Below, piece after piece: positions 1 to 54,624 of a stretch of 54,624 bases of DNA; the first letter of the stretch is position 1; every line of letters starts with the position of its first letter. The position numbers and the translations under genes were made by a program. The stretch lies in contig NZ_JAMXFC010000028.1 of the NCBI RefSeq assembly GCF_025370755.1, forward strand, positions 31,914-86,537. The letters run 5' to 3'. This DNA is from Laspinema sp. D2d (GTDB taxonomy: Bacteria > Cyanobacteriota > Cyanobacteriia > Cyanobacteriales > Laspinemataceae). Below the pieces are notes generated by a model. That model saw only the letters and a list, made by a program, of their open reading frames with translations. It did no database searches and had not been told where the DNA came from.

Positions 1-1593
1 GAACGCATTGTCACCACCTCAGAGGACAAGACTGCCCGGGTGTGGGACCGCCGTGGCCAGCTAATAGCCGAACTCACCGGCCATCAGGGTGGGGTGTACG
101 ACGCCAGTTTCAGCCCAGACGGGGAACGCATCCTAACGAGTTCAGAGGACAACATCCCTCGGATGTGGGACCGCCGTGGCCAGTTAATAGCCAAACTCAC
201 CGGCCATCAGGGTTGGAGCTACGCCAGTTTCAGCCCAGACGGGGAACGCATTGTCACCACCTCAGAGGACAAGACTGCCCGGGTGTGGGACCGCCGTGGC
301 CAGCTAATAGCCGAACTCACAGGCCATCAGGGTGGGATCTACAGCGCCAGTTTCAGCCCGGACGGGGAACGCATCCTCACCACCTCAGAGGACAAGACTG
401 CCCGGGTGTGGGACCGCCGTGGTCAGCTAATAGCCGAACTCACCGGCCATCAGGGTCCAGTCAACGACGCCAGTTTCAGCGCGGACGGGGAACGCATCCT
501 CACCACCTCAGAGGACAAGACTGCCCGGGTGTGGGACCGCCGTGGTCAGCTAATAGCCGAACTCACAGGCCATCAGGGTAGGGTCATCAGCGCCAGTTTT
601 AGCTCGGATGGGGAACACATCCTCACTGAATCAGAGGACAACACCCTCCGGGTCTGGGACCGCCGTGGCCAGCTAATTGCCGAACTCACAGGCCATCAAG
701 GTAGGGTCATCAGCGCTAGTTTCAGCAAGGACGGGGAACGCATCCTCACAGCCGCTTTGGATAACACAGTCCAGGTGTGGCGTATAGGAAGTTTGGATGA
801 GTTACTGGAGTGGGGGTGTGACTGGCTTGGGGATTATCTTGTTACCCATCCCAAGAAATTAGAACAGTTAAAGACTTGTCAAACGCCATCCAATTTGGCA
901 GAAGCGGCAATCTATTTAGTCCGGGAAGGAAAGGAAGAAGCTAGAGCGGGTCAGGTCAATGCGGCAGTAACGACATTCCGCAAGGCATTGGGGTGGAATA
1001 ATACAGCGTTAGATTTCGAGCCTGAAGCCAAAGCTCAACAATTAGCAAAAGCTTCAGAACGGGTGAAGAAGGGTGAGGAATTTGCAGAACAAGGGCAGGG
1101 TCAAGCCGCAGTCAGGGAATTTCAGGAAGCCTTGAACATTGATCCGAGTCTCAATTTTCAACCCCAAAACGAAGCCGCCTCCTTGTTGGTTTTTAGAGGC
1201 AACACGCTAGTTAGAGAAGGAAAAGTCAAGGAAGCCATCTCAGCTTATGCAGATGCCCAAACCCTTGATCCAAACTTCACAATTTCTGGGTATTTTTGGA
1301 ATACCCTGTGTTGGCAAGGGAGCTTGCATGGCTCTCCCGAAGCGGTGATGTTTGCCTGTGAAAAAGCCGTGGAAATATCTCCTCACAATGGCAGGTATCG
1401 CGAGAGTCGGGGTCTAGCGCGGGCGCTAACGGGCAATTCCCAGGGAGCAATTGAAGATTTTCAGGCAGATATTGATGGGATTGATGATCCGGAGGAAAAG
1501 TCCCAGCGGCAAGGTTGGATTGACGCTTTAAAAGCGGGTAAAAATCCATTTACGGAGGAGGAAATTCAGCGGTTGCGACAGTTACCAAGATAG
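1..1593 (+). CDS. WD40-repeat and TPR-like protein, 3' part
   Basis: The reading frame is open from the first base, so the gene begins upstream of the window; an internal ATG at 40 is not the real start. The visible 530 residues hold six near-identical WD40 blades of about 41 residues, each with a GHQG turn, an ASFS..GERI strand and a closing VWDRRGQ. A link segment (DELLEWGCDWL) follows, typical of the region after the last blade in cyanobacterial WD40 proteins. The remaining ~230 residues are helical TPR-like repeats such as AAVREFQEALNIDPS. WD40 propellers and TPRs are protein-binding scaffolds. The missing N-terminus could carry a NACHT, kinase, TIR or caspase domain, as is common in this group, but that cannot be seen here. 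Confidence 0.85.
   Translation, partial: ERIVTTSEDKTARVWDRRGQLIAELTGHQGGVYDASFSPDGERILTSSEDNIPRMWDRRGQLIAKLTGHQGWSYASFSPDGERIVTTSEDKTARVWDRRGQLIAELTGHQGGIYSASFSPDGERILTTSEDKTARVWDRRGQLIAELTGHQGPVNDASFSADGERILTTSEDKTARVWDRRGQLIAELTGHQGRVISASFSSDGEHILTESEDNTLRVWDRRGQLIAELTGHQGRVISASFSKDGERILTAALDNTVQVWRIGSLDELLEWGCDWLGDYLVTHPKKLEQLKTCQTPSNLAEAAIYLVREGKEEARAGQVNAAVTTFRKALGWNNTALDFEPEAKAQQLAKASERVKKGEEFAEQGQGQAAVREFQEALNIDPSLNFQPQNEAASLLVFRGNTLVREGKVKEAISAYADAQTLDPNFTISGYFWNTLCWQGSLHGSPEAVMFACEKAVEISPHNGRYRESRGLARALTGNSQGAIEDFQADIDGIDDPEEKSQRQGWIDALKAGKNPFTEEEIQRLRQLPR
46..780 (+). repeat. 123-bp in-frame tandem repeat coding WD40 blades
   Basis: The GACCGCCGTGG motif recurs at about 46, 169, 289, 412, 535 and 658. 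The period is 123 bp, with one 120-bp unit that has lost a codon. Several units are nearly identical at DNA level, including silent positions, which points to recent duplication or gene conversion. Confidence 0.85.
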
Positions 1594-1740
1594 TAGTGGG
1601 GAGGTTGCGCTAGGCATTAAATATGAATGGGGTGGGTTTGGTTACTTTAGGGGGAGAATGAGTGAACGGGGGGCGCGGAACTTTCGCTGCTGTCGTAAAA
1701 TAGGCACAACTCTCCAGACTCTAGAGAACGTAAAATTTCC

Positions 1741-2337
1741 ATGACTCATTCCACTGATATTCTGACTTTGGCGCGTTGGATGGCGTCAGATTTTAGCAAT
1801 TTTGACCAGGCGATCGAGAATCCGCCGTTTTTTGCCCATATTCGGGTCTGTATGCGGCCCCTGCCTTATGAGTTCCTGGATGGGGTCAGTCTCTATTTAG
1901 AGCAGGCTTATGATTATATGCTGGATCAGCCCTATCGGGTGCGGGTGTTGAAGTTGGTCCCGAAGGGCGATCGCATTGAAATCGAAAACTACAAGGTCCA
2001 GGATGAAGCCTCTTTCTACGGATCCGCCCGCGATCGCCAGCTTCTGCAATCCCTCACCCCAGACAAGCTAGAAAAAATTCCCGGGTCCAGTTTCATCACG
2101 GAATGGACTGGATCCAGTTTCAAGGGGGAGGTAGAACCGGGCAAAAATTGCATTGTGGTTCGCAAGGGTCGCACCACTTATCTGGATAGCACCTTTGAAA
2201 TTGATGAAAATGTCTTTATCAGTCACGATCGCGGACTGGACCCCGAGACTGATGAGATGGTTTGGGGTTCGGTTGCGGGTCCTTTTGTGTTTAACAAGCG
2301 GCGGGCGAGTTTTGCGGATGAGGTGGTTGTGAATTGA
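1741..2337 (+). CDS. cpcT: Phycobilin lyase, CpcT/CpeT family
   Basis: The 198-residue protein matches the CpcT/CpeT chromophore lyase family in length and layout: an N-terminal LARWMASDFSNFDQA segment, then ARDRQLLQSLTPDKLEKIPG, a GKNCIVVRKGRTTYLDS stretch and WGSVAGPFVFNKR near the end. CpcT attaches phycocyanobilin to the second cysteine (Cys-153 type) of the phycocyanin beta subunit during phycobilisome assembly. The ATG at 1741 fits the family start, although no strong ribosome site precedes it. No phycobiliprotein genes are nearby, which is usual because these lyases are often unlinked. The CpcT rather than CpeT choice rests on overall resemblance and on the absence of any visible phycoerythrin context. 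Confidence 0.88.
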   Translation: MTHSTDILTLARWMASDFSNFDQAIENPPFFAHIRVCMRPLPYEFLDGVSLYLEQAYDYMLDQPYRVRVLKLVPKGDRIEIENYKVQDEASFYGSARDRQLLQSLTPDKLEKIPGSSFITEWTGSSFKGEVEPGKNCIVVRKGRTTYLDSTFEIDENVFISHDRGLDPETDEMVWGSVAGPFVFNKRRASFADEVVVN

Positions 2338-2411
2338 GATTGGGGAGGGGAACCTCTTACAAGAGTAGCTTTTGTACGTTCAAAGGGAGTTAGCTCAAAT
2401 TTAAGTACACC

Positions 2412-2640
2412 TCCGGTCCCCTCCCCTTGGCAAGGGGAGGGTTAGGGTGGGGTCCTCTTGAGGTGGCGATCGCGTTTCAAGATGAATGAGTAGGTGGTGA
2501 GTTCAAGCGCGATCGCCCGTAGTTAAAGACCTTTTCCCAGACTCCATACAGGCGCTTAAACCTTTAAGAGTGTGTGAGGTGGCGATCGCCCTAGAAGAAC
2601 CCCACCCTAACCCTCCCCTTGCCAAGGGGAGGGGACCGGA
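2412..2640. repeat. MITE-like composite element, copy 1
   Basis: The left end (TCCGGTCCCCTCCCCTTGG, then a GGGTTAGGGTGGGGTCCTC run) is the reverse complement of the right end (GAACCCCACCCTAACCCTCC to AGGGGACCGGA). The ~110-bp interior holds the conserved words CTCCATACAGG, GCTTAAACC and AAGAGTGTGTGAGGTGGCG. Copies 2 and 3 are at 5461 and 39126. No transposase is present. Confidence 0.7.
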
Positions 2641-2823
2641 TGCGATGGGATTTTGTGGGGTGGCGATCGCCCACGAAGAACCCCACCCTAACCCTCCCCT
2701 TGCTAAGGGGAGGGGACCGGATGCGATGGGATTTTGTGGTGTGGCGATCGCCCTAGAAGAACCCCACCCTAACCCTCCCCTTGGTAAGGGGAGGGGACCG
2801 GATGCGATGGGATTTTGTGGTGT
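2581..2823. repeat. Three 81-bp tandem repeats of the element's right end
   Basis: GGCGATCGCC starts at 2581, 2662 and 2743, an exact 81-bp period. Each unit carries the palindromic CCCTCCCCTT...AAGGGGAGGG core and ends in GATGCGATGGGATTTTGTGG. Because 81 is a multiple of three, both strands show repetitive open frames (about 2503-2862 minus and 2570-2875 plus); I regard these as by-products. The whole gap 2338-2941 holds this array and element copy 1. Confidence 0.85.
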
Positions 2824-2905
2824 GGTATTCCTTAATGCAGATTTTTTGCGGAATTCTGTCAAGTCGCTGGGGTGAAATATCCCACAGGTGGCACAAACCT
2901 GGTAG

Positions 2906-4093
<1,188 letters not shown>

Positions 4094-4159
4094 ACCTTGC
4101 TGTCTAGCAGCATTCGGTGAGACTAAAGGGTTTTATATCCTTTCTAACGTTCTGAAGGG

Positions 4160-4206
4160 AGTGCGAAATTCTAGCTCCCTAGTGACAAGAGCTAGAATCT
4201 CGCACT
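4160..4206 (+). promoter_or_regulatory. 18-bp stem-loop between sqdB and sqdX
   Basis: AGTGCGAAATTCTAGCTC (4160-4177) pairs with GAGCTAGAATCTCGCACT (4189-4206) with a single A/C mismatch around an 11-base loop. There is no T-run after it, so it is not a classic terminator. It could protect the sqdB 3' end, be an RNase III processing site, or reduce read-through into sqdX. Confidence 0.6.
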
Positions 4207-4278
4207 ATCATTTATCAATTAAACCCGTTGAAGTTGCTCATAGGCTGACCTAAAACCCTTGCGTAACTAAAATTTGAT

Positions 4279-5412
4279 ATGAGAATTGCACTTTTTACCG
4301 AAACCTTTTATCCCAAAGTTGATGGCATTGTTACCCGACTTTGCCGCACCGTCGAACAACTGCAATGCGCTGGAGATCAGGTACTCATCTTTTCTCCCGA
4401 CTACGGCATTACTGAATACAAAGGAGCCGAAGTTTACGGGGTTACTGGGTATCCTTTACCGCTGTATCCAGAACTGAAATTAGCCTTCCCCACCCCATCT
4501 ATCCGGCGCAAACTCGAAGTCTTTAAACCCGATTTAATTCATGTTGTCAACCCCGCTGTGTTAGGAGTCGGGGGAATTTACTACGCTAAAAGTCTGAAAA
4601 TTCCCTTAGTTGCTTCCTACCATACCCACCTTCCCAAATATTTGCACCATTATGGGTTAGGAGTGTTAGAACCCCTACTCTGGGAACTGCTCAAAGCGGC
4701 TCATAATCAAGCGGAATTGAACCTCTGTACTTCAATGGCAATGGTGCAAGAATTGCGAAATCATGACATTGAACGGGTGGATTTGTGGCAGCGTGGGGTC
4801 GATACGGAGTTATTTCAACCCCATTTAGCCAGTCGAGAAATGCGCGATCGCCTCAGTCAAGGGAATCCCGACAGTCCCCTGTTGCTATATGTGGGACGAC
4901 TCGGTGCCGAGAAAGAAATCGATCGCATTAAACCCGTCCTAGAAGCCATTCCCCATGCCAGATTAGCCTTAGTCGGTGATGGACCCACGCGGCAACAACT
5001 CGAACAACACTTTGCCGGAACTCCCACCCATTTTGTCGGCTATTTACACGGAGAACAATTAGCCAGCGCCTTTGCCTCTGCCGATGCCTTCATTTTTCCT
5101 TCCCGAACCGAAACCCTGGGTTTAGTTTTGTTAGAAGCAATGGCAGCCGGTTGTCCCGTCGTTGCTGCCGCCAGAGGAGGGATTCTGGATATCGTCACCG
5201 ATGGAGTCAATGGATACCTGTTTGATCCCGATGAGGAGAATGGTGCGATCGCCGCCACCCAACGTCTCCTAGCGAACCAAATCGAACGCCAATCCCTCCG
5301 CCAAAATGCGCGCAAAGAAGCCGAACAATGGGGATGGCAAGCGGCAACAGCGCAACTCCGGCGCTATTATCAAACGATCCTAAATTCGGGTAGTTTGCCT
5401 CTTGCCGCCTGA
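4279..5412 (+). CDS. sqdX: Sulfoquinovosyltransferase SqdX (GT4 family)
   Basis: The 377-residue GT4 glycosyltransferase moves sulfoquinovose from UDP-sulfoquinovose to diacylglycerol, the last step of SQDG synthesis at the membrane. The N-terminal half begins MRIALFTETFYPKVDGI and contains FKPDLIHVVNPAVLG and a SYHTHLPKY stretch. The C-terminal nucleotide-sugar domain shows LLYVGRLGAEKEIDR, ALVGDGP and the EX7E segment ETLGLVLLEAMAAGCPV. Length and order match cyanobacterial SqdX. Its position directly after sqdB supports the assignment; the two probably share an operon, though the hairpin between them could uncouple expression. The ATG at 4279 lacks an obvious Shine-Dalgarno sequence. Confidence 0.93.
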   Translation: MRIALFTETFYPKVDGIVTRLCRTVEQLQCAGDQVLIFSPDYGITEYKGAEVYGVTGYPLPLYPELKLAFPTPSIRRKLEVFKPDLIHVVNPAVLGVGGIYYAKSLKIPLVASYHTHLPKYLHHYGLGVLEPLLWELLKAAHNQAELNLCTSMAMVQELRNHDIERVDLWQRGVDTELFQPHLASREMRDRLSQGNPDSPLLLYVGRLGAEKEIDRIKPVLEAIPHARLALVGDGPTRQQLEQHFAGTPTHFVGYLHGEQLASAFASADAFIFPSRTETLGLVLLEAMAAGCPVVAAARGGILDIVTDGVNGYLFDPDEENGAIAATQRLLANQIERQSLRQNARKEAEQWGWQAATAQLRRYYQTILNSGSLPLAA

Positions 5413-5460
5413 TCGGGAAGATCGGGGAGTTGGTAGAGATTTACCTCAAGTCTAAAAGCA

Positions 5461-5704
5461 CTTCCGGTCCCCTCCCCTTAGCAAGGGGAGGGTTAGGGTG
5501 GGGTCCTCGTGAGGTGCGATCGCACCTCAATAGGAATGGGTACATGAAGAGTTCTCGTAGAGATGCGATCGCCACCTTACGAAGAATGGGGTTTCTCTAG
5601 CCTCCATACAGGTGCTTAAACCTGTAAGAGTGGGTCAGGTGGCGATCGCCACCTCAGAAGAACCCCACCCTAACCCTCCCCTTGCCAAGGGGAGGGGACC
5701 GGAG
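5461..5704. repeat. MITE-like composite element, copy 2
   Basis: The left end at 5461 (CTTCCGGTCCCCTCCCCTTA) is mirrored by the right end near 5657-5704 (GAACCCCACCCTAACCCTCC to AGGGGACCGGAGG). The interior carries AGCCTCCATACAGGTGCTTA and GTAAGAGTGGGTCAGGTGG, matching copy 1 (2412-2640), plus several GCGATCGC-like sites. Confidence 0.72.
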
Positions 5705-5729
5705 GTGCTTTTAAACTTGAGGGAAATCT

Positions 5730-5826
5730 CCCCCATCCTCCCCATCCTCCCCATCCTCCCCATCCTCCCCATCCTCCCCATCTCCCCAATCCTCCCCATC
5801 TCCCCCACCTCCCCAATCTCCCCACA
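5730..5826. repeat. C-rich 9-bp microsatellite (CCCCATCCT)n
   Basis: About eight imperfect copies of CCCCATCCT, grading into CCCCATCTC and CCCCAATCT, directly follow element copy 2. The same motif, on both strands, recurs at 35505-35697. The frames open through it (up to 95 codons) are low-complexity by-products. The gap 5413-5888 otherwise holds only element copy 2. Confidence 0.85.
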
Positions 5827-5888
5827 TTTCCCAGGGTTGGCGTACCATAGAGATCAGGCAAATCTGAGCCGGTAAGCGTTGATAACAC

Positions 5889-8465
5889 ATGACATTTTCA
5901 GGCACTGGTAGCGTTCTAGCGGCTTTAACTCGGGTAGGTCGCATGGGGGAGTTGACCCGGCGAGTCAAGGATATGCAGGTTGGGGAATTTGTCTGCATCC
6001 TTGATTTTATTACGGCAGAATTTCAACAATGTCTGCTGGCAATTGATCTGATTAATAATGAAGCGCTAGAAATTCTTTTAGAACAACTCCTCGATGCCTT
6101 CACGCTCAAAATTAGTCAAATCCTACAAGCGGAACGCACGACTATTTTTTTAATTGACCAAGAAAAAGAGCAACTTTGGTCAAAAATTAGCCAAGATGAA
6201 ACGGGGAAAAGTGCCGAAATCCGATTACCCATCCATATTGGCATTCTCGGTCATGTGGCTTGCAATGGCGAAAGTGTCAACATTGCCGATGTTCGCAATC
6301 ATCCTTTATTTCAAGCGGAAGTAGACGAACCCCCGGGATGCGACCCGAGAAATCTACTCTGTGAACCGATTTTTAGCAGCAAAGACCCCGATCGCGTGGT
6401 GGCGGTGGTTCAGGTCCTGAATAAAATCGGCGAGGTTCCGTTCAACCGCGAGGATCAGCTTCAATTCGCGGGGTTTGCCTCTTCCATTGCCATTATTCTG
6501 GAAAGTTGTCAGTCTTTTTATGTGGCAGCCAGAAATCAGCGCGGGGTCAGTGCGTTACTGGAAGCAACGACGACTTTAGGTCAAAGTTTGGACCTAGAAA
6601 CAACATTACGCGCTGTCATGGACCGCGCCAAGGATTTAATGCAGGCCGATCGCAGTACCTTATTTTTACTCAGCAAGGAAACGGACGAACTCTGGACGAA
6701 AGTTGCCAAGGCAGATGGCAAAACAATGGTAGAAATCCGGATTCCTGCAAATCGTGGTATTGCCGGTTATGTTGCCTCTACGGGTCAAACTCTGAATATT
6801 CATGATGCCTATCTTGACCCCCGCTTTGACCCGACGACGGACCGAAAAACCGGGTATCAAACCGCTACGATTCTTTGTATGCCTGTTTTTAATGCGTCGG
6901 GGGAGTTAATCGGGGTGACGCAACTGATTAATAAACATAAGGGGAGTTTTAATTCTTCCGATGAAGCGTTTTTGCGTGCGTTTAATGCACAGGCAGGAAT
7001 TGCATTACAAAACGCGCAATTGTTTGAAAGTGTGTTACTAGAGAAGCAATATCAAAAAGATATTTTAGAAAGTCTTTCTGATGCGGTGATTTCCACCAAT
7101 ATGGAAGGGAAAATTGTCACAATTAACGAGGCGGCGTTAGAGTTGCTGGGATGTCCGATTCAGAAGGATGACCGCAAGGAGAGCGATCGCCAGTTTCAGA
7201 TTCAGCGGGAAAATAAGCAAAAATTGCTGTTGTGGCAGCAAAAGTTACAAGGGCGCTATGTTTGGGAAGTGGTCCCGATTGACCATCTGAGATTTCGTTT
7301 ACAAGATGCGTTACAAAATGCGGCAAGGCATTTTGTGCCGGAACAAAGTCTAACCATTGGGTTAGTCAAATTGGATGAAACGAATATGGAAAATGCGATT
7401 TTGGTGATAGGCGATCGCAATAATCCTGAATTTTATATCCCCTGGAATGAGACGGATGAAAATGCTATCCGCTACCCTAAAAGTCAAGTTAAAGAAATCG
7501 AACGCAGTCTTAACCTGACCGTGAATCCATTAACCAACCCAGAAGGGGGAGTCCGAGGTGGATTGGTGGTTTTAGAAGATATTAGTCGGGAAAAACGGAT
7601 GAAAACCACCATGTATCGCTATATGACCCCTGGGGTAGCAGAACGAGTGATGGCATTAGGGGAAGATGCCTTAATGGTGGGGGAACGCAAAGAAGTCACT
7701 ATTTTATTTTCAGATATTCGCGGTTATACAACCCTGACGGAAAACTTGGAAGCGGCAGAAGTTGTCTCGCTTTTGAATAACTATTTCGAGACAATGGTAG
7801 AAGCGGTTTTTAACTGCGATGGAACCTTGGATAAATTTATTGGCGATGCGTTAATGGCGGTATTTGGTGCACCGTTACCCCTTAAAGAACACGCTTGGAA
7901 GGCGGTGCAATCAGCCTTAGATATGCGTCGGCGTTTAGATGAATTTAATCGGCGGCAAAAAGAACATAATATTCGCATCGGAATTGGTATTAGTTCTGGG
8001 GAAGTGGTTTCCGGCAATATTGGCAGTCAAAAGCGGATGGACTATACAGTAATTGGGGATGGGGTGAATTTAAGTGCGCGGTTAGAAAGCGTGACAAAGG
8101 AATATAAATGTGATATTATTATTAGCGAATTTACTTATCAACTTTGTAGCGATCGCATCTGGGTTAGAGAGTTAGATAAGATTCGAGTCAAGGGGAAAAA
8201 TCAGGCAGTAGGGATTTATGAATTAATCGGCGATCGTCAGACTCCCTTGGATGCGGAAAAACAGAAATTTTTAGACTTTTATAGCGCCGGACGTGCCGCC
8301 TATATCTCTAAAAATTTTACTCAATCCATTACCCTTTTTCAATCAGCAGGTGCAATTTATCCCGAAGACCAAGCGGTAAAAATTCACATTCAAAGAGCGC
8401 AAGATTATCTTCAAATACCACCACCAGAGGACTGGGATGGTGTGCATACCATGACCACAAAGTAA
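5889..8465 (+). CDS. Adenylate cyclase with two GAF domains and a PAS-like domain
   Basis: This 858-residue signalling enzyme is predicted to make cAMP from ATP. Approximate order: N-terminal lead 1-50; GAF1 60-205; GAF2 225-380; PAS-like segment 385-425, interrupted by an insert before VLEDISREKRMK near 570; class III cyclase domain 598-775; helical tail to 858. The catalytic domain keeps both metal aspartates (FSDIRG D609, GDALM D653), the transition-state pair (N727, R731 in GVNLSARLE), and Lys649 with Thr720 at the purine-selecting positions. Lys/Thr is the pair typical of bacterial adenylate rather than guanylate cyclases. No membrane segments are evident, so it is probably cytosolic and regulated by small ligands at the GAF domains. 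It converges with the minus-strand permease gene after 24 bases. The ligand is unknown. Confidence 0.92.
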   Translation: MTFSGTGSVLAALTRVGRMGELTRRVKDMQVGEFVCILDFITAEFQQCLLAIDLINNEALEILLEQLLDAFTLKISQILQAERTTIFLIDQEKEQLWSKISQDETGKSAEIRLPIHIGILGHVACNGESVNIADVRNHPLFQAEVDEPPGCDPRNLLCEPIFSSKDPDRVVAVVQVLNKIGEVPFNREDQLQFAGFASSIAIILESCQSFYVAARNQRGVSALLEATTTLGQSLDLETTLRAVMDRAKDLMQADRSTLFLLSKETDELWTKVAKADGKTMVEIRIPANRGIAGYVASTGQTLNIHDAYLDPRFDPTTDRKTGYQTATILCMPVFNASGELIGVTQLINKHKGSFNSSDEAFLRAFNAQAGIALQNAQLFESVLLEKQYQKDILESLSDAVISTNMEGKIVTINEAALELLGCPIQKDDRKESDRQFQIQRENKQKLLLWQQKLQGRYVWEVVPIDHLRFRLQDALQNAARHFVPEQSLTIGLVKLDETNMENAILVIGDRNNPEFYIPWNETDENAIRYPKSQVKEIERSLNLTVNPLTNPEGGVRGGLVVLEDISREKRMKTTMYRYMTPGVAERVMALGEDALMVGERKEVTILFSDIRGYTTLTENLEAAEVVSLLNNYFETMVEAVFNCDGTLDKFIGDALMAVFGAPLPLKEHAWKAVQSALDMRRRLDEFNRRQKEHNIRIGIGISSGEVVSGNIGSQKRMDYTVIGDGVNLSARLESVTKEYKCDIIISEFTYQLCSDRIWVRELDKIRVKGKNQAVGIYELIGDRQTPLDAEKQKFLDFYSAGRAAYISKNFTQSITLFQSAGAIYPEDQAVKIHIQRAQDYLQIPPPEDWDGVHTMTTK

Positions 8466-8489
8466 GATAATTCGGATAAAAAGGGTTGG

Positions 8490-9320
8490 TTAACTATCCC
8501 GTTTGATTGACCCTTCATGCCATTCCCCTAGCACCCAATCTGATATCTTTGATAACAAACTAAAAATTAGAATTCCCAGAATTGTGACCAGGAATAAAGC
8601 GGCAAACATTCTCGGAATTTGCAGATTGTACCCGGCAATCAGCATTTGATAGGCAATCCCAGAATCAGTCCCCCCAGTCCCGGCGACAAATTCTGCCACC
8701 ACGGCACCAATTAACGATAATCCCCCGCTAATCCGCAATCCTGATAAAAAATAGGGTAAGGCACTGGGTAATCGCAAATACCAGAGGGTTTGCCAGCGTG
8801 AGGCTTTGTAGAGGATAAATAAATCTCGTAAATTCGGGTCGAGGCTGTTTAAACCAAAGGTGGTATTAGAAATAATCGGGAAAAAGGCGACAATCCAGGC
8901 ACAAGTTACCAAAGCACCAAAGGTATAGTCTTTAAACCAAATAATAATTAACGGTGCGATCGCCACAATGGGAGTGGTCTGTAACACAATCGCATAAGGA
9001 TACAGACTTTTTTCAACCCACTTACTTTGAGACATCAACACCGCAATCATTAACCCCGAAATTGCAGCCGTAATAAAAGCTACTACTGTAATTTTTAAGG
9101 TAATGATTAAGGCAGGAAACAGAATCGGCCAATCCTTAATTAAAGCCTGAGCAATGACCGAAGGTTTGGGCAATAAATAAACGGGGGTGTTGGTTACCTC
9201 TACCCCAATTTCCCAAGCGGAAAGAACTATAATTCCCACCAAAATTGGAGCAATAGTATCCAAAGACCATAACTTATTTTTCTTGAATTTTGCTAACATC
9301 AAAGCGATATCTTTTTTCAT
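8490..9320 (-). CDS. ABC importer permease (SsuC/TauC/ThiX-like)
   Basis: The 276-residue inner-membrane permease is of the BPD type 1 class used for nitrate, taurine, sulfonate and pyrimidine-precursor importers. About six hydrophobic segments are visible, beginning APILVGIIVLSAWEIGVEV. The ATPase-contact (EAA-type) loop is around LYKASRWQTLWYLRLPSALP, and FLSGLRISGGLSLIGAVVAE follows. It is the last gene of a leftward series whose binding protein (11948-12997) and ATPase (11034-11828) lie upstream. Unusually, it is separated from them by the pterin genes. The substrate cannot be read from the sequence. Confidence 0.88.
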   Translation of the reverse strand: MKKDIALMLAKFKKNKLWSLDTIAPILVGIIVLSAWEIGVEVTNTPVYLLPKPSVIAQALIKDWPILFPALIITLKITVVAFITAAISGLMIAVLMSQSKWVEKSLYPYAIVLQTTPIVAIAPLIIIWFKDYTFGALVTCAWIVAFFPIISNTTFGLNSLDPNLRDLFILYKASRWQTLWYLRLPSALPYFLSGLRISGGLSLIGAVVAEFVAGTGGTDSGIAYQMLIAGYNLQIPRMFAALFLVTILGILIFSLLSKISDWVLGEWHEGSIKRDS

Positions 9321-9433
9321 ATTATGGGTTTCATTAATCAGTGCATTGCTTCTGTCCGCCCGGATTTAATCCCTACGGATTTGAAAGGATAGCTACCTCC
9401 ATTGACCCAAAGGGCTTCCCTGAAAAATCCCTT

Positions 9434-9495
9434 AGAAACCGGGTTTTTGTCATAAATTTGGACAATTTATCATTTAGGGTGAAAACCCGGTTTCT
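9434..9495. repeat. 14-bp perfect inverted repeat AGAAACCGGGTTTT
   Basis: AGAAACCGGGTTTT at 9434-9447 and its exact complement AAAACCCGGTTTCT at 9482-9495 flank a 34-base AT-rich loop, between the permease and the pterin genes. Related AGAAACCGGGTTTCT-like words occur near 42220 and 50112, so this is probably a dispersed repeat family. It may also act as a bidirectional stem-loop. Confidence 0.6.
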
Positions 9496-9549
9496 TGTCC
9501 CTGGGAGAAACTATACCAGTCGCTTAGTTAGGTCGGACAGTATCAGTCT

Positions 9550-9963
9550 CTAAGTTCCCCGATAGGTCACATGATCATTGTCAGTTTCATACAACTGCAT
9601 TTCATAGAGTAACCCCGGGGGTAGCTTAGGTTCTAGCATATTCCAAAAGACTACCACCATATTCTCAGCGGTGGGATTGATTCCTTTGAAAGCGGGAACA
9701 TCTAAATTAATATGTTTGTGATCAACCTCTGCTAGAATTGCAGCATCAATGGCATCTTGAAGGTCAAAGAAATTGAATACAATCCCCGTTTCTGGATTCA
9801 CTTCTCCCCGGACTGTCACTTTTAAGGCATAGTTATGACCATGACCATTGGGATTATTGCATTTGCCAAAAATTCGACGATTTTCTTCATCGGATAAGGC
9901 ATCGCTATGGAGACGATGGGAGGCTGAAAATGTGACTCGACGGGTGATATAAATCATCGACAT
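9550..9963 (-). CDS. 6-pyruvoyl-tetrahydropterin synthase
   Basis: The 137-residue enzyme converts dihydroneopterin triphosphate to 6-pyruvoyl-tetrahydropterin, the committed step to tetrahydrobiopterin-type cofactors. The zinc ligands are visible as H16 (SASHRLH) and H41/H43 (HGHNY). The catalytic cysteine is C35, in a CxxxxxHGH arrangement with the run SDEENRRIFGKCNNPNGHGH. This spacing and the C-terminal YETDNDHVTYRG resemble animal PTPS much more than QueD, which has CxxxHGH. I therefore call it PTPS and not a queuosine enzyme. An AGGAG site precedes the ATG at 9963. It lies 11 bases after the short-chain reductase, so the two are cotranscribed. Confidence 0.9.
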   Translation of the reverse strand: MSMIYITRRVTFSASHRLHSDALSDEENRRIFGKCNNPNGHGHNYALKVTVRGEVNPETGIVFNFFDLQDAIDAAILAEVDHKHINLDVPAFKGINPTAENMVVVFWNMLEPKLPPGLLYEMQLYETDNDHVTYRGT

Positions 9964-9974
9964 ACTGAAAACTC

Positions 9975-10706
9975 CTAAGCATTACTAAAAATTTCTAGGT
10001 TAGCGCCGGTGAGACATTGCGCTTGATAGTCATCCGCTAAAAAAACGATGGTGCGGGCCACATCATCCGGGGTGGTTTTGGTTTTTAAAAAAGGCGCAGC
10101 TTGTTTCAGAAGTGCCGTATCCACTGCACCAGGAGAAACGCTATTGACGCGAATTCCGTGGGGTTTACCTTCCACTGCTAGAGAATCGGTGATGCCAACT
10201 ACGCCGTATTTACTGGTAATGTAACTGGTGAATCCGGGGAATTTGTCGGGACCGCGAACACCGGATAGGGATGCGACATTGACGATCGCACCGCCATGAG
10301 ATTGAGCGATCGCACGGCGAAAAAATTCCCGGCAATATAAGAATATCCCGGTGACATTCACCGCCATTACCCGTTCCCAATCCGCCAATTCAATTTGGGT
10401 AAAATCGGTCACTTGCACCATTCCGGCATTATTAATTAAGATATCCACCCGACCGAAGGTGGCGATCGCCTGGTCAAATACCTCCCGAGTCTGTGCCTCT
10501 GAACTAACATCCGCTGGATAAACCAACACTTGTTCCGGCAGACATTCAGAGGCGATCGCTCCTCTAACCTCCTCCAGTTGCTCCGCACTCCGACTGACGA
10601 GGACCACCGCAGCGCCTCTGTGTGCCAACTGTCGAGCAGTGGCGGCACCAATCCCACGACCTGCTCCCGTGACAATAGCAACTCGTCCTACTAAAGATTT
10701 CTCCAA
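9975..10706 (-). CDS. Short-chain dehydrogenase/reductase, possibly sepiapterin reductase-like
   Basis: The 243-residue classical SDR has the cofactor motif TGAGRGIG near residue 14, NNAG near 90, and the catalytic Ser plus YITSK (YxxxK) pair. It starts at TTG (10706) behind an AAGGAG; no ATG lies close to the conserved N-terminus. It is immediately upstream of, and cotranscribed with, the pyruvoyl-tetrahydropterin synthase. That placement makes it a good candidate for the reduction of 6-pyruvoyl-tetrahydropterin towards a biopterin (sepiapterin reductase role). The motifs alone would equally suit a generic FabG-like 3-oxoacyl reductase, so the pterin role is inference from context. Confidence 0.85.
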   Translation of the reverse strand: MEKSLVGRVAIVTGAGRGIGAATARQLAHRGAAVVLVSRSAEQLEEVRGAIASECLPEQVLVYPADVSSEAQTREVFDQAIATFGRVDILINNAGMVQVTDFTQIELADWERVMAVNVTGIFLYCREFFRRAIAQSHGGAIVNVASLSGVRGPDKFPGFTSYITSKYGVVGITDSLAVEGKPHGIRVNSVSPGAVDTALLKQAAPFLKTKTTPDDVARTIVFLADDYQAQCLTGANLEIFSNA

Positions 10707-11033
10707 ATGATTCAGCTTCTCCTTCTCGTAGGGGCAAGATTCAATAGAAAACGGCGCTAGAACTCTGGTTGATTGACCCTACTTCAAGGAAACCGTAACT
10801 AAGAACCAGGGATTAATTATAGCAAAATTTTGACCCATTTTGCCCAAACTAATCTGAGCATCCTGCTCCTCAATTCAAATCCCTCTATCCTGCCAAACCT
10901 CCTGAAACCCAGGGAGATTCAGCCGGATAGAGCGGGAAAAATCACCAGGATTTATTGAAGCGCTCCCTCTGGGATAAAGCATCCTTCTTTATCCTAGAGA
11001 TGCCTTGAATCATCCCGGTCTTTGATAGCAGAA
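10707..11033 (-). promoter_or_regulatory. Gap upstream of the pterin gene pair
   Basis: No convincing gene lies in these 327 bases. On the minus strand a TATAAT at 10821-10816, about 110 bases ahead of the reductase start, is a likely -10 box. I see no well-spaced -35. The gap therefore probably separates the ABC importer transcript from a pterin transcript. Confidence 0.4.
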
Positions 11034-11828
11034 TTAGACCGAGAAAAATTGCCGGGGGGATTCCCGGGATGTAGGATCCATTGCTTCAGATAAAGCCGTA
11101 TAAACTTGCTGACAATAGTTGAGATAACGCTCAGAAGTCCGAAATGCTTCGCTGCGGGGTAATGGTTCATCGATAGCAATCTCTGCGATCGCCCGTCCCG
11201 GATTAGCTGCCATCACGACAACACGCTTCGAGAGATAAACCGCTTCATAGATATTATGAGTCACAAACAGAATCGTTTGCCGTTGGTGATTCCATAACGA
11301 AAGTAACTCATCATTGAGGTTAGTGCGGGTAATATCATCCAAAGCCCCAAATGGTTCATCCATGAGTAAAATACGGGGTTCAGTGACGATCGCCCGAGCA
11401 ATAGAAACCCGCATTTTCATCCCTCCAGAAAGCTGCCGGGGATAAGCGTTAGCAAATTTTTCCAGTCCAACTAATTCCAACGTCTTGGCAATTGAGATAT
11501 CCGCCATTCTTTTTGAGATTCCCATCAGCTTTAGGGGTAAACGAATATTATTTTTTACCGTACTCCAAGGCATTAAGGCTGGTTCTTGGAAGACAAAAGC
11601 AATCTGTTCTTTCAAACTGCGATCGGCCCATTCAATGTTCCCTCCACTGCTTTCACTGAGTCCAGCAATAATTCTTAAAATCGTACTCTTTCCACATCCA
11701 GAAGGACCAACTAAACTAACAAAATCTTCCCGATATACCTTTAGATTTACATCGTTTAAAGCTACTACCCCATTATTAAAAACTTTACTTACATGGCTGA
11801 TAGTAATAGCTGTCTCAGGGTTTATCAT
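11034..11828 (-). CDS. ABC importer ATPase (SsuB/TauB/NrtD-like)
   Basis: The 264-residue nucleotide-binding subunit shows Walker A GPSGCGKST near residue 40, a Q-loop in FVFQEPALMPW, the signature LSGGMKMRVSIARA, Walker B ILLMDEPFGALDD and the H-loop FVTHN. It would power import together with the permease at 8490-9320 and the binding protein at 11948-12997. The APW/MPW after the Q-loop and the FGALDD form are typical of the nitrate/sulfonate/taurine class. The gene lies 119 bases downstream of the binding-protein gene on the same strand. Confidence 0.92.
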   Translation of the reverse strand: MINPETAITISHVSKVFNNGVVALNDVNLKVYREDFVSLVGPSGCGKSTILRIIAGLSESSGGNIEWADRSLKEQIAFVFQEPALMPWSTVKNNIRLPLKLMGISKRMADISIAKTLELVGLEKFANAYPRQLSGGMKMRVSIARAIVTEPRILLMDEPFGALDDITRTNLNDELLSLWNHQRQTILFVTHNIYEAVYLSKRVVVMAANPGRAIAEIAIDEPLPRSEAFRTSERYLNYCQQVYTALSEAMDPTSRESPRQFFSV

Positions 11829-11947
11829 GTTTTCTTGTCACTCAACAAAACTCATTCCAAATTCAATTGTAAAAAATCAATTTTCTCTTGTAGCGTGCGG
11901 AGGCAGGCTTTGTTCGCTTTCCTCCCCACCCTTTAGAGTGCAGGTTT

Positions 11948-12997
11948 TTACGCCTGGTAATAATCTACCCCCTTATTAATAAACTCTAAGGTATAGGCAT
12001 CTTTATAGCTAGGTTTGTCCTGTAAAACCCCAGCAGTTACCAACTGGTCAAACAAGGTTTTCCATCGTTCATCGGTCATCGCCCCAATCCCCAGGGTTTT
12101 AGCATCTCCTGACTTAATTAGATCATACTCGGCGACCTTACCCAGAGCAAAGGCAAGCAACTCATCAGACATTTCTGGATTATCTTGCTGAATTAACTCA
12201 TTTCCTAGGGCGGGATTTTCCAGATAGCTATACCATCCTTTCATAGAAGCATCGACAAAGCGATGAACCAACTCCGGTTTAGATTCAATTAATTTACGAG
12301 TCGTTTCCAGGGTGAAATTATAAGGGTTTAATCCCGTTTCACTTAATAGTAAAACTACCGGCTTAAACCCTCCCTCTTTTTCAATCAAAAAAGGTTCGGA
12401 CGTCAATAATCCCTGTTGAACCGAATTTTTGTCCAACAAAAAGGGGGTAACATTGAAATTATAGGGGTGTTGTTGGTCTTGAGTATAACCATACTGTTTT
12501 TCCAGAAAAGGCCAATAAATACTACTCAGTCCCGGCACAATAAATACCCGTTTTCCCTTGAGTTGTGCCAAAGAGTCATTACCAACACCGGGATGGGCTA
12601 AAAAGGCTTGAATTTCATTTTGAAAGATGGCAGCGACAGTCACTTTCGGAATACCTTGATCCGCTGCTTGTAGAGCATTCACCGCTTGTCCGATGCTAAA
12701 ATCGACTAAATCCCCCATTAACAATTGAGTAACATTTCCTTGGGGAGGGAGGGGTCTAATTTCTACATCGAATCCATAGTCTCGATAAATCCCCGTCGCC
12801 AACGCTTGATAAAATCCACCATACTCGGCTTCAGCTTTCCAGCTTAACCCCACTTTAATTTTGTCAAGTTTTCCGCTGGATGTGGAGGTGGAAGGCTGCG
12901 ACCCTCGATTCGTACAACTGGTCAAAATACTGGTTCCGATCGCCAACGAACTCATTTTCAGGAATTGGCGACGTTTGATATCCTTAAAATTAGTCAT
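11948..12997 (-). CDS. NMT1/THI5-like substrate-binding lipoprotein of the ABC importer
   Basis: The 349-residue periplasmic binding protein has an N-terminal twin-arginine-like stretch KRRQFLKM, a short hydrophobic segment and a lipobox ending ILTSC. It is probably exported folded by Tat and then lipid-anchored. The mature part begins KIKVGLSWKAEAEYGGFYQA, the pattern of the NMT1/THI5-like family, which binds pyrimidine, riboflavin-like or sulfonate ligands. I use the ATG at 12997; a TTG six bases upstream is less likely. No TPP riboswitch (no CTGAGA core) is visible upstream, so a thiamine-precursor role is not supported. The ligand is unknown. Confidence 0.87.
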   Translation of the reverse strand: MTNFKDIKRRQFLKMSSLAIGTSILTSCTNRGSQPSTSTSSGKLDKIKVGLSWKAEAEYGGFYQALATGIYRDYGFDVEIRPLPPQGNVTQLLMGDLVDFSIGQAVNALQAADQGIPKVTVAAIFQNEIQAFLAHPGVGNDSLAQLKGKRVFIVPGLSSIYWPFLEKQYGYTQDQQHPYNFNVTPFLLDKNSVQQGLLTSEPFLIEKEGGFKPVVLLLSETGLNPYNFTLETTRKLIESKPELVHRFVDASMKGWYSYLENPALGNELIQQDNPEMSDELLAFALGKVAEYDLIKSGDAKTLGIGAMTDERWKTLFDQLVTAGVLQDKPSYKDAYTLEFINKGVDYYQA

Positions 12998-13127
12998 GGT
13001 CAATGATTTATTATTGTAAACAACAGATTTTTTGCAGGCATCAAAACCCGCTAAAAGATGAAATCATGATCAGAATTAACCGAGTTTTTCCTCAGTTCTA
13101 AACACTGATACCCGATTCACGTTTGCT

Positions 13128-13577
13128 TTAGCAATCACCCGGGTTGAGATAATGTTCCACCAGCACTCGCGTATAAGTATTCAAAGAATAGTTGAGTGCT
13201 TCTTGAGGCGGGACCCAAACCCATTCCTCAATTTCATCATTGGGAATCACCGTTTCTGTTGTCGAACGGGCATAATAGTTCATCATAATAAAGTGAGCGT
13301 CCCGACAAAATTGCGGGTCTAAGACCGCCTCTTGCAACAAGGCCCAGCGAATCTCTACCAAGTCCAGTCCCACCTCTTCCCGAAACTCCCGTAATAAGGC
13401 TGCTTCCAGAGTTTCCCCCCAATCCACCTTACCCCCGGGTACTCCCCACAACCCGCGCCATTTCGTGGTTTTCGCAATCAACACCCGACCACTAGGACCA
13501 CAAACCAGCGCCCCTACGGTACTTAACGGAAAGGTTTGAACGATGGATCGGGGTGAAACCAATGATGGATCGTGCAT
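13128..13577 (-). CDS. Nudix hydrolase
   Basis: The 149-residue protein carries a full Nudix box: GGKVDWGETLEAALLREF followed by REEVGL, fitting GX5EX7REUXEEXGU. Nudix enzymes hydrolyse nucleoside diphosphates linked to another group. The N-terminal VGALVCGPSGRVLIAKTTKW and the later WVPPQEAL strand are usual for ADP-ribose or (d)NTP-type members, but the substrate cannot be deduced. It is on the same strand as its neighbours, with about 120 bases on each side, so it may be transcribed alone. Confidence 0.88.
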   Translation of the reverse strand: MHDPSLVSPRSIVQTFPLSTVGALVCGPSGRVLIAKTTKWRGLWGVPGGKVDWGETLEAALLREFREEVGLDLVEIRWALLQEAVLDPQFCRDAHFIMMNYYARSTTETVIPNDEIEEWVWVPPQEALNYSLNTYTRVLVEHYLNPGDC

Positions 13578-13697
13578 GACTTATAACCCTTGGGGTAATC
13601 GACAAACAGACGGAGGGAGGGTTTTGATGATCTCCGATAGAGATTAGTGTAACAACCTCCGTCCGTCCAAGGCTATCCCGTTGATGATTCAGATGAG

Positions 13698-14618
13698 TTA
13701 TACCCACTCCGCCAACTCGTCAGAACTGATCAGACTTTTGACTTGATTGTTTTGCCTTGCCTCGAAATACCGATCATCCGCTTCCACATCTTGCCTGAAA
13801 TGTTGGGGATGAATCATGGGAAAATCGATCTCATATCTGGGCAAGTCCCCAAAACTACTGGGATTTATGGTGTGGGTTGCTTCTTGATGTCCAAACCCAA
13901 TATTAGACACCAAGTTTTTATTGGGTAAAATGGAAGACTGTTGGTGATAAATACAGGCAAAGTTCCATTGATGATCCCAGGTATCGAGTTGGTTTTCATA
14001 TACCAAGTCAAAAACTTGGGTTTTGACCGCTGCTTCTCGTTTATTTCCGATGATTTCTGCCAATTTCTGGGCCTGTTTGAGTTCGGGCCATAATTTCATA
14101 TCGACATCGTAGTAAGCTTGCCATGCTCTGCGCCAAGTTGCCCAGCCCCAAATATGAGTCCGGCGAGAAAAATAGTAAGTTTCATTGAGATTCTGCCCGG
14201 GAATTCCTTCATTGCTTCCAGCAATGTGCATGACTCTGGAATCATTTCGATACTGAGTTAAAAGTTCTTGACAATACCGGAAGAAACTTTGATTGGGTAG
14301 ACAGTCATCTTCCAGGATGATGGCTTCTTCTACGGTATCGAAGACCCAATCTATGCCACTGGAAACCCGCAATTTACATCCTAAATTAATGTCGGAATAA
14401 TGCTTGAGGACTTGACAATCCCAGTCTACGCGGTCAATGATCTGCCGAGTTGCTGTACATTTGGCGGCTTCCCCGGGGCGATTGGCACGCGGCCCATCGG
14501 CAATGACTAACAACTGTGAGGGTTGCGCTTGACGAATTGACTCAAATACTTGTTCAGTAGTATCGGGTCGGTTAAAGATGAGCAAGGCAACCGGGGTTGT
14601 TAATTGCCAATCCTCCAT
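13698..14618 (-). CDS. GT-A fold glycosyltransferase
   Basis: The 306-residue protein begins with a nucleotide-sugar-binding strand (TPVALLIFNRPDTTEQVF) and later has the metal-binding acidic motif ILEDDCLPNQSFFRYC. This pattern is seen in GNT-I/HlpA-like glycosyltransferases of cyanobacterial surface-polysaccharide genes. I start it at the ATG at 14618, which has AAGGAG eight bases upstream; the frame continues to 14666 without a better site. Donor and acceptor are unknown. There is no polysaccharide cluster around it. Confidence 0.8.
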   Translation of the reverse strand: MEDWQLTTPVALLIFNRPDTTEQVFESIRQAQPSQLLVIADGPRANRPGEAAKCTATRQIIDRVDWDCQVLKHYSDINLGCKLRVSSGIDWVFDTVEEAIILEDDCLPNQSFFRYCQELLTQYRNDSRVMHIAGSNEGIPGQNLNETYYFSRRTHIWGWATWRRAWQAYYDVDMKLWPELKQAQKLAEIIGNKREAAVKTQVFDLVYENQLDTWDHQWNFACIYHQQSSILPNKNLVSNIGFGHQEATHTINPSSFGDLPRYEIDFPMIHPQHFRQDVEADDRYFEARQNNQVKSLISSDELAEWV

Positions 14619-14724
14619 GTTTTTCGTTCTCCTTAATGTTGTCAATAACTCTAAACTGAAAGCCACTCATTTTGAAGGGACAAGCATCAATGTTTTGCTT
14701 TCATTTTCTGATAGATCCCCCCAA

Positions 14725-14747
14725 CCCCCCTTAATAAGGGGGGCTTT
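14725..14747. repeat. Palindrome CCCCCCTTAATAAGGGGGG in the gap before folB's 3' end
   Basis: The palindrome sits in the 335-base gap 14619-14953 and is preceded by GATCCCCCCAA. The same GATCCCCCCAACCCCCC word occurs at about 32072 and in reverse near 28790, so it belongs to a dispersed repeat. A cTTTT run follows only on the plus strand, while the flanking genes are on the minus strand. Nothing else is evident in the gap. Confidence 0.6.
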
Positions 14748-14953
14748 TGAATTTTCCCAAGGAAATAATTTGGATGTTTTTTTAACTCAAAAATGACGGG
14801 ATACTCCCAGAAATAGGGGAGCGATCGCGACCAAACGAGTCTCAATTTAACCTTCAGAGGGGTTGAGCCTGATCATGAATGGCTCTGGTACTGTATCATT
14901 CTCTGAAACTCTACGCAATCCTTTCGGTTTCCAATTAAAGATTTAGCCGAGGT

Positions 14954-15349
14954 TTATGAATTAAAAAAATCCGAGAGAGACCGAGTGATTTCCACGGAAA
15001 TTTTCCCTGAGAAATCAGGGATTGGAGCCGAAACCTTTGTCAAGCGAACTCTAATTTTTTGAGCTTGGTCGCATTCGAGAATGGAGCGAGCAATTTGGGT
15101 TGCCAAATGTTCCATTGTATTGACCTTAGCGGTTTCGATGTGATGGCGAACCCGGTCAACCAATTGCCGATAATCTAAAGTTTCTTCTAGGCGATCGCTG
15201 TTTCCCACGGCGACTAAATCCACCCACAGGGTTAAATCCACTTCAAACCATTGACCGAGCATTCGTTCCTCAGCCAAGTAGCCCGTGTAACCGTAATAGC
15301 GCAGTCCCGTAATTTCGATCGCGTCTCTTTGTTCTACAGATTTGTCCAT
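14954..15349 (-). CDS. folB: Dihydroneopterin aldolase FolB
   Basis: The 131-residue enzyme cleaves 7,8-dihydroneopterin to 6-hydroxymethyl-dihydropterin and glycolaldehyde in folate synthesis. It shows the family pattern GLRYYGYTGYLAEERMLGQ with the active-site Glu, DRLEETLDYRQLVDRV, TMEHLA and the Lys-containing VRLTKVSAPI. The frame extends to 15433, but residues before MDKSVEQRDAIEITGL are not family-like, so I use the ATG at 15349. It is divergent from purC. Together with the PTPS at 9.55 kb, this makes two pterin steps within 6 kb, though not in one operon. Confidence 0.92.
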   Translation of the reverse strand: MDKSVEQRDAIEITGLRYYGYTGYLAEERMLGQWFEVDLTLWVDLVAVGNSDRLEETLDYRQLVDRVRHHIETAKVNTMEHLATQIARSILECDQAQKIRVRLTKVSAPIPDFSGKISVEITRSLSDFFNS

Positions 15350-15698
15350 GTTGTACCAAAAGTCAATCCCTGGTTTATGTCCCGATCTTGGACATCTTTC
15401 CCGATTGTCAGTCCCAAGGAAACCCAGGGCCAAACTATCCTACCCCAAACCGAGATAGCTCATCCCTCCCCTGACAAAATGTTGTTGTAAAACTTTACTA
15501 GGACCCCACCACTGGAGAACTTAGGGCCACCGCTGCCCATGAGGGCCTTGTAATTTTGAGTGGGGAGGCGATCTCCTCCGCAGGAACCCGCAATTATTCT
15601 CGCCACACAAGGATAAAATGATTGAGCGACCTCAAGTCGTCGAAAATTTGGCCCCTTTGGGGGGGTCATCTTCACTGAATCAGAAAGCAAAAACGGTT
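15350..15698. other. Divergent folB/purC upstream region
   Basis: This 349-base region must hold promoters for both folB (leftward) and purC (rightward). In-frame codons upstream of both genes (from 15433 for folB and from 15618 for purC) are poorly conserved in type. I see no clear sigma-70 boxes or riboswitch. Confidence 0.35.
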
Positions 15699-16430
15699 AT
15701 GGCGGCGATGGAAAAACTCTATGAAGGCAAAGCGAAAATTTTATATAGCACCGACAACCCCGAGGTAGTGCTCTCCCAGTTTAAAGATGATGCCACCGCC
15801 TTTAATGCACTCAAACGGGGGACCATCGTCGGAAAAGGGCAGATTAACTGTGCGATCGGCACGGCCCTGTTTAACCTGCTCGAATCCAAAGGAATCCCCA
15901 CCCATTTTATCGAGCAAACCAGTCCCAACGAAATGCGCGTCAAGCGAGTGCAGATTGTGCCCTTAGAGGTCGTCGTCCGAAATATTGCGGCAGGAAGTTT
16001 GTGCAAGCAAACCGGCATCCCCCAAGGAACCGTTCTCAAACAGCCCCTCGTAGAATTTTTCTATAAAAAAGACGAACTCGGGGACCCCTTGCTAACCCGC
16101 GATCGCCTGTTTTTATTAGAGCTTGCCACCCCAGAACAAGTAGAGCAACTGCGGACAATGGCATTGGAAATCAACCAAATTCTCTCAGAATTTTTCCATC
16201 AGTGTCAAATTATCCTCGTTGACTTTAAACTGGAGTTCGGATTTGATAGCCAGGGGAACCTAATTCTGGCCGATGAAATCAGTCCTGATACTTGCCGACT
16301 CTGGGACGAATCCCAGACTGATCCCACCGCCCGAATCCTGGATAAAGACCGATTCCGCCAGGATTTAGGAAACGTAGAAAATGCCTATCAGCAAGTCCTT
16401 GAACGGGTGCTTTCTCATCTATCCATTTAA
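15699..16430 (+). CDS. purC: SAICAR synthetase PurC
   Basis: Phosphoribosylaminoimidazole-succinocarboxamide synthase joins CAIR and aspartate using ATP in purine synthesis. The 243-residue length and the motifs EKLYEGKAKILYST, IEQTSPNEMRVKRVQIVPLE, VVRNIAAGSLCKQTG and LADEISPDTCRLWD are diagnostic. The family normally begins within a few residues of KLYEGKAK, so I take the ATG at 15699; the ATG at 15618 would add 27 atypical residues. The next gene is omp85 after 136 bases. Confidence 0.95.
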   Translation: MAAMEKLYEGKAKILYSTDNPEVVLSQFKDDATAFNALKRGTIVGKGQINCAIGTALFNLLESKGIPTHFIEQTSPNEMRVKRVQIVPLEVVVRNIAAGSLCKQTGIPQGTVLKQPLVEFFYKKDELGDPLLTRDRLFLLELATPEQVEQLRTMALEINQILSEFFHQCQIILVDFKLEFGFDSQGNLILADEISPDTCRLWDESQTDPTARILDKDRFRQDLGNVENAYQQVLERVLSHLSI

Positions 16431-16566
16431 GACTCCTAGGGATTAATTAGCCCTAACGCCTGAGTAAGAGAAGGGAGGAGAATTGACTTCCTTCAGGAAT
16501 TGTAGTAACTCACGCTTGTATCCTTTCTTTTGGTTTCTCTGGACGTGCCAAATAACGACTAAACCC

Positions 16567-19176
16567 ATGCGCTTATCTCCTGTCTTGTCAGCCGTTCTTG
16601 CTACTTGTGCCATTCTCAGTCTTGCCAATCCCAGTCGGGCACAGACCTCGGCCCTCTTGGTCCAATCCACAACTGATCCCTCGATGAAAGTAGAGGACCC
16701 CCCGACAACGGACCCTGCCGAGCGATCGCCCGATGGACCGGCAGAGGGGGCTAAATCTTCCATACTTGAGGGGATTAAAAGTATTGAGAGTATTGAGAAT
16801 GGGGATGCAGCCAGTGTAGCTGTAACTCACAGACCCGGGAAAGAGATATCCCCGGATCCAGAGGTGGTGCTATCTGAATCAGAGGCTGAAGAACCGGGAG
16901 TAGAATTGAGCGAGGGGGATGTCACAGAAGAGACCCCTATCACTGCATCAGAACTCGCAGTTGAGGAAGACCCCTTAGTTTCAGCGATCGCCCCAGAAGA
17001 AGAAGTCATTACCGCCATTAGGTCCCAGAGCGATCAGCCCAGTCAATCTCCTGCCGAACTGTTGAGCACCCCACCCTTACAACAACCGGACCTAAACACT
17101 CAAGCAAGGGACTGGAACCGGGCGATCGTTCAAGACCCTGACCCAACCGAACCAGGCGAACCGGATGCTGTAGAAACTGAACCCTCCACTCGCCCAGTCA
17201 CCCCCGAAGACACCTCAGAACCCACCGAAGAGAACTCTGAAGACACCTCAGAACCTACCCTTGAAGAGAGCCCCGAAGACACCTCAGAACCTACCCCAGA
17301 AGACACTCCTGAAGACACCCCAGAACCCACGCTGCAACCGACTCCCCAACCCACCCCACAACCCACAACACCGCCTCCACTGATTCCACCCCGGGCCCAA
17401 CCAGCCCCCCAAGCAGAACCGCAAGTCTTGGTTGCCGAAGTCGTCGTCAGTGGCGTAGAAGGACAACTCCAAGACGAAGTGTATCGGGTGATTTCCCTGC
17501 GTCCAGGACAGACAACCACGCGATCGCAACTGCAACAGGACATCAACGCCATTTTTGCCACAGGCTTTTTTTCCAACGTCCGGGCCGAACCACAAGACAC
17601 CCCCCTCGGTGTCCGAGTCACCTTTGTCGTTGAATCCAACCCCGTTTTAACCGGCGTAGAAGTCCGGGGAAATCAAGTCCTTCCCCAAGAAGTTATTGAT
17701 GAAATTTTTGCCCAACAATATGGGGATATCCTCAACCTGCGCGACTTCCAGGAAGGGATCAAAAAATTAAACGAATGGTATCAACAAAACGGATACGTCT
17801 TAGCACAAGTCATTGACACCCCCCAAGTCGCCGCTGATGGCACCGTCATTCTGGAAGTGGCCGAAGGGGTAGTCGAGAACATTGAAATCCGCTTTATCAA
17901 CGAAGAAGGGGAACTCGTCGATGCCGAAGGGCAACCGATTCGAGGACGGACTAAAGAATACATTGTCACCCGGGAACTGGAACTCGCACCCGGAGAAGTC
18001 TTTAACCGCCAAACCATCGAACGGGATTTACAGCGAGTCTTTGGACTGGGTATTTTTGAAGATGTCCAAATTTCCCTCAACCCCGGTCAAAATCCCCGTA
18101 ACGTGGTGGTCGTCGTCAACGTCTTAGAGCGAAGTACCGGGTCGATCGCCGCTGGTGCCGGGATTAGTTCTGCCAGTGGTTTATTCGGAACCCTCAGCGT
18201 GCAAGAGCAAAACCTATTGGGGAGAAACCTCAAATTAGGGACTGAATTGCAAATTGGACAGCGTGAGGTGCTGTTTGATGTCAACTTTACCGACCCCTGG
18301 ATTGCCGGTTGGGAAAGTCGAACCTCTTATACCGTCAATCTATTCCGACGGCGATCGATCTCCTTTATTTTTGATGGGGGTGATCCAGAAATCGAACTCC
18401 CAGACGAGGGGGGCCGTCCGCGAATTCTGCGTTTTGGCGGGGGAGTCACCTTTTCCCGTCCCTTGGATAATGGCTGGAGAGCTTCATTAGGGACCCAGTA
18501 TCAACGAGTCAGCACCCGAGATGATGATGGGGATATCGCCCGAACTGACGAACGTGGAAACGATTTGAGCTTTAGTGGCGACGGTAAAGATGATTTGTTC
18601 ACCTTCCAACTCAGTGGGACCCGAGATTTACGGAATAGTGCTTTGCAGCCAACCGCTGGGAGTGTCCTGCGTGTCAGTACCGAACAATCCGTTCCCATTG
18701 GCCTAGGCAGTATCTTCTTCAATCGTCTCCGGGCAAGTTACAACTACTACATCCCGCTCAATTTAATTCGCTTTTCTGAAGGACCTCAAACCTTTGCTTT
18801 AAGCGTTCAAGGGGGAACCGTCTTTGGCGATTTACCCCCCTACGAAGCGTTTTCCCTGGGAGGGACCACCACCGTGCGCGGTTACGATGAAGGGGGGGTC
18901 GGCACCGGGCGCAGTTTTGTGCAAGGGTCCGCCGAGTATCGCTTCCCGATTTATTCCGTGGTGGGTGGAGCTCTGTTCTTTGATGCGGCCACGGACCTGG
19001 GAACTGGCGGCAACGTTCCGGGACGACCCGCAGAGGCCCGCAACAAGCCGGGTAGCGGGTTTGGCTATGGGTTGGGGATCCGAGTCCAGTCTCCCCTGGG
19101 GCCGATTCGGGTGGATTTTGCCCTAAATGATGATGGAGACAGTCGGTTCCACTTTGGTCTCGGCGAACGATTCTAG
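16567..19176 (+). CDS. Omp85/BamA outer-membrane assembly protein
   Basis: The 869-residue outer-membrane beta-barrel assembly protein is related to BamA and chloroplast Toc75. The signal peptide is [18 protein letters not shown] with cleavage after SRA; I use the ATG at 16567 for that reason. Residues ~28-280 are an acidic low-complexity region with many EDTSEPT and PTPQPT units. Three POTRA domains follow, about 286-360, 361-440 and 441-521. The C-terminal barrel runs from 522 to the terminal Phe and includes [14 protein letters not shown], the VRGY lid-lock motif of the family. It heads the lpxC-fabZ-lpxA-lpxB block, as in other cyanobacteria. The P/E/T linker may span the thick peptidoglycan layer, which is inference. 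Confidence 0.94.
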
Positions 19177-19192
19177 GAGGCTAAATTTGTTG

Positions 19193-20089
19193 ATGAATCC
19201 CTCGTCCCATCAGCTTTCTGTTCAATCCAGGTCTCCACAGGGTTTAGTGGGACCTGTGAAATGTGCTGGGGTGGGATTGCATACGGGTATCTTGACCCAA
19301 GTGAAAATACTGCCCGGTGTACCGGGGGAAGGACGCTGCTTTGTGCGGGTGGATCTTCCCGATCGCCCAGTAATTCCGGCGACGGTTGATGCAGTCCATC
19401 AAACGACTCTTTCCACAGAACTGGCGATCGCTGAGACATCGGTGCGAACCGTCGAGCATTTGTTAGCGGCGTTGATGGCAATGGGGGTGGAGGATGCGCG
19501 CATTGAAGTAGATGGACCGGAACTGCCCTTATTGGATGGGTCGGCACTGCCTTGGGTGGAGGCGATCGCCCAAGTTGGCCTAGTTCCCACAACCCCCAAA
19601 AACCAGCCAGAAATCTTTCCCCTCTCCTTACCGATTTCAGTTTATGAAGGGGATGCCTTTGTTTCGGCTATCCCTTCCCCGGAACTGCGATTTAGTTATG
19701 GGATTGATTTCCCTGAACCGGCGATCGGCAACCAGTGGTACAGTTGGTCTCCCAGTCAGTCCAGCTTTGCCACAGAAATTGCTCCCGCCCGCACCTTTGG
19801 TCTAGCCCGCCAAATCGAACAACTCCAGGCAGCCGGTTTAATTAAGGGCGGAACCTTGGAGAATGCCCTAGTTTGCGGGGAAACCGGGTGGATAAATCCC
19901 CCCCTACGATTTCCAAATGAACCAGCGCGTCATAAAATTTTAGACTTAGTAGGAGATCTGAGTTTACTCGGCCCTCTGCCCCTGGCTCATTTTATTGCTT
20001 ACAAAGCGAGTCATAAGCTACATATCCAGCTTGTGCGCGCCCTGGCAGAACACGGGTCCAGATTTAACGAAGCGGGCGGGGCCTTTTGA
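19193..20089 (+). CDS. lpxC: UDP-3-O-acyl-GlcNAc deacetylase LpxC
   Basis: LpxC is the zinc enzyme of the committed step of lipid A synthesis. It shows CAGVGLHTG, the zinc-binding TVEHLLAAL, the [10 protein letters not shown] motif with His and Asp ligands, and the catalytic His in AEHGSRF. An AGGAGG at 19175-19180 overlaps the omp85 stop codon and precedes ATG 19193; two in-frame TTG codons just upstream are less likely starts. It is 298 residues, a normal length. It is certainly cotranscribed with omp85 (16-base gap). Confidence 0.95.
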
Positions 20090-20135
20090 TAACTCTCTCC
20101 ACTCTCGATCCAGACCCTATCGACCTAAGCGAGTC

Positions 20136-20666
20136 ATGACCACTTCTATTGAAGTTAATTGCGTTCAATCAGCCGAGTCTACCCCGAGCAAGAGCGAAAG
20201 CAGCCCCCCAAATGGGACCGGGACTGCCTCAAAAACTACATTTACCCTCGAAGAAGTGCAGCAACTGCTGCCTCACCGTTATCCCTTAGCTTTAGTAGAC
20301 CGGATTATCGACTATGTTCCTGGAGAACGGGCTGTTGGGATTAAAAATGTCACCTTTAACGAGCCTCATTTTCAAGGACACTTTCCCGGACGTCCGATCA
20401 TGCCTGGGGTGTTAATCGTCGAAGCAATGGCGCAAGTCGGCGGTGTTGTGCTGACTCAGTTTCCAGGAATGGAAGGGAGTTTATTTTTATTCGCAGGGAT
20501 TGATAAAGTCCGTTTCCGTCGTCAAGTCATCCCTGGGGACCAACTGGTGATGACCACAGAAGTGCTGCGGGTGTCACAGCGGCGGATTGCCAAGATGCAG
20601 GCTCGGGCTGAAGTGGCGGGTCAATTGGTGTGCGAAGGGGAACTCTTGTTCTCTCGGGTGGACTAA
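20136..20666 (+). CDS. fabZ: 3-hydroxyacyl-ACP dehydratase FabZ
   Basis: The 176-residue hot-dog-fold dehydratase of fatty acid synthesis makes trans-2-acyl-ACP. The motifs [15 protein letters not shown] and [16 protein letters not shown] carry the catalytic His, and the following VEAMAQ carries the catalytic Glu. The first ~33 residues (from ATG 20136) are a Ser/Thr-rich extension not needed for the fold. The frame continues back to 19995 inside lpxC, but that part is not family-like. Placement between lpxC and lpxA is conserved and ties acyl-ACP supply to lipid A. Confidence 0.94.
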
Positions 20667-20696
20667 CGGGAAATTTAAGTGAGGAGTGAGCGGGAA

Positions 20697-20724
20697 GAAT
20701 TGAGAATTGAGAATTGAGAATTAA
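20697..20724 (+). repeat. 7-bp microsatellite GAATTGA x4
   Basis: Four tandem GAATTGA units (the last reads GAATTAA) lie in the fabZ-lpxA gap. They are possibly slippage-prone. No function is apparent. Confidence 0.7.
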
Positions 20725-20800
20725 GCACTAGGGAACGGTGGACTGTTAACCGTTGCCGGTTGATTCTTGTTTCTTCCTTTTTCCTTCTTCAAGTAATTTT

Positions 20801-21613
20801 ATGAAAACTCTGATTCATCCGACGGCAGTCATCCATCCGGATGCAGAACTGCACCCGACTGTTGAAGTCGGAGCTTATGCCGTGATTGGGCCCCAAGTAA
20901 AAGTAGGCCCAGATACGACAATCGGTCCTCATGTGGCGATCGAGGGTTGCACGGAAATCGGGGCGCGCAATCGAATTTTTCCAGGGGCAGCGATCGGGTT
21001 TGAGCCACAGGATCTCAAGTATTCTGGGGCTTCAAGTCTTACGAAAATTGGCGATGGGAACACCATTCGCGAGTATGTCACCATCAATCGAGCCACGGGA
21101 GAAGGAGAGGCGACGGTCATCGGCAATGATAATTTGTTGATGGCCTATGTGCATATTGCCCACAATTGTGAAATTGGCGATCGCGTGGTGATTACCAATA
21201 CGGTGCAACTCGCCGGGCACGTTCGCATTGAAAATCACGCCCGAATTGGCGGCGTTTTGGGAATTCATCAGTTCGTGCATATTGGGGAACTGGCAATGGT
21301 GGGGGGGATGACGCGGATCGATCGCGATGTGCCGCCCTATATGTTGGTGGAGGGCAATCCTTCTCGGGTGCGATCGCTCAATCAGATCGGCCTCAAACGC
21401 GCCGGAATCTCCCCGGATGACCTGAGTCTGCTGAAAAAAGCCTTTCGCCTGATTTACCGTTCTGAAGAGTCGTTTAAACAGGCCCTGGAACACTTAACGG
21501 AACTGCCCCAGACCCCCTATCTCCTCCATCTGTCGGAGTTCCTGCGTCAGTCCATCACCGCCGATCGCCGGGGTCCGATTCCCGGACGGCAACGCGGTTC
21601 AAGTCACGAATAA
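20801..21613 (+). CDS. lpxA: UDP-GlcNAc acyltransferase LpxA
   Basis: This left-handed beta-helix acyltransferase starts lipid A synthesis by adding a 3-hydroxyacyl chain to UDP-GlcNAc. Hexapeptide repeats run from IHPTAVIHPDAELHPTVEVG. The active-site region AYVHIAHNCEIGDR and the MVGGMTRIDRDVPPYMLVEG strand follow, with a helical C-terminal domain (GLKRAGISPDDL). It is 270 residues from ATG 20801; an upstream in-frame ATG at 20753 would add a non-conserved stretch. Confidence 0.95.
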   Translation: MKTLIHPTAVIHPDAELHPTVEVGAYAVIGPQVKVGPDTTIGPHVAIEGCTEIGARNRIFPGAAIGFEPQDLKYSGASSLTKIGDGNTIREYVTINRATGEGEATVIGNDNLLMAYVHIAHNCEIGDRVVITNTVQLAGHVRIENHARIGGVLGIHQFVHIGELAMVGGMTRIDRDVPPYMLVEGNPSRVRSLNQIGLKRAGISPDDLSLLKKAFRLIYRSEESFKQALEHLTELPQTPYLLHLSEFLRQSITADRRGPIPGRQRGSSHE

Positions 21614-21628
21614 GGGAAGGGGTCGCAA

Positions 21629-22795
21629 GTGGCAACAATTTTTATCAGCACCGGGGAGGTGTCTGGGGATATGCAAGGGGCAATGTTGGTAGAAGCCCTC
21701 TATCGTCAGGCTAAATCCGCCGGGATACCCCTGGAAATTATGGCCTTGGGTGGGGCAAAAATGGCCCAAGCCGGTGCAGTCATCCTCGGAGATACGACGG
21801 GGATTGGTTCCATCGGGATTCTCGAATCCTTGCCCTATATTTGGCCCACTGTGCAAATCCAGCGCTGTGCTAAAGCCTATCTGCGCAACTCCCCCCCAGA
21901 TGTGATTATCCTGATTGACTATATCGGTCCAAATCTGGGGATTGGGAATTTTGCCAAAAGGCACTTACCCCAGGTGCCGCGAATTTATTATATTGCCCCC
22001 CAGGAGTGGGCTTGGTCTTTGGGCGATCGCACGACGACTCAGATTGTGGGACTCTGCGATCGCCTCCTCGCCATTTTTCCCATAGAAGCCCGTTATTACC
22101 AAGAACATGGCGCAGAAGTCGATTGGGTGGGGCATCCGTTTATTGATGTCCTGGAAAATGCCCCAACCCGAGAACAGGCGCGTCAAACTTTGGGAATTGA
22201 CTCCGATGAACTGGCGATCGCCCTCCTCCCTGCCTCCCGACAACAAGAACTCCACTATCTCTTACCCGTGATGTTTGAGGCGGCACAGCAGATCCAAACA
22301 CACTATCCCTCAGCCCAGTTTTATATCCCCTTATCCTGGGAAAAATATCGCCCCACCCTAGAAACTGAGATTCAGCGTTATGGATTGCGGGCTAAATTGG
22401 TGGACGCGAGTCAAAGTCGCATGGCGATCGCAGGCGCTGATTTAGCCATTACCAAATCTGGGACCGTCAACTTAGAAATTGCTTTGTTAAACATCCCCCA
22501 AGTCGTGATCTACCGGGTCAATCCCCTCACTGCCTGGATTGCACGGCATCTTCTTAAATTTTCCATCCCCTTCATGTCTGCCCCTAACCTCGTCTTAATG
22601 AAATCCATCGTTCCCGAATTGCTGCAAGAGTCAGCCACAGCGGCGAACATCGTTCAGGAAGCGTTGGAATTACTAGAAAATCCCGATCGCCGACAGCAAA
22701 TGCAACAAGACTATCAGGAAATGCGAGAAGCATTGGGAGAACCAGGAGTTTGCGATCGGGCAGCACAGATTATTTTGGGGCTAATCAAGCCTTAG
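21629..22795 (+). CDS. lpxB: Lipid-A-disaccharide synthase LpxB
   Basis: The 388-residue GT19 enzyme condenses UDP-2,3-diacyl-GlcN with lipid X to give the lipid A disaccharide. The N-terminal ISTGEVSGDMQGAMLVEAL and MALGGAKMAQAGA are diagnostic, with YIAPQEWAWSLG, VGHPFIDVL and AITKSGTVNLEIAL further on. The LLPxSR motif reads LLPASR rather than LLPGSR. It starts at GTG 21629 behind AAGGGAAGGGG, 15 bases after lpxA, and ends the outer-membrane block. I see no clear terminator after it. Confidence 0.95.
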   Translation: MATIFISTGEVSGDMQGAMLVEALYRQAKSAGIPLEIMALGGAKMAQAGAVILGDTTGIGSIGILESLPYIWPTVQIQRCAKAYLRNSPPDVIILIDYIGPNLGIGNFAKRHLPQVPRIYYIAPQEWAWSLGDRTTTQIVGLCDRLLAIFPIEARYYQEHGAEVDWVGHPFIDVLENAPTREQARQTLGIDSDELAIALLPASRQQELHYLLPVMFEAAQQIQTHYPSAQFYIPLSWEKYRPTLETEIQRYGLRAKLVDASQSRMAIAGADLAITKSGTVNLEIALLNIPQVVIYRVNPLTAWIARHLLKFSIPFMSAPNLVLMKSIVPELLQESATAANIVQEALELLENPDRRQQMQQDYQEMREALGEPGVCDRAAQIILGLIKP

Positions 22796-23033
22796 AGTTT
22801 CGGGTTGGATCATTATCTCAACTCCATCCTTGTATGAAACGTTATGTTAGCAGTCCTGTGAGCCTCCACGCTTCAGGGTGCGGGTCACCAGAAAAACACC
22901 CCCGACGGGGCTTGATTCCCCCTCAACCCTTTCAGATTGGGTAGATCCAGCCGTTTCTAAGACACCCAAGGTATGATGAAGCATAAAAAATCAAGACTTC
23001 CTAACAATTCCGGGAGAACCCAGAAGAAACGTG

Positions 23034-23441
23034 ATGAAAAATACCCTGCTTTATTCAACCCTGTTGGGATTATCGACCCTGATTTTCTCTCCTAGTAGCG
23101 CCCAGGCGCAACTGTTACCGCAACCCTGGGTTTCCGTAGGCGTGCAAGAGAGTGAACCAACCTTTTCTGTAGGAGTCCGGGGATTGGGCTTAGGGTTAGA
23201 ATTGGGGTTGACCGATGAGAGTGCGGTGGGGATTGACGTGATGAAATTTCTCAGCCCGCCATTGATTGGGGAGATTTCCGGCTATGTCGGGGTAGGACTT
23301 TACAACAACTCGAATTCCAGTGGACAAGAGTTTGCTTATTCTGCCGGGGTGCAAATTAGGCCCGATGGTAACTTTTTCTTTGGGGCGGGATACCACAACC
23401 TCCGAGGGATTAACGGTCAAATTGGGTTCAAACTGTATTAA
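23034..23441 (+). CDS. Small secreted protein, probable outer-membrane or periplasmic
   Basis: I do not recognise a named family. The 135-residue protein has a clean signal peptide (MKNTLLYSTLLGLSTLIF ... SAQA, cleavage before QLLPQPWVSVG). The mature part of about 110 residues alternates hydrophobic and glycine residues (VGVRGLGLGLELGL, SGYVGVGLYNN, FFFGAGYHNLRG, QIGFKLY). That pattern fits a small beta-sheet or partial-barrel domain ending in an aromatic residue. GTG at 23031 directly precedes ATG 23034. A strong terminator follows, so it is a single-gene unit. Confidence 0.7.
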   Translation: MKNTLLYSTLLGLSTLIFSPSSAQAQLLPQPWVSVGVQESEPTFSVGVRGLGLGLELGLTDESAVGIDVMKFLSPPLIGEISGYVGVGLYNNSNSSGQEFAYSAGVQIRPDGNFFFGAGYHNLRGINGQIGFKLY

Positions 23442-23475
23442 AACTCTGGCAATCATTTGAAGCGATCGCCTGAAG

Positions 23476-23500
23476 CCCCCCTTACTTAGGGGGTTTTTTT
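23476..23500 (+). terminator. Rho-independent terminator after the secreted protein gene
   Basis: A CCCCC/GGGGG stem with a TTACTTA loop is followed by seven T, 35 bases after the stop codon. Confidence 0.8.
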
Positions 23501-23623
23501 AGAGTTTTGAACCCAGAAATGCCAGTGAAATATTCTCTCAAGGTTGTTTTTAGCTCTAAGACAACCCGTTAGAGCCTGCGTCATCGGACTCATCAACGTT
23601 ATAATTCTTTACGGAAGCCTGCG

Positions 23624-23629
23624 TATAAT
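23624..23629 (+). promoter_or_regulatory. TATAAT -10 box very close to the next start codon
   Basis: A perfect TATAAT ends only seven bases before ATG 23637, so a transcript from it would have almost no leader. No good -35 is seen at 17 +/- 1 bases. Confidence 0.45.
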
Positions 23630-23636
23630 AAGTTAG

Positions 23637-23972
23637 ATGAGTAAACCTGTAGTCGATGCCTTTTTTGTAGGGAGAGCCTTATCCCAAGCGCTTTACCACG
23701 AGCTAGAAAAAACCCTAACCAATGCCCTGAGCGATTTGGGTAAATTTGATGCGGAACAAAGAGAGCGTCTGCGTTTATTCACCCAAGAGGTGATGGAACG
23801 AGCGACTCGCGAATCAGGTTTCGTGATGAACTCACCAGTAAACTCGGGGATGCCGAGTTCAATTGGCAGCCCTATTCCTGAACCGGGGGATCTGCAAGCA
23901 ACTATTGATGAGTTGCGTGCAGAAATTGCCCAAGTTCGCGCTCAGTTACAGCTTTACCGTAGCCGTTCTTGA
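23637..23972 (+). CDS. Conserved cyanobacterial hypothetical protein with C-terminal coiled coil
   Basis: The 111-residue acidic protein has a helical N-terminal half (VDAFFVGRALSQALYHELE), a Pro/Ser/Gly linker near 66-82 and a C-terminal heptad-like segment ATIDELRAEIAQVRAQLQLY. It has no signal peptide or membrane segment. It resembles a family seen only in cyanobacteria, of unknown function (possibly the one filed as DUF6825, which I cannot verify). It lies upstream of the ABC1 kinase gene on the same strand, 134 bases away. Confidence 0.75.
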   Translation: MSKPVVDAFFVGRALSQALYHELEKTLTNALSDLGKFDAEQRERLRLFTQEVMERATRESGFVMNSPVNSGMPSSIGSPIPEPGDLQATIDELRAEIAQVRAQLQLYRSRS

Positions 23973-24106
23973 GTCAAGGGACTGACAGACCCGGCGGCGA
24001 TCGCTGCGTTGTCTGCAACCTGAAGCCGGATTCCCGATCCTGAATCCGAACCAATCCTTGTCATCATTAATTATCGACCGATTAGATATAGCAGTCGCAA
24101 ACTCGA

Positions 24107-25894
24107 GTGTCTGAACTCTTAAACGATCCTATCCCAAATCCTGAAACTCCAGAAGGTCCTAAATTAATGAGGCGATCGGGAGGTCCTCTCGCCCTGGGAG
24201 GGAAAGGGGGTACTGTACCCTATCGCCCCAAGGCATACCGCTGGAGTCGTCCCAATTACTCCCCCAACCGGCGGCGGATCGAAATTTGGAATTTTGTTTT
24301 ACAGTTTTTAGCCAGTCTGTGGTCCCTGAATAAACCCTGGACCTATAAAGGGGGATTCACGGAAGCCAAACAAATTGCCAGACGGCGAAAACAAGCCAGT
24401 TGGATTCGTGAAACTTTATTAGAACTAGGCCCAACGTTTATTAAGTTGGGACAGTTATTTTCTACGAGATCCGACCTGTTTCCCGGTGAGTATGTAGAGG
24501 AGTTGGCTAAACTCCAAGATCGCGTTCCAGCTTTTAGCTATGAACAAGCTCAAGCCATTATTGAGGAAGATTTTGGTCGCAAAGTTGAGGAACTCTTCCG
24601 CAGTTTTGATCCGGTCCCGATCGCAGCGGCGAGTTTAGGTCAAGTCCACAAGGCTCAACTCCATTCCGGGGAAGAGATTGTAGTCAAGGTCCAGCGTCCC
24701 GGACTCAAACGCCTGTTCGGTATTGATTTAGCGATCGCCAAGACGATTGCCCACTATTTCCAAAATCACCCCCGTTGGGGTCGAGGTCGGGATTGGTTGG
24801 GAATCTATGACGAATGCTACAAAATCCTCTATGAAGAGGTTGATTATATTAATGAAGGTCGCAATGCGGATACCTTTCGCCGCAATTTTCGAGATAAAGA
24901 ATGGGTGCGAGTGCCTCGGGTGTACTGGCGCTATTCTTCCCCTCGGGTACTGACTCTCGAATACCTTCCTGGGATTAAAATCAGCCATTACGAAGCCCTA
25001 GAAGCTGCCGGACTTGATCGCAAAATTCTGGCAAAACTCGGGGCGGAAGCGTATTTAAGACAACTGCTCAATCATGGGTTTTTCCATGCGGACCCCCATC
25101 CGGGGAATCTGGCGGTGAGTCCTGATGGGGCGTTAATTTTTTACGACTTTGGCATGATGGGGCGGATCCGCGCTGATGTACGGGTCAAACTGCTGGACCT
25201 GTTTTTTGGGATTGCCAAAAAGAATGCAGAGGACGTGGTAGAGTGCCTCATCGAGTTGGAGGCCCTGGCTCCAACGGACGATATGGGACCTGTGCGGCGA
25301 TCGATCCAGTATATTCTGGATAATTTGATGGATCAGCCGTTTGAGGAGCAGTCGGTGGCGGCGATTAGTGATGATTTGTATGCGATCGCCTACGATCAAC
25401 CCTTCCGCTTTCCCGCTACGTTTACCTTTGTGATGCGTGCCTTTTCAACCTTGGAAGGTGTGGGGAAGGGTCTGGATCCCGAGTTTAACTTTATGGAGGT
25501 TGCAAAACCTTTTGCAATGCAGATTATGACGAATGGTAACTCGCTCGATCGCAATACGTTCTTCAATGAAATCGGACGGCAAGCGGCGCAAGTCGGAAGC
25601 ACCGCCTTGGGTTTACCGGGCCGAATTGAGGATACTATAGAGAAATTAGAACGTGGGGACATTCGCATCCGCGTCCGATCTATTGAAACTGATCGGGTGC
25701 TGCGACGCATTGGTAACGTTCAAATGGGGACCAACTTAGCCTTACTGGTGAGTGCATTTACCCTCTCGGCAACGATTTTATTGGTTAACGATAAAATCTG
25801 GCTGGCCCTAATTGTTGGGGCTGTGGCACTCTTGCTGGCGGGAAGTTTGATCCGGCTGATGATGCGGATCGAGCGGGCAGATAAAATGATGTAA
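24107..25894 (+). CDS. ABC1/UbiB-family atypical kinase (AarF-like)
   Basis: The 595-residue member of the ABC1/ADCK/UbiB family is of a kind linked to isoprenoid-quinone and lipid metabolism in plastids and cyanobacteria. Family motifs appear in order: KxGQ (GPTFIKLGQLFSTRSD, near 110), the Ala-rich loop PIAAASLGQVHKA that replaces the Gly-rich loop, the ATP-site Lys in EIVVKVQRPG, HADPHPGN in the catalytic loop and FYDFGMMG in place of DFG. The C-terminus has two close hydrophobic segments (LALLVSAFTLSATILLV and LALIVGAVALLLAGSLI), probably a membrane hairpin. It starts at GTG 24107. The substrate is unknown. Confidence 0.93.
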   Translation: MSELLNDPIPNPETPEGPKLMRRSGGPLALGGKGGTVPYRPKAYRWSRPNYSPNRRRIEIWNFVLQFLASLWSLNKPWTYKGGFTEAKQIARRRKQASWIRETLLELGPTFIKLGQLFSTRSDLFPGEYVEELAKLQDRVPAFSYEQAQAIIEEDFGRKVEELFRSFDPVPIAAASLGQVHKAQLHSGEEIVVKVQRPGLKRLFGIDLAIAKTIAHYFQNHPRWGRGRDWLGIYDECYKILYEEVDYINEGRNADTFRRNFRDKEWVRVPRVYWRYSSPRVLTLEYLPGIKISHYEALEAAGLDRKILAKLGAEAYLRQLLNHGFFHADPHPGNLAVSPDGALIFYDFGMMGRIRADVRVKLLDLFFGIAKKNAEDVVECLIELEALAPTDDMGPVRRSIQYILDNLMDQPFEEQSVAAISDDLYAIAYDQPFRFPATFTFVMRAFSTLEGVGKGLDPEFNFMEVAKPFAMQIMTNGNSLDRNTFFNEIGRQAAQVGSTALGLPGRIEDTIEKLERGDIRIRVRSIETDRVLRRIGNVQMGTNLALLVSAFTLSATILLVNDKIWLALIVGAVALLLAGSLIRLMMRIERADKMM

Positions 25895-26001
25895 TCTTGT
25901 AACTTGGAACCCTTAGATTTGAAAGTGGGCGAGATCGCCTGCTCAATCTAAACCCAATTTTTGATTCCCCCTGTAAAAGTTGTCATAGTAAGCGTTGAGT
26001 T

Positions 26002-26730
26002 ATGAAACGATCTTTCGCGGGTCTGACGGATACGGGACTCGTTCGTTCTGTGAATCAGGACGCCTTCTATATAGATGACCCGGAGGGGCGATTTTTTATC
26101 GTAGCCGATGGTATGGGAGGCCATGCGGGAGGCCAAGAGGCCAGTCGAATCGCTACGGAAACGATCGAAAAATATTTAGTGGAAGGGTGGAAGTCTTCTC
26201 AGAAGACTCCCGATCTGTTAAAAGAAGCTTTTTTGAAGGCCAATCAAGCCATTGTTGATGATCAATTAGACCATCCTGAGCGTTCAGACATGGGAACCAC
26301 TGCGGTGGCGGTTGTATTTCGCGATCGCAATCATCCGTGGTGTGCTCATGTGGGCGATTCTCGGTTGTACCGACTGCGGGGAAAGGAACTGACTCAAATT
26401 ACGGAAGATCATACCTGGGTAGGACGAGCACTCAAAGCTGGACACCTCACCGTGGAGGAAGCTCGTAAGCATCCCTGGCGGCACGTTCTGGCTCAATGTC
26501 TGGGACGCCAGGATCTACAACAGATTGATTTACAAGAATTTGAGGTCCAACCAGGCGATCGCCTGTTGCTCTGTAGTGATGGGTTGACGGAGGAACTTTC
26601 CGCTGAGGCGATCGGCCCTAATCTGCAATTGCAACTCTCCGGTGATGAAGCCGCTAAGAAACTGGTGAATGCGGCTAAAGAGAAAGGGGGACGAGATAAC
26701 ATTACGGTTGTGATTGTCACCCTCGACTAA
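26002..26730 (+). CDS. PP2C-type Ser/Thr protein phosphatase (PrpC/Stp-like)
   Basis: The 242-residue soluble metal-dependent phosphatase has the ordered PPM motifs [19 protein letters not shown] (metal-binding Asp), [37 protein letters not shown] and GGRDNITVV. The length is that of stand-alone bacterial PP2C enzymes, which reverse Ser/Thr phosphorylation. No Hanks-type kinase is adjacent; the preceding ABC1 kinase is on the same strand 107 bases upstream, but a functional pair is only a guess. A clear terminator follows at 26945. Confidence 0.94.
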
Positions 26731-26944
26731 GGCGATCGCAAATCCCTCCAAGTCAGGGATTCAAGACATAACCGTTTCCTCTCCCCAGCAACTCCTCCTA
26801 AACCTAGCCAGAAACAGGGTTTTGAAGACCAAACTGATTCTCCCTTCGGGTTTTTGATACCCATCCTCTTCTACCGTGCCGATGCTCCAGAACTAGGGTA
26901 ATAGCCCAACCGAAAAGAGCACCTGTCGATCATCCATCGGATAG

Positions 26945-26976
26945 AGCCGCTTCTGAATGCGAGAAGCGGCTTTTTT
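26945..26976 (+). terminator. Rho-independent terminator downstream of the PP2C gene
   Basis: AGCCGCTTCT and AGAAGCGGCT form a 10-bp stem with a seven-base loop, followed by a T-run to 26976. It lies 215 bases after the PP2C stop codon; the stretch between holds no gene and could be a long 3' UTR or a separate small RNA. Confidence 0.85.
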
Positions 26977-27248
26977 ATGTTTTTATGCCTTTTTTGCCAA
27001 AACTAATCGGTTCGAGGGCCAGAAAGCCTCCTGAAACGTATCTCAGGACAGAGGGCAACAGGCCATCATATCCGTCATAGTAGACATACAGTAAGAGCCA
27101 CAGTCGGTCTGTCAACCCGAAGAAATACTTATTTGGTTCAAACTGAGCAATTTTCAAAGATTTGATTTGATACAACGACTTTAGGTCCAGGCTTCAACCC
27201 CTGAAACCTACTAAGTCATCATTTCTGGATATAGCCCAAGGGTAAGAT

Positions 27249-27276
27249 TGTCATTTTGTCAAATCTTTGTTATATT
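27249..27276 (+). promoter_or_regulatory. Candidate sigma-70-type promoter of nblA
   Basis: TTGTCA (27249-27254), a 16-base spacer and TATATT (27271-27276) stand about 130 bases upstream of the nblA ATG; a second TTGTCA at 27256 is too close. The leader contains an AGGAGGC stretch and the palindrome CGGGTTTACCCG. No GTAN8TAC NtcA box is seen. The gap 26977-27248 shows nothing else convincing. Confidence 0.5.
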
Positions 27277-27409
27277 TCTTAACAGGAGGCAACAAGGAAA
27301 TCCTGACCGCCCCCAGCAAAGGCAGAAAGAGACAGCATATAAAGACGGGTTTACCCGCTTTACAACTCTCCTTCCAGCCCTTGTGACTATCAAACATAGG
27401 AGTTTTACA

Positions 27410-27616
27410 ATGAGCCAACCTATCGAGCTATCTTTGGAACAACAATTTAACGTCCGCGCCTTTGAAACCCAGGTCGAGAAAATGAGCCTTGAACAGTCTC
27501 AGCACTTTCTCAAAGAACTGTACAAACAAATGATGGTGCGCGAAACGATGTATCAGCAATTCTTAAAACATGAGTGGGGTTTAGACCAAGGACCACGTTT
27601 TAGCAGTGAGTTTTAA
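27410..27616 (+). CDS. nblA: Phycobilisome degradation protein NblA
   Basis: The 68-residue adaptor binds phycobiliproteins and directs phycobilisome breakdown, classically under nitrogen or sulfur starvation. The sequence LSLEQQFNVRAFETQVEKMS, the QSQHFLKELYKQMMVRETMY helix and FLKHEW are diagnostic of NblA. The start is ATG 27410 behind AGGAG (TAGGAGTTTTACA); the open frame further back to 27248 is leader sequence. It is a single-gene unit. Confidence 0.93.
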   Translation: MSQPIELSLEQQFNVRAFETQVEKMSLEQSQHFLKELYKQMMVRETMYQQFLKHEWGLDQGPRFSSEF

Positions 27617-28127
27617 TCACCGTGCTAAATTTTACTCAAGTCCCACAGGGGGCGACCTCCGTCTCTTGCTTAGTTCCCAATGGGGAGAGGAGCTGGGGAT
27701 GCTGGGGCGTCAACTTTATTTCCTTACCAAACAAAACACTAGAGACTATCTCTGAAGATATTCTCCTGCCCAAATTGATTAGATAAACCCTTAGTAAAGT
27801 TCGTTGATGAAATTTATCGTGTCTTGTCCGAAAATGGACAGCACAAACCCTTGCTGTAGTTCAAATCTTACTCAAAACTATTGTCCTTCTATTTGTGCCT
27901 GAGCAACTGCTCAGGCACAAGTTTTATGTGTATTAATTAGGTCAGTCATCTTCTTAACTTCGTAGTAACGACTGAGGTCGTTCTCCTCTCATGCTCGTCA
28001 TCAGTTAAATCTTGCATCCCTCTAAGTCAGCTCTATGAAGCAGTGTGTCGTATTGCAAGTCCGAACATGGGATACCGACTTCAGCCGTTACTATAAACAT
28101 GGAATAGCAGTAAACTGGAGTTACAGA
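27617..28127. other. Gene-free gap after nblA
   Basis: There is no credible coding frame in these 511 bases. They hold a small hairpin (TGTCCGAAAATGGACA near 27825-27842) and a perfect 12-bp terminator at 27893, then about 200 bases with nothing recognisable. A small RNA ending at the terminator is possible. Confidence 0.4.
27893..27926 (+). terminator. Perfect 12-bp stem terminator far downstream of nblA
   Basis: TTGTGCCTGAGC (27893-27904), loop AACT and GCTCAGGCACAA (27909-27920) are followed by GTTTTA. It is 277 bases after the nblA stop, so it ends either a long nblA 3' UTR or an independent small RNA. Confidence 0.75.
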
Positions 28128-28502
28128 TTACTGGTTTAATACATCTTTTTTGTGTTGCGGGGCAGCAGCGACCGCCGCGACTTCTGCCAATAAGTCATCA
28201 GGAACCCCCATTTCTTTCAGGGTTTCCATGAGGTCTTCTGCCACCGCATCAAAATGTTCACTGCTTAGACCTTGTTCTTCTACTAAAGCTTTATGGGCTT
28301 CTCGCATATACCGCCCATCATAGTGATCGCTGCCCCCAAAGGCATAAGTCAGAAACGCTTTTTGGTGGGCGCGCTGTTGAGCCATATCGGTATTAGCAAA
28401 AAAATGCTTGATGCGATCGTCATTTAAAACGCGCTCATAAAACTTGTCTACCGCCAGATCAACTGCGTCCTTGCCGCCTAGTTTATCAAATAAAGTCGTC
28501 AT
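28128..28502 (-). CDS. glbN: Truncated (2-on-2) haemoglobin, cyanoglobin
   Basis: The 124-residue group I truncated globin begins MTTLFDKLGGKDAVDLAVDK. FFANTDM and QRAHQKAFLTYAFGG (B/E-helix region) follow, and the proximal His is in YMREAHKAL. Cyanobacterial GlbN binds haem and reacts with O2 and NO, and is linked to nitrogen-oxide detoxification. I use the ATG at 28502, preceded by GAGGAACAAG; the frame runs on to 28535 through a Lys/Arg-rich run encoded by purine-rich leader sequence. It is alone on its strand. Confidence 0.93.
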   Translation of the reverse strand: MTTLFDKLGGKDAVDLAVDKFYERVLNDDRIKHFFANTDMAQQRAHQKAFLTYAFGGSDHYDGRYMREAHKALVEEQGLSSEHFDAVAEDLMETLKEMGVPDDLLAEVAAVAAAPQHKKDVLNQ

Positions 28503-29089
28503 CTTGTTCCTCTTTTTTCTCTTTTTCCTCTTCAAATTGACTCATGGAGTTAAGAAAGCGATCGCTTCAGAAAGTTAATTAACGGGGCGATCAAATTAAT
28601 CCCAATGAAATTTATGGAACACCTGTTAGGGCTGATTTTGATTGACTTAGTTAGTGTAACATAAAGTGGAAACTCCTCATAAATCCCTGTTAAATACGCG
28701 CCCCAAATTGTCGCCTCAAAATTTCGGGTGGGGATTGTCCAGGATAATAGACTGCGGGCAAAATTCTCTCAAGCCGATGGGTATTTTTAAAGGGGGTGGG
28801 GGGATCTATCCAGGATGAAAGCCAGAGGTCTAATTTTCGCGGGTGCACAAATACCCTATGGCATGACCCCTGAAGTGGTGAAAGGGAATATCGGATGATC
28901 TCTGAAGTGGTGAGCGTGGACAGGGGGAGGCGAGAGTAATAGTAACTAATGGGGCGGCAAACTGCTAAAATTTGAGCATCAGAAAAATTGGGAGAGCGAT
29001 CGCGCCGATGGCAAAGAGTCCAAAACCTAAGCCAGACGCAGAATTTCCCAGTTTTTGGGCGGTCAATGATACCCGAATAATTTGTTTAA
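28503..29089. other. Divergent gap between glbN and the universal stress gene
   Basis: The gap contains a G-rich GGGGTGGGGGGATCT word of the dispersed repeat (about 28790) and a 12-bp direct repeat CTGAAGTGGTGA (about 28870 and 28901). A 29-codon frame, MAKSPKPKPDAEFPSF..., spans 29008-29097 and ends eight bases inside the next gene. No clear promoter is seen. Confidence 0.45.
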
Positions 29090-29965
29090 ATGTTTAAGCG
29101 TGTTTTAATTAGTACGGATTTGTCGGATGGCTTACTGCGCTTGGGAAAATTCTTACCGAGTTTAGCTGCCGGGGGGATAGAGCATATTGTATTTGTCCAT
29201 AGCGTTCCCCTGTGGACGAAAGGGCAAATTCCTCGGGAAGATACGGAAAAAATCACGGTGGCACGCGATCGCCTCAATGGCATTTTGACTCAGGTCCCGG
29301 ATGGGTTGCAAGTTGAGGTTGAGGTGCGATCGGGTAATCCGACTGAGAATATTCTCAAAGCGGCGGAACAGTACAAGAGCGAGGTGATTATTTTAGGAGC
29401 CTCCAACCGCAATTTACTGAGTGAACGCCTATTTGGGAGTACAACTCTCGATTTATCGGGACGAACTAATATTCCCCTGATGACTATTCCTACTGCACTG
29501 ATCTCTCCCTTAACCTCTGAGGAGTTGGATCTGCGCTGTCGGCATCTGTTCCGCTACATTTTGCTTCCCTATGCCGATACCCCAGCATCGGGGGTATTAA
29601 TCAAAGAGTTTAAGCGCTACGCTCAGAACCGTCCAGCTCATTCATTAGAACGCTGTATGTTAGCGTGGGTGATTGATGGCGGGGTTCTGCGAAATGTCCC
29701 GAAGGATTACAAACTCAAAGAAGCGCATGAAAAGTTAGCGCCGATCCAAGCCGAGTTAGAAGCGATCGGCTTGCAGGTGGATGTAGAAGTGCGCTTAGGT
29801 GAGCCAGTGCTGGATATTTTGGATTTAGCACAGATGTCTGATATCTGTGCCGTCGCACTGGCTTCTAATAGCTTAGGTAAAATTTTAGATTGGTTCCCCA
29901 GCTTTGCGGCAGAGGTCCTGCGGCGTAGTTGTGAACCTGTCATCTTTTTCCCCTCCCGGCGGTAA
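29090..29965 (+). CDS. Tandem universal stress protein (UspA family)
   Basis: The 291-residue protein has two Usp domains, about 1-135 and 150-288. Domain 1 starts MFKRVLISTDLSDG and keeps an ATP-loop-like GASNRNLLSERLFGST. Domain 2 is degenerate there (ALASNSLGKILDWFPSFAAE), which suggests only one nucleotide site. Usp proteins support survival under stress and growth arrest. The ATG has no Shine-Dalgarno sequence; it overlaps the end of a 29-codon frame, so translation could be coupled. Confidence 0.85.
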   Translation: MFKRVLISTDLSDGLLRLGKFLPSLAAGGIEHIVFVHSVPLWTKGQIPREDTEKITVARDRLNGILTQVPDGLQVEVEVRSGNPTENILKAAEQYKSEVIILGASNRNLLSERLFGSTTLDLSGRTNIPLMTIPTALISPLTSEELDLRCRHLFRYILLPYADTPASGVLIKEFKRYAQNRPAHSLERCMLAWVIDGGVLRNVPKDYKLKEAHEKLAPIQAELEAIGLQVDVEVRLGEPVLDILDLAQMSDICAVALASNSLGKILDWFPSFAAEVLRRSCEPVIFFPSRR

Positions 29966-29984
29966 TAGCCTTGAGTGACTCGGT

Positions 29985-30434
29985 TTAGTCCCCCAGGCGA
30001 GTCAGGGTGGCTTCCATTGCACTGGTTAAGTAATGGCCTGCTAAAATGCCGCTGGAATGATAGTAGGTATTGTGATTGAGGCGATGCAAGGTTTCAAACC
30101 CACTGCGTCGCTTTTTTTCATCCCCAAGGACCCAATAACGCTGAATAATTGTTTCCGGCGCGATCCATCCTTCTCCCTCCACTCGTCCAAGTTCGCTATG
30201 TTGGAGAACAAAAGTGTATTGGCGGTCCCCTACGTCAAAATGTCCCCGATATTGAAGGGTGATTTCTGGGCGATCGCTTCCGGGAAACACGAGCTTGGTC
30301 ACCATGTTAAACCAATCTTCGCGAGTCCATGCCACTAAAATTTTCCCGCTGACGGGAATAGTGGGAACATGGCGTTCTAACCAAGTGCCTTCAAGGGTCC
30401 AGCGACCCGGTTGCAGTAAAAATATATGATTCAC
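29985..30434 (-). CDS. Conserved hypothetical protein
   Basis: The 149-residue soluble protein belongs to no family I can name. It is beta-rich (MNHIFLLQPGRWTLEGTW, TLQYRGHFDVGDRQYTFVLQ, GEGWIAPETIIQRYWVLGD) with a conserved-looking His/Tyr-rich end (HRLNHNTYYHSSGILAGHYL). The pattern suggests a small ligand-binding barrel, but this is a guess. It converges with the universal stress gene (19-base gap). Confidence 0.75.
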   Translation of the reverse strand: MNHIFLLQPGRWTLEGTWLERHVPTIPVSGKILVAWTREDWFNMVTKLVFPGSDRPEITLQYRGHFDVGDRQYTFVLQHSELGRVEGEGWIAPETIIQRYWVLGDEKKRRSGFETLHRLNHNTYYHSSGILAGHYLTSAMEATLTRLGD

Positions 30435-30802
30435 GGCACCATATCCTTGCTTGAATTGCAGTCTGCCCCTATAGAATTTATATGGTACCAGGTTTTATGG
30501 AGCGTAGTTTTTAGTAGGGAGAAAATTTTGGGTAATTTTTAGCATAAAACTAGAAGAAGACCGGATAAGCTGTTGCCTATGTTAATTGGAGATTGAAAAA
30601 TTATGAACCCTTTGCAGTGCCGTACATCTTGCGCCATGCGGCCCGCTTTTACTTGAATTATAGGTTAAATCGGTACAGAATTTATGATTGATGTAAAATC
30701 GACATAATCTGCTGAGTAGGCGTCATAAATTTAGGCAGAGATGGTGATTGGCATAAAGCCTTTTGTACCCTATGGATACTCGATAATTTTTGCTTTAATA
30801 GT
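30435..30802. other. Gap between the hypothetical gene and anmK
   Basis: No gene is convincing in these 368 AT-rich bases. The only translatable item is a 17-codon frame behind GGAGATTGAAAAATT near 30603; I do not consider it supported. Confidence 0.35.
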
Positions 30803-31972
30803 TCATGAAATCGGATAATGAATGTCTCCCAAAAGGGCGGGGACTTTAGCGCCTGTACATTCAGGGAGATTTCCGGGAATTCCTTGTTGACGCCAATAGG
30901 CTAAAACGGCAAAGGCGATCGCCTCTTTAAAATCTGCATTTACCCCCCGATCATCCGTCGTTAACACCGCTACAGATTGACCATAGATTTCCTGTAAGCG
31001 GGTTTGTAACCGTTGTTTTAAATAAAGGTTGCGACTGCCACCGCCACATAACAGGACCCGACTGGGGGGGACAGGTAAAAAGGAACGATAGTTGATGGCG
31101 ATCGCCTCAACGGTGAGTTCCGTCAGGGTTGCCAGCAAATCCTCGGGACTGAGGGAATAGGATTCGGCATCAGAGAGACACTCTCGAAAATAGTCCCATC
31201 CAAATAATTCTCGTCCCGTAGACTTCGGGGGCGGTTCGTGGAAAAATGGATGTTGAAGCCAATGATCCAGTAAAGGTTGGCAAGGGACACCTGTGGCAGC
31301 CCAAGCCCCATCGCGATCGTAGGTGGCTTCCCCATTGGTAAGGTATTGAACAGCTAAATCAATCAGGCTATTTCCAGGACCCGTATCCCATCCCAGCATC
31401 TGAGAAGAATCAGAACCCTTAGAGGAGGAATTCTCATAAGGGGGAATAAATGCCACATTGCCGATGCCACCAATATTTTGAACACATTGATAATGGTGGC
31501 GATCGCCCAAGAGGTAGAGGTCCACTTTGGGAACTAGAGGCGCACCTTGTCCTCCGGCGGCGATATCTGCGGCGCGAAAGTTGGTAATAGTGGGAATTCC
31601 CGTGAGTTTGGCAATCACTGCACCTCGTCCTAATTGCAGACTGTACCCGAGTTGTTTTGTCTGAGGAGGACGATGGTAAACGGTTTGTCCATGAGAACCA
31701 ATTAACTCTACCGAATTGTTTCCTTGCAGGGTTAAGGCAGCATCGGCAAAAGTTTGGGCGATCGCATCATCCAATTGGGCAAATTCCGCCATTGATATAG
31801 AATCCCCAGCACAAACCCCTAAAATTTTTTGTCGCAGGGGTTCAGGATAGGGATAGGTTGTGCCTGCTATCCAGTCCACCTGGAGATCAGATTCGCCTCC
31901 GGAGATATCCACCATAGCCGCATCAATGCCATCGACGGAAGTGCCACTAATTAAGCCAATTACTCGGGTCAT
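30803..31972 (-). CDS. anmK: Anhydro-N-acetylmuramic acid kinase AnmK
   Basis: The 389-residue sugar kinase phosphorylates and opens 1,6-anhydroMurNAc to MurNAc-6-phosphate in peptidoglycan recycling. It starts [20 protein letters not shown] with the phosphate-binding [23 protein letters not shown] and [13 protein letters not shown] (catalytic Asp) and the CGGGSRN adenosine motif follow. The ATG at 31972 is preferred over 32035, because the earlier 21 residues are not family-like. It is isolated from other wall genes here. Confidence 0.94.
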
Positions 31973-32201
31973 GAGTTCGGTGAATTTGCCAATGGTGTTG
32001 ATTCTACAACCAATGGGATCGTAAGGGAACTCCACAAAATAAAATCTTCTATAAAATAAAATCTTCTATCAGAGATCCCCCCAACCCCCCAAAAGAGAAC
32101 GCCAATCGGCTTGAATAATTGGGCATTACTTCTAATGCAGAAGTTTTTTTATGGAAATCCCTAATGAGAGACATTCTGTGAGAAGGGCTTTGTGAAGCAG
32201 T

Positions 32202-32232
32202 AACACCGGGCAGGGATTTTACGCCCGGTGTT
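32202..32232 (-). terminator. Stem-loop between the RND pump gene and anmK
   Basis: AACACCGGGC and GCCCGGTGTT form a perfect 10-bp stem with an 11-base loop, 28 bases beyond the RND stop codon. Neither strand has a strong T-run, so termination efficiency is uncertain. Confidence 0.5.
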
Positions 32233-32259
32233 GCTTTGATTCGGGTTCGGAATGGGCTG

Positions 32260-35200
32260 TTATTTTAAGCCAAGAACCTTGATTTTATCCTTTTTACCTT
32301 GGAGGGCTTTTAACTTGCGACGGTGACGCGATTTGCCGTCTATGAGGTTTTTCAGGAAATTTTGGAATCCATCAATGTAGGTGAATAAAACAGGGATAAC
32401 AATTAAGGTTAAGAGGGTAGAGGTGGAAAATCCACCAATGACGGCGATCGCCATTGGAGAACGGACTTCACCTCCAGCCCCAATTTCTAGGGCGATCGGC
32501 ATCATTCCGGCGATCGTGGAAAGGGCAGTCATGAAAATGGGTCGTAATCGGGAAACTCCGGCTTCTATAATGGCTGGAACTTGTCGCATTCCTTGTTGTT
32601 GATTGGCGAGGGTACAATCGACTAACAAAATGGCATTTTTGGTGACTAATCCCATCAGCATGACAATTCCAATTAGGGCGAATAGTCCTAATTCTTTTTG
32701 GGTAACCATTAGTCCGAGAAGTGCGCCGCCAATGGAGAGGGGGAGGGCCGCCATAATCGTGACGGGATGCAAGAAATTGTTATACAACAGGACTAAAATG
32801 GCAAAAATTGAGAGGACCGCGAGTCCTAGTGCCCCCAAGAAACGCCCGAAAATTTCTTGCATAATTTTGGCATCTCCCGAGGATTGTTTTTCCACCCCTG
32901 GCGGGAGTGTCATCCCCGGTAGCGCTTCGACTTGTGCGAGGGCATCGCCTAGGGAAACTCCTTGTAAATTGGCTTCAATGGAGACTTGACGGGCGCGATC
33001 ATAGCGATCGATTTGGGCGGGACCACTGCCAAGAACAATGTTAGCAACCGCAGATAAGGGGACTAAATCCCCAGATTGACTGGGAATTTCCAGATTACCG
33101 ATCGCCTTGAGGTCATTGCGATAGCTTTCTGATAACCAGACTCGGATGGGAATTTGGCGATCGCTTAACTCAAATTTCGCTAAATTTGCCTCATTATCCC
33201 CGAGAGTTGCCAGGGATGCAGTCCGGGCGATCGCCTGGACAGATACGCCCAAATCCGCTGCCCGTTGGGGGTCGGGTTTAATCAAAATCTCGGGTTTAAC
33301 TATAGAGGCACTAGATGACACTTCTACCAATCCTGGGAGTTCGCGCATCTGTCGTTCTAACGTATCTGCTGCCTCTTGCAAAGCCGTAGGATTCTCACTT
33401 TTTAGCACGATAGATAAAGCTTTGCTACTTCCCCCCGCCCCAGCCGACTGGAAACTAATTCTTGCACCGGGAATTTTGATAAACTCTTCTCGCATTTGTT
33501 GCTCAAAAACTTGTTGGGAAACCTCGCGCTCCTTTTTGGGCAACAAGTTGACATACAATGTAGCGGTGTTTAGTTCCCGAGATGCGCCGCCACTGCCCAC
33601 CGTTGCCAGCACACTTCCCACCGCTGGATGTTGTTTTAGCAGGGCGATCGTGCGTTGGGCTGTGCGATCGGTCTCCACCAGAGTAGAACCGGGCGGAAGT
33701 TCCATATTTACCGTACTCAACCCCGTATCCCCACTATTAAACAAACCCGTAGGAATATAAGGCACTAACTGCAAACTAGCAATAAAGAAAGCAAACGCAA
33801 TGACCAACGTCATCACCCGATGTTTTAGCGCCCAAGTGAGAGCGGTGCGATAGGGCGTAATTTTTCGACGGGGGGAGTTGGGCAATTCTTCAGTTGCCGT
33901 TCCCATTGGGTTCTTCTGACTTCTCCGTTTTTGGCTGGAAGAGTGCTTGTCTTTGAGCAAATAGGCGCTTAACATCGGCGTGATTGTCGTTGCCACCAAG
34001 GTAGAAAACATGGTAGAAACCGAAACCGTCACCCCAAAAGGTTGGAAAAACTGACCGGGAATTCCTCCCATAAATGCCACGGGCAAAAAGACCGCCACAA
34101 TCGTTGCTGTCGTGGCTAACACGGCTAACCCAATTTCTTGGGCCGCATCGATCGCCGCCTGATAGGGTCTTTTGCCCATTTTTAAATGTTGGTCGATATT
34201 TTCAATCATACAGATTGCATCATCGACTAAATTTCCCACCGCCAGAGATAGAGCCAACAACGTCATCCCGTTCAAGGTATAATCCAGCATCCCCATGACC
34301 ATAAAGGTGGGAATAATAGATAGGGGTAAGGCAGCCGCCGTAATTAACGTAGCCCGCCAATCCCATAAGAATAAACCCACTACGGCAACAGTTAGGACAC
34401 AGCCCATGACTAAGGCATCAATTGAGGCTTGATAGGAGTCACGAATCTCATTGGCGCGGGTGAAAATCAGTTCAAACTCGATATCATCCGGGAGAGTTTT
34501 TTGCAGTTCCTGGATGCTTTCGCGGACTCCTTCCTCGACAGTAACCAAAGTGCTGCCGGTACTCCGCAATACGGAAAAGGCAACCACAGGGGTGGCAATT
34601 TCTCCCGGGTTGCTGGTTTGGGTTGGGGAATTGACACTCTCTTGAGTAGACCAGAATCGGGCGCTTTGTTGGGGTTCGGCGAATCCATCGATGACGTTAG
34701 CGACACTTTCTAGAGGAACCGCTTCCCCCGAAGGGAGGACGATGCGGTTCTGGCGCAACGCTTCGACGGTTTTCGCGGAACCAAGGGTGCGAATAGTGTT
34801 TTCACTGCCACCGACTTGGGAACGACCCCCAGGAAGGTTAATATTTAAGCTACGAATTTGGTCGTTGATTTGGGTGGCAGTAATTCCCAGGGCTTTGATG
34901 CGAACCGGGTCGAGTTCAATCAGGATTTCGCGGTCCACGCCCCCAATGCGATTGATTTGAGCTACTCCTGGAACCGCCAGGATAGCACGAGCAATCGGGC
35001 GATCGACTAAATCGCTCAATTCTTCCACACTACGCCGATCGGACCGCAGGGCGTAGGTGAGAATGGGTCCCCCGGCAAAGTCGAGGCGGCTAACAATGGG
35101 GTCGTTAATATCTTGGGGTAAGTCTTGGCGAATTTGCGCGATCGCATTGCGAACATCATTCGTGGCGCGATCGCTATCAGTTCCCAAGATAAAGTTAATG

Positions 35201-35481
35201 GTAGTCGTGGATATCCCATCGGTGACGGTGGAGATCAACTCGTCAATATTCCCCAACCCCGCAACAGCATCTTCAACTTTTCGGGTAACCTGGGTTTCGA
35301 GTTCCGTCGGTCCTGCACCCGTTTGGGTGACCGTAATACTCACAATGGGAATATCAATGTTGGGATTTTCATCAATACCCAACTGACCAAAGCTCATCCA
35401 GCCCACCACTGTCAAAATTAGAAACATGACTAAGGTGGGAACTGGGCTTTTGATAGACCAAGTGGAGATGTGAAAAGACAT
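32260..35481 (-). CDS. RND-family efflux pump (AcrB/HAE type)
   Basis: The 1073-residue inner-membrane proton-driven exporter of the hydrophobe/amphiphile efflux class has the usual two-fold layout. TM1 is near residue 15, with a large periplasmic porter domain, TM2-6 around 355-510, a Ser/Lys-rich cytoplasmic linker, a second periplasmic domain and TM8-12 near the end. The proton-relay residues are present: the Asp pair in [13 protein letters not shown] (TM4) and Lys in TKNAILLVD (TM10). It follows its membrane fusion partner (35698-37554) on the same strand across 216 bases of microsatellite. No TolC-type channel gene is nearby. The substrate is unknown; it is not a CusA/CzcA metal type, as the relevant Met/Glu signature is not evident. 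Confidence 0.93.
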
Positions 35482-35504
35482 GAGCGGATGTAGGGGGTAG
35501 TTTG

Positions 35505-35697
35505 AGGATGGGGAGGGTGGGCGGGATGGGAGAGATGGGGAGGATGGGGGAGATGGGGAGGATGGGGGGGATGGGGAGGATAGGGAGGATATGACTTCAG
35601 TCCTGACGTTGAACGGGGTATAACATATTCAGTTAATCTACCGTCTCTCCCCCATCCTCCCCATCTCCCCCATCTCCCCCATCCCCCATCTCCTAAG
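35505..35697. repeat. Inverted G-rich/C-rich microsatellite between the efflux genes
   Basis: A G-rich block (GGGGAGGAT/GGGGGAGAT units, about 35505-35588) is followed, 55 bases on, by a C-rich block (about 35645-35695). GGGAGATGGGGAGGATGGGG in the first is the exact complement of CCCCATCCTCCCCATCTCCC in the second. A transcript across it could form a long G/C stem. The G-runs could instead form quadruplexes. Confidence 0.8.
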
Positions 35698-37554
35698 CTA
35701 AAGCTCAACCTGGGGACTTGGAGTGAGTTCGTCAGCAATGCGAATCCGATCGCCATCTTTTAGATAAGCAGCCCCCTCGACTACCACGCGATCGCCTAGG
35801 GACAGTCCACTTTTAATTTCTACTCGGGTGCTACTGAGGTCCGTGGGGGAACCGGAAGCCACCTCACCCACTTCTACGGGCTGTGCCTGGACGATATCTT
35901 GTCCTACTAAGCGATAGACGATCGCTGAACCATCGGCTTGGGGTAATACGGCTTTCCCAGGAATCGTAATCGATTGAGCCGCACTGGTGGTAATTCCTGC
36001 CCTTAAAAACATCCCCGGTCTTAAAATTGAATCTGAGGGCAAACTAACTTTAACCGTTGCTTGACGGCTTTCTTCATCGACCAAGGGGGCAATTTCTCTG
36101 ACGGTCCCAGCGACTTTAATCCGGCTATCTGCATCCGAGGTAACTTCAACAGGTGCGCCGATTTGGATCTGAGATAATTGAGTTTCGGGAATTTTGACTT
36201 GGAGTTCCAGTTGACCATTCGCAATAATCGAAAACAGTTGTTTTGTATTACTGGTCACATCCCCAACTCGGGCAACTCTTTCAGCCAGAATACCGGCTTT
36301 TGGTGCGCGGACCACGGTGCGTTCTTGTTGGGTTTCCACCTGTTGCGCCCGGGCTTGGGTACTGCGGAGGCTGGCGGCGGAACTGTTGGCATTGGCGCGG
36401 GCGCTGTCGAGTTGCGATCGCGCGATCCGGACATTGGCAATGGCGCTTTCCAGTCGGGCTTGAGCACTGCTGACGTTGGATTCAGCACTTTGCACCCGCG
36501 CTTTAGTAATCTCAATATTGGAGTTGGCGCTGACGACTCGGGACCTCATGCTCGCAATATTCGCCTCACTACTGGCAATCCGAGCTTCGGCACTTTTAAT
36601 ATTAGCCTGGGCGACGCGCACCCGTTCTCGGGCGTTTTCTGCGGCAGTGCTGCGGGTTTCCAGTTCTTGGGTGGAAACGGCCCCAGCTTCGGCTAATTGT
36701 TGATAGCGATCTCGTTCTCGTTCAGCTTGGGCGAGTTCGGCTTGGGCTTGGGCGAGACTGGCGCGGGTTTGTTCAAGTCCCGCTTCTGCTTCGGCTTTGG
36801 CGGCGACTGCTTGGGAAACCTCTGATGTGGCTTCGGAGAGGGCTGCGGCGACTTGTCCTGACCCAGCTTCTACTTCGGCTTTGGCGGCGATCGCTGTGGC
36901 AACAGCGGCTTCGGCTTCGGATTGGGTGGCGAGGGCTTGGGATACCGCAGCTTCGGCAATGGCGATCGCGGCTTGTTTGTCTGCTACCGTGGATCTCGCT
37001 GAGTCGATTTGAGCCTCGGCTTCCGTAATTTGCGATCGCTCTACGGCATCATCAAGGGTTGCCAAAACCTGCCCTGCTTCTACCAAATCTCCCTCATCCA
37101 CTAAAACTTGCTTAATTTGCAAGCCGGAGGCTTGAGGCAGTACAGGCAATAGGTCATAAGCTTGAACCGTCCCCGTGGCGTCTAAGGACCTTTCTACTCG
37201 GGCATTTTCTGCGATCGCCACGGTGACGGTTTGATTAGCAACGGGTTGAGCATTCGGCACTTCTGCCGCCACTCCCGAAGAATTCCCCGCTGTTTCTCCC
37301 TGGGGTTTATTATTCAAGAGCTGCATTCCCCCGAGGGCGATCGCCACCCCAATTCCCACCCCTACCATGAGTTTTTTCCAGTCGCTCGCTCTTGAGGGGG
37401 CGGCAAGCCCAGTCCTGTCCTGGGCGGACTCCTCTGAATCCTCTACCGTCTCCAATTTAAGACCAGACTCGTGAGGCAGGCTCTCTGAGTCTTGAATCTC
37501 TGGGTTTTCCATTGTGTCCTCAGTCTCCGCTTGTGAGAAAGCCCCTTTCCTCAT
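35698..37554 (-). CDS. RND membrane fusion protein with an unusually long coiled-coil hairpin
   Basis: The 618-residue periplasmic adaptor couples the RND pump downstream to an outer-membrane channel. Order: acidic cytoplasmic tail 1-60, TM anchor 62-80, first lipoyl half 120-172 ([20 protein letters not shown]), Ala/Glu-rich coiled coil 173-412 with a turn near 288-298 (EAGAVSTQE), second lipoyl half ([20 protein letters not shown]), then beta-barrel and membrane-proximal domains. Typical adaptors are about 380-450 residues with a much shorter hairpin. ATG 37512 ([14 protein letters not shown] upstream) is an alternative start. The gene precedes the pump gene in a probable operon. Confidence 0.9.
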
Positions 37555-38197
37555 TTTCCCCCCAAGTCTTTAAGCGTTATAAATTTAAGCGGTGTTTGCA
37601 AAGAAACATTGCAATTTGTTTCATTTCTTAAATTTTAATAGAATTTGTTCGCTTTAGGGAAGTCAGTTTTATGACAAACCTTCATATTCTCAATCTTTTA
37701 ATATTGCAAATTATCTATCAGCAATTTTACAGCAGTTAAAACTACCCAAATTGAGCATCGATTCCCACTAAAACTGCTGAAAGCATTCTAGGTTTTTAAC
37801 GAAAATTAAACTACAATAGTAAGTTTGTCTTTCCAAATTTTGCCCTTCCCCTAATTGGGGTCAGGGGAAAAATCGGGTTACTTTCTCAAAATTCTGCTCA
37901 GGAAACAGAAGCAGAAGATAACCCTAAACCAGGGGATAGAATAGTCCAGGTTAAAACAATCGCAACCCACCGGAGAAAGGAGGGAAACTGCCGGAAGAGA
38001 AGCGGCACCGGAAGAAGCGAGGATCCAAAGCCTAGACTTTTCGGATCAGGACAAGAGGAATCAGACCCAGAGCAAACCGGGGTAACTTTTGATGCCAAGA
38101 TAGATAAATAGATAAAGATGGGATAAATAAAAAGAAGAACCATCTGTAACTCCTGCAAACCCGGGAAAAAGAACTCTGCAAAGCGCGAGTACCAACT
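37555..38197. other. Divergent gap upstream of the efflux operon and HD gene
   Basis: These 643 bases are AT-rich on the left, with several TAATAG/TACAAT-like words. The right side has a marked purine-rich strand (about 37900-38130), including GATAAATAGATAAAGATGGG. A short hairpin CCCCTAATTGGGG lies near 37853. An 86-codon minus frame (37898-38158) lacks protein-like features. Promoters for both flanking genes must lie here, but none is clear-cut. Confidence 0.4.
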
Positions 38198-39028
38198 ATG
38201 CTGAATACCACTGAAATACTAATCGACAACTTTGTGCAAAAGCTGAGGGAAGGCTACCGCCGAACCTACGGAGGATATAAACCGGACTACGAGGATATTA
38301 TTGCCTGGGCGGGGAGCATGGCTTTGGAAAATATTGCCAACAGTGATGCCCTGTACCACAATGTCGAACATACCATCTTAGTGACCTTGGTGGGACAGGA
38401 GATCATGAGAGGCAAGCATATCCGGGAAGGGGGTGTCTCTTGTGAAGGATGGCTTCATTTCATTATTTCCCTGGTTTGTCATGATATTGGCTATGTCAAG
38501 GGTGTGTGCCGACAGGACAACAATGGATGGTATGCCACGGGACATAATGGCGAAATGATTCAGCTCAAACCGGGGTCCAGCGATGCGGGACTGACGCCGT
38601 ATCACGTCGATCGCGCCAAACTGTTTATTGACGAACGGTTTGGGGGTCATAAACTGATTGATGCCGAAGAGATTAAGTACAATATCGAACTCACCCGCTT
38701 TCCCGTCCCGAAAGCGGAGGATCATCAAGATACGATTAACTATCCTGGGATGGTGCGGGCGGCAGATCTCATCGGACAACTGAGCGATCCGCGTTATTTG
38801 AAAAAAATTGGGGCGTTGTTCTATGAATTTGAAGAAACCGGCACCAATGCGGTACTCGGCTATAAACATCCTGGAGATTTACGGAAGAACTATCCCAAGT
38901 TTTATTGGAATGGGGTTTTCCCCTATGTGAAAGATGCTTTAGAATATCTAACCCTCACCCAACAAGGAAAACAGGTGGTTGCTAATCTCTACTCTAATGT
39001 TTTTGTCGTTGAACATGAGAGTACCTAA
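38198..39028 (+). CDS. HD-domain metal-dependent phosphohydrolase
   Basis: The 276-residue protein has the HD superfamily metal ligands in order: His in YHNVEHTILV (near 53-57), the His-Asp pair in VCHDIGYVKG (near 95), and Asp in VRAADLIGQLSDP (near 188). HD proteins hydrolyse phosphomonoesters or cyclic nucleotides. A second-messenger phosphodiesterase role is possible, and an adenylate cyclase is encoded 30 kb away, but there is no direct evidence. No sensory domain is fused. It lies alone between two repeat-rich gaps. Confidence 0.88.
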   Translation: MLNTTEILIDNFVQKLREGYRRTYGGYKPDYEDIIAWAGSMALENIANSDALYHNVEHTILVTLVGQEIMRGKHIREGGVSCEGWLHFIISLVCHDIGYVKGVCRQDNNGWYATGHNGEMIQLKPGSSDAGLTPYHVDRAKLFIDERFGGHKLIDAEEIKYNIELTRFPVPKAEDHQDTINYPGMVRAADLIGQLSDPRYLKKIGALFYEFEETGTNAVLGYKHPGDLRKNYPKFYWNGVFPYVKDALEYLTLTQQGKQVVANLYSNVFVVEHEST

Positions 39029-39125
39029 GAGTAATCAGCGCCAACGGTGAAACTCGCACAAAACAATCCATCTGACCAAAATGGGAAAGGTGGAGGGGTG
39101 ATGCCTTTACAACAGTAGGTTTTTA

Positions 39126-39312
39126 CTTCCGGTCCCCTCCCCTTGGCAAGGGGAGGGTTAGGGTGGGGTTCCTCGTGAGGTGCGATCGCACGTCACGATA
39201 GAAATAGGTCGGACTAGCCTCCATACAGGGGCGATCGCCTCCTGATGAGTGTGTGACGTGGCGATACGAGGAGACCCCACCCTAACCCTCCCCTTGCCAA
39301 GGGGAGGGGACA
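39126..39312. repeat. MITE-like composite element, copy 3
   Basis: The left end CTTCCGGTCCCCTCCCCTTG (39126) is mirrored by the right end ACCCCACCCTAACCCTCCCC to GGGGAGGGGACAAGAGG. The interior, shorter than in copies 1 and 2, keeps AGCCTCCATACAGG and GAGTGTGTGACGTGGCGAT. The 417-base gap 39029-39445 otherwise shows nothing. Confidence 0.72.
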
Positions 39313-39445
39313 AGAGGCAGTTGATTGTAAGGTGAATCACCATAGGGGTGGTGCCTAGAGAAGGGGGCGATGGAGTCAAAGGTTTGGCCTCAGCCCCTTA
39401 AAATTAAGGAGGCAAAATGTCTATAAAGAAAGCCCCTTTTGATTC

Positions 39446-40582
39446 ATGAAACAAGTTTTTTCACCGTTTCAACAGTTTTTACTCACTTGGCTGCTCTTGT
39501 TAGCGGTGGGTTGGGCGACTCTGAATGCCCTCAGTTATGTGGGGGAAGCGATCGGGATTCTGATTACGGCGGGGTTGATTGCTTTTTTGCTCAACTATGC
39601 GGTGAGTCGATTGCAAACGGTTCTACCCCGGGGTATTGCGGCGGTTGGGGTCTATTTGTTGGCGGGTTTGCTGGTGTTGGTGCTGGGATTGACGGTGGTG
39701 CCGCCAGTTTTTAATCAGGGTCGGCAATTAATTGACAACTTTCCTACCTTGCTCAAGTCGGCACAAGACCAATTAGCGGGATTTCAAGCGTGGAGTGAGC
39801 AACGTAATTTGCCCTTTGATGTGGGACTGGTGGCGCAACAGATAGGGGAACGGATGCAGGGTCAGGTGCAGGCGATCGCCTCCCGAGGGTTTGGGTTGGT
39901 CCTGGGAACGGTAAGCTGGTTCTTAGATGGGGTCCTGATTCTGGTGATTTCGTTTTATATGCTGGTGGATGGGGACCGTTTGTGGCGAACCATCACCTGG
40001 ATTTTTGCCCCGATTATTCGGGACCAACTCACGGAGTCTTTGCAGCGAAATCTTCAAAAATTTGTCTCGGGACAATTGCTGCTGGGGTTATTTATGGCAG
40101 TAACCCTAACTCCGGCATTTTGGGCATTACGGGTGCCGTTTTTCCTATTGTTTGCGGTGTTTATCGGCATTATGGAAATTATTCCCTTTGTGGGGGCCAC
40201 TCTGGGGATTGGTGCGGTATTCCTGATTGTGGCGTTTATTGATTGGTGGTTAGCCCTGCAAGTTTTAGCGGTGGCGATCGCCTTGCAACAGGTCAAGGAT
40301 AATGTTATGGCTCCTCGAATTATGGGCAGTCTCACCGGATTATCCCCGGTGATTATTTTTACCTCCCTGCTGCTAGGCGCAAAAGTTGGGGGATTTTTAG
40401 GGATTATCTTGGCGATTCCCCTGACTGGGGTGATCAAAAGTATTGTAGAAATTGCGATTGACCCCACCCTACCCCCGCAAACTGGGAGTTTCTTTAACAA
40501 TATCCTCAGTCCCCAACCCCCGCCAGCGTTACCGGCAGAACCCGGAATTCCCTCGGGCGATCGCCTCCCGGAAGGTCTATAA
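39446..40582 (+). CDS. AI-2E family transporter (PerM-like permease)
   Basis: The 378-residue inner-membrane protein has about eight hydrophobic segments. It has the layout of the AI-2E/PerM family: two or three N-terminal TMs, an amphipathic soluble stretch (FNQGRQLIDNFPTLLKSAQD), then TMs with the signature VKDNVMAPRIMGSLTGLSPV and LLGAKVGGFLGIILAIP. Family members export small molecules (AI-2 in E. coli TqsA) or act in ion/pH homeostasis; the cyanobacterial substrate is unknown. A Pro-rich cytoplasmic tail ends the protein. It converges with the DppC-like gene across a shared terminator. Confidence 0.92.
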   Translation: MKQVFSPFQQFLLTWLLLLAVGWATLNALSYVGEAIGILITAGLIAFLLNYAVSRLQTVLPRGIAAVGVYLLAGLLVLVLGLTVVPPVFNQGRQLIDNFPTLLKSAQDQLAGFQAWSEQRNLPFDVGLVAQQIGERMQGQVQAIASRGFGLVLGTVSWFLDGVLILVISFYMLVDGDRLWRTITWIFAPIIRDQLTESLQRNLQKFVSGQLLLGLFMAVTLTPAFWALRVPFFLLFAVFIGIMEIIPFVGATLGIGAVFLIVAFIDWWLALQVLAVAIALQQVKDNVMAPRIMGSLTGLSPVIIFTSLLLGAKVGGFLGIILAIPLTGVIKSIVEIAIDPTLPPQTGSFFNNILSPQPPPALPAEPGIPSGDRLPEGL

Positions 40583-40618
40583 TAACCCGCAGGCTCAAGC
40601 CTGGGGCTACACAAACAA

Positions 40619-40636
40619 AGCCCGCCTGCGCGGGCT
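40619..40636. terminator. Bidirectional stem-loop between convergent genes
   Basis: AGCCCGC (40619-40625) and GCGGGCT (40630-40636) pair with a CTGC loop. On the minus strand it is followed by TTTGTTTG, favouring termination of the DppC-like gene; the AI-2E gene ends 36 bases before it. Confidence 0.7.
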
Positions 40637-40682
40637 AAACTAGAAAATCAACTTTTGACAACTGGATTTGGTATAACTTTGG

Positions 40683-41753
40683 TTACCGTTCCACACTCCG
40701 AGGGTCAAGGGCATCTCGCAACCCATCCCCCAGAAGATTAAACGCTAGTACGGTCAAAATAATTAACAAGGCTGGGGGCCAGACTAACCAAGGTTGCAAT
40801 ACCAAAATTGAGGCATTGGTAGACAGGGAGAGCATATTCCCCCAGGAAGGATCCGGCTGCTGAATTCCTAACCCAATCAGACTCAGCACGGATTCCGCCA
40901 CAATAAACCCGGGGATAGAAAGGGTGGCGGCAATAATCGTATAAGTCGCCGTCTGGGGGATGACGTGGCGCAGAATAATATACAGGGGTTTGGCTCCCAT
41001 TGCTTTAGCAGATTGGACAAATTCTCGCTCTTTAATGGACAAAACTTGCCCTCGGATCACCCGCGCTAGTCCGGACCAACTGACGAAGGAGGTAATGACT
41101 ACGATTAAAATAAACCGTTCGGCGCTGCTGATTCCAGCGGGTAAAATTAGGGTGAGGGTGACCAAGAGATAGATACTGGGAATGGTCATTAAGACTTCGA
41201 CTAAGCGCATTAAGATACTATCGATCGCGCCGCCAAAATACCCCGAAATTCCGCCGACAATGGTTCCTAGGGGAAAGGAAATCGAAATTCCGACTAATCC
41301 AATAAATAAGCTGATTCTCGCACCGAGGACCAGGCGGCTGAATTGATCCCGTGCTTGATCGTCGGTCCCTAGCAGGTTTAAGGGTGCAGGTCCCCTAGTG
41401 CCAAATAGATGAATGTCTCCGGGAATGAATCCAAAGAGTTTATAGGCGGGTCCTTTGACAAAAAGTCCGAGGCGGGACGGTTGCTCAAAATCTACCAGGA
41501 GTTCGCGATCGCCAGTTTCCAGATCGATCGCCCCTTGGGTAGTGGGATAAACATGAGGGCCGATAAAAGCCCCGGTGGTTTGATTTCGCCAGTAAATCTG
41601 CGTCGGTGGCAACAGCGCCCCATTGGGTTGGGGAACATAGGCATCATAAGGGGCGACAAATTCCGCCGCGATCGCCGCTAAGTAAAATACCAATAACAAA
41701 ATAGCTCCTAACCGAGCCAAGGGATTCTTTTTTAACTTTTTCCACCAGTTCAT
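40683..41753 (-). CDS. ABC transporter permease, DppC/OppC type
   Basis: The 356-residue peptide/nickel-type ABC permease has an N-terminal TM (LARLGAILLLVFYLAAIAAEF) and a ~110-residue periplasmic insert. The transport domain follows, with the ATPase-contact loop EFVQSAKAMGAKPLYIILRH and SLIGLGIQQPDPSWGNML, diagnostic of DppC-like subunits. The usual partners (binding protein, DppB, DppD/F) are not within the window. I use the ATG at 41753; the frame reaches an ATG at 41792 without clear support for either. Confidence 0.91.
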   Translation of the reverse strand: MNWWKKLKKNPLARLGAILLLVFYLAAIAAEFVAPYDAYVPQPNGALLPPTQIYWRNQTTGAFIGPHVYPTTQGAIDLETGDRELLVDFEQPSRLGLFVKGPAYKLFGFIPGDIHLFGTRGPAPLNLLGTDDQARDQFSRLVLGARISLFIGLVGISISFPLGTIVGGISGYFGGAIDSILMRLVEVLMTIPSIYLLVTLTLILPAGISSAERFILIVVITSFVSWSGLARVIRGQVLSIKEREFVQSAKAMGAKPLYIILRHVIPQTATYTIIAATLSIPGFIVAESVLSLIGLGIQQPDPSWGNMLSLSTNASILVLQPWLVWPPALLIILTVLAFNLLGDGLRDALDPRSVER

Positions 41754-41880
41754 AGTATTTCTTAGGGTCTTACGGTTTAAAGAGTTGAACATAAAAGACT
41801 GAAGGGAGGATCACAACCGGCGATCGGGTCCGAGATTGTATCCCTGTGATTCTCAACAGTGGGAAAATTTCTGGTCCCCT

Positions 41881-42039
41881 TCAATCCTCCACTGTCCATA
41901 AAATTAGCAGAAAAAGGACAAACAAACCCACCTGTAAAGGCAGGCGGATCGACCCTACCAAAAGGATTGGGATACTCACTAGCAAGGAAGTCAGCAACCA
42001 AGCCAGGTAACTGACGACTATCATGACAATTACAGACAT
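41881..42039 (-). CDS. Possible 52-residue membrane protein
   Basis: The short minus-strand frame reads MSVIVMIVVSYLAWLLTSLL, then an Ile/Leu-rich stretch, and ends LLILWTVED. Two hydrophobic segments are predicted. It lies 127 bases upstream of the DppC-like gene in the same direction. There is no Shine-Dalgarno sequence, and an overlapping frame (41777-42001) is also open. I do not recognise a family, and it may be chance. Confidence 0.3.
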   Translation of the reverse strand: MSVIVMIVVSYLAWLLTSLLVSIPILLVGSIRLPLQVGLFVLFLLILWTVED

Positions 42040-42442
42040 AAGGACAATTTAAGGGAAATAATTGAGAGGGCTATCGGATTTGGGCATTGGTTAACATAGA
42101 AATCACCACTATCGATTTCCATCATTATTGGCACATTTTAAGACCTAGGGTGTCGTCCATACAGGAGGGGTTAGAAAGCTGGTTTTTAAACCCCAATGCT
42201 GATTATTAGCAACAAATTGGGACCAGAAACCCGGGTTTTTGTCCTGATGATTTAATCCGATAGGGATGCCCTAGGGGGTGAATACCCCAGGAATTCAAAC
42301 CTGATTAATTCATCAAATCTCCACCCCTGAGTAACAAATCTGGTGCAAAAACCGGGGGTATTGTTCTCTTTCTCCTCCCTAACCAGAAGCCCTAGAGAAC
42401 TGCAAGCTGAATTCTTCAATTATGCAAGAGGGGTGTAAAACT
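42040..42442. other. Gap upstream of the secreted protein gene
   Basis: This gap holds no gene. It contains the word GTCCATACAGGAGGGG (about 42151), a possible relic of the CCTCCATACAGG interior word of the composite elements. It also has an AGAAACCCGGGTTTTTG word (about 42221) related to the inverted repeat at 9434. Confidence 0.35.
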
Positions 42443-42928
42443 ATGGTAACCAATGGCATCAATCCCTGGAAATGTACCGGCGCGATCGCCTTCACCTTGG
42501 CGTTCCATGTTATTCCCGCTTTCGCCAACTCTGCCAATTTTGAACCCCTTATTTTATCCCGGGGATTTCAACCCAGTCGTGGTGTTGTCTCGGGTTTTAC
42601 CGGCGGTTCGATTTCCCTTCCTGCCGTCACCACCGTGCGCGATCGCCAGAACCAACTTTGTCTTGGATTTGGGGATCCAACTCCCGATCATATCCTAGAA
42701 TTACGCGCTGACTTTCCCCAGTTAACCGTAGAAATCAACAGTCGAGGTGTGGATACCACTTTAATTATCCGAGGTCCTGATAATATCTTTCGCTGTGGCG
42801 ATAATACCGAATTAACCCTGGATGCCCGAGTCACCGATACGGACTGGAAACAAGGGACCTATCAGATTTGGGTAGGCACTAAAGAAATGGGAGTTCGACG
42901 GCGCTATCGGCTTTCTGTTCGGGAGTAA
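42443..42928 (+). CDS. Secreted hypothetical protein with a PPC-like beta domain
   Basis: The 161-residue protein starts at ATG 42443, with AGAGGGG nine bases upstream; an ATG at 42422 is in frame. A signal peptide (CTGAIAFTLAFHVIPAFA) precedes a mature part. The C-terminal ~90 residues (FPQLTVEINSRGVDTTLIIR, CGDNTELTLDARVTDTDWKQ, GTYQIWVGTK) resemble the beta-sandwich layout of bacterial pre-peptidase C-terminal (PPC) domains. It is likely periplasmic or extracellular. No enzyme domain is attached and its role is unknown. Confidence 0.72.
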   Translation: MVTNGINPWKCTGAIAFTLAFHVIPAFANSANFEPLILSRGFQPSRGVVSGFTGGSISLPAVTTVRDRQNQLCLGFGDPTPDHILELRADFPQLTVEINSRGVDTTLIIRGPDNIFRCGDNTELTLDARVTDTDWKQGTYQIWVGTKEMGVRRRYRLSVRE

Positions 42929-43074
42929 AGCTTCGGTAGAGCCCCTGTAGGAAATATCCTGAATCAGTAACATTTTCCCCTTAAATCTCCGTCGGATCCA
43001 GGGGCGATCGGTCGGATTTGTCGAAGCACGGTACAATTAAGAAATGGTCTATTTGCCGAGAGTGCTAACGAAGC

Positions 43075-43827
43075 GTGCTAAATACCCTTGTAGCTGACTT
43101 CCAAATTATCTTTGAGCGTGACCCAGCGGCACGCAACTGGCTAGAAGTTTTGTTTTGCTATCCCGGTTTGCAAGCGCTGCTGTTTCACCGTGTCGCCCAC
43201 TGGTTAAACCAAGTTGGCATTCCCTTCATTCCGCGCCTGATTTCTCATCTAGGTCGCTTTTTCACCGGGATTGAAATTCACCCAGGTGCAGCGATCGGGA
43301 GGGGAGTTTTTATCGATCATGGAATGGGAGTGGTCATTGGCGAAACGGCGATCGTGGGCGATTATAGCTTGATTTATCAAGGGGTCACCCTCGGCGGTAC
43401 CGGAAAAGAATCCGGCAAGCGTCACCCCACCCTTGGGGAAAATGTTGTGGTTGGTGCCGGTGCCAAGGTGCTAGGCAATATCCAAATTGGCAATAATGTC
43501 CGCATTGGGGCCGGTTCTGTGGTCTTGCGGGATGTTCCTTCCGATTGTACAGTAGTCGGCGTTCCCGGTCGGATTCTCTATCGTTCCGGGGTTCGAGTCA
43601 ACCCCTTGGAACATGGTCAATTGCCTGATTCAGAAGCCTCGGCGATTCGCAGTTTACTCGATCGCATTGAAGCTCTCGAACAGCAAGTTCAAGATATGAA
43701 ACCCCAGAAACCTTCTTTTGTATTCGTCGGTGCTCGTTCTGAAGAGTTTTCTTTAGAACAACTCCCGCCGAATTGTAACCTTAATAATAAAGCGATTCAA
43801 GAGTTTCTGGATGGGTCAGGTATTTGA
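43075..43827 (+). CDS. cysE: Serine O-acetyltransferase CysE
   Basis: The 250-residue hexapeptide-repeat enzyme makes O-acetylserine from serine and acetyl-CoA, the first step of cysteine synthesis. It shows the N-terminal helical region ([17 protein letters not shown]), the active-site run [39 protein letters not shown] and [19 protein letters not shown]. After the beta-helix, a ~60-residue tail with a short coiled coil ([12 protein letters not shown]) is the usual cyanobacterial extension. It starts at GTG 43075 with no strong ribosome site. A terminator follows at 43881. Confidence 0.94.
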
Positions 43828-43880
43828 CCCCCTGTAAATCCTTTCAAAACCGATTCAATACTACCCTATGACTCATCAAT

Positions 43881-43903
43881 GCCCGCTTCGGCGGGCTATT
43901 TTT
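43881..43903 (+). terminator. Terminator of cysE
   Basis: GCCCGC-TTCG-GCGGGC, a UUCG-type tetraloop, is followed by TATTTTTAT, 53 bases after the cysE stop. Confidence 0.85.
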
Positions 43904-43965
43904 ATGCCGCAAAACCCTATATCCTGAAGGCTACAGCTATACGGAGAAAGCCTCTCCTACACCGG

Positions 43966-44163
43966 CTAGAATACCTCAGTTTTAGGTTTTAAACGGGAAG
44001 CGGTTATAAAGGCAATAGTCCCGCCAATCAGTCCCCAAATCAGCCAGAAACCCCGAGGATATCCTTTCCGGGTGGCAACTCTGGCAGCGAGGATTCCCAT
44101 GATACAATGCCCGATCGCTAAGACGTATAAAAGGGGTAAGTTTTCTTGAATGGTAGTGAACAA
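43966..44163 (-). CDS. Small two-TM membrane protein
   Basis: The 65-residue protein starts at TTG 44163 (MFTTIQENLPLLYVLAIGHC). Two hydrophobic segments (LLYVLAIGHCIMGILAA and FWLIWGLIGGTIAFITA) are joined by a basic loop RVATRKGYPRG. I cannot name a family. A decayed relative at about 49840-50042 preserves IGHSIMGILDAWVAKHKGYH, which supports this being a real gene under selection. No ATG is available near the N-terminus. Confidence 0.6.
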   Translation of the reverse strand: MFTTIQENLPLLYVLAIGHCIMGILAARVATRKGYPRGFWLIWGLIGGTIAFITASRLKPKTEVF

Positions 44164-44350
44164 GGCGATCGCCCTCTCAGGGTTGACAACAAGTGGAATT
44201 TAGGGATAGCTTCGGATTTCATGCCCGTCCGGTTTGCACCGATCGCAACTCAATCCTTAAGCATCTGTGTCGTTTATCCTATCAACTTTCTCCCCTCCAG
44301 GCAATCGCCATTCCCCCATTTAAACCCGGGTTACCCGCAGAATTATAGAA

Positions 44351-44380
44351 GCGACTGCGGACCAGATTCCTTACAGTCGC
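44351..44380 (-). terminator. Stem-loop after the coiled-coil gene
   Basis: GCGACTG and CAGTCGC pair around a 16-base loop, 18 bases past the stop at 44398. On the minus strand TTCTATAATTCT follows. It is a moderate terminator candidate. Confidence 0.5.
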
Positions 44381-44397
44381 CTCTATTGCCTCTACAG

Positions 44398-44892
44398 TTA
44401 CTCAGCAGAGGTAGATTTGAGGACGCGATCAAGAATCGTCCGCGCTTCTTCCGCTTGTTCCCTCGCCGCTTGGTACCGCTGATTCGCTTGAGCAAAAGTT
44501 TTCAGGGTTTTAAACCCTTCTTTGAGATTAGCGATTTCCTCCTCCGTCACCGGACGGTCCTGAAAAAGAATATCGATTTGCTCACGCACTTTCAGCGCCT
44601 CTGCATGGGACTTATCTACTTTTTCCTTGAGGGTGACTAAACTACTGAGAATTTGCACCGCTTCTGTCAAAGCATCATCACTGCTTTCATCTAAGCTATC
44701 CGGTTCTTTCACTTCAATAAATTCATCAGGACTAAATCCCTCAGAGAGTTTGTTCGAGAGTTTGGTAGGCAATTTCCCCTCATCCATCATTTCAAGGAGT
44801 TGATCCATTGCTTTATCACGGGCTTTGGCTGAATCTTTGCCGGAAACGGTCAAGATAATTTCAGGAGATTGGGCGATCGTGTACTGAACCAT
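44398..44892 (-). CDS. Conserved hypothetical protein with coiled coil
   Basis: The 164-residue acidic soluble protein starts MVQYTIAQSPEIILTVSGKD. The first ~60 residues look like a small folded domain (KARDKAMDQLLEMMDEGKLP, then FSPDEFIEV). The rest is helical (VTLKEKVDKSHAEALKVREQ, QRYQAAREQAEEARTILDRV). The family is unknown to me. It has its own terminator-like hairpin downstream and probably its own promoter. Confidence 0.72.
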   Translation of the reverse strand: MVQYTIAQSPEIILTVSGKDSAKARDKAMDQLLEMMDEGKLPTKLSNKLSEGFSPDEFIEVKEPDSLDESSDDALTEAVQILSSLVTLKEKVDKSHAEALKVREQIDILFQDRPVTEEEIANLKEGFKTLKTFAQANQRYQAAREQAEEARTILDRVLKSTSAE

Positions 44893-45511
44893 AGTTTTAA
44901 GCAGAAACGGTTAGGGATGTTATGATGAAATATTCGTGATCGCAGACGGCAAAACTAGAAAGTCTCCGGTCCTAGTTAGAAGGCGATCGCGAAAAAAATA
45001 ACCCATACAATCTAAGAAAAATCGGCTAAAATCAAACCTTAATTGGAACCGAAAATTCTTTTGAATTTACAAAATTTGTTGGGTTTTTCTATCTTTATTT
45101 TCTCATATTTACTGCCCATTTTTCCATTTTTGTTATTTTTTTTAAAATATCTCCCGGGTCTGAGACAGACGTGCCAGCATCCAGATTAGAAGGGTGACCC
45201 GGGCCAGGGTCTCGTTGCGCCGAATCGGATGAGGCTTGAGCCACTCCATTCATGAGCGCGATCAGTTATCCACAATTCGGTTGTTAAAGCTCTATAACTA
45301 CAATTGAGGTGGTAACCGGATCCACTGTTATCGACTTCTGATTGAATAGGGCTTTTAGGCGATCGGCTATCCCAAAAAAGCCTTGTAAATAGAAGCTCAA
45401 ACCCCTGGTAAAATTGCTACCCAGATGAAACGAGCCGATATTTTTATAATACTTGCAAAGTTCTCCCATTATTATTATAATGTTTCCAAAATGAAAAATA
45501 TCCCTAGATTT
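44893..45511. other. AT-rich gap with a GC-rich structured segment
   Basis: Bases 44893-45150 and 45270-45511 are AT-rich and show nothing clear. Between them, 45150-45265 is GC-rich and includes an 8-bp perfect stem, CCCGGGTC (45153-45160) with GACCCGGG (45196-45203), and an inner GTCTGAGACAGAC palindrome. It could be a small structured RNA or a decayed gene end. Confidence 0.4.
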
Positions 45512-45808
45512 ATGACAACAAGTCTCAGAGAGTTACTTCAAGAAAACCGCGAGAAAATTCTGAACATTGCGACTCAGCATGGAGCGTATAATTTACGAAT
45601 TTTTGGATCCGTAGCACGGGGAGAGGAACGTGAGGATAGTGACGTAGATTTTCTTGTAGATATGGAAAGCGATCGCAATCTTTTAGATCGGATTGGCTTA
45701 ATGCAAGATTTACAAGACCTTTTAGGCAGAAAAGTAGATGTTGCTACGGTTAAAGTTTTGCGAGATTTTTGTCGAGAGAGTATTCTCAAAGATGCGGTGC
45801 CATTGTGA
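45512..45808 (+). CDS. mntA: MntA-type nucleotidyltransferase antitoxin
   Basis: The 98-residue minimal nucleotidyltransferase has the Pol-beta-type active site GSVARGEEREDSDVDFLVD (GSX10DXD). In HepT/MntA modules this protein silences the HEPN toxin by adding AMP to a tyrosine next to the toxin's RX4HXY motif. The ATG at 45512 begins MTTSLRELLQENREKIL, the usual family N-terminus; in-frame ATGs upstream at 45491 and 45425 are possible. It overlaps the toxin gene by four bases (GTGA), so the two are translationally coupled. Confidence 0.9.
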   Translation: MTTSLRELLQENREKILNIATQHGAYNLRIFGSVARGEEREDSDVDFLVDMESDRNLLDRIGLMQDLQDLLGRKVDVATVKVLRDFCRESILKDAVPL

Positions 45809-46149
45809 ACGAGGATTTATTTTTTCTAAAAGATATCTGCGATCGCATCGGACAAATCGAGATTTATACTCAACCAGGAAAAGCAGAATTTATTGAGTCT
45901 CGACTAATTCAGGACGCGGTAATTCGTAACTTTGAATTAATCGGAGAAGGGGTTAAGCGGCTTTCTAGTTCGTTGAGACAGACTTATCCAGCAATTCCCT
46001 GGCGGAAAATTGCAGGGTTTAGAGATGTTCTGATTCATGACTATCTGCAAATCGATTTAGATGAAGTCTGGGATGTCATCGATCGCAACTTACCAGAACT
46101 CAAGCACAATATTTTACAAATTATCCAAAAATTAGAGGATGAAAGCTAA
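45805..46149 (+). CDS. hepT: HepT-type HEPN toxin (DUF86 family)
   Basis: The 114-residue HEPN RNase-like toxin begins at GTG 45805 (VNEDLFFLKDICDRIGQIE). It contains FELIGEGVKRLSSSLRQTYP, WRKIAGFRDVLIHDYLQIDL and the catalytic RX4HXY (R-DVLI-H-D-Y), with the Tyr that MntA partners modify. HEPN toxins cleave RNA and stop growth when released, so the pair acts as a type VII-style toxin-antitoxin or phage-defence module. The partner antitoxin is directly upstream. Confidence 0.9.
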   Translation: MNEDLFFLKDICDRIGQIEIYTQPGKAEFIESRLIQDAVIRNFELIGEGVKRLSSSLRQTYPAIPWRKIAGFRDVLIHDYLQIDLDEVWDVIDRNLPELKHNILQIIQKLEDES

Positions 46150-46460
46150 TGGATGCAGTTATGATACCGTAAAAATTATTGGCTTGAGGGGTGGAAATTA
46201 TACGGGCCTGCTTTCCGGGTATAACGATTTGCAGTTTCTCATATCCCCGCCAAGGCGATCGCATAGGCCAATCTGTTGTTAGTCTCAGACATTGTACCTC
46301 GAACGATTCTTTCCCTCCAAGTTTTACCTGTGGCTATCTTAACTGCTCGGAATGAGAATCGCTTTTTGTTTCTCAACTGAGTCTGTCCCCTCCCCGTTGC
46401 TGCAAGTGTAGTCAGAATCAGCAACAATAGAGTTATGTCCCATCTCTGACCCCTATCGCG
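46150..46460. other. Gap between hepT and the NACHT gene
   Basis: These 311 bases show no terminator or convincing promoter. A 62-codon minus frame (46239-46427) ends RGTMSETNNRLAYAIALAGI; I cannot tie it to a family and suspect a relic or chance. Confidence 0.3.
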
Positions 46461-49088
46461 ATGACCCCAGAACTCTTTAACCTGCTCAAGTGGATTCTCA
46501 ACACTATTTTATTGGTTGTTTTTGGCTTGTCCATCAATGCTTGCAGTGAACGGGCAACTCCCCGAAGGCAAAAACTGATCGTCCTCGGAATTGCACTGCT
46601 GGCGGGTCTCCTGGGGGCTTGGGTGAATGCTGTGGAGGTGAGTCAACTCCAACAACAACCCAATTCAGTTTATGTCAGTTTCGGCCTAAGCACAGGCTTT
46701 GGTCTGTCCGCGTTGGCGTACTTGTTGTGGCTTTATGGACAATCCAAACAACGGGAGGAGGAGTCACGATTGCGTCAAGGTCTACTGGAGCGGATTAGCA
46801 AGGACGTTGAAGACCGCCGCCAAGATTCCTTAGACCATTTGTACCATATCCCCGTTTCTGGACTTCCACAATCCCCAGGGTCTCATTGGTTATTTCGCCA
46901 GATTCAGGTGGTTGTCGGACAAAAGACTCGATTCCTTGATGTCTCTATCTCCAAACTCTTTTTTCAAGAGGATGTAGGGGGACAACTCTTGATTTTGGGA
47001 GAACCCGGAAGCGGTAAAACCACGGAACTGCTCGGTTTAGCGCAAACCCTTTGTAAACGGGCTCAGGAAAACCCTCAAGAAGAACCCATTCCGATTATCT
47101 TTGAATTGTCCGACTGGCGACCCTCTGGAAAACCGATTGAGGCGGCCACCCTGAATCGCTGGATGGTAGAGCAATTGCAGTTGAAATATGGGTTAGACCC
47201 TCAACTGAGCCAAGATTGGCTTCATCGTAACCGCCTGTTACCTCTATTGGATGGGTTGGATGAACTCAAGGATTTCATGGCAGAAGCAATTAGGGCTATC
47301 AATTCCATGCAGGAGGATAAGAAAGAACAACATCAAAAGTTGATCGTCTGTTCTCGGTCTCAAAATTATAAAGATTGTCCGGAAAAGTTGAGTCTGAGAA
47401 CAGCAGTTGAGCTAAAGCCCCTCGAAAATAAAGCGATTCAAGACTATTTGGACCACCGGAATGCCAGTCATCTTTGGAAGGTCTTAGACGCGAGTCCCCA
47501 GGGATGGCTCAAGTTGGCGAAAACCCCCCTGTTATTGGATTTAATGCCCAGGGCTTATCCAGCGCCGATTGTGCCAGATTGCCCAAAACAAGTGGGGGAA
47601 TCGGCTTGTCGTCGTCGGCTTTTTGAGGATTATAGTCATCGACAACTGACCCAGGAACACAACTCGGGGTATTCGGAGGAAGACAGTCGCCGCTATCTGC
47701 AACGGTTGGCTCAAATTCTCCGCCGTCAAGGACAGACGGAGTTCTTGATTGAGGAGATGCAGCCAGATTGGTTGGAAACTCCGAGACAAAAACGTTGGTT
47801 TAATTGGGGGTCTAGGCTGATTGAAGGGCTGATTTTCGGGCTGATTTTCGGGCTGATTTTCGGGCTGATTTTCGGGCTGATTTTCGGGGTGATTGGAGGG
47901 CTGATTGGAGGGCTGATTCAAGATGATAAAAATAATATAGAGTTAACAGAATACTTTGATTTATCTTGGTCGAATATCAAAGCTGCTATTCCATATTATT
48001 TGATTGGAGGGCTGATTGGAGGGCTGATTGGAGGGCTGATTTCAGGGCTGATTGGAGGGCTGATTTCAGGGCTGATTGTCGGGCTGATTGGAGGGCTGAT
48101 TGGAGGGCTGATTGTCGGGCTGATTGGAGGGCTGATTTTCGGGCTAAAAGCGAAACTTAAGGTCAAATCGTATCCCAATCAAGGGATTTGGGAATCTCTT
48201 AAGAAATCGGCAATTATCTCTGTGCTAACTACTCCAATTTGGATGATGGGATTTCTATTGATAGATGACTTGTTACTCAGGGCTGGACAAGCGGCTCGGT
48301 TGGGAAATCCAGCCACAGTAGTCATCTCGGGAATAGGGATGGGATTAATAATGGGCGCGTTTGGTGGGGGACTCAACTCGGTGCTTCACCATGTTTTACT
48401 GCGCTGGATTCTTTTTCAAAATCAGGTGATTCCTTGGAACTATGCTCGCTTTTTAACCTATGCCAGTGAACGGGGTTTACTGAAACAATCGGGGGGACGA
48501 TTTCGCTTCTATCATGACTTGCTGCGGGAAAATTTTGCTGGGGAAGACACTAAGAGCCCCCAACTGACCCTTGCTCCTCCTTCCCGCCTTTGGCTTAATT
48601 GGACTCTTGCTGTCATGCTGTTCTTGGGCGGGCTGTTATTGAATAGGAATGTTGTAACTGTGGGGATGAATACTGCTGTGATGATGTCTCCCACGTTAGA
48701 GGCTCAAGAACAGGTTTTAACCGATGACCTCACCTATCGCTATCGCACTCCTCAACGGGGAGATATCATTATCTTCAAAAGCGCTGACACCTTAGCCAAT
48801 CGTGAGGAGCGCTTTTATGCCCGCCGCATTATTGCCCTACCTCACGAAACCCTAGAGATTCGTCAGGGACAGGCGTTGATTAACGATCGCCCCCTGGAAA
48901 CCATCACCCTTCCCCCCCGCTATGAGCTAGACTCCCTCACCCTAGCTGCCGATGAATACTTCGTTGTGGGCGACAATGACGCCGTTGAGGAGTTCGAGGA
49001 GTTTGCTGAAATAGTTCCCCGACATCGCATCAATGCCCAAGTCTTGCTGAGAATCTCCCCCCTCTCCCGATGGGGCCGTCTTGATTAA
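46461..49088 (+). CDS. Membrane NACHT ATPase fused to a degenerate signal-peptidase-I domain
   Basis: The 875-residue STAND-class NTPase has these parts. Residues 1-95: three TM segments. 172-310: NACHT core, with Walker A GEPGSGKTT (180-188), Walker B LLPLLDGLDEL (259-269) and a sensor Arg in VCSRSQNY. 320-445: helical region. 455-486 and 514-561: long runs of GLIF/GLIG tetrapeptides, probably membrane-embedded glycine zippers. 580-650: further TMs. 711-728: a TM leading to a type I signal peptidase-like domain (730-875) with TYRYRTPQRGDIIIF, RRIIALPHETLEIRQGQALI, YFVVGDN and LLRISPLSRWG. At the Ser-nucleophile position (SMxPTL in active enzymes) the sequence is MMSPTL (M741). At the catalytic Lys it is R788. 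The domain is therefore probably inactive and used for binding. No function is established. Confidence 0.85.
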   Translation: MTPELFNLLKWILNTILLVVFGLSINACSERATPRRQKLIVLGIALLAGLLGAWVNAVEVSQLQQQPNSVYVSFGLSTGFGLSALAYLLWLYGQSKQREEESRLRQGLLERISKDVEDRRQDSLDHLYHIPVSGLPQSPGSHWLFRQIQVVVGQKTRFLDVSISKLFFQEDVGGQLLILGEPGSGKTTELLGLAQTLCKRAQENPQEEPIPIIFELSDWRPSGKPIEAATLNRWMVEQLQLKYGLDPQLSQDWLHRNRLLPLLDGLDELKDFMAEAIRAINSMQEDKKEQHQKLIVCSRSQNYKDCPEKLSLRTAVELKPLENKAIQDYLDHRNASHLWKVLDASPQGWLKLAKTPLLLDLMPRAYPAPIVPDCPKQVGESACRRRLFEDYSHRQLTQEHNSGYSEEDSRRYLQRLAQILRRQGQTEFLIEEMQPDWLETPRQKRWFNWGSRLIEGLIFGLIFGLIFGLIFGLIFGVIGGLIGGLIQDDKNNIELTEYFDLSWSNIKAAIPYYLIGGLIGGLIGGLISGLIGGLISGLIVGLIGGLIGGLIVGLIGGLIFGLKAKLKVKSYPNQGIWESLKKSAIISVLTTPIWMMGFLLIDDLLLRAGQAARLGNPATVVISGIGMGLIMGAFGGGLNSVLHHVLLRWILFQNQVIPWNYARFLTYASERGLLKQSGGRFRFYHDLLRENFAGEDTKSPQLTLAPPSRLWLNWTLAVMLFLGGLLLNRNVVTVGMNTAVMMSPTLEAQEQVLTDDLTYRYRTPQRGDIIIFKSADTLANREERFYARRIIALPHETLEIRQGQALINDRPLETITLPPRYELDSLTLAADEYFVVGDNDAVEEFEEFAEIVPRHRINAQVLLRISPLSRWGRLD
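47826..48143 (+). repeat. 12-bp coding minisatellite (GGGCTGATTxxx)n in the NACHT gene
   Basis: Two arrays (about 47826-47918 and 48002-48143) of the unit GGGCTGATT plus TTC, GGA, TCA or GTC encode GLIF, GLIG, GLIS and GLIV. The ~80-base spacer encodes a charged, non-repetitive segment. Copy number could change by slippage in steps of four residues without a frameshift. Confidence 0.85.
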
Positions 49089-49339
49089 CTCCCCTGTTCT
49101 GTCATCTTCGGGAGGGGTGCTCTATCCTGTATCACTAACCTCTATTCTGGATGCGACGATTCCTGGATGGGGGCTTGTTTCCCACCGATCGCATCCCCGA
49201 CTACTGCCAATCCCTCCCTCCCCCAAGCGATCGCGCCTTCTATTGGAGTTTCGCCCAACGGGGACTCGAATCCCTCACTGTAGCCCGCATTCTCCCGGTC
49301 ATTCTAGCCTGGGTGACAAGGGCGATCGGCTTCCAACTC

Positions 49340-49694
49340 CTGCAAGGATAGCTATAGCAGTCTACATCCTGTTCTACTTCGGTACTCAGGTCGATTTCTG
49401 AAATGCGATCGCCGTTGGTGGCATAGGCGAAACAGATTGGAAGGCGATCGGCTTAGTCTTGCTGTACTCCTTGGGTGTAAAGGATGTCACCCTGTCTGGG
49501 TTCCATGACAGCCGGTTTCTGATGCCGATACTCTACCACATATCGGCCCCTTTAGGCTGGGCCCGTTTTCTGTGACCAATGCGGCGATCGGCGACAATCC
49601 TTGCGCGACCAATTCCGCTATCCGGTATAAGTCTCCACAGTGGGGCTTTGAGGGCGGGGTGAATCAGTTCGGCTGGGGTTTCGGCTTCGTTCAT
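49340..49694 (-). pseudogene. Broken N-terminal fragment of a type I restriction HsdR gene
   Basis: From ATG 49694 the minus strand reads MNEAETPAELIHPALKAPLW, matching the MNEAETRAELIDPALKAAGW-type start of HsdR subunits. After a one-base frameshift near 49528, DYVVEYRHQKPAVMEPRQGD corresponds to the nuclease-core strand ADYVLEYR..KLAVVEAK. TQGVQQD and, after a stop and small deletion, ADRLPICFAYATNGDRISEI match the following TEGVAQAK...IRFAYATNG segment. At least one frameshift, one stop and a missing nuclease Lys are visible. No helicase part, HsdM or HsdS is present. Family alignment is from memory. Confidence 0.7.
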
Positions 49695-49839
49695 GGTTAG
49701 AGGTTGGATTTGCGTTTAAGCAATTTTATCTTCATTTTATAAGGATTTCAGGCTTGTAGGGCTGATTTTAGGGATTTGCGTTAAAGCAGTTTTAGGCCCA
49801 AAGAGATAGGGAGCATAGCGGGTCGAGGTAGATTCAGAG

Positions 49840-50042
49840 TCGTCTGTCTTTATCAACCCAGCCTCTTTGGTAGCCCCAATAACCAGAGAAACAGTTGCCG
49901 TCTTGGATTCGCTAAAGTAACCAGAGACCCCGATGATATCCTTTGTGTTTGGCAACCCAGGCATCAAGGATTCCCATGATACTATGCCCGATCGCCTACA
50001 AGATTTTCTCTCGCGTGACCAGTTTTTTTTGCTGTTGAACAC
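49840..50042 (-). pseudogene. Decayed paralogue of the small two-TM membrane gene
   Basis: On the minus strand, IGHSIMGILDAWVAKHKGYH and RGLWLL align with IGHCIMGILAARVATRKGYP and RGFWLI of the intact gene at 43966-44163. Both begin with an M-F-type start (GTG TTC here). A stop just before the IGH segment and a frameshift after LWLL break the copy. The DNA also matches: GGATTCCCATGATAC.ATGCC is shared. Confidence 0.65.
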
Positions 50043-50186
50043 CGCCTCTTGACAATTTAGCTAACTTGTGTAGCCAATCCCGAGGGTGTAGGTTAAAAGT
50101 TGCAGGGGTTCAGAAACCGGGTTTCTGCTTAAATCTCTGATGTTTTGCCTCAACTTTGGCTATAAACCTTCTTTCTCACTCTATGG

Positions 50187-50210
50187 AAAAGCCCGCTTAA
50201 GCGGGCTTTT
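50187..50210 (-). terminator. Perfect 24-bp palindromic terminator
   Basis: AAAAGCCCGCTT and its exact complement pair completely. On the minus strand it ends GGGCTTTT and lies 16 bases after the lipoprotein gene stop (50226). It would work in both directions. Confidence 0.85.
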
Positions 50211-50225
50211 TATCTAAGTGGCAGG

Positions 50226-51641
50226 TTATTCGATAGGTTCGAGGGTTACCTCTACCTCACTTTCCGTTGTGACGGGTTCTGGTGTGAGTTCTATCGGTTC
50301 TGTCTCACTCGGTTGTGATATCACTTCTGGCACAGGTTGCGGTTCTGGAACCACGGGGGTGGCGGGTTCCGGAGTGGGACGACGGAACCGATCGCGCAGT
50401 TTATCCATTCGCGATCGCCTTACAGGTTTTGTCGCTGGTTCCGGTTCCACAATCGCCGGTTCCGGTTGGATTTCCTCGGGCACCAGTTCCGCTGATTCTT
50501 CCGGAAGTGCTGGGGCCACAGTCTCCGGTATGGGCAGATATTGTTCTGGGAATACTTCGACTGGCATCTCTTCTGGTTCCGGTAAGGGCAGCAGAGACTC
50601 AGGTTCTGGAGTGGGTTCCGGAGTAGGTTCGGGTGTAGGTTCGGGTGCGGGTTCCGGTGCGGGTTCTGGGGTCGGTTCAGCGATAGGTTCTGGAGGTGGG
50701 TTATAGGTGGGGTCTACAATGACGATCGCCTTCGATGCTTTCAGGTCTCCCCGAACTAACCGCGATAGGGTGTCTTTGCCTTTCGGTTGATAATCGATCG
50801 CCTGAACAGTTGTATTAAACGCATTATTGACCGGATTGCCTTTTTCATCCAGGAATTCCACCTTGACCCAGTTTTTCCCTTTCTTAAATCCTTTCAGATA
50901 AATTGGGTCCCAGCGATCAAGCACAAAGCTTTCTCCATTAATAGTCACCCGAATCCGCCAATCCGCAATTTCATCCGTAGCGTTTTCTTGGGCAACCAGA
51001 TGTAAGGGCGCATTGGTTAAATAAAAGTCCAGCATAATCGGTTCCGCACCATAACTGCCTTGAGGACGGCTGTAAGTGAGTAAGGGTTGGGTGGGATCCG
51101 GTTGGTTATCTTCGCTGGGGGCAAACAGATGAAACGTGGTTTGGGCGTAGGCCCCTTCATTTTTAAAACTTTCATGCCAGGGACGGGAGGCAAAGACTCG
51201 GAGGGTGTGGGTCCCTGGTTCTAGGTCTGTTAAGACGATAGGTTCCCGGACATCGTAAATGGCTTGATAGGGGTGATGGTCCAGAAATAGATGTAAATGG
51301 GGTCCCAAACCGAGGTCCTGATTTTTAAACAGAGGCAAATCCCGCACCTGGAGTTGAACAGCAACGGTACTATCCTCAAGGACTTCGCCGGGTTTGGGGC
51401 TTAAGATCTGGACTTGGGGTTCATAGGGTTCTAAGGCGAGTCTGAGTTTTTGAATTTCTTCCGGGGGAGACACTTCGGAGATTTGAGCCTCGCTGTCGAT
51501 GAGGACCGCTTGGGAAGCTTCGACGTTGGGAGGGGCTTCGATGCGATCGCTACAGGACCCTAAGCCCAAAAGGACAATGACGACGGCGATCGCAGACAGT
51601 AACGATTTGACAATAGGCGATCGCGAATTTCTACCTAACAC
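50226..51641 (-). CDS. Pro/Glu-rich lipoprotein of unknown function
   Basis: The 471-residue protein has an N-terminal signal segment (SLLSAIAVVIVLLGLGSCSD) with lipobox LGSC, so it is membrane-anchored by lipid. Residues ~70-290 form a beta-rich region: VQILSPKPGEVLEDSTVAVQ and PHLHLFLDHHPYQAIYDVRE, then TINGESFVLDRWDPIYLKGF. Two Ig-like domains are plausible. The C-terminal ~150 residues are a low-complexity tail of EPTPEPAPEP repeats and a basic patch RRSRMDKLRDRFRR. It could bridge membrane and wall, but the function is unknown. It is divergent from psaAB. Confidence 0.75.
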   Translation of the reverse strand: MLGRNSRSPIVKSLLSAIAVVIVLLGLGSCSDRIEAPPNVEASQAVLIDSEAQISEVSPPEEIQKLRLALEPYEPQVQILSPKPGEVLEDSTVAVQLQVRDLPLFKNQDLGLGPHLHLFLDHHPYQAIYDVREPIVLTDLEPGTHTLRVFASRPWHESFKNEGAYAQTTFHLFAPSEDNQPDPTQPLLTYSRPQGSYGAEPIMLDFYLTNAPLHLVAQENATDEIADWRIRVTINGESFVLDRWDPIYLKGFKKGKNWVKVEFLDEKGNPVNNAFNTTVQAIDYQPKGKDTLSRLVRGDLKASKAIVIVDPTYNPPPEPIAEPTPEPAPEPAPEPTPEPTPEPTPEPESLLPLPEPEEMPVEVFPEQYLPIPETVAPALPEESAELVPEEIQPEPAIVEPEPATKPVRRSRMDKLRDRFRRPTPEPATPVVPEPQPVPEVISQPSETEPIELTPEPVTTESEVEVTLEPIE

Positions 51642-52252
51642 TTAGCAATTCTCCTATATGAGATCAACTATGAAAACTTGTTAAGTCTTTCCATAAATAA
51701 AACCAATCATGGGCCATTTGCCCAAGGGGAAGATGAAAGGCGATTGCAACAGTCAAAGCAGACAATCCGATTCCCGGTTTAAATGCCTTGGAAACCGCCC
51801 GAATCCCGACATCCCCTCATCTTGCAATTGTACGCCAGTTACATCGCCTACCAACTGATTACAGTCAAGTATTAAGTTATGTTAATTTATCCCCAACCCT
51901 CTTGACTTTTTAACGACCCTTTGAAACACAAAGCCAATCCCCGATTAAATTTTGGCTAATTTGAATTATTGTTAAGCAGTGCATTCAGATAACCGAGGTA
52001 GCCTTATAATGCACGAACAGAAGCCACTAAGGTTGTCTTGCTCGACAGACCAGCATTTTGCTGGATTTTGAGAGCGGTTACTACACAAAATCCCGAGTTT
52101 GGATTAAACTAACAAACTTAAGAACCCTTAAAAGGTTTTTTAAAAAGTTGTAAGTCACCCAACACTCACCTTTTGTAGTGAACCGTTGCATTACGAGCAA
52201 CACCTAGGGTGAAATGTAAATTAGGTCCTTGTCTAGAGAGAGGAGAGTCTCG
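51642..52252 (+). promoter_or_regulatory. psaAB upstream region with a distal TATAAT
   Basis: These 611 bases hold no gene. A perfect TATAAT at 52005-52010 would start a transcript near 52017, giving a ~235-base leader. No TTGACA-like -35 is correctly spaced. Long leaders and more than one promoter are known for psaAB in Synechocystis. GAGAGGAGAG (52235-52244) is the ribosome site for psaA. The left part also serves the divergent lipoprotein gene. Confidence 0.55.
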
Positions 52253-54523
52253 ATGACGATTAGCCCTCCAGAGCGAGAGGCAAAAGTCAAGGTAACGGTA
52301 GATAAAGATCCCGTTCCCACCTCATTCGAGAAGTGGGCCAAACCGGGTCACTTTGACCGTACCTTGTCTCGCGGGCCCAAAACCACCACCTGGATTTGGA
52401 ACCTGCACGCTAATGCTCATGATTTCGATAGTCACACCAGCGATTTAGAAGACGTATCGCGCAAAATTTTTAGCGCACACTTCGGCCACCTGGCTGTAAT
52501 CTTCATCTGGTTAAGCGGTGCCTATTTCCACGGTGCCAAATTTTCCAACTATGAAGCATGGCTGACCGACCCGACTGGTATTAAACCCAGTGCCCAAGTG
52601 GTTTGGCCGATCTTCGGACAAGAAATTTTAAACGCCAACGTTGGGGGTGGATTCCACGGTATTCAGATCACTTCTGGTTTATTCCAGTTGTGGCGTGCCT
52701 CTGGAATCACCAATGAGTTTCAACTCTACTGCACCGCGATCGGTGCCTTGGTGATGGCAGCCTTGATGCTGTTCGCCGGTTGGTTCCATTATCACAAACG
52801 CGCTCCGAAACTGGAATGGTTCCAGAACGTGGAGTCGATGATGAACCATCACCTGGCTGGATTACTCGGTCTCGGCTCTTTGGGCTGGGCGGGTCACCAA
52901 ATTCACGTCTCTTTGCCGATCAACAAGCTCTTGGATTCTGGGGTGAATGCGAAAGACATTCCCTTACCCCATGAGTTCATCTTGAACCCGAGCTTGATGA
53001 CCCAGCTTTATCCGAGCGTGGATTGGGGATTCTTCAAAGGAGTAATTCCGTTCTTCACCCTCAACTGGGGCGTTTATAGTGACTTCCTCACCTTCAAAGG
53101 TGGCTTGAACCCCGTTACCGGCGGTTTGTGGTTGACTGACACGGCACACCATCACTTGGCGATCGCCGTTCTGTTCATCATCGCAGGCCATATGTACCGG
53201 ACCAACTGGGGTATCGGTCACAGCATGAAGGAAATCCTGGAAGCCCATAAAGGTCCTTTCACTGGTGAAGGCCATAAAGGTCTCTACGAAATCCTGACCA
53301 CCTCCTGGCACGCGCAACTCGCCATTAACCTGGCAATGATGGGTTCCTTGAGCATCATCGTGGCCCATCATATGTATTCGATGCCTCCGTATCCATACAT
53401 TGCCACCGACTACCCAACTCAGTTGTCCCTGTTCACTCACCATATGTGGATTGGCGGCTTCTTGATTGTCGGTGCAGGTGCTCACGCCTCCATCTTCATG
53501 GTGCGCGACTACGATCCAGCTAAGAACGTCAACAACTTGCTCGATCGCGTCCTACGTCACCGTGATGCAATCATCTCTCACCTGAACTGGGTCTGTATGT
53601 TCCTGGGCTTCCATAGCTTCGGGTTGTACGTTCACAACGACACCATGAGAGCCTTTGGTCGTCCCCAAGATATGTTCTCGGACTCGGCCATTCAACTTCA
53701 GCCCATCTTTGCCCAATGGGTGCAACACCTGCACTTCTTGGCGCCCGGTAACACCGCTCCGAATGCTCTAGCCCCGGCTAGTTTCGCCTTCGGTGGAGAT
53801 GTGGTCGCGGTGGGTGGAAAGGTTGCCATGATGCCGATTACCCTCGGTACCGCAGACTTCCTAATTCATCACATCCACGCTTTCACAATTCACGTTACCG
53901 TTTTAATCCTGCTCAAAGGGGTTCTGTTTGCCCGTAACTCTCGTCTGATTCCAGATAAGAGCGAACTCGGCTTCCGCTTCCCTTGCGACGGCCCCGGTCG
54001 TGGCGGCACCTGTCAAGTTTCCGGTTGGGACCATGTGTTCCTCGGACTCTTCTGGATGTACAACTCCCTCTCCATCGTAATTTTCCACTTTAGCTGGAAG
54101 ATGCAGTCGGATGTGTGGGGTACCGTTTCTCCTGATGGCTCCGTAGCTCACATTACCGGCGGTAACTTTGCTCAAAGTGCGATCACCATTAATGGTTGGT
54201 TGCGTGACTTCCTGTGGGCGCAAGCTTCTCAGGTGATTCAATCCTACGGAACTGCCTTATCCGCTTACGGTCTGCTGTTCCTCGGCGCTCACTTTGTGTG
54301 GGCATTCAGCCTCATGTTCCTGTTCAGCGGTCGCGGCTACTGGCAAGAACTGATTGAATCAATCGTCTGGGCACATAACAAACTGAAAGTTGCCCCGGCA
54401 ATTCAGCCTCGCGCTCTGAGTATCATTCAAGGACGTGCGGTTGGGGTTGCTCACTATCTCTTAGGAGGTATTGTGACGACCTGGGCATTCTTCCTGGCCC
54501 GCATTATTGCAGTCTCAGGATGA
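52253..54523 (+). CDS. psaA: Photosystem I P700 apoprotein A1
   Basis: The 756-residue core subunit of photosystem I binds P700, A0, A1 and, with PsaB, the FX 4Fe-4S cluster in the thylakoid. The start [20 protein letters not shown] is the normal PsaA N-terminus (ATG 52253 behind GAGAGGAGAG; an upstream in-frame ATG/GTG is not used). The FX motif [13 protein letters not shown] supplies two cysteines near residues 578-587, and many His-rich TM helices ([17 protein letters not shown]) coordinate chlorophyll. It is intact and full length. psaB follows after 24 bases, the standard operon. Confidence 0.98.
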
Positions 54524-54547
54524 TAGCGAGGAGGAGCTAAAAAAGAC

Positions 54548-54624
54548 ATGGCAACAAAATTCCCAAAATTTAGCCAAGACCTCGCGGCAGACCCGACAAC
54601 ACGTCGGATTTGGTACGGGATTGC
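54548..54624 (+). CDS. psaB: Photosystem I P700 apoprotein A2, 5' end only
   Basis: From ATG 54548, with AGGAGG 12 bases upstream, the sequence reads [20 protein letters not shown] then IWYGI, the canonical PsaB N-terminus. The window ends after 25 codons. It is cotranscribed with psaA. Confidence 0.96.

What the first reader, a model, noticed from the sequence alone, without database searches (positions are those of the whole stretch)
46461..49088. NACHT ATPase fused through GLI-repeat membrane segments to a signal-peptidase-like domain lacking catalytic residues
Seen: Walker A and B of a NACHT core, tetrapeptide GLIF/GLIG arrays, and a C-terminal block with the conserved order of type I signal peptidase boxes (YRTPQRGDIIIF, RRIIALPHE, GDN, SPLSRWG). 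Established: active S26 enzymes need Ser in SMxPTL and Lys in the (K/R)R(V/I)I box. Here these positions are Met741 and Arg788. Inference: the domain is a pseudo-peptidase that may bind signal peptides or envelope proteins as the sensor of a membrane-bound STAND switch. That would be a new sensor type for NACHT proteins.
Basis: partly seen in the sequence, partly recalled or inferred. Interest (0 to 1): 0.82.

Follow-up and report, generated by a model that had tools for sequence, protein, structure and literature searches.

The report
Immune-like switch with dead signal peptidase
A cyanobacterial membrane protein of the class that includes animal immune switches carries, where such proteins often carry their sensor, a signal-peptidase domain that has lost its cutting residues, and relatives in other cyanobacterial families carry the same dead domain.

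Summary
The 875-aa ORF at 46461-49088 has a NACHT domain and a C-terminal S26 signal-peptidase-I domain, both above curated cut-offs. Met741 and Arg788 replace the catalytic Ser and Lys. It is not one odd gene: a sample of 388 genomes of the order showed 23 such places in 22 genomes of seven families. Ser is present in 0 of 23, Lys in 5, an intact RxxSxDS box in 0. The S26 domains group apart from 28 ordinary ones. All 11 bearer genomes tested also keep ordinary signal peptidase genes. Relatives of the scaffold end without this domain, or carry WD40 or TPR-ClpS there, so S26 sits in an interchangeable C-terminal slot. Many columns of the former substrate strands and active-site loop vary, while D755, R762 and E796 are nearly invariant. 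The gene changes fast and probably moved between families. I read it as a membrane STAND switch with a non-cutting, extracytoplasmic S26-derived sensor. Signal-peptide binding is not supported. Ligand and output are unknown; no structure could be computed (queue full throughout).

The parts
46461..49088 (+). NACHT-S26 gene, 875 aa
46473..46640 (+). N-terminal hydrophobic segments (residues 5-30 and 37-60); no N-terminal effector domain above a Pfam cut-off
   Evidence: hydropathy; Pfam
46986..47456 (+). NACHT NTPase domain (residues 176-332; Walker A GEPGSGKTT, Walker B LLPLLDGLDEL)
   Evidence: PF05729; motifs read
47808..47924 (+). first GLI(F/G) hydrophobic array (residues 450-488), 12-bp tandem repeat 47815-47918
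47994..48158 (+). second GLI array (residues 512-566), 12-bp tandem repeat 48001-48137
48432..48542 (+). conserved PWNYARFLTYA...GGRFRFYHDLLRENFAG segment; S26-less relatives that were read end at or soon after it
   Evidence: reading it as the end of the STAND winged-helix region is recalled, not tested
48588..48662 (+). hydrophobic segment before S26 (residues 710-734)
48663..49085 (+). S26 signal-peptidase-like domain (residues 735-875) without the catalytic dyad
48681..48683 (+). Met741 at the catalytic Ser position
48822..48824 (+). Arg788 at the catalytic Lys position
48969..49019 (+). GDNDAVEEFEEFAEIVP in place of GDNRxxSxDSxxxGxVP (residues 837-853)

Best explanation
The protein is a membrane-embedded STAND/NACHT switch. 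The NACHT ATPase lies in the cytoplasm. The C-terminal slot, which in relatives is empty or holds WD40 or TPR-ClpS, here holds a catalytically dead S26 domain placed outside the membrane (periplasm or thylakoid lumen) by the hydrophobic segment before it. The S26 fold acts as a non-cutting ligand-binding sensor whose former substrate face has diversified. Binding would change the contact with the NACHT module through that segment and trigger ATP-dependent assembly. The output is probably at the membrane, because no nuclease, TIR or protease effector domain was matched. Shown: architecture, loss of the dyad in all 23 copies found, grouping of the S26 domains, interchangeable slot, fast protein evolution, dS that fits transfer between two families. 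Inferred: topology, sensor role, trigger, output, and a conflict (anti-phage or similar) function.
For: S26 homology by Pfam, NCBIfam and profile-to-PDB (4me8, E 5.6e-18); four of four fused relatives scanned have both domains above cut-off. Each of 23 rows keeps 0-2 of 9 active-site columns but 15-27 of 46-50 other conserved ones: window 0 of 9 versus 24 of 48, Fisher p 0.007; L096, the row nearest to enzymes at 49% identity, 0 of 9 versus 27 of 49; p below 0.05 in 13 of 23 rows. D755 21 of 21 (enzymes E 19, D 8, L 1), E796 21 of 21 (enzymes D 19, E 7, Q 2), R762 20 of 21 (enzymes 11 of 28), although fused domains are more divergent overall (mean identity 0.41 versus 0.61). Same scaffold with other tails. 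dS between G000 and G002 (different families) 0.47 versus cysE 2.57, psaA 1.44 and lepB saturated. Patchy presence, 22 of 388 genomes.
Against: No ligand, expression or phenotype data. The S26 domain is dispensable in evolution: relatives have apparently lost it (L010 in the window's own genome, L146), and 3 of 23 copies are interrupted (L092, L093, L095). dN/dS of the S26 part (0.19-0.67 in seven pairs) is mostly higher than in lepB controls (0.08-0.31 in six pairs), which also fits relaxed constraint. Positions 755 and 796 are acidic in nearly all enzymes too (27 and 26 of 28), so only R762 is clearly new. Active-site loss is not significantly stronger than general divergence in 10 of 23 rows. 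No conserved neighbour (at most 5 of 23). PADLOC gives two weak hits only. Transfer is not seen in three of eight pairs. No structure model was obtained.
Confidence: 0.52

Rival explanations
1. The dead S26 domain is not a ligand sensor but a docking module: it places the NACHT protein at the Sec translocon or at real signal peptidase, which the NACHT then guards, as bNACHT25 is proposed to guard DnaJ.
For: S26 homology and membrane-proximal placement kept; conserved polar positions could be a protein interface; each of 11 bearer genomes tested has at least two matches to ordinary lepB, at least one with PSxSMxP; guard precedent in PMC12169576 (passages).
Against: No partner known; the interface cannot be placed without a structure.
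Confidence: 0.2
2. The S26 tail is a drifting remnant with little function; the NACHT works without it.
For: Several apparent losses at the junction (L010, L146, stops in L093 and L095); raised dN/dS.
Against: 18 of 23 copies are uninterrupted frames with P-loop and S26, in six families; dN/dS is below 1 in all seven pairs; some columns are more conserved than in the enzymes.
Confidence: 0.14
3. The domain is still a peptidase with rearranged catalysis.
For: The window protein passes the signal peptidase I equivalog cut-off; five of 23 keep Lys, with Gly at the Ser position, and three of 23 have Thr at the Ser position, with Met at the Lys position.
Against: No row has Ser or Thr together with Lys; no conserved Ser, Cys, Lys or His that could replace the dyad; intact RxxSxDS box in 0 of 23.
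Confidence: 0.04
4. Housekeeping regulator of secretion or thylakoid biogenesis, unrelated to conflict.
For: S26 belongs to the secretion pathway; STAND proteins are not all defence proteins (recalled; no call).
Against: Patchy presence, apparent transfer between families and fast evolution.
Confidence: 0.1

Closest known systems
Type I signal peptidase (S26; LepB, SipS, SpsB)
   Same: Sequence homology over the catalytic domain, hydrophobic segment just before it, RGD(I/V) box and core columns
   Different: No Ser/Lys dyad, no intact RxxSxDS box, substrate-strand columns not conserved, fused behind a NACHT module
Staphylococcus aureus SpsA
   Same: Signal peptidase I homologue said to lack two conserved catalytic residues (PMC12445088, passages)
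   Different: No NTPase fusion (recalled)
Bacterial NLR-related NACHT proteins (bNACHT; e.g. bNACHT25)
   Same: Central NACHT NTPase; named C-terminal domains that differ by clade; indirect sensing through a host protein proposed for bNACHT25 (PMC12169576, passages)
   Different: Membrane arrays inside the scaffold, no nuclease domain matched, S26-derived C-terminus; no defence test
Catalytically inactive peptidase domains in bacterial conflict systems (PMC7159879)
   Same: Dead peptidase folds reused in conflict systems (inactive caspase and trypsin domains; passages)
   Different: Those are caspase and trypsin folds; 'signal peptidase' does not occur in the main text searched

Membership tests
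S26 signal peptidase I (active enzyme) | Sequence homology to the S26 domain | tested here: met
   PF10502 52.3 bits, TIGR02227 58.9 bits, both above cut-off; TIGR02227 matches 21 of 21 tails scanned at E <= 0.001
S26 signal peptidase I (active enzyme) | Catalytic Ser in SMxPTL | tested here: not met
   Met741; 0 of 23 homologues have Ser
S26 signal peptidase I (active enzyme) | Catalytic Lys in (K)R(V/I)I | tested here: not met
   Arg788; Lys in 5 of 23, each with Gly at the Ser position
S26 signal peptidase I (active enzyme) | Signal peptide cleavage | not testable with these tools
   needs an assay
NACHT / STAND NTPase | NACHT domain with Walker A and B | tested here: met
   PF05729 43.9 bits; GEPGSGKTT, LLPLLDGLDEL
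NACHT / STAND NTPase | Variable C-terminal sensor after the STAND module | tested here: inconclusive
   Same slot holds nothing, WD40 or TPR-ClpS in relatives; sensing not tested
Bacterial NLR anti-phage protein (bNACHT) | Protection against phage | not testable with these tools
   no experiment; PADLOC gives weak hits only, mad8 22.5 bits and PDC-M54A 12.8 bits
Bacterial NLR anti-phage protein (bNACHT) | Recognisable effector domain (not in every clade: clade 14 is said to lack one) | tested here: inconclusive
   None above a Pfam cut-off, only hydrophobic segments

The most novel reading that the evidence does not exclude
Cyanobacteria own a family of membrane NLR-like receptors that recruited a signal peptidase, lost its active site early, and turned it into a receptor domain facing the periplasm or thylakoid lumen. 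Its former substrate face diversifies while a few interface residues are held, so a secretion enzyme became an immune sensor or decoy. The TPR-ClpS version of the same scaffold would be a parallel recruitment of a proteolysis adaptor.
Probability: 0.38. Interest if true: 0.82.

Novelty: new variant of a known kind. Interest (0 to 1): 0.63.

Why it matters
The sensors of tested bacterial STAND switches are, as far as I recall, cytoplasmic. A transmembrane version with a dead signal peptidase outside the membrane would show how envelope events reach a NACHT switch, and it offers a defined domain with defined residues to test. It also flags a naming hazard: the window protein passes the cut-off of the 'signal peptidase I' equivalog model although none of the 23 copies found has the Ser/Lys dyad.

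Tried and rejected
Alternative alignment of the dyad: Ser743 lies at the x of SMxPTL and is Ser in 9 of 23 but Glu, Asp, Lys, Asn, His, Thr and others elsewhere, so it is not a conserved nucleophile. Glycine-zipper pore from the GLI arrays: in the 18 distinct rows scored, GxxxG counts exceed every one of 500 shuffles in 15; L102 (2), L057 (8) and L105 (7) do not, so it is not a family-wide requirement. Operon partner: none shared by more than 5 of 23. Plasmids: only matches within query residues 79-451 in 6 records, none covering 80%. Viral contigs: 26 stretches matched the single junction pattern used, none a relative. Monophyly of the fused NACHT cores: rejected, the label needs 7 changes on a 56-row NACHT tree, so S26 was lost or swapped several times; two 'bare' rows (L148, L150) are cut before the tail and may be mislabelled, which could lower that number. 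Weak points of the counts: the listings were capped, and fusions scoring below ordinary S26 genes would not be seen. Of 50 scaffold loci fetched, I read 42 tails; 8 did not fit my search pattern and were not read, and those were chosen for long frames. Literature: one search (NACHT, signal peptidase; 15 papers, all listed) showed no paper whose title or abstract start suggests such a fusion; others (15 of 43 listed; 10 of 13,596 listed, mostly unrelated; 2 of 2; 5 of 6) likewise; some served for precedents. Subscription journals and preprints are not held. After checking against the calls I lowered the best explanation from 0.55 to 0.52 and the novel case from 0.40 to 0.38, and raised the decay rival from 0.12 to 0.14 and the altered-catalysis rival from 0.03 to 0.04, because 755 and 796 are acidic in the enzymes too, 10 of 23 rows show no significant excess of active-site loss, and three rows have Thr at the Ser position.

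Full report
CHECK. The ORF at 46461-49088 encodes 875 aa. NACHT (176-332) and S26 (Pfam 712-840; TIGR02227 718-867) score above their curated cut-offs. A PDB sequence search with the domain finds signal peptidase I best (4me8, E 3.3e-5), and a 21-row profile finds six chains: four named signal peptidase I or IB, plus SipA and LepA (4me8, E 5.6e-18). The GDNRxxSxDS box reads GDNDAVEEFEEF.

ARCHITECTURE. Hydropathy gives hydrophobic stretches at 5-30, 37-60, 450-488, 509-568, 583-606, 617-638 and 710-734. The GLI arrays are 12-bp tandem repeats and lie between the NACHT domain and the conserved GGRFRFYHDLLRE segment, not next to S26. I recall FxFxH....E..A as the end of the STAND winged-helix region; this was not tested. 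The 710-734 segment followed closely by the S26 core matches the layout of ordinary signal peptidases (recalled), so I infer that S26 lies in the periplasm or thylakoid lumen. The host is a cyanobacterium: PsaA-like gene at 52229-54523 (recalled from its sequence) and a 76-77% identical relative in Geitlerinema sp. P-1104.

FAMILY. A scan of 386 phylum genomes with residues 590-875 showed four NACHT-S26 genes; a 21-row profile on 386 phylum genomes again showed four, all in the window's order; both listings were capped. A scan of 388 order genomes showed 23 in 22 genomes of seven family codes. Of the 23, 18 are uninterrupted frames with P-loop and S26, two are cut by contig ends (L096, L100), and three are interrupted: L092 (NACHT part in a separate frame), L093 (TGA) and L095 (TAA). 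Two small family scans found 1 of 6 and 2 of 13 genomes, all already counted. In the window's genus code, 5 of 8 genomes of the draw have it.

ACTIVE SITE. Ser column: Ala 8, Gly 6, Met 5, Thr 3, Ile 1. Lys column: Arg 14, Lys 5, Met 4. RxxSxDS is intact in none, and its Asp is kept in none. No Ser, Cys, Lys or His column reaches 80% conservation; Thr758 and Thr797 do, outside the active-site motifs. The 28 ordinary rows came from 29 fetched non-fused loci, picked by an SMxP pattern; the 29th (L044) also has PSGSM. Against columns conserved in those 28, the window keeps 0 of 9 active-site and 24 of 48 other columns. Over all 23 rows the active-site number is 0-2 of 9; Fisher p is below 0.05 in 13 rows and not in 10, among them the five that keep Lys. 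The fused S26 domains are one side of a branch, support 100/100, with long-branch warnings. L096, the row nearest to enzymes (49%), lacks all nine, which suggests early loss of Ser; the five Lys rows mean that Lys was lost later or regained.

WHAT REPLACED IT. Twenty-nine columns that are conserved in enzymes are variable in the fused domains. Eighteen of them lie in 732-741, 785-787 and 838-853 (the strand before Ser, the strand into Lys, and the active-site loop); eleven lie elsewhere. Core columns such as P744, F772, P794, N808, P867, R870 and G872 stay (L093 and L095 left out, 21 rows). D755 and E796 are invariant in 21 of 21; in enzymes these columns are acidic too but mixed (E19 D8 L1; D19 E7 Q2). 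R762 is 20 of 21 against 11 of 28, T797 18 of 21 against 16 of 28. Mean identity is 0.41 in the fused and 0.61 in the ordinary set. This argues against plain decay and against conserved signal-peptide binding. Which residues face which side is unknown without a structure.

SLOT. With residues 111-692 as query, 83 of 148 order genomes hold relatives at E <= 1e-30. I read 42 tails of 50 loci. Twenty-two end at or soon after the FRFYHD-like segment. Seven continue into S26, one is the stop-interrupted L093 gene, and one is a relic (L146). Five show WD repeats (L149, L153, L154, L156, L162; read by eye, not scanned). Three carry TPR plus ClpS (L168, L169, L181; Pfam ClpS 55.6, 39.3 and 57.7 bits). 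Three are cut. The paralogue beside the Geitlerinema gene ends at the segment. In the window's own genome L010 ends ...FFGWSLHRR, matching the start of the S26 linker of its nearest relatives, with no S26 after it. On a 56-row NACHT tree the S26 label needs seven changes: one S26 group with several losses or swaps.

EVOLUTION. Seven pairs give S26 dN/dS 0.19-0.67 and NACHT 0.16-0.57. Ordinary lepB gives 0.08-0.31 in six pairs; the seventh is saturated. Between G000 and G002, of different families, the fused gene has dS 0.47, but cysE 2.57, psaA 1.44 and lepB is saturated; G000-G298 gives 0.56, 1.77 and 1.67 (lepB not compared). So the gene probably moved between families. G213-G426 is also lower than its controls (0.16 against 0.33, 0.21, 0.67). 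G438-G449 (0.35 against 0.09, 0.11, 0.21) and the two G429 pairs are higher, and G494-G298 (0.30 against 0.23, 0.76, 0.53) is mixed. G000-G438 has dS 0.12 (psaA 0.11, cysE 0.23, lepB 0.22) but dN 0.087 against 0.005-0.017, so the protein changes fast. No plasmid or viral copy was found, and no neighbour is shared by more than 5 of 23.

READING. A membrane STAND switch with a non-catalytic S26-derived extracytoplasmic sensor is the best fit (0.52). The main rival is a docking module for the secretion machinery that the NACHT guards (0.2). Precedents, from passages only: SpsA lacks catalytic residues (PMC12445088); bNACHT25 senses through DnaJ (PMC12169576); inactive caspase and trypsin domains in conflict systems (PMC7159879); NACHT and CLec domains predicted to be periplasmic for one target of a DGR locus (PMC10907252).

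LIMITS. No structure, no expression, no phenotype. The order and phylum draws are samples with capped listings. Fused copies that score below ordinary S26 genes would be missed.

Noticed in passing
L168:1709-4132, L169:1700-4087, L181:1885-4332: NACHT proteins of the same membrane scaffold ending in TPR repeats plus a ClpS domain (protease adaptor), at the place where the window protein has S26.
   Followed up: partly
window 45425-46149: Nucleotidyltransferase (PF01909) and HepT-like (PF01934) pair directly upstream, like an MNT-HEPN toxin-antitoxin module; it is not among the neighbour groups shared by three or more fused loci.
   Followed up: partly
L010 (own genome C17, NACHT match 99777-100259) and L146: NACHT relatives that end within the linker where close relatives continue into S26: apparent S26 losses.
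   Followed up: partly
L104:5483-6001 and similar ORFs in the L103, L105 and L106 loci: A small ORF shared by four NACHT-S26 loci (G429, G486, G505, G581); in L104 it lies directly upstream of the NACHT gene, its place in the others was not checked; not identified.
   Followed up: no
own genome G000: 21 matches to the NACHT profile at E <= 0.001, 14 over the cut-off, in one 6.6-Mb genome, the window gene included; some weak ones look like other P-loop proteins.
   Followed up: no
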